Source of the DNA: Desulfovibrio sp.
GTDB lineage: Bacteria; Desulfobacterota; Desulfovibrionia; Desulfovibrionales; Desulfovibrionaceae
Reading direction: 5' to 3'
DNA: 5,288 nucleotides
Assembly (NCBI GenBank): GCA_003525525.1
Contig: DQED01000002.1
Coordinates: 1-5,288 of the forward strand
Shown: positions 1-5,288 of the stretch, piece by piece
How positions within the stretch are numbered: position 1 is the first letter of the stretch
How the letters are laid out: each line of letters starts with the position of its first letter
Program-made: the position numbers and the translations under genes
The notes under the pieces: generated by a model
What the model was told of the DNA's origin: nothing
The model's input: only the letters and a program-made list of their open reading frames with translations
The model's database searches: none

Positions 1-612
1 TTCGCCATGGTGGAGAGCTTTTTCGGCGGGGCCGGTTCGCAACCCAAGATCGAAGGGCGCGACTTCACGCCCATCGAACAGGCCATCATCAATCGTGTCG
101 TGCGCATCGCCTTGGAAAACATGGAGGAATCCTGGCAACCCGTACACGAGGTGCATATCGAGCTCGTGCGCAGCGAGGTCAACCCCCAGTTCGCGGCCAT
201 CGTGCCCCCAAGCGACGTGGTCATCGTCGTCACCTTCGAGGTGGAGCTGGAAAACGCCATCGGCTCGCTGATCGTCTGCCTGCCCTACGCCACCATCGAG
301 CCCATCCGCACCAAGCTCTACGCCTCCTTCCAGACCGAGCGCCTGGAAGTGGACCACGCCTGGATCGCGCGTTTCAAGGAACGGCTCATGGAGACCCCGG
401 TGGAGATGCTCGTGCGCTTCGGCCGCTCCCAGATCACCGGCCGCCAACTGCTCTCCCTCAAGCCCGGGGACATCATCATGCTCGACAACGACGTGGACGA
501 CCTGCTCGACGCCGAGATCCAGGGCGTGCGCAAGTTCCGGGGCATTCCGGGCCTCGTCAAGTCCAACAAGGCCTTCCAGATCGTCAAGGAAGAGGAAATC
601 CACTTCGAATAA
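1..612 (+). CDS. fliM: Flagellar motor switch protein FliM, C-terminal part (5' end outside window)
   Basis: FliM is part of the cytoplasmic C-ring of the flagellar motor. It binds CheY-P and, with FliG and FliN, sets the direction of rotation. The reading frame is open from base 1 and encodes 203 residues, against about 325-330 for a full FliM, so roughly the first 120-130 residues (including the N-terminal CheY-binding peptide) are missing. The segment starts within the CheC-like middle domain: the phrase FFGG, then EGRDFTPIEQAIINRVV and RSEVNPQFAAIVPPSDVV are characteristic of FliM. The last 75 or so residues (TPVEMLVRFGRSQITGRQLL, KPGDIIMLD) form the SpoA/FliN-like domain. The ATG at base 7 is an internal methionine, not the start. 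The gene ends in TAA at 610-612 and no other flagellar gene follows in the window, so it may end its operon. The only reservation is the truncation by the window edge. Confidence 0.95.
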   Translation, partial: FAMVESFFGGAGSQPKIEGRDFTPIEQAIINRVVRIALENMEESWQPVHEVHIELVRSEVNPQFAAIVPPSDVVIVVTFEVELENAIGSLIVCLPYATIEPIRTKLYASFQTERLEVDHAWIARFKERLMETPVEMLVRFGRSQITGRQLLSLKPGDIIMLDNDVDDLLDAEIQGVRKFRGIPGLVKSNKAFQIVKEEEIHFE

Positions 613-758
613 ACGGCCGGCCGGCCATGACGGTTTTGCAAGGCTTTCCCGACAGCAACCGGGACGAGGCGGCCTTTCCCGCCGGGATGCAGGCGATCCT
701 TCCCCGCATCGCGCGTTTTCCCGTGCCCTCCCAGCAGATGCCACATTTTCCTAACGAC

Positions 759-786
759 TTGCCATCACGGCACAAATCCGTAAAAT
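759..786 (+). promoter_or_regulatory. Predicted sigma70-type promoter of the amidoligase operon
   Basis: TTGCCA at 759-764 (5 of 6 matches to TTGACA) and TAAAAT at 781-786 (5 of 6 matches to TATAAT) are separated by 16 bp. This lies in the only conspicuously AT-richer stretch between fliM and the next gene. Transcription would begin near 793, giving a leader of about 55 nt to the ATG at 849 or about 30 nt to the GTG at 822. The position fits a promoter serving all four downstream overlapping genes. It is predicted from sequence only. Confidence 0.6.
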
Positions 787-797
787 CGTCATAAAAC

Positions 798-820
798 GCC
801 CATGGCCAACCCCCATGGGC
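798..820 (+). promoter_or_regulatory. Perfect inverted repeat in the operon leader (candidate operator or hairpin)
   Basis: GCCCATGG at 798-805 is exactly complementary to CCATGGGC at 813-820, with a 7-nt spacer (ccaaccc). It starts about 5 bases after the predicted transcription start. As DNA it could be an operator for a dimeric repressor; as RNA it would form an 8-bp GC-rich hairpin in the leader that could affect ribosome access. No T-run follows, so it is not an intrinsic terminator. The symmetry is seen directly; the function is inference. Confidence 0.45.
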
Positions 821-848
821 CGTGATAGTTGGCAAACCCGTGCGCTCC

Positions 849-1616
849 ATGCTCGACATACCCATCGGGGCCCAGCCCGACGACACCACCTGCGGCCCCA
901 CCTGCCTGCAAGCCATCTACCGCTATTACGGCGACGACGTGTCCCTGTCCTCGGTCATCGCCGAGACCACGACTTTGCCCGGCGGCGGCACGCTGGCCGC
1001 CTGGCTCGGTTGCCACGCCCTGCGCCGGGGCTATGCGGCGAGGCTTTACACCTTTGACCTGACCGTCTTCGACATCACGTGGTTCAACGGCACGCACGGC
1101 GTCGACCTCGCCGACAAGCTGGCCCGCCAGCGCCGCGTGAAGCGCAGTTCGCGGCTGCAAGCCACCACCGACGCCATGCTGGATTTCCTGCGCCAGGGCG
1201 GCGAGGTCCGTTTCGAGGACCTCACCGCCGGGCTCATCCGCGACATCCTCAAGCGCGACCGGCCCATCCTGGCCGGGCTTTCCGCCACCTACCTCTACCG
1301 CACCGCGCGCGAACGCGACGACGCGGACGGCAGGACGGTCTACGACGACCTGCGTGGCGAGCCCTCCGGGCATTTCGTGGTCATCGGCGGCTACGACCGG
1401 GAAAACCGCACCGCACACATCGCCGATCCGCTGTTGCCCAATCCCATCAGCGAGGGCCAGTACTACGAAGTGACGCTCAACCACCTCGTCTGCGCCGTCA
1501 TGCTCGGCATCATCACCCGTGACGCCAACCTGCTCGTGCTCTCGCCCCGCAAGAACGCCGCGCCCAAGGGCGGCAAAAAAGGAGCCTCCTCTCGTGTCCG
1601 TTCTGGTGGTCATTGA
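849..1616 (+). CDS. C39-like (papain-fold) cysteine peptidase, first gene of amidoligase operon
   Basis: Predicted cytoplasmic cysteine peptidase of 255 residues. The N-terminus carries the C39-type active site: Gln9 (oxyanion hole) six residues before Cys15 in AQPDDTTCGPTCLQAIYRYYGD. The catalytic His and Asp are likely His175 (SGHFVVIGGYD) and Asp193 (AHIADPL). There is no signal peptide, membrane segment or ABC-transporter domain, unlike bacteriocin-exporter C39 proteins, so it probably works on a product or protein of the same pathway. The last 20 or so residues form a basic, Gly/Lys/Ser-rich tail. The start is uncertain: in-frame choices are GTG 822, GTG 840 and ATG 849, none with a good Shine-Dalgarno. 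I chose ATG 849 because the conserved core begins there and the codons before it (ATA, GTT) are unlike the rest of the gene; GTG 822 would give 264 residues. It overlaps the ATP-grasp gene by 23 bp. Proteolysis is inferred; a transpeptidase role is possible. Confidence 0.8.
   Translation: MLDIPIGAQPDDTTCGPTCLQAIYRYYGDDVSLSSVIAETTTLPGGGTLAAWLGCHALRRGYAARLYTFDLTVFDITWFNGTHGVDLADKLARQRRVKRSSRLQATTDAMLDFLRQGGEVRFEDLTAGLIRDILKRDRPILAGLSATYLYRTARERDDADGRTVYDDLRGEPSGHFVVIGGYDRENRTAHIADPLLPNPISEGQYYEVTLNHLVCAVMLGIITRDANLLVLSPRKNAAPKGGKKGASSRVRSGGH
1579..1584 (+). promoter_or_regulatory. Shine-Dalgarno that sets the GTG start of the ATP-grasp gene
   Basis: AAGGAG lies 9 nt before the GTG at 1594, inside the end of the peptidase gene. 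It supports GTG 1594 over the upstream in-frame ATG at 1519, which would add 25 Arg/Pro-rich residues that look like out-of-frame translation of the peptidase gene. The sequence AGGAGCCTCCT (1580-1590) is also self-complementary. Confidence 0.75.
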
Positions 1617-3063
1617 AAACCCCGAGGACTGTTCCCTGGTTTTTTCCGGCGTGGAGCCGGTTGCGGCCCGGGCCTATCTCACCGACGAAACCTTCACCGG
1701 CCTCCGCGGCGTCAAGATCATCAACATCTGCCGCTCCTACCGTTACCAATCCATGGGCTACTACGTGTCGCTTCTGGCCGAGGCGCGCGGACACAAGCCC
1801 GTGCCCTCCATAACGGCCATCCAGGACATGAAGTCCATAGGCATCATCCGCCTCGCCTCCGACGAACTCGAGGAGGTGATGGCCAAGGCCCTGGCCGAAC
1901 ATCTACCAGAGAAACTGAGCTTTTCCGCTTACTTCGGAAAAACTCCTGAAAAAGGCCTCGAACAGCTGGCCTCGCGGCTGTTCAAGCTCTTCCCGTCGCC
2001 GTTCCTGCGCGCCGACCTGTCGTTTCAAAACGGCTGGCAGCTGCAAAACGTCTCGCCGCTGTCGGTCAAGGACATTCCGCCCGAGGAGCGCGACTTCGCG
2101 GAATCCGTGTCCACGGAGTATTTCGCCGGCAAAAAGCTCATCATCCCCAAGCGGCCCGTGTCCCGCTACGACATCGCCATCCTGCACGATCCCGAGGAGA
2201 CGCGGCCCCCGTCGAACGCCAAGGCCCTCAAGCGCTTCGTCAAAGCCGCCGAAACCCTCGGCGTCGGCGTGGAACTCATCACCCGCGAGGATTCCAACCG
2301 CCTGTCGGAATTCGACGCGCTTTTCATCCGCGAAACGACCAACGTGGACCACCATACCTACCGCATGGCGCGCAAGGCCATGGCCGAAGGCCTCGTGGTC
2401 ATCGACGACCCGGAATCGATCCTGCGCTGCTCCAACAAGGTCTATCTGGCCGAACTGATGGCGCGCCACAAGATTCCGGCCCCGCGCACGGTCATCGCCC
2501 ACTGCAAGAACATCGACCACATCCTGGAGGAACTGCCCCTGCCGTGCGTGCTCAAGCAGCCCGACAGCGCCTTTTCCCAGGGCGTGGTGCTCGTGCGCGA
2601 ATCCGACGCCCTGGTCAGCGAAGCCCGGCGGCTCCTCGCCAAATCCGACCTGGTCATCGCCCAGGAATACCTGCCTTCGGATTTCGACTGGCGCATTGGC
2701 ATCCTCGACCGCCGGCCGCTTTTCGCCTGCAAGTACTTCATGGCCGCCGGCCACTGGCAGATTTTGCGCAAGGGCAAGAGCGGCAAGGACATCTACGGCC
2801 GCGTGGAGACCCTGCCCGTGGGCAAGATCCCCAGGAAGGTCGTTTCCACGGCGCTCAAGGCCGCCGACGCCATCGGCGACGGCCTCTACGGCGTGGACCT
2901 CAAGCAGGTGGGCAACAAGGTCTACGTCATCGAGGTCAACGACAACCCCAACATCGACGCCGGCTTCGAGGACGAAGTCCTCCAGGACGAGCTGTACCTT
3001 CGCGTGGTGGAAGTGTTTCTCAAACGCATCGAACGCCGCAAAACCGGGAGCCTCAACATATGA
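1594..3063 (+). CDS. RimK-like ATP-grasp amidoligase with N-terminal RLAN-type domain
   Basis: Predicted ATP-dependent carboxylate-amine ligase of 489 residues starting at GTG. ATP-grasp enzymes of the RimK type activate a carboxylate as acyl-phosphate and join it to an amine, for example adding glutamate or making short peptides. Residues about 1-185 form an extra alpha/beta domain with the phrase CRSYRYQSMGYYVSLLAE (46-63), which matches my recollection of the RLAN domain found before RimK-like ligases. Residues about 190-480 are the ATP-grasp part: Lys321 in CVLKQPDSAFSQGV (ATP-binding lysine and loop), Glu358 in AQEYLP, Arg367 in DWRIGILD, Asp435 in YGVDLK, and the metal-binding Glu447/Asn449 in IEVNDNPN. 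All key residues are present, so it should be active. RimK proper is about 300 residues, so the N-terminal domain accounts for the size. It overlaps the peptidase gene by 23 bp and the GCS2 gene by 4 bp (ATGA), suggesting coupled translation. The substrates are unknown. Confidence 0.88.
   Translation: MSVLVVIENPEDCSLVFSGVEPVAARAYLTDETFTGLRGVKIINICRSYRYQSMGYYVSLLAEARGHKPVPSITAIQDMKSIGIIRLASDELEEVMAKALAEHLPEKLSFSAYFGKTPEKGLEQLASRLFKLFPSPFLRADLSFQNGWQLQNVSPLSVKDIPPEERDFAESVSTEYFAGKKLIIPKRPVSRYDIAILHDPEETRPPSNAKALKRFVKAAETLGVGVELITREDSNRLSEFDALFIRETTNVDHHTYRMARKAMAEGLVVIDDPESILRCSNKVYLAELMARHKIPAPRTVIAHCKNIDHILEELPLPCVLKQPDSAFSQGVVLVRESDALVSEARRLLAKSDLVIAQEYLPSDFDWRIGILDRRPLFACKYFMAAGHWQILRKGKSGKDIYGRVETLPVGKIPRKVVSTALKAADAIGDGLYGVDLKQVGNKVYVIEVNDNPNIDAGFEDEVLQDELYLRVVEVFLKRIERRKTGSLNI
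3046..3050 (+). promoter_or_regulatory. Shine-Dalgarno for the GCS2-family gene
   Basis: GGGAG lies 9 nt before the ATG at 3060, within the last codons of the ATP-grasp gene. Together with the ATGA stop/start overlap it fixes the start of the GCS2-family gene and argues that ribosomes reinitiate there. Confidence 0.65.
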
Positions 3064-4325
3064 GCCGGGCCAGACCGCTTTTTTCCGCCTACGGCATCGA
3101 AATCGAATACATGATCGTGGACCGGGGCACGCTTCGCGTGCTGCCCGTGGCCGACAAGCTGCTTGCCGCCGCCGCCCGCAAGGAAGGCGTCGCGGACGTC
3201 GACATGGGCGCGCTCACCTGGTCCAACGAACTCGTCAACCACGTGCTGGAGATGAAGGTCACAAAGCCCGCCAAAAGCCTGGTCGGCCTGGCCGACCAGT
3301 TCGCCGAGAGCGTGGCCATGGCCGACGCGCTGCTCGCGCCCCTAAACGGGCGGCTCATGCCCACGGGCGCGCACCCGTTCATGAATCCCCAGTCCGAAAC
3401 CGTGCTCTGGCCCCACGAATACGGCGAGATCTACAAGGCCTTCGACGCCGTCTTCGACTGCAAGGGGCACGGCTGGTCCAACCTGCAAAGCATGCACGTG
3501 AACCTCCCCTTTCGCGGGGACGAGGAATTCGCCCGGCTGCACGCCGCCATCCGGGTGCTGCTGCCCATCATGCCGGCCCTGGCCGCGTCCACGCCGCTGC
3601 TCGACGGCAAGGCGACCGGGTTCCTCGACGCGCGCATGGAGCAGTATTCCCACAACGCCGCGCGCGTGCCCTCGGTCATGGCCGCCGTCGTTCCCGAGGA
3701 CGTCTCCTCGGAACAGGAATACCGCGAACGCATCCTCGCGCCCATGTACCGGGACATCGCGCCGCTCGACCCGGCCGGCGTGCTCCAGGACGAGTTCCTG
3801 AACGCCCGGGGGGCCATCGCCCGCTTCGACCGGTCCACCATCGAGATCCGCGTCCTCGACACCCAGGAATGCCCCTGCGCCGACCTGGCCCTGGCCGGCG
3901 TGCTCACGGCGGCGCTCAAGGGCCTCGTGGAGGAGCGCTGGTCCACCTACGCGGAGCAGAAGGCCTGGGACACGCGGGAACTGGCCACCGTGTTCCAGAA
4001 CACCATCCGCAACGCCGGCCGCACCATGGTGCCCCAGAAGTACGCCAAGCTTTTCGGGGTCTACGCGCCCTCGAACATCCCGGCCCGCGTCATCTGGCGG
4101 CGGCTGACCCACAGTTGCCTGCCGGCCATGGACTACGACCCGGCCTGGGACAAACCGCTGCCCGTGCTCGTGGACCAGTCGAGCCTGGCCCGGCGCATCC
4201 TGGCCGCGCTCGATGGCGACCTGCGGCCCGTCAACATCCGCGGCGTCTACGAAAGGCTGTGCGACTGCCTGGAAAAAAACGAGCCGTTCAATGTCGGGCT
4301 GCTGGGCGCCGCTTATTACCTGTGA
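3060..4325 (+). CDS. GCS2-family carboxylate-amine ligase (glutamate-cysteine ligase-like)
   Basis: Predicted amide-forming ligase of the glutamate-cysteine ligase type 2 (GCS2/YbdK-like) family, 421 residues, with a glutamine-synthetase-like fold. Such enzymes couple the gamma-carboxyl of glutamate or a similar acid to an amine using ATP. Visible family motifs are GIEIEYM (12-18; Glu14 and Glu16 probable Mg-ATP ligands), SNELVNHVLEMK (55-66; Glu57, Glu64), TGAHPFMNP (102-110), QSMHVNLPF (143-151; His146, Asn148) and STIEIRVLDTQECPCADLAL (259-278; Arg264). Length is somewhat above the YbdK type (about 370). The start is the ATG overlapping the previous stop as ATGA; the final 35 bp are shared with the next gene in another frame. 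Glutathione synthesis is an obvious alternative, with the ATP-grasp enzyme as second ligase. However, the peptidase and FGase partners and the RLAN-type ligase point away from the usual gshA/gshB pair, so I do not name it gshA. Confidence 0.88.
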   Translation: MSRARPLFSAYGIEIEYMIVDRGTLRVLPVADKLLAAAARKEGVADVDMGALTWSNELVNHVLEMKVTKPAKSLVGLADQFAESVAMADALLAPLNGRLMPTGAHPFMNPQSETVLWPHEYGEIYKAFDAVFDCKGHGWSNLQSMHVNLPFRGDEEFARLHAAIRVLLPIMPALAASTPLLDGKATGFLDARMEQYSHNAARVPSVMAAVVPEDVSSEQEYRERILAPMYRDIAPLDPAGVLQDEFLNARGAIARFDRSTIEIRVLDTQECPCADLALAGVLTAALKGLVEERWSTYAEQKAWDTRELATVFQNTIRNAGRTMVPQKYAKLFGVYAPSNIPARVIWRRLTHSCLPAMDYDPAWDKPLPVLVDQSSLARRILAALDGDLRPVNIRGVYERLCDCLEKNEPFNVGLLGAAYYL

Positions 4326-5025
4326 GCACGCCGGCAACGCCGTGCCGCCCGAATACCTTCCGCTTTTTGCCGGGAGGGAGGGCCTGCTCGCCTCGCACCG
4401 CGGCTTCGACCTCGGGGCGCTGGCTACTGCCGCATCCCTCGCCCGGGCGGCCGGCGCGCCGCTTTTGTCCGTGGCATTTACGCGCCTGCTTGCCGACCAC
4501 AACCGCAGCATCGGCCATCCCCGCCTTTTTTCGGACATCACCAAACCCCTTCCCCGCCGGACCCGCCAAGAAATCCTCGCGGCCTGCTACGTTCCCCACC
4601 GCGAGGCCGTGATCGCCAAGGTCACTGCGCTTCGCGCCACAGGCAGGCGCGTGCTGCACATCGCCAGCCACAGTTTCACGCCGCGCCTGGGCGATGTCGT
4701 GCGCCACTGCGACGTGGGCTTTCTCTACGACCCGAAGCGTGCCGTGGAAAAGGCGTTTTGCAGCCGGTGGCTTCGCGAATTGCGCTGCCTGGACGGCGAT
4801 CTCATCCTGCGGCGCAACTATCCCTATCGCGGGGTGACGGACGGCCTGGTCACGGTCCTTCGCCGCCGCTTCGGCGAGGCCTATGCCGGCATGGAGCTCG
4901 AAGTGAACCAGCGCTTCGCCCGGGGCAGCGACGAAGCGCTCGCGAGCATCAACGAACATCTGGCCGAAGCGCTCCTGCGGGCCATGGGCCGGGAGACCGG
5001 CTGCCTGACGCCCGAAAAGGCCTGA
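4291..5025 (+). CDS. N-formylglutamate amidohydrolase-family protein
   Basis: Predicted hydrolase of the FGase family, 244 residues. Known members (histidine degradation) split N-formylglutamate into formate and glutamate. Motifs: ITCEHAGN (9-16), SHRGFDLGA (35-43), ADHNRS (68-73), HIASHSFTP (123-131) and MELEVNQ (201-207). These include the acidic and histidine residues expected at a metal-dependent active site. No hut genes are nearby, so here it more likely removes a formyl or other acyl/aminoacyl group from a product of the two ligases; this is inference from context. The start is ATG 4291, the only suitable codon close before the first conserved strand. It lies inside the GCS2 gene, giving a 35-bp overlap, with only a weak GAG 7 nt upstream, so translation probably depends on that of the gene before it. 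The upstream ATG at 4213 would add 26 residues typical of out-of-frame translation. The gene ends in TGA 10 bp from a convergent gene. Confidence 0.85.
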   Translation: MSGCWAPLITCEHAGNAVPPEYLPLFAGREGLLASHRGFDLGALATAASLARAAGAPLLSVAFTRLLADHNRSIGHPRLFSDITKPLPRRTRQEILAACYVPHREAVIAKVTALRATGRRVLHIASHSFTPRLGDVVRHCDVGFLYDPKRAVEKAFCSRWLRELRCLDGDLILRRNYPYRGVTDGLVTVLRRRFGEAYAGMELEVNQRFARGSDEALASINEHLAEALLRAMGRETGCLTPEKA

Positions 5026-5035
5026 ACACGCGGCG

Positions 5036-5288
5036 TTACGAACCGGCCCCAGCGACCGGGCCGCGCCCCTTGAAAAGGGTCAGGGCATTGCGTTCGCGCA
5101 CGGCCTCGAACAGCTGGCGCAGAAGCGGCAGGAAGGGACTCTCCCCGGCAGGACGGCCGTTCAGGGTCGCAACGGCCACGCGGGGTTCGGGCAGGATGCG
5201 CCGGGTAAGCAGGTTTTCAAGCGGCGCGAGCGCCGCCGGCAAGGCCGGATCGTCCGGGGCAAGGACCGTGTCGATGCGCCCGCCGCCG
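5036..5288 (-). CDS. C-terminal fragment of convergent gene, possibly LysR-type regulator
   Basis: The minus-strand frame is open from the right edge of the window to a TAA at 5038-5036, giving 83 C-terminal residues. Codon third positions are strongly G/C, so it is very likely coding, and its true start lies beyond the window. The TTG at 5242 is not a convincing start because the frame continues upstream with similar codon use. The fragment contains DTVLAPDDPALPAALAPL, then LLTRRILPEPRVAVATLNGR and SPFLPLLRQLFEAV. The last pattern (a strand followed by a helix of the form FLxLLR) resembles the end of the effector-binding domain of LysR-family regulators, but the match is weak and from memory. 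If it is a regulator it could act on the adjacent operon, although LysR genes are more often divergent from their targets. Its end converges on the FGase gene with a 10-bp gap. Confidence 0.6.
   Translation of the reverse strand, partial: GGGRIDTVLAPDDPALPAALAPLENLLTRRILPEPRVAVATLNGRPAGESPFLPLLRQLFEAVRERNALTLFKGRGPVAGAGS

Follow-up and report, generated by a model that had tools for sequence, protein, structure and literature searches.

Operons in which ATP-grasp ligases are joined either by COOH-NH2 ligases or by GNAT enzymes were described by Iyer et al. (2009, Mol Biosyst 5:1636), as relayed in the citing passage of PMC4431377, which itself suggests a GNAT-derived acyl cap for other ATP-grasp families. 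A passage of PMC10318531 refers to the 2009 work for fusions between DUF3335 and GNAT domains. The general class to which our locus belongs had thus already been proposed by comparative genomics, as the original prediction stated, to the extent that these two citing papers convey it. Relative to the 2009 operons, which are known to us through the citing papers, the present analysis contributes a counted swap of ligase partners and the reading of one half of the ligase as a decayed ATP-grasp. A system of related logic is the NAGGN osmolyte operon (asnO-ngg-peptidase), in which, according to the relevant passage of PMC8070244, Ngg acetylates glutamine and joins a second glutamine, with a peptidase gene in the same operon. 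Glutathione synthesis, carried out by a GCS2-type GshA and by GshB, resembles our locus in pairing GCS2 with a following ATP-grasp ligase, that is, a glutamyl cap with an ATP-grasp-made bond. Finally, LysX/ArgX and RimK share the live ATP-grasp fold of the ligase encoded here. To our knowledge, LysX/ArgX and RimK have neither an RLAN half nor a GCS2 partner.

The window, by which we mean the whole 5,288-nucleotide stretch of DNA that was analyzed, derives from a bacterium related to Solidesulfovibrio. It harbors four intact, overlapping plus-strand genes without internal stops, in the order C39-like peptidase, RLAN-RimK ATP-grasp ligase, GCS2 ligase, and FGase-like hydrolase:

759..786, plus strand, promoter-like site TTGCCA-16-TAAAAT 5' of the operon (consensus match only)
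849..1616, plus strand, C39-like (papain-fold) cysteine peptidase (PF13529 and PF03412)
1594..3063, plus strand, RLAN-RimK ATP-grasp ligase of 489 aa (PF14401 and PF08443)
1594..2160, plus strand, RLAN domain, predicted decayed ATP-grasp without the nucleotide-binding subdomain
2161..3060, plus strand, live ATP-grasp ligase domain of the ArgX/LysX/RimK type
3060..4325, plus strand, GCS2 family carboxylate-amine ligase (PF04107; start ATG 3060)
4291..5025, plus strand, FGase-like (N-formylglutamate amidohydrolase family) hydrolase, optional member (PF05013; start ATG 4291)

The promoter-like site matches 10 of 12 consensus positions and occurs once in the window, compared with a mean of 0.1 in shuffled sequences. 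The peptidase could start at ATG 849 or GTG 822, and no signal peptide was seen on it by eye. The ligase starts at GTG 1594, with GGAG nine bases 5' of it, and homologues of 489 aa support the length of the gene. The uninterrupted order of the four families and their junctions, as first proposed, are exact in the sequence, with overlaps of 23 bp (peptidase end 1616, ligase GTG 1594), 4 bp (ligase end 3063, GCS2 ATG 3060), and 35 bp (GCS2 end 4325, FGase ATG 4291), and all four assignments lie above the Pfam gathering scores. The peptidase scores 40.1 bits against PF13529 (gathering 24) and 30 bits, also above gathering, against PF03412. The ligase combines PF14401 (157 bits versus 25) and PF08443 (40 bits versus 21) in one protein; GCS2 scores 91.9 bits against PF04107 (cut-off 21) and the predicted FGase-like hydrolase 66.1 bits against PF05013 (cut-off 28.9). 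The latter also matches 2odf (E 2e-15), and the GCS2 profile matches YbdK (1r8g) at E 5e-4 and a plant glutamate-cysteine ligase at E 1e-3. The literature matches listed for the set C39-RLAN-GCS2-FGase included none that describes it.

The key catalytic residues appear intact, as anticipated, since the expected residues are at least 95% conserved among homologues of all four proteins. These are the C39 Gln/Cys/His/Asp-Pro site (85 homologue rows), E14, E16, H146, N148, R192, E262, and R264 of GCS2 (83 rows), the FGase C-E-H residues together with H116 and H120 (46 rows), and K282, K321, R367, E447, and N449 of the ATP-grasp (92 rows). Their catalytic roles are presumed from family knowledge. 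The ligase falls well short of the NCBIfam cut-offs that define S6-modifying RimK, LysX, and ArgX (PRK10446, 28.7 versus 331; LysX_arch, 57.6 versus 275.6; rimK_fam, 64 versus 143), and the NAGGN synthetase model TIGR03103 is absent from its matches up to E 0.001.

The core of the operon is widespread. Of the 109 distinct loci that remain after removal of the duplicates L083, L111, and L079 (copies of L050, L040, and L060, respectively), 95 have the genes in the order C39-RLAN-GCS2, which is far beyond chance. Among the best-matching loci outside the genus, 69 core rows span 15 named phyla, with 3 of the 69 unassigned. The 80 loci outside the genus are the best matches to the type I (GCS2-form) profile among at least 560 relatives and are therefore biased to type I; samples of RLAN-bearing genomes from the window's own phylum (17 of 395 genomes), gammaproteobacteria (81 of 369), Bacteroidota (35 of 296), and Planctomycetota (75 of 294) are free of this bias. 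Departures from the core include four loci that have C39 with GCS2 undetected; of these, two (L089 and L139) run out within 100 bases of the ligase. Another three carry GCS2 with C39 undetected, and the ligase stands alone in 4 of the 80 outside-genus loci (L090, L114, L115, and L116). Moreover, among 20 variants hand-picked as odd (17 Planctomycetota and 3 Bacteroidota), 5 planctomycete loci encode RLAN, ATP-grasp, and GCS2 as a single ORF. C39-RLAN-GCS2 is thus a real, portable module. That the genes act as one functional unit, as first suggested, is borne out by the order kept over 15 named phyla, by the five fusions, and by flanks that are not conserved.

The feared rarity of shared occurrence did not materialize, and each of the 13 other genomes of the window's genus carries all four genes. 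However, the fourth gene is not a fixed member. FGase is found in 59 of 95 core loci and was not found in 36, a few of which end at a contig edge; the strict unit is therefore three genes rather than the four originally envisaged, and cap removal by FGase cannot be essential. As for a stand-in, the next genes 3' of GCS2, listed for 28 of 29 loci without FGase, look unrelated to one another by eye. One convergent AstE-like gene, named by eye, was seen in L068.

Comparison of the partners of the RLAN ligase revealed a sharp alternation. Across 178 loci, pooled from sets with differing thresholds, the partner is GCS2 in 83 and a RimI-like acetyltransferase in 86, with neither in 9 and both in none. 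When only the 81 gammaproteobacterial loci are counted, the exclusion persists (Fisher p = 7e-12); this set covers 81 of 81 loci, L173 with short flanks. For Bacteroidota and Planctomycetota, 60 loci were compared, the best-scoring 30 of each from 35 and 75 carriers, respectively, with about 1.5 kb shown per side. On a tree of 149 ligases, a single change suffices to account for the switch. The acetyltransferase, detected with a profile built from five full acetyltransferase-C39 proteins, has RimI as its best model in all seven proteins scanned, two of them above cut-off. Acetyltransferases had been named beforehand as possible associated genes; they do lie beside the same ligase in other lineages, but in place of GCS2 rather than with it. 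The peptidase domains of type II, the acetyltransferase form, are homologues of the window C39 with catalytic residues aligned (E 9e-9). Only 8 of 40 gammaproteobacterial ligases have nearby an M14 or DUF2817 peptidase, the kind of enzyme that would be the counterpart of FGase, a point against the capped-peptide reading given below; zinc peptidases were therefore rejected as constant companions of the acetyltransferase. Because the acetyltransferase replaces GCS2, and each is fused to the ligase in some bacteria, GCS2 likely serves to cap an amine, the role that the acetyltransferase would have in its place. In L065, L340, and L341 the acetyltransferase, RLAN, and ATP-grasp follow one another in one frame, a frame that resembles Ngg, which we take to contain an ATP-grasp; we know of no RLAN domain in Ngg. 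The layout is reminiscent of that for NAGGN, an acetyl-capped osmolyte dipeptide (acetyltransferase, ATP-grasp, and peptidase), but the operon studied here has GCS2 rather than an acetyltransferase, a papain-fold peptidase, and no AsnO.

The RLAN domain is probably a decayed second ATP-grasp, as judged from predicted folds. Folded alone, it resembles the whole ATP-grasp of ArgX, LysX, and RimK minus the nucleotide-binding subdomain, and the match spans most of the domain and stands above unrelated rows. ArgX, LysX, and RimK are also the closest folds to the live ATP-grasp domain. Profile comparison of the two ligase halves was not significant. The long RLAN form aligned with ATP-grasp in the right register over 94 columns, but this too fell short of significance, with 4 of 60 column-shuffled controls scoring higher; its sole PDB match is an ATP-grasp ligase, at a weak E of 0.76. 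None of the literature matches listed dealt with PF14401, with RLAN as a named domain, or with a decayed ATP-grasp.

Collectively, we favor, with a probability of roughly 45%, the reading that the operon encodes an intracellular pathway that makes and degrades a small nonribosomal peptide, likely glutamyl-capped on its amine end. GCS2 would join glutamate to an amine, a step that the acetyltransferase of the sister systems would perform with an acetyl cap, and the RLAN ligase would use its one live ATP-grasp to couple a free carboxylate to an amino acid, in the manner of ArgX, LysX, and RimK. The likely decayed RLAN half may be kept to hold substrate or to shape the enzyme. The papain-fold peptidase would cleave the bond made by the ligase, and the FGase-like enzyme would take off the acyl cap, so that together they could empty the pool again. 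A salvage role, in which amino acids from modified glutamate compounds are freed by the hydrolases and taken back by the ligases without build-up of a product, would suit the FGase-family enzyme within the operon but seems improbable, as the constant part is two ATP-dependent ligase families and FGase is optional.

Glutathione synthesis likewise pairs GCS2 with an ATP-grasp ligase, and a canonical glutathione synthetase is over cut-off in 0 of 23 carriers from the window's own phylum sample, which would suit glutathione or a glutathione-like thiol as the product. However, both enzymes score far below the glutathione equivalog cut-offs (TIGR01380, 21.6 versus 299; TIGR02048, 34 versus 249), and the sister systems carry an acetyltransferase in place of GCS2. 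In addition, 7 of 37 carriers encode a separate canonical synthetase, over cut-off, and the product is therefore not simply glutathione, the outcome that the original prediction had named as fatal to its proposal; we give a product of this kind little chance.

The main rival, which we consider somewhat unlikely, is reversible protein modification. Here the RLAN ligase would extend a conserved protein at its C terminus by adding amino acids, an N-terminal or side-chain amine would be capped by GCS2 (or by the RimI-like enzyme), and the peptidase together with FGase would undo these changes. The ligase's nearest folds, ArgX, LysX, and RimK, act on proteins (LysW and S6), and RimI is a protein acetyltransferase, so that protein tagging fits these points as well and they count against a capped peptide. 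Against protein modification, flank and small-ORF comparisons showed no conserved substrate gene beside the operon, and the module is patchy (RLAN in 17 of 395 genomes of the phylum) yet spans many phyla, a pattern that favors a portable pathway acting on common metabolites, unless the target is universal.

Among the neighbor sets listed, no flanking gene holds a fixed place beside the module. The two broad sets, of 13 and 10 loci outside the genus, lie at scattered distances on both strands, that of 10 resembling ABC ATPases by eye, and the remaining listed sets are small and from close kin; in the window's genus, fliM lies upstream. No upstream ORF is common to the genus and the 80 other loci, and the largest shared sets of precursor-like small ORFs upstream of C39 comprise four closely related loci. 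A carrier peptide or transporter, suggested earlier as a possible companion, was accordingly absent from any conserved place in these comparisons, and unlike LysX/ArgX systems the module has no small carrier gene as a conserved neighbor 5' of C39. C39 enzymes of ABC exporters cut off leader peptides, as stated in the part of PMC10318531 concerned with them, and C39 could likewise remove the leader of a ribosomally made secreted peptide here. Such maturation is very improbable given the narrow sharing of small ORFs, the scattered ABC-ATPase-like genes, and a window C39 without exporter fusion. A MATCAP (DUF1704) tubulin-type tyrosine carboxypeptidase was rejected as a partner: of 15 carrier genomes, one encodes it, and there it lies on a contig other than that of the operon.

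Returning to the capped-peptide reading, we propose, more tentatively, that the scaffold of live and dead ATP-grasp is the core of an intracellular capped-peptide family in which the cap is swapped by lineage between acetyl (RimI-like) and glutamyl (GCS2), the window representing the glutamyl, glutathione-shaped form, present in at least 15 bacterial phyla. If so, a small-molecule pathway shaped like glutathione synthesis would have lacked an assigned product though its three genes adjoin in many phyla. The finding of a glutamyl ligase where other lineages have an acetyltransferase would direct attention to an amine, and the natural RLAN-GCS2 fusion offers a single protein for assay.

The window is one entire contig (G000:C395) of a genome that is 69.6% complete, and its RLAN ligase shares 92% identity with the Solidesulfovibrio fructosivorans enzyme. 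The four operon genes overlap and lie between the ends of fliM and an Lhr-like helicase gene (assignments by Pfam unless stated).

1-612, 3′ end of fliM, 5′ of the operon
759-786, putative promoter-like site (sequence match)
849-1616, C39-like peptidase
1594-3063, RLAN-RimK ligase
3060-4325, GCS2 ligase
4291-5025, FGase-like hydrolase
5036-5287, Lhr-like helicase gene end, convergent with the operon (named by eye; whole gene present at locus L037)

The four-gene set is a real module. The same order is present in 13 of 13 other sampled genomes of the genus, the active-site residues of the enzymes are conserved in homologue alignments, and median domain-to-domain gaps across the module are 15, 7 and 16 bases. 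The C39-RLAN-GCS2 core is kept in 95 of 109 distinct loci (111 scanned), and 69 core rows, from a best-match set biased to type I (the ligase form with GCS2), span 15 named phyla, with many labels taken from metagenome bins and possibly wrong and three rows lacking a phylum. FGase, however, is found in only 59 of the 95 distinct core loci (57 of 86 core rows having at least 1 kb 3′ of GCS2). Three enzymes thus make up the strict unit, and FGase often joins them. The co-occurrence of all four families in order, which the original prediction proposed as a check, holds for the core and in part for FGase. The core is partial in the other 14 loci: at seven the ligase has neither C39 nor GCS2 beside it (an acetyltransferase is present at three of the seven), four loci lack GCS2 (two are cut by a contig end) and three lack C39. 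Neither GCS2 nor an acetyltransferase was detected near the ligases of L090, L114, L115 and L116, which came from the type I search. In one genome (L066) a broken ligase frame adjoins GCS2 and FGase matches, and a scan of the locus gave no C39 match.

Acetyltransferases, anticipated as associates in other lineages, were indeed found beside the ligase, but they replace GCS2. The RLAN domain is carried by 81 of 369 gammaproteobacterial genomes, with an acetyltransferase within 3.2 kb of the ligase (centre to centre) in 60, GCS2 in 15, neither in six (three cut by a contig end) and both in 0 of 81 (Fisher p = 7e-12 for exclusion). GCS2 and acetyltransferase forms number 14 and 3 among 17 carriers in the window's phylum, 24 and 6 in Bacteroidota (best 30 of 35 carriers), 24 and 4 in Planctomycetota (best 30 of 75, two without a clear partner), and 6 and 13 among 20 further loci picked as odd (one with neither). 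Summed over all 178 loci, GCS2 is present in 83, an acetyltransferase in 86, both in 0 and neither in 9. In a quick tree of 149 ligases, which has some long branches, one change divides 103 GCS2 rows from 37 acetyltransferase rows, with nine rows having neither. RimI was the best acetyltransferase model in 7 of 7 proteins scanned, above cut-off in two. In 52 of the 81 gammaproteobacterial loci the acetyltransferase match continues through a papain-fold domain (DUF3335 by Pfam in 3 of 3 such proteins scanned), and this domain is homologous to the papain domain of the GCS2 form, the Gln, Cys, His and Asp residues of the two aligning.

The strongest sign that GCS2 and the acetyltransferase share one reaction sequence is fusion of the ligase to either partner. 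RLAN, ATP-grasp and GCS2 occupy one frame of ~1000 residues at five planctomycete loci (L322, L323, L324, L326 and L327; domains shown by Pfam for two), and six Bacteroidota loci (among the best 30 of 35), together with L065, L340 and L341, have acetyltransferase-RLAN-ATP-grasp fusions. The RLAN domain itself (window 1594-2160) resembles an ATP-grasp domain from which the nucleotide-binding subdomain has been lost. Stand-alone RLAN proteins adjoin a separate ATP-grasp gene at L328-L339 (Planctomycetota, except L336 from the Bacteroidota sample), all but L328 also having an acetyltransferase gene. The operon class is already known as a prediction, because Iyer et al. 2009, as cited in passages of PMC4431377 and PMC10318531, described operons in which an ATP-grasp ligase is joined by a COOH-NH2 ligase or an acetyltransferase. 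Compared with what those passages say, the present analysis adds the counted partner swap, the fusions and the reading of RLAN as a decayed ATP-grasp.

The original prediction had weighed against itself that the two ligases simply make glutathione. As the sole product this is unlikely, since a canonical glutathione synthetase scores above cut-off in 7 of 37 type I carriers. Within the window's phylum a glutathione-like role is still conceivable, because 0 of 23 carriers from that sample exceed the cut-off, and the match in a Desulfosediminicola genome (G438) is 220 bits, below the cut-off of 299. The closest pathway with an established logic is that for NAGGN, in which Ngg produces an acetyl-capped dipeptide and a peptidase gene lies alongside (PMC8070244); the cap proposed here is a glutamyl group added by GCS2. 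Such a cap in place of the acetyl group would give a glutathione-shaped peptide. Phytochelatin synthase is a papain-fold enzyme acting on gamma-glutamyl peptides. The main rival to a glutamyl-capped small peptide remains protein tagging, because ArgX, LysX, RimK and RimI all act on proteins.

Among the matches listed, no flanking gene holds a fixed position beyond small sets of close kin. In the window, as in the 13 further genomes sampled from the genus, fliM directly precedes the operon, and no upstream ORF is common to the genus and 80 loci outside it. Among 40 gammaproteobacterial loci, a DUF155 (RMND1-like) gene lies within ~3.5 kb of the ligase at six (L206, L213, L210, L178, L182 and L198), and zinc peptidase genes lie near acetyltransferase-type ligases at eight, of DUF2817 type at L179, L187 and L206 and of M14 type at L182, L183, L185, L186 and L198. 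An RLAN ligase annotated as RimK family (L220) is located on a Pseudomonas aeruginosa plasmid, with GCS2 and acetyltransferase absent from the annotated genes within 5 kb on each side. RLAN ligases are also carried on Azospirillum plasmids.
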